Part shown: piece after piece, positions 1 to 8,197 of the stretch
Position numbering within the stretch: the stretch's first letter is position 1
How the letters are laid out: every line of letters begins with the position of its first letter
Made by a program: the position numbers and the translations under genes
Notes under the pieces: model-generated
Database searches by the model: none
What the model saw: only the letters and a program-made list of their open reading frames with translations
Told to the model about the DNA's origin: nothing
Origin: Acidobacteriota bacterium
GTDB lineage: Bacteria; Acidobacteriota; Terriglobia; Terriglobales; Acidobacteriaceae
Direction: 5' to 3'
Length of the DNA stretch: 8,197 bases
Assembly: GCA_021781255.1 (NCBI GenBank)
Contig: JAJXXG010000697.1
Location: forward strand, 1 to 8,197

Positions 1-1971
1 TATCTCACGACCCAACTCAGTGCGGATTGGAATATTCTGCAGATTTGGATTGACCGAAGAGAGTCTGCCTGTCGCAGTGGCCGCTGCCTGAAAGGTAGTA
101 TGCACGCGCGAGTTCGCATCGGCCAGCAGCGGCAGGGCATCAATGTAGGTCGACTTCAGCTTGGAGAGGTGTCTGAACTCCAACACGAGTCCTGGGACCT
201 CATGCTTTTCGGCAAGCTGCTCCAGCACATCCTGGGCGGTCGAAGTGGCTTTGCCCTTGCCGCGGCTTGCAGGCGCGGGCAGACCCATATGAGTGAACAA
301 GACCTCGCCCAGCTGTTTGGGTGAGTTGATGTTGAAGCGGCGTCCTGCGAGTGCGAAAATGCGCTCGCTCAGGCGCTCTAGTTCTGACGCAAAGCGCTTT
401 GACAACGCAGCAAGAACGGCTGTGTCGATGCGCACTCCAGCCTTTTCCATGCGGTAAAGCACAGGCGCGAGCGGAAGATCAATGTCCCTGTATACGCTCT
501 CGACTCCAACCTTTTGCGCCTTCCTGAGCAGGTCTGGAACCAGTGCGCGCACAGCTGCAGCCGCAGCCGCCAGCGACGCGGGCGCAGCCTGGCCGTGGCG
601 CGCAGCCACATCTGCCAAAGACTGTGTCGCATGAGTTGGATTCAACGCGTAGGAGAGCAACATGGCGTCGTCAACCGTGCCGCGAAAATCAACTCCAACT
701 TCACTCAGCGCATGCAGCGCTCGCTTCCAGTCGTGGGCCTGCTTGGAAACCGCGGCATCTTGCAGCAGCGCTCGCAGTTCGGGAGTGAATGGAAGACGGA
801 GCGCAATCGCGGGCTCCGCGCAGACCCCCAGCGCGAAACTTGCCTTCTTCTCTGCAGCTTCGGCCACATCCAGCAAAGACATCATCGCCGGCGTGTCCTC
901 GTCGCTTTCCTGCGGCGCTGGCGCTCGCGTATCAAGCGCAAGCGCAAAGCCATCTGCGCGCGCAGCCTTGTAGAACAAGGCTGCTTGTGCTTCCGTCGGC
1001 TCCTCGAACAGCTCGATCGGCGCTGCATCGGCGGCAGGCGCCAGGTCGCGCAGCATTGAAGTGAACTCAAGTTCGGTGAAGAGCTCGCGGCAGGCTTCGT
1101 TGTCCTGCGGCTGTGTCTCCATTGCATGCAGATCCAGCTCAAGCGGCACGCGGCTGTCGATTGTGGCCAACTCCTTCGACAGCATGACCATGTCGCGATT
1201 TTGCTCCAGCGACTCGCGATAGCTCTTGCGCTTAACCTCGGCTGCTCTGTCAAGCACTGCCTCCACGTTGCCGAACTGCTGGATCAGCTCCACGCTACCC
1301 TTATCTCCAATGCCGGGCGCGCCAGGGATGTTATCAACCGAGTCGCCGCGCAAAGCCATCACATCCACAACCTTTTCCGGCGGCACGCCCAGCGTTTCCT
1401 CCACTTTGGCAGGGTCGAGAACCAGGTTGTCTTTCTGCGGATTGAGAATCTTGATGTGCGGCGTGACAAGCTGCATCATGTCCTTGTCGCCGGAGACGAT
1501 GAAGACCTCATGATTCTTCTCCGCCGCCTTGCGGGCCAGCGTCCCAATCACGTCATCGGCCTCAAAGCCTTCGGCTTCGAGGATGGGAATGCGCAGCGCC
1601 TCAAGCGCGCGGCGGATGTATGGAATCTGGCGTCGCAAGTCCTCGGGCATGGCCTCGCGATTGGCCTTGTAGCCCTCGTAGCTCACTTCTTCAAAGCTCT
1701 GCGTCTTTCCATTCCACTTGCGCATGGTGCCAAGCGAGCGCGCCCGCTCGTCGCGAAACACCTCGCCGCTTACATCGAATACGGCGGCAAAGTAGCGCGG
1801 CGCAAAGTCCTGGCGCAGCTTCCGAATCATGTTCACAAACACGTAGGTCGCCGCCGTGGGCAGCCCTGAGCGCGTGGACATGGGACGGCTGCGCTGCATC
1901 GCGTGATAAGCGCGAAAAATGAACGACATCGTATCGAGCAGAAAGACGGGAGGCTTGGTTTCTTCAGGCAC
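1..1971 (-). CDS. polA: DNA polymerase I, N-terminal 657 codons (3' end outside window)
   Basis: Family A DNA polymerase, acting in Okazaki fragment processing and excision repair. The frame is open from GTG at 1971 to the window edge. About 270-290 residues, including most of the polymerase palm and fingers, are missing if the protein has the usual length of about 930. The N-terminal 5' nuclease domain (about residues 7-300) shows LLDTMSFIFRAYHAM, EADDVIGTLA, the metal site SGDKD (residues 161-165) and the helix-hairpin-helix region GDSVDNIPGAPGIGDKG. A 3'-5' exonuclease-like domain (about 320-480) lacks the usual catalytic residues. Polymerase sequence begins after it and reaches TGRLSS...PNLQNIPIRTE (634-652). 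GTG is chosen because a TAG lies in frame three codons upstream, while the next ATG (residue 15) would cut into the conserved first strand. No clear Shine-Dalgarno sequence is visible. The gene starts 37 bases after the glycosyltransferase stop, so it may be read through from that unit. Confidence 0.96.
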   Translation of the reverse strand, partial: MPEETKPPVFLLDTMSFIFRAYHAMQRSRPMSTRSGLPTAATYVFVNMIRKLRQDFAPRYFAAVFDVSGEVFRDERARSLGTMRKWNGKTQSFEEVSYEGYKANREAMPEDLRRQIPYIRRALEALRIPILEAEGFEADDVIGTLARKAAEKNHEVFIVSGDKDMMQLVTPHIKILNPQKDNLVLDPAKVEETLGVPPEKVVDVMALRGDSVDNIPGAPGIGDKGSVELIQQFGNVEAVLDRAAEVKRKSYRESLEQNRDMVMLSKELATIDSRVPLELDLHAMETQPQDNEACRELFTELEFTSMLRDLAPAADAAPIELFEEPTEAQAALFYKAARADGFALALDTRAPAPQESDEDTPAMMSLLDVAEAAEKKASFALGVCAEPAIALRLPFTPELRALLQDAAVSKQAHDWKRALHALSEVGVDFRGTVDDAMLLSYALNPTHATQSLADVAARHGQAAPASLAAAAAAVRALVPDLLRKAQKVGVESVYRDIDLPLAPVLYRMEKAGVRIDTAVLAALSKRFASELERLSERIFALAGRRFNINSPKQLGEVLFTHMGLPAPASRGKGKATSTAQDVLEQLAEKHEVPGLVLEFRHLSKLKSTYIDALPLLADANSRVHTTFQAAATATGRLSSVNPNLQNIPIRTELGREI

Positions 1972-2008
1972 GCTCAGAGTCTATCAGCGCCAGCACGGGC
2001 GCGCAGGG

Positions 2009-3361
2009 TTATGTGGTTGCGGACGCAATCCGTTTCTCTGCAGCGTTACCATGCTCCACTGTGGTGGCTTGGCCGGGATCGTACTGTACATACACCCACA
2101 AATAGAAACATCCCATGGCAAGCAGCACCAATGCTGTCGGCCGCAGCAGCAGAATGGTCATCAGCTTTCCGGTCAAGTTGGCCGTTGAGAAGTTCAAATT
2201 CTTTGTGAGTGTGACCAAAATCGCCAGAGGAATGTCGCTCGTGAAGAGGATTCCCGCTGAGGTCAAGCCTAGCGCGAGCCATCGCCTCATACCACCCTTG
2301 ACCCAAAGCATTGCACATGCGGGAACGGCGAGCAGTAGAAGCTTTGCGTCGTAGGGCCTGTGATAAACAGGCAGCAACGAAAGAGCCGAGACCGCTGCGA
2401 GCGCCAGCCATGCGCCCTCCTGCGTGAACCGCGTACGCACGGTCTTAATTGCCCAGACCAGCAATAGTGCCCCGCTGGCAAGATAACTCATCAAATTATA
2501 GAAACGCGGGTCGTCACGGAGGACGCTGAAAGCTGCTTGCAGACTGATGACCATGCCGGCAGACCGCCCCGTTGCGGATTCAACTCCGGGTTCGTTGAAG
2601 CCACCGCGGGTCGAAATTGATGCCAGATTTGCATGTAGCTCCTGCAGCCATTGCGGCGTAACGTAGGAGATCCACAGGATTGACAGCAGGCTTAGAACAG
2701 CAGTCAGCGCAAGTGCCTGCAGCGCGCGCCTGCGAGGCAAACCCCCAATAAGAAGCGCGTAAAGCCAGACAAAGCCAGCATCATGCGGCTTGATCATAAG
2801 ACTGATTGCAAGGCACACAATACCTGGAAGTGCATACCGCTTCTGCAACAAGCACCAGATTCCGATGACGCAGAAATTAACCACAATGCCGGCTGCATTT
2901 CCGGTACCCAACAGCACCTCGCTGTTTACTAGCACAGTGCAAACAAGGAAAAGGGAAACCGCAGGGGAGAAATTTGTCCCAAGGTTCCACATCAGGTATG
3001 CAGCAAGGAAGAAGCTGCCCATTATGAGTAGCAGCCATAGTGCATTGGCGACTCCCCAGGGCAGCATCGCGAGCGGGGCAACGACGACGAAAACCGTAGG
3101 CAGATTCACGAACAGAGTGAGAATGGTGCGGTTTCGGATAGATCCCAAAGAACTCTGCCCACCCCCTGCGAGGTAAGCATGCTCCAATGCTTTCGCGTCA
3201 TAGGGGTCGCACTGGTGCATCAGACAATTTGTGCCGTAATAGAGCGCCTGGAAGTCTACCGTTCCGCCAGAGATGCTGCGTCCGAGGGCAAAACCCCATG
3301 CGATAGAGATTTCTATGCTTAACAGCATCAATAGCAGATGTGGTGAAAACAATCGTTTCAT
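2009..3361 (-). CDS. Polytopic membrane protein, GT87 (DUF2029)-like glycosyltransferase
   Basis: This 450-residue protein has about ten hydrophobic segments, beginning at residues 8-28 and continuing through roughly 82-102, 104-124, 133-150, 156-172, 178-205, 215-233, 290-306, 316-331 and 340-354, with another near 403-424. An early extracytoplasmic loop contains VDFQALYYGTNCL and CDPYD, a later loop has KPHDAG (191-196), and HRPYD (334-338) precedes a late membrane helix. This layout (acidic first loop, KP motif in the middle, RPYD-type motif near the end) fits the GT87 group of GT-C enzymes, which transfer mannose or arabinose from polyprenyl-phosphate donors outside the membrane. The family is inferred from pattern only; donor and acceptor are unknown. 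The ATG has an AGGG ribosome binding site (3368-3371) with 6-base spacing and starts 15 bases after the preceding gene's stop, so the two are almost certainly co-transcribed. The tail after residue 427 is short and hydrophilic. Confidence 0.82.
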   Translation of the reverse strand: MKRLFSPHLLLMLLSIEISIAWGFALGRSISGGTVDFQALYYGTNCLMHQCDPYDAKALEHAYLAGGGQSSLGSIRNRTILTLFVNLPTVFVVVAPLAMLPWGVANALWLLLIMGSFFLAAYLMWNLGTNFSPAVSLFLVCTVLVNSEVLLGTGNAAGIVVNFCVIGIWCLLQKRYALPGIVCLAISLMIKPHDAGFVWLYALLIGGLPRRRALQALALTAVLSLLSILWISYVTPQWLQELHANLASISTRGGFNEPGVESATGRSAGMVISLQAAFSVLRDDPRFYNLMSYLASGALLLVWAIKTVRTRFTQEGAWLALAAVSALSLLPVYHRPYDAKLLLLAVPACAMLWVKGGMRRWLALGLTSAGILFTSDIPLAILVTLTKNLNFSTANLTGKLMTILLLRPTALVLLAMGCFYLWVYVQYDPGQATTVEHGNAAEKRIASATT

Positions 3362-3376
3362 GTGCGGCCCTATGCT

Positions 3377-5143
3377 TTACTTTGCAGCGAGACTCTGCTG
3401 AGAGGCCATGGTGAGCTGTGCAGCAGATGGATATGGAGTGACCCTCACCGGCTGCGCGTCTGGCTCAACAAGCCAAACATGTCTATCTTGGTAATGGTTG
3501 ACTAATTCCTGGTCGCTGGTGGGACTCATTGCATGTGCCCAGATGACCTTTGAATGATCGATGTCTGCAGCATTGTAAACCCACTCATCGATGCCATCGT
3601 GTGTGGGCGAATAACGTACGAGAAGCAACTTGTTCCCGGGGAGCATTTCGAGTTTCTGTTCGGTCTTGGCGCGCTCCACGCCCGCGTGATCAGGTCCATA
3701 CCACCAGAACCCTCTTGCTCCTTGCGACCGGTCACTCGGAAATGGCAGAAATTGGCCAAACCCCCTCAGTGCAGCCATGATGACGCAGATGGCAATGCTC
3801 ATACGCACCAAGCCCTTGCCCACGGCTCTTCCTTCAGGGGCCCATACCCTCAAATGGCGCATCGCCTGCAGCCCGACAGCATAGAAGGCAACAGTAAATG
3901 GTGCTGTGTAGTGCGCGAGCAGAAAAATCTCAATGGACATGCCGGCCGCCAGAAGGAGAAGACATAAAACTAGAAAGCGGACGCGGTGGTCCAGTAGCGT
4001 TCTTCGGAGCATGAGGATAGGAATGAGCAAGGCGAATCCAGCGAAGAAACACACCACAGCGATAGCCTTGGTGATCGAAAAGGGCACGAACCGGTAGAGC
4101 GAGTGTGCTTCATGGTAAAGAGCAAGTTCGTGGCGATCATAGAAATTCCGCATTTCGATGTGGCGGTAGACGGGCTCGGGGCGAAGCGATTGCCAAATAT
4201 AGTAGGGCGTCGCGGCATAGGTATCGCGGTTGATCGTGTAGGGCAAAGTCAAGGGGCTGCCGAAGGCGCGATAGTTGTAATAGCCGAGCCAGGCGGCTGC
4301 GGCGATGAGAAGCGCCAGTGGGACCGCAGCGCGCTTGAGCAGAACAAGCGCACTCGGCCTGTTTTTTTCCTTGATGAGCCAGTGGCCCAGAGCCGCCGCA
4401 ACCGGAAGGCAAAGCAGCATGCCCTCATAGGGCCGCGTATAAGCAAGAAGGACGATGCCGATCGCAAGCAGCATGGCATGGCGAAATCGCGCATGCCTCA
4501 TGAATCGCGGCAGAGCTCCCAGAACTAATGCTCCGCCGAGTGCGGAGACTGCGCCGCCACCGGTGTAGGTGTTGATCCAATAGCTGAACAACGAAATGCG
4601 AAGGACGGCGAGGATTCCACCAAGAAGCGCCCATCCAGCGGGTAGCCAGGCCTGCAGCATCCAGCAGATTGCAGCGCACATCAGAGCGTTGGCGATGAGA
4701 AGGCCGAACCATGGATGACCAAGGAGCACTTTGCCCGCAGCGAGTACCAGCCCCGGGCCAGGAAAGTACATCGACGTATACGTCGGCTTCATGTCAATCT
4801 GGAGGGACTCAAAATGGACCCACATGGCGGGTGTCGGATTGGTCAGGCGCCCATGAGCAAAGGTGTCAGCCGCTAGAAGAAAGCTGAAATCATCGGGAAT
4901 AAACGGAAGGGGGATCGGGAACAAGGGCAGGAAGGCCATACGCAGCAGGAGCGCGGAGAGGCCAACGAAGATGACTGAAAGAACCCTCCGTCGGGCCAGT
5001 TTCCCAAAGAGCCGCTCGATGCTAGCAAACCAGCCCGATCCGAGCTTTGGCCAAGCGAAGGAAACCGCTACGGCTATGAGAGTGAGGCTGCCTTCGATGA
5101 GCGGGATTGAGAGACCGGACGCGGAAGGGGAAGACTGGAGCAT
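3377..5143 (-). CDS. Large polytopic membrane protein, GT-C (GT39/PMT-like) glycosyltransferase candidate
   Basis: This 588-residue protein has a long multi-helix membrane region (about residues 11-460) and a soluble C-terminal part (about 465-588). After an early membrane helix comes a loop with PDDFSFLLAADTFAHGRL (83-100) and further on MYFPGPGL (125-132). The acidic pair in the first large loop followed by a P-G-P-G stretch is the usual arrangement in GT39/PMT-type GT-C enzymes that use polyprenyl-phosphate sugars. Other polar motifs in loops are YTRPYEG (235-241) and NRDTYAATPYY (305-315). The C-terminal domain carries LLLVRYSPTHDGIDEWVYN and DIDHSKVIWAHAM, probably a periplasmic domain of unknown role. 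I place the start at ATG 5143, which has an AGG four to six bases ahead. The frame also extends upstream to ATG 5248 and TTG 5266, but the extra 41 residues look non-conserved and run across a candidate promoter. It leads a two-gene unit with the GT87-like gene. Substrate unknown. Confidence 0.8.
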   Translation of the reverse strand: MLQSSPSASGLSIPLIEGSLTLIAVAVSFAWPKLGSGWFASIERLFGKLARRRVLSVIFVGLSALLLRMAFLPLFPIPLPFIPDDFSFLLAADTFAHGRLTNPTPAMWVHFESLQIDMKPTYTSMYFPGPGLVLAAGKVLLGHPWFGLLIANALMCAAICWMLQAWLPAGWALLGGILAVLRISLFSYWINTYTGGGAVSALGGALVLGALPRFMRHARFRHAMLLAIGIVLLAYTRPYEGMLLCLPVAAALGHWLIKEKNRPSALVLLKRAAVPLALLIAAAAWLGYYNYRAFGSPLTLPYTINRDTYAATPYYIWQSLRPEPVYRHIEMRNFYDRHELALYHEAHSLYRFVPFSITKAIAVVCFFAGFALLIPILMLRRTLLDHRVRFLVLCLLLLAAGMSIEIFLLAHYTAPFTVAFYAVGLQAMRHLRVWAPEGRAVGKGLVRMSIAICVIMAALRGFGQFLPFPSDRSQGARGFWWYGPDHAGVERAKTEQKLEMLPGNKLLLVRYSPTHDGIDEWVYNAADIDHSKVIWAHAMSPTSDQELVNHYQDRHVWLVEPDAQPVRVTPYPSAAQLTMASQQSLAAK

Positions 5144-5182
5144 ATTAACCTGATACCACGAATTCGAATATGAACACAAAGA

Positions 5183-5209
5183 AATGTAGGGAAGAGCAAA
5201 TTTAGTCAA
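5183..5209 (-). promoter_or_regulatory. Candidate sigma-70-type promoter for the glycosyltransferase pair
   Basis: Reading leftward, TTGACT (5204-5209) is followed after 15 bases by TACATT (5183-5188). The -35 box matches five of six consensus bases and the -10 box four of six, but the spacing is short. Transcription would begin near 5176, leaving a leader of about 33 bases before ATG 5143. If real, it rules out the upstream TTG and ATG starts of this frame. Weak evidence. Confidence 0.3.
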
Positions 5210-5272
5210 AGCTGAGGATCTGGGCCTGAACGGCAGGCTGCGATGCATGCAGCCTTCAAGAAGCAAATGTAG

Positions 5273-5310
5273 AGGGGGAGAACTGCGACTTGCGTCTCAG
5301 TTCTCCCCCT
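5273..5310 (-). terminator. Strong hairpin between pilin and glycosyltransferase genes, possible terminator
   Basis: A perfect 13-bp inverted repeat pairs AGGGGGAGAACTG (5273-5285) with CAGTTCTCCCCCT (5298-5310). Inside it, GAC (5287-5289) can pair with GTC (5294-5296), giving a nearly continuous stem with a four-base loop. It lies about 250 bases after the pilin stop and 130 bases before the next gene. In the minus direction the stem is followed by CTCTACATTTGC, so there is no proper U-tract. It could end the pilin transcript, block 3' exonucleases, or be a symmetric protein site. Confidence 0.45.
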
Positions 5311-5560
5311 AAGTAAAAGCGAGAGTTCCGACCTCACCTACGCACCGTTTAGCCTTGGTTCGAGGTTAGGGCAGCGCCTCGTAACATCCATCTTGATGAC
5401 TGCAGCGAGCAGATCATCAACTCTTCCTGCCGACCCGCAAGCAGAGCGTTTACTCTGATGTGGGTGTTAGGGATTGCCTCGACGGCTTCAGCCAGACTTC
5501 GTCGGCTTGGCGCGTATAGGCAAGCGTTGGGCCTGGCCTCTCGGCAAGGCTGACTCGGGC
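5311..5560. other. Non-coding stretch downstream of the pilin gene
   Basis: I find no convincing gene in these 250 bases. Frames that cross it have no ribosome binding site and no recognisable protein. Several short self-complementary pieces occur, for example CGACG/CGTCG arms near 5478-5505, as well as the hairpin behind the pilin stop that is listed separately. A TTCGAGG run near 5360 recalls a tRNA T-loop, but no matching stems or acceptor arm surround it. It may be the 3' untranslated part of the pilin mRNA. Confidence 0.5.
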
Positions 5561-5570
5561 CTAGGCCAGT
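5531..5570 (-). other. Hairpin(s) at the pilin stop codon and just after it
   Basis: On the minus strand GCCTTGCC-GAGA-GGCCAGGC (5531-5550) forms an 8-position stem with one mismatch and a GNRA-type GAGA tetraloop, beginning 10 bases after the pilin TAG. The arm AGGCCAG can instead pair with CTGGCCT, which overlaps the last pilin codons, and a GGCCTAGGCC palindrome sits on the stop itself (5558-5567). No U-run follows. A stable 3' structure could protect an abundant pilin mRNA; this role is inference. Confidence 0.4.
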
Positions 5571-5758
5571 GCAGTCGAGAGCACAGAGCTGATGGACTTG
5601 AAGGCGTCGTTGATTTCGGTGGCGAGAAGGCCCATGCCGGCAGTTGCGCCCAGAGCGATGATGGCCACGACGAGAGCGTACTCGACCAGGTCCTGGCCTT
5701 CTTCACGCTCAACAAGGTTCTTCAGATTGAAATACATCTTGAGCATCAGATTGTTCAT
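5561..5758 (-). CDS. flp: Flp/Fap-type type IVb prepilin (major pilin candidate)
   Basis: A 65-residue prepilin of the Tad/Flp class. A charged leader (residues 1-21, ending REEG) is followed by QDLVEYALVVAIIALGATAG, the class-typical hydrophobic stretch. The expected prepilin peptidase cut is between G21 and Q22, which puts glutamate at mature position +5 (E26) and tyrosine at +6 (Y27), the Flp signature. The mature subunit would be about 44 residues: one long hydrophobic helix plus a short C-terminal segment (INDAFKSISSVLSTALA). Subunits assemble into thin adhesive pili extruded through a secretin such as the one encoded at 6769-8197. The ATG has an AGGAG ribosome binding site (5769-5773), 10 bases ahead. 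It is preceded by a sigma-54 promoter and stands alone between long non-coding stretches, so it is probably a separate transcript. The closely related function of a minor pilin cannot be excluded. Confidence 0.93.
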   Translation of the reverse strand: MNNLMLKMYFNLKNLVEREEGQDLVEYALVVAIIALGATAGMGLLATEINDAFKSISSVLSTALA

Positions 5759-5768
5759 TTGTCACTAT

Positions 5769-5773
5769 CTCCT
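5769..5773 (-). promoter_or_regulatory. Ribosome binding site of the pilin gene
   Basis: AGGAG on the minus strand, 10 bases ahead of the ATG at 5758. It supports this start rather than the internal ATGs at residues 5 and 8. Confidence 0.75.
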
Positions 5774-5819
5774 ATGTTTTTTCGATTTTTCGAGCCGCAG
5801 GCAGCGGTACCCGATTAGT

Positions 5820-5835
5820 AGCAAGTATAGTGCCA
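5820..5835 (-). promoter_or_regulatory. Sigma-54 (RpoN) -24/-12 promoter of the pilin gene
   Basis: The minus strand reads TGGCAC-TATAC-TTGCT. It matches the RpoN consensus TGGCAC-N5-TTGC(A/T) at every defined position, with exactly ten bases between the invariant GG and GC. Transcription should start near 5809, giving a leader of about 50 bases with the AGGAG site near its end. Sigma-54 promoters need an ATP-dependent activator bound upstream, and candidate sites for one are present at 5899-5964. Control of pilin genes by sigma-54 is known in other bacteria (for example pilA of Pseudomonas and Myxococcus). Confidence 0.85.
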
Positions 5836-5898
5836 TTCTTAAGTTTTGCACCATATCATTAAGAATGAATGAGTTCCGCTTTGAGGAGTCTAATGGGA

Positions 5899-5964
5899 GT
5901 GTAAACTGGTGTATACACCTCGCGTGGTGGCGACTTGCTCACGTATACATGACACAAAAGTGTA
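5899..5964. promoter_or_regulatory. Cluster of GTGTA/TACAC half-sites, candidate activator (enhancer) binding region
   Basis: Within 66 bases there are GTGTA at 5899-5903, the perfect 12-base palindrome GGTGTATACACC at 5908-5919, GTATAC at 5943-5948, and ACAC-AAAA-GTGT at 5952-5963. The first two also make TGTAAA-N6-TATACA (5900-5917), one base off a TyrR-type box; TyrR belongs to the enhancer-binding protein family. The cluster lies about 90-155 bases upstream of the predicted sigma-54 start, the usual distance for such activators. The repeats are directly seen; the binding protein is unknown. Confidence 0.5.
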
Positions 5965-6199
5965 AGATGTTGATTCGTTGAAATATGCAAGCGATACGGC
6001 TGTTGAATTTCTTGCGGTTCGGAGTGCGCGGCTTTTTGAGAATGCCGGGTGAAGCAAGGAGTCATATGCTGACTGGCCCGGGCCTGTCTGTTGGAAGTGT
6101 CGGGGGATGATTGTGCGGTCGCATGAGCAGGGATTGCGGAACGTATAGCCACTGCGGTTTGGTCCAGAACTCTTGCTGCAGGATGCCCTGGTTTGTGCC
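5965..6199. other. Non-coding stretch between the DUF192 gene and the pilin control region
   Basis: I see no gene here. Minus-strand frames that span it overlap the DUF192 gene in another frame, lack a ribosome binding site and have a composition unlike a real protein. A GGCCCGGGCC palindrome lies at 6075-6084. No T-run terminator for the DUF192 gene is apparent. Confidence 0.5.
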
Positions 6200-6586
6200 C
6201 TAAGGCGCAGGGCTGAACTCCAGGATATCCCCTGGCTGAGTCTGCGTGTCGCGGATGGTGCCGGCAGGAAGCTCAATGATCGAGTGTGCAACGAGACAGG
6301 CCGACAGACGCCAGGGTGGCACATTGCTGCGCACTTTTTTTACCTGATGCTTGCGGTCTAGATAGACGAGGTCAAGCGGGAATCGCATGAAGAAGGTATG
6401 CACCGCCTCGCAGGGCACGATCCACATTCCTTCGCCAGGCGCCAGCCCTTTGCGTCCGAGCAGCCCTTTTGAGCGCCTCGCGCCGCTGCCGGCGATCTCC
6501 AGGTTTGTGGCCAGCATAGTCTTTCGGCTTGTGTTCACAACCCGAAGCTGAGTCTTATTTTCAGGTAGCCCCTTTGGAAGTTCCAT
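6200..6586 (-). CDS. DUF192 family protein
   Basis: This 128-residue protein covers the whole DUF192 domain. In order it shows SKGLLGRKGLAPGEGMWIVP (39-58), the core CEAVHTFFMRFPLDLVYLD (59-77), VPPWR (89-93), IIELPAGT (103-110) and a closing QPGDILEF (117-124). The family folds as a small beta-barrel; its biochemical role is not established. Many members carry a signal peptide or lipobox, but this one has neither, so it is probably cytoplasmic unless the start is wrong. The ATG is supported by GAGGAG (6591-6596) with 4-base spacing. It sits between the secretin terminator and the pilin promoter, so it is likely a separate short transcript, though no clear promoter stands out at 6600-6675. 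Proximity hints at a link to the pilus, but this is only guilt by association. Confidence 0.88.
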   Translation of the reverse strand: MELPKGLPENKTQLRVVNTSRKTMLATNLEIAGSGARRSKGLLGRKGLAPGEGMWIVPCEAVHTFFMRFPLDLVYLDRKHQVKKVRSNVPPWRLSACLVAHSIIELPAGTIRDTQTQPGDILEFSPAP

Positions 6587-6674
6587 CGTGCTCCTCGTGT
6601 TCTTCTTTGTTATTCGGGTGTGTCATCGCTACAGCGAATAGAAAGGCGCATGGGTAAGTGGCGATTGTTGGCCG

Positions 6675-6707
6675 CAAAACAGGAGCCCCGCTTTGTTGGC
6701 GGGGCTC
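6675..6707 (-). terminator. Rho-independent terminator of the secretin gene
   Basis: On the minus strand GAGCCCCGC (6699-6707) and GCGGGGCTC (6683-6691) form a perfect 9-bp GC-rich stem with a 7-base loop. CTG and TTTT follow (6675-6678). It lies 62 bases after the secretin stop and separates that transcript from the DUF192 gene. Confidence 0.8.
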
Positions 6708-6768
6708 ACGCTGATCACGGTTGAGGAAGTGGTTATGCGCATGGATGTCTACTTCATGTTCGCAGATA

Positions 6769-8197
6769 TCACTGCGGCGATTGAGGTGACATGCCAGTCG
6801 AAGTGTAACCGGAACTGCCGCCAGAGCCGCCGGACAGCTGAGTCTCGGGCTTCATGCTGTCCATCAACTGCTCAATCGGCATGGTCGCGGGCGCGGGCGC
6901 CGGAGTAGACTCAGCCGTTTTTGCATCCGGTGTGTGCATTGGAGTGTCGGAGTTTGGAGGCAGGAACTGCGAAGGATATTTTGGAACAGGAATCGCCGTG
7001 CCTGCCGGCGCGGGTGCAACGATCTCAGGAGTCACGATGACAATGAGCTCGCTATTGGTCCGGGTCTTTGATGTTGACTGGAAAAACTTGCCAAGAATCG
7101 GAATGTCCCCAAGGAAGGGAATCTTCTGGAAAGTTTCAGTATCGCGGTTGTCGAGCAACCCGCCGATGGCAAAGCTTTGCCCATCGCCCAGCTCAACCTC
7201 TGTCTTTACCCTGCGAACGGAGATTGCGGGCTCCAAGAAACCGGAAATCTCGACCGCATTCGTGAAGTCCAGTGCGCTGACTTCAGGGGCAACCTGCAGA
7301 CGAATGGTTCCGCGCGGAGTGATCGTGGGGATAAAATTCAGGCGAACGCCGTACTGCTGGAACATAATCGTAACCGCTGCGGCTCCGCCGATTCCCCCAC
7401 CCTGAACCATGGGGAACGGATATTCTCCGCCGGCGAGGAAGCTGGCCTGCTTGCCGTTTTCCGCAAGCACGTTGGGTTCAGCAAGTATCTGCACGAGCCC
7501 TTTTTGCTCCAAAGCCTGGATTGTTGCACCCAGGTTGATGCCCGGATAAAAGGCAAAGAGGTTAAGCTCGTTTGACAATGACGCCGTGGCGCCTCCGGCC
7601 CCGGTGCCAGCAGTAACGAATGGCGGGGAGAACTGACCCGTTGAAATCTGGCCAATGGTATTTCCAAACCCTGTACTGAAGAGGTTCATGCCAAGCTGCA
7701 GGCTCTTGTTGCGATCCACGCTGGCAAAGCGCACCTTGAGCAGGATTTGCCGTTCAGGAGCCGGCACATTGACGTTGAGCAGGTTGACGATCTTGCCTTT
7801 CGTGCCCGTGGACGCGATCTGCACGGCCCGGTTGGAACTGTTTAGATCTTTCACCGTCCCGCGGAGAAAGAGATTGCCGTTTTCTTCGCTGATCCTGAGG
7901 TCCTGCCCGGGGAGTTCTGCTCTCAGCTCGCGCCGGATGCCCGTCAGTAGGTCGTTGGTTGCAAACGTGCTGGGCCTGACCGTGACGTTGAAGAACTGAC
8001 GGCCGCCGCTGACGTCCCAAAGGATCAGAGTGGTTTCGCCGGGAGCCTTCCCATTTACCAGGACCTGGGTCGGGCTCACGACGGTCGCCTCTGCGATGTC
8101 ACCCAGACCGACAACGACCTGCTTTACAGGACGGGCAAGATCGAGGACCACCGATTTGCCGACGGCCACTGACAGGTCGTTTGCGGTGTCCTGGCTG
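6769..8197 (-). CDS. cpaC: Type II/IV secretion secretin of the Tad/Flp pilus (CpaC/RcpA-like), 5' end outside window
   Basis: Outer-membrane secretin forming the ring through which Flp pili leave the cell. The 475 visible residues open at the window edge; the signal peptide and start are missing. GTG at 8169 is internal, because the preceding in-frame residues (DTANDLS) already fit the family's first domain. Domains in visible numbering: pilus-assembly N-terminal domain about 5-75 (VAVGKSVVLDL, VLVNGKAPGETTLILWD), a BON-like domain about 80-142 (ISEENGNLFLRGTV), then the secretin core about 148-392. The core includes LVQILAEPNVLAENGKQASF, a gly-rich GEYPFPMVQGGGIGG segment of the gate region, the signature IPFLGDIPILGKFF (359-372) and ELIVIVTPEIV. 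A Pro/Ser/Gly-rich tail of about 80 residues follows. The usual Tad partners (CpaB, CpaF, TadB/C) are not in view and should lie upstream. The gene ends with a clear terminator. Confidence 0.93.
   Translation of the reverse strand, partial: SQDTANDLSVAVGKSVVLDLARPVKQVVVGLGDIAEATVVSPTQVLVNGKAPGETTLILWDVSGGRQFFNVTVRPSTFATNDLLTGIRRELRAELPGQDLRISEENGNLFLRGTVKDLNSSNRAVQIASTGTKGKIVNLLNVNVPAPERQILLKVRFASVDRNKSLQLGMNLFSTGFGNTIGQISTGQFSPPFVTAGTGAGGATASLSNELNLFAFYPGINLGATIQALEQKGLVQILAEPNVLAENGKQASFLAGGEYPFPMVQGGGIGGAAAVTIMFQQYGVRLNFIPTITPRGTIRLQVAPEVSALDFTNAVEISGFLEPAISVRRVKTEVELGDGQSFAIGGLLDNRDTETFQKIPFLGDIPILGKFFQSTSKTRTNSELIVIVTPEIVAPAPAGTAIPVPKYPSQFLPPNSDTPMHTPDAKTAESTPAPAPATMPIEQLMDSMKPETQLSGGSGGSSGYTSTGMSPQSPQ

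Follow-up and report, generated by a model that had tools for sequence, protein, structure and literature searches.

The window (the whole stretch of 8,197 nucleotides that was analyzed) carries on its minus strand a Tad secretin gene (CpaC/RcpA-like; positions 6769 to 8196; PF00263, PF13629, and PF04972) that is truncated by the window end, a DUF192 gene (6200 to 6586; PF02643), and flp (5561 to 5758), the DUF192 gene lying between the other two. The flp open reading frame encodes a Flp-type prepilin of 65 amino acids with a GQDLVEY motif. Its match to PF04964 was weak (E value, 2e−5; 24.7 bits, under the cut-off of 32.2). The Flp search returned 866 homologues out of 873 candidates, and PF04964 is annotated in the database for most of the 120 closest listed homologues (120 of 866). 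GQDLVEY, holding the G-X4-EY site, was invariant in the window Flp and in 37 aligned relatives drawn from the 120 homologues listed. A terminator-like hairpin 3′ of the secretin gene (6683 to 6707, minus strand) is weakly indicated, two such sites being present against 1.8 in shuffles. Downstream of flp, a perfect inverted repeat without a T run, AGGGGGAGAACTG...CAGTTCTCCCCCT (5273 to 5310), was seen by eye and is a possible end of the flp transcript.

A preliminary description had placed a sigma-54 promoter in front of the pilin gene. At that position, 5835 to 5820 on the minus strand, TGGCACTATACTTGCT matches TGGCACN5TTGCW without mismatches and with the correct GG-N10-GC spacing. It was the only exact match in the window, against an expectation of 0.03 from 200 dinucleotide shuffles of the window, an exact match occurring in 5 of the 200. 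Looser matches (≤3 mismatches to the sigma-54 consensus) were not enriched in the window (35 observed versus 48 expected). The flp ATG (5758 to 5756) lies 61 nt downstream of the box end. The usual −12 geometry of sigma-54 promoters puts +1 about 12 nt below the GC element, and by this geometry the predicted +1 of flp falls at about 5809, the start that had been proposed.

Two other features around the box were considered. A 9-bp inverted repeat over the −24 element of the window, CATTCTTAA...TTAAGAATG, was rejected, being absent from the relatives L001 to L003. In the leader, a possible hairpin (CCGC-TGCCT-GCGG; 5795 to 5807, minus strand) is weakly indicated by a sequence common to the window and L001 to L003 and by predicted folds. 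Across 45 leaders (L004 and L056 excluded), its pairing was found in 79.6% of cells versus 77.1% in shuffles, a level reached by 5 of 500 shuffles, and in 23 to 53% of cells in slid versions; fold z-scores of nine leaders ranged from −2.1 to +0.6. A leader RNA element is not claimed, as the covariation score was under the shuffle mean and both-side changes occurred in four cells only.

Box and enhancer architecture upstream of flp

A scan of genome contigs confirmed 301 flp stretches, of which the best 80 were kept, giving 78 loci with a bias to close relatives, all Acidobacteriota by record titles. Together with the window this made 79 sequences, 75 of them with 400 nt upstream (L011, L030, L075, and L077 were too short and were left out). 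A GG/GC box starting 60 to 90 nt before the flp start was identified in 35, 45, and 46 of the 75 at ≤1, 2, and 3 mismatches, respectively, compared with means of 0.03, 0.29, and 1.3 in 200 shuffles and with 0 to 3 in three shifted-window controls. The closest relative found was MAG REEB336 (L001), whose Flp is 95% identical and whose DNA shares ∼80% identity with the window over long aligned parts. At ≤2 mismatches, 30 of the 75 loci had no box; some of the boxless loci have a box at another flp of the same assembly or are second tandem copies.

This conservation bears on the possibility that the box is a chance match and that flp is transcribed by sigma-70-type initiation, the TATACT inside the box acting, for example, as the −10. 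TATACT is present in the window and in L001, but it is not kept in L002 and L003, whereas GG and GC are, and a simple scan of 5150 to 6800 on the flp strand passed no sigma-70-like site. Given also that the position of the box is conserved far above shuffles and that the box co-occurs with an activator gene (see below), such an origin of the flp transcript is extremely improbable.

Aligning the loci at the box revealed a palindrome above it, TGTAWAC-N4-GTWTACA. In the window this candidate activator site, termed UAS2 (TGTATACaccaGTTTACA; 5900 to 5917, minus strand), has no mismatches and lies 82 nt above the box. Among the 46 loci with boxes of ≤3 mismatches, UAS2 (≤3 mismatches) was identified in 45, the exception being L026. 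Its distance to the box was 79 to 82 nt in 24 loci and 90 to 95 nt in 21, with none at 83 to 89 nt; these two preferred distances are about one helical turn apart, as expected from the gain or loss of one turn. Enhancer sites upstream of the promoter in a preferred helical phase, characteristic of the sigma-54 class, were thereby found at 45 loci. Outside the 46-locus set, spacings of 84 nt (L076), 89 nt (L187 and L208), and 78 nt (L203) were also seen.

A second block, UAS1 (TTACACTTTTGTGTCATGTATACGTGA; 5939 to 5965, minus strand), is mostly conserved in the window, L001, L002, and L003 and includes the half-site TGTATACG, which lay 31 to 34 nt above UAS2 (≤1 mismatch) in 37 of 45 loci as a raw count without a shuffle baseline. 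Between UAS2 and the box, the window has a degenerate IHF-like site (GAACTCATTCATT; 5864 to 5876, minus strand) with two mismatches to YAAN4TTGATW, which we take to be the IHF consensus pattern. Forty of the 46 loci had an IHF-like site (≤2 mismatches) at 39 to 43 nt above the box, again a raw count without a shuffle baseline, and the exact pattern occurred in 19 of 75 loci versus 0.12 in shuffles. Two to three HU/IHF-family proteins per genome were found in all ten relatives searched. In Acidicapsa dinghuensis, two flp genes (L115:976 and L115:1794) each have their own UAS and sigma-54 box.

By itself, the palindrome is not specific to the flp circuit. Four of 10 relatives had a single copy of its exact form, in every case at flp, and the reversed control gave no match. 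In a 200-genome sample of the order, 16 genomes contained 23 exact sites, of which 10 lay at flp together with a box, 11 lay elsewhere, and 2 were truncated by contig ends; the reversed control matched in one genome. A scan of 297 genomes of the phylum gave 13 exact sites in 10 genomes, and since the sole one at flp was in L131, the bare palindrome is not diagnostic. In G489, G575, and G600, genomes without the activator, TGTAAACAGGCGTTTACA or a form one letter off was seen one to four times per genome away from flp (L167, L168, L169, and L180 to L183), and these copies are perhaps the operator of another regulator. At L170 (G554), a palindrome was followed 80 nt below by the box TGGACAGATAATTGCA at a place with no flp match; this pair resembles the tad-operon type described below.

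Exact palindromes away from flp in activator-less genomes, such as G489 and G600, would also suit a reading in which the site upstream of flp is the operator of a different regulator, either a repressor or an activator other than a bacterial enhancer-binding protein (bEBP), layered on a sigma-54 promoter. The arrangement fits a bEBP: the preferred spacings differ by one helical turn, the two sites are separated by about three turns, and an IHF-like site lies between the UAS and the box. A separate regulator of this kind is very unlikely.

A tad-linked activator gene and its co-occurrence with the sites

RpoN was found in all ten relatives queried, as were 14 to 21 Sigma54_activat family matches per genome, weak ones counted. 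In nine of the ten, a Sigma54_activat gene lies 5 to 23 kb from flp, and these nine are orthologues sharing 59 to 92% identity. The tenth genome, Occallatibacter savannae (L006), has no activator near flp, and no orthologue was found elsewhere in that genome; its flp has AAGCACAACACTTGCT in place of the full box and no UAS.

Orthologues were identified in 27 of 32 relatives' genomes searched, each as a single copy. A UAS-plus-box pair (UAS ≤3 and box ≤4 mismatches) was present at an flp gene in 27 of the 27 genomes with the orthologue versus 1 of the 5 without it (L016). The pair counted for G622 is that at L033, which belongs to the same assembly. With a palindromic UAS, 4 of 32 loci also showed a loose pair on the antisense strand; at L064, the convincing pair is the antisense one, and it serves a divergent flp. 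The loss of the GG/GC elements in relatives that keep the gene had been put forward as evidence against the promoter, and this was examined. Genomes that retain the activator gene retain box and UAS as well, and both are absent, together with the activator, from the close Flp relatives L004, L005, L006, and L020; L016 is the opposite exception, having the sites with no activator found.

In the 200-genome sample of the order, for which at most eight activator candidates were scored per genome, an orthologue was found in 39 genomes, 38 at ≥59% identity and one (G460) at 44%; G517 has two copies. Among newly fetched regions, a test that shares eight genomes with the 32-genome one, the pair was present in 22 of the 24 genomes having a clear orthologue, and none of the 34 loci of 33 orthologue-free genomes had it (Fisher, 4.9e−14, kinship ignored). 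The single G460 locus had no pair (0 of 1), and a reverse-strand control gave a pair in 1 of 59. G251 and G291 have the activator and the box with no recognizable UAS, and a lone two-mismatch box occurred at −100 to −40 in 4 of the 34 activator-negative loci. Most activator-negative flp genes of this sample have lower Flp-model scores and are probably paralogues, and the test is therefore inflated. In the order of KBS 96, which we take to be Bryobacterales, 29 flp loci that had been found were scanned, and the pair was identified in five (L138, L139, L142, L143, and L147), L138 being the same place as L064.

The activator read in the relatives (L111:150-1547) has an AAA+ sigma-54 interaction domain and lid (PF00158; E value, 7e−68), and this AAA+ domain with a GAFTGA-type loop places it among the NtrC-family bEBPs. 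The contact loop itself reads GAFTGT rather than GAFTGA and was invariant in 27 aligned close homologues; more distant orthologues have GAYTGT (L117) or GAFTGS (L115). Its AAA+ domain aligns with those of ZraR (1ojl) and NtrC1 (1ny5 and 4l4u), and the alignment to NtrC1 (4l4u) extends over the receiver and C-terminal parts as well. No Pfam helix-turn-helix match was identified in the activator at an E value of 1e−3; its C-terminal part aligns to ZraR and NtrC1 and contains a stretch (NKTLAARSL-ISRAYLHRL) that is nearly invariant in nine orthologues.

In the receiver-like domain, the phospho-accepting Asp of NtrC1 is kept, and the Thr and Lys are replaced by Ala and Arg. All 27 close homologues have the Ala and nearly all the Arg; of nine orthologues at greater distance, one had Val at the Thr position and one (L117) kept the Lys. 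A match to PF00072 was found in one of three orthologues, under the cut-off, and 4 of the 120 activator homologues listed have a precomputed one, a difference from ZraR and NtrC1. A canonical phosphorylatable receiver domain was not found in the tad-linked activator. No kinase domain was detected in the eight genes scanned beside it, one of which had a Pfam match (DUF1453) and seven none. Because the phospho-switch of the receiver-like domain lacks its Thr and, in most cases, its Lys, it is tentatively proposed that the activator is not a classical two-component regulator and may sense something else, such as c-di-GMP, which is sensed by FleQ, or the assembly state of the pilus. If so, Tad piliation would be governed by a sigma-54 switch that needs no kinase and serves one appendage alone.

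With 14 to 21 Sigma54_activat matches per genome, and with L016 having the sites and no tad-linked activator found in its genome, a real sigma-54 promoter at flp might respond to another bEBP. The tad-linked orthologue, however, is single copy in 27 genomes (two in G517), tracks the presence and absence of the sites, lies close to flp in nine of ten genomes, and has a C-terminal stretch that, like the UAS, is nearly invariant. Control by a different bEBP is rated very improbable.

Further promoters of the tad cluster

A second UAS (two mismatches) followed by a box of the type TGGAGGGACAATTGCT (two to three mismatches) was identified in relatives before the peptidase-tadZ-tadA-tadB-tadC genes in eight of nine activator-bearing genomes. 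The two were 77 to 80 nt apart in seven of these genomes and 100 nt apart in L119, pairs being counted without a shuffle baseline. In L110 the box is present and the UAS is degenerate, so that the box itself was found in all nine activator-bearing genomes examined. Pfam matches confirmed the peptidase in L111 and, in L109, TadZ, TadA, and two TadB/C-like proteins; the first gene was recognized by eye in the other genomes and was not identified in L116. Inside the tad cluster of the closest relative lies a gene for a PilZ-domain protein (L109:6166-7290), a possible c-di-GMP effector.

The cpaB and tadZ promoters were read in relatives, the window stopping inside the secretin gene. Before the cpaB-secretin unit, a UAS-plus-box pair at 79 nt was present in L115 and L116 and doubtful in L118 (UAS with five mismatches). 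The pair was sought and not found in L109, L110, L111, L112, L114, and L120, and no cpaB was found in L117. Lone boxes occur upstream of cpaB in L110 (−355), L112 (−70), and L120 (−363), and TGCTATACT, common to L109 to L111, L114, and L120, resembles by eye an extended −10. The suggestion that sigma-54 control would uncouple pilin supply from the secretin unit is thus half supported: it agrees with the three closest relatives of the window (L109 to L111), where cpaB-secretin has no pair, and it does not hold in L115 and L116; moreover, the peptidase-tadZABC genes have the box in all nine activator-bearing genomes and paired sites in eight.

The predicted circuit and related systems

Comparison among relatives, through the conserved box and UAS sites, the preferred spacings, and the co-occurring activator gene, strongly supports sigma-54 control of the pilin, and the second promoter is likewise seen in the relatives. 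On this basis, flp very probably has a sigma-54 promoter with an enhancer circuit driven by the tad-linked NtrC-family activator. Sigma-54 RNA polymerase would transcribe flp from the box at 5835 to 5820, so that flp mRNA would depend on sigma-54, and the gene would stay silent until the activator, whose gene in relatives lies near the tad cluster, has assembled on UAS1 and UAS2, ∼82 to 115 nt upstream of the box. A bend at the IHF-like site ∼40 nt above the box, presumably made by IHF or HU, would in most relatives bring the AAA+ ring to the promoter. For the window, whose own activator gene would lie beyond its ends, we infer the same from these relatives. The peptidase-tadZABC operon is probably under this activator, too, through the second sigma-54 promoter. 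Given the box and paired sites in that region, pilin and assembly motor are probably switched together, and Tad pili would probably be made in these bacteria only when the activator fires.

Among the matches listed in the open-access literature, none dealt with sigma-54 control of Flp/Tad in Acidobacteriota, and a term search of the main text of a sigma-54 regulon survey (PMC12316311) found no Acidobacteri-, pilin, Flp, or Tad. For Tad-type pilins, sigma-54 control already has a precedent in Desulfovibrio: according to the accessible text of PMC3333781, the sigma-54-dependent response regulator DVU2114 of Desulfovibrio vulgaris targets the Tad-type pilin genes DORF39640-DVU2116, the genes downstream resemble cpa/tad, and a pilus assembly operon is also targeted. 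By that published description, the systems are alike in placing a sigma-54-dependent regulator on Tad-type pilin genes; they differ in phylum and in the receiver-like domain of the present activator, with its Thr-to-Ala and Lys-to-Arg changes. The same text names PilR and pilA of type IVa pili in Pseudomonas, Myxococcus, and Geobacter (PMC3333781). In type IVa systems, too, a pilin gene is under sigma-54 and an NtrC-family activator, but the pilins that PilR controls are type IVa. PilR has a partner kinase, PilS, whereas no kinase domain was found in the eight genes scanned beside the activator.

Regulated tad/flp transcription is shared with Bdellovibrio, where the accessible text of PMC5430801 puts tad under FliA, and with Pseudomonas fluorescens PF07, for which the table of PMC9207406 records nothing for flp/tad under the rpoN mutant. 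According to PMC3767616, flp/tad genes showed no differential expression upon mutation of VasH, a sigma-54 activator related to the T6SS.

The present system is unusual in its degenerate receiver, in the tight arrangement of its sites, and in taking in the secretin unit only in certain lineages. For a phylum with little regulatory genetics, it offers a testable circuit of one activator, one site type, two to three promoters, and one appendage, which predicts when Tad pili would be made. Lineages without the activator and sites, or with the secretin unit in or out of the circuit, may serve as natural experiments on regulatory rewiring.
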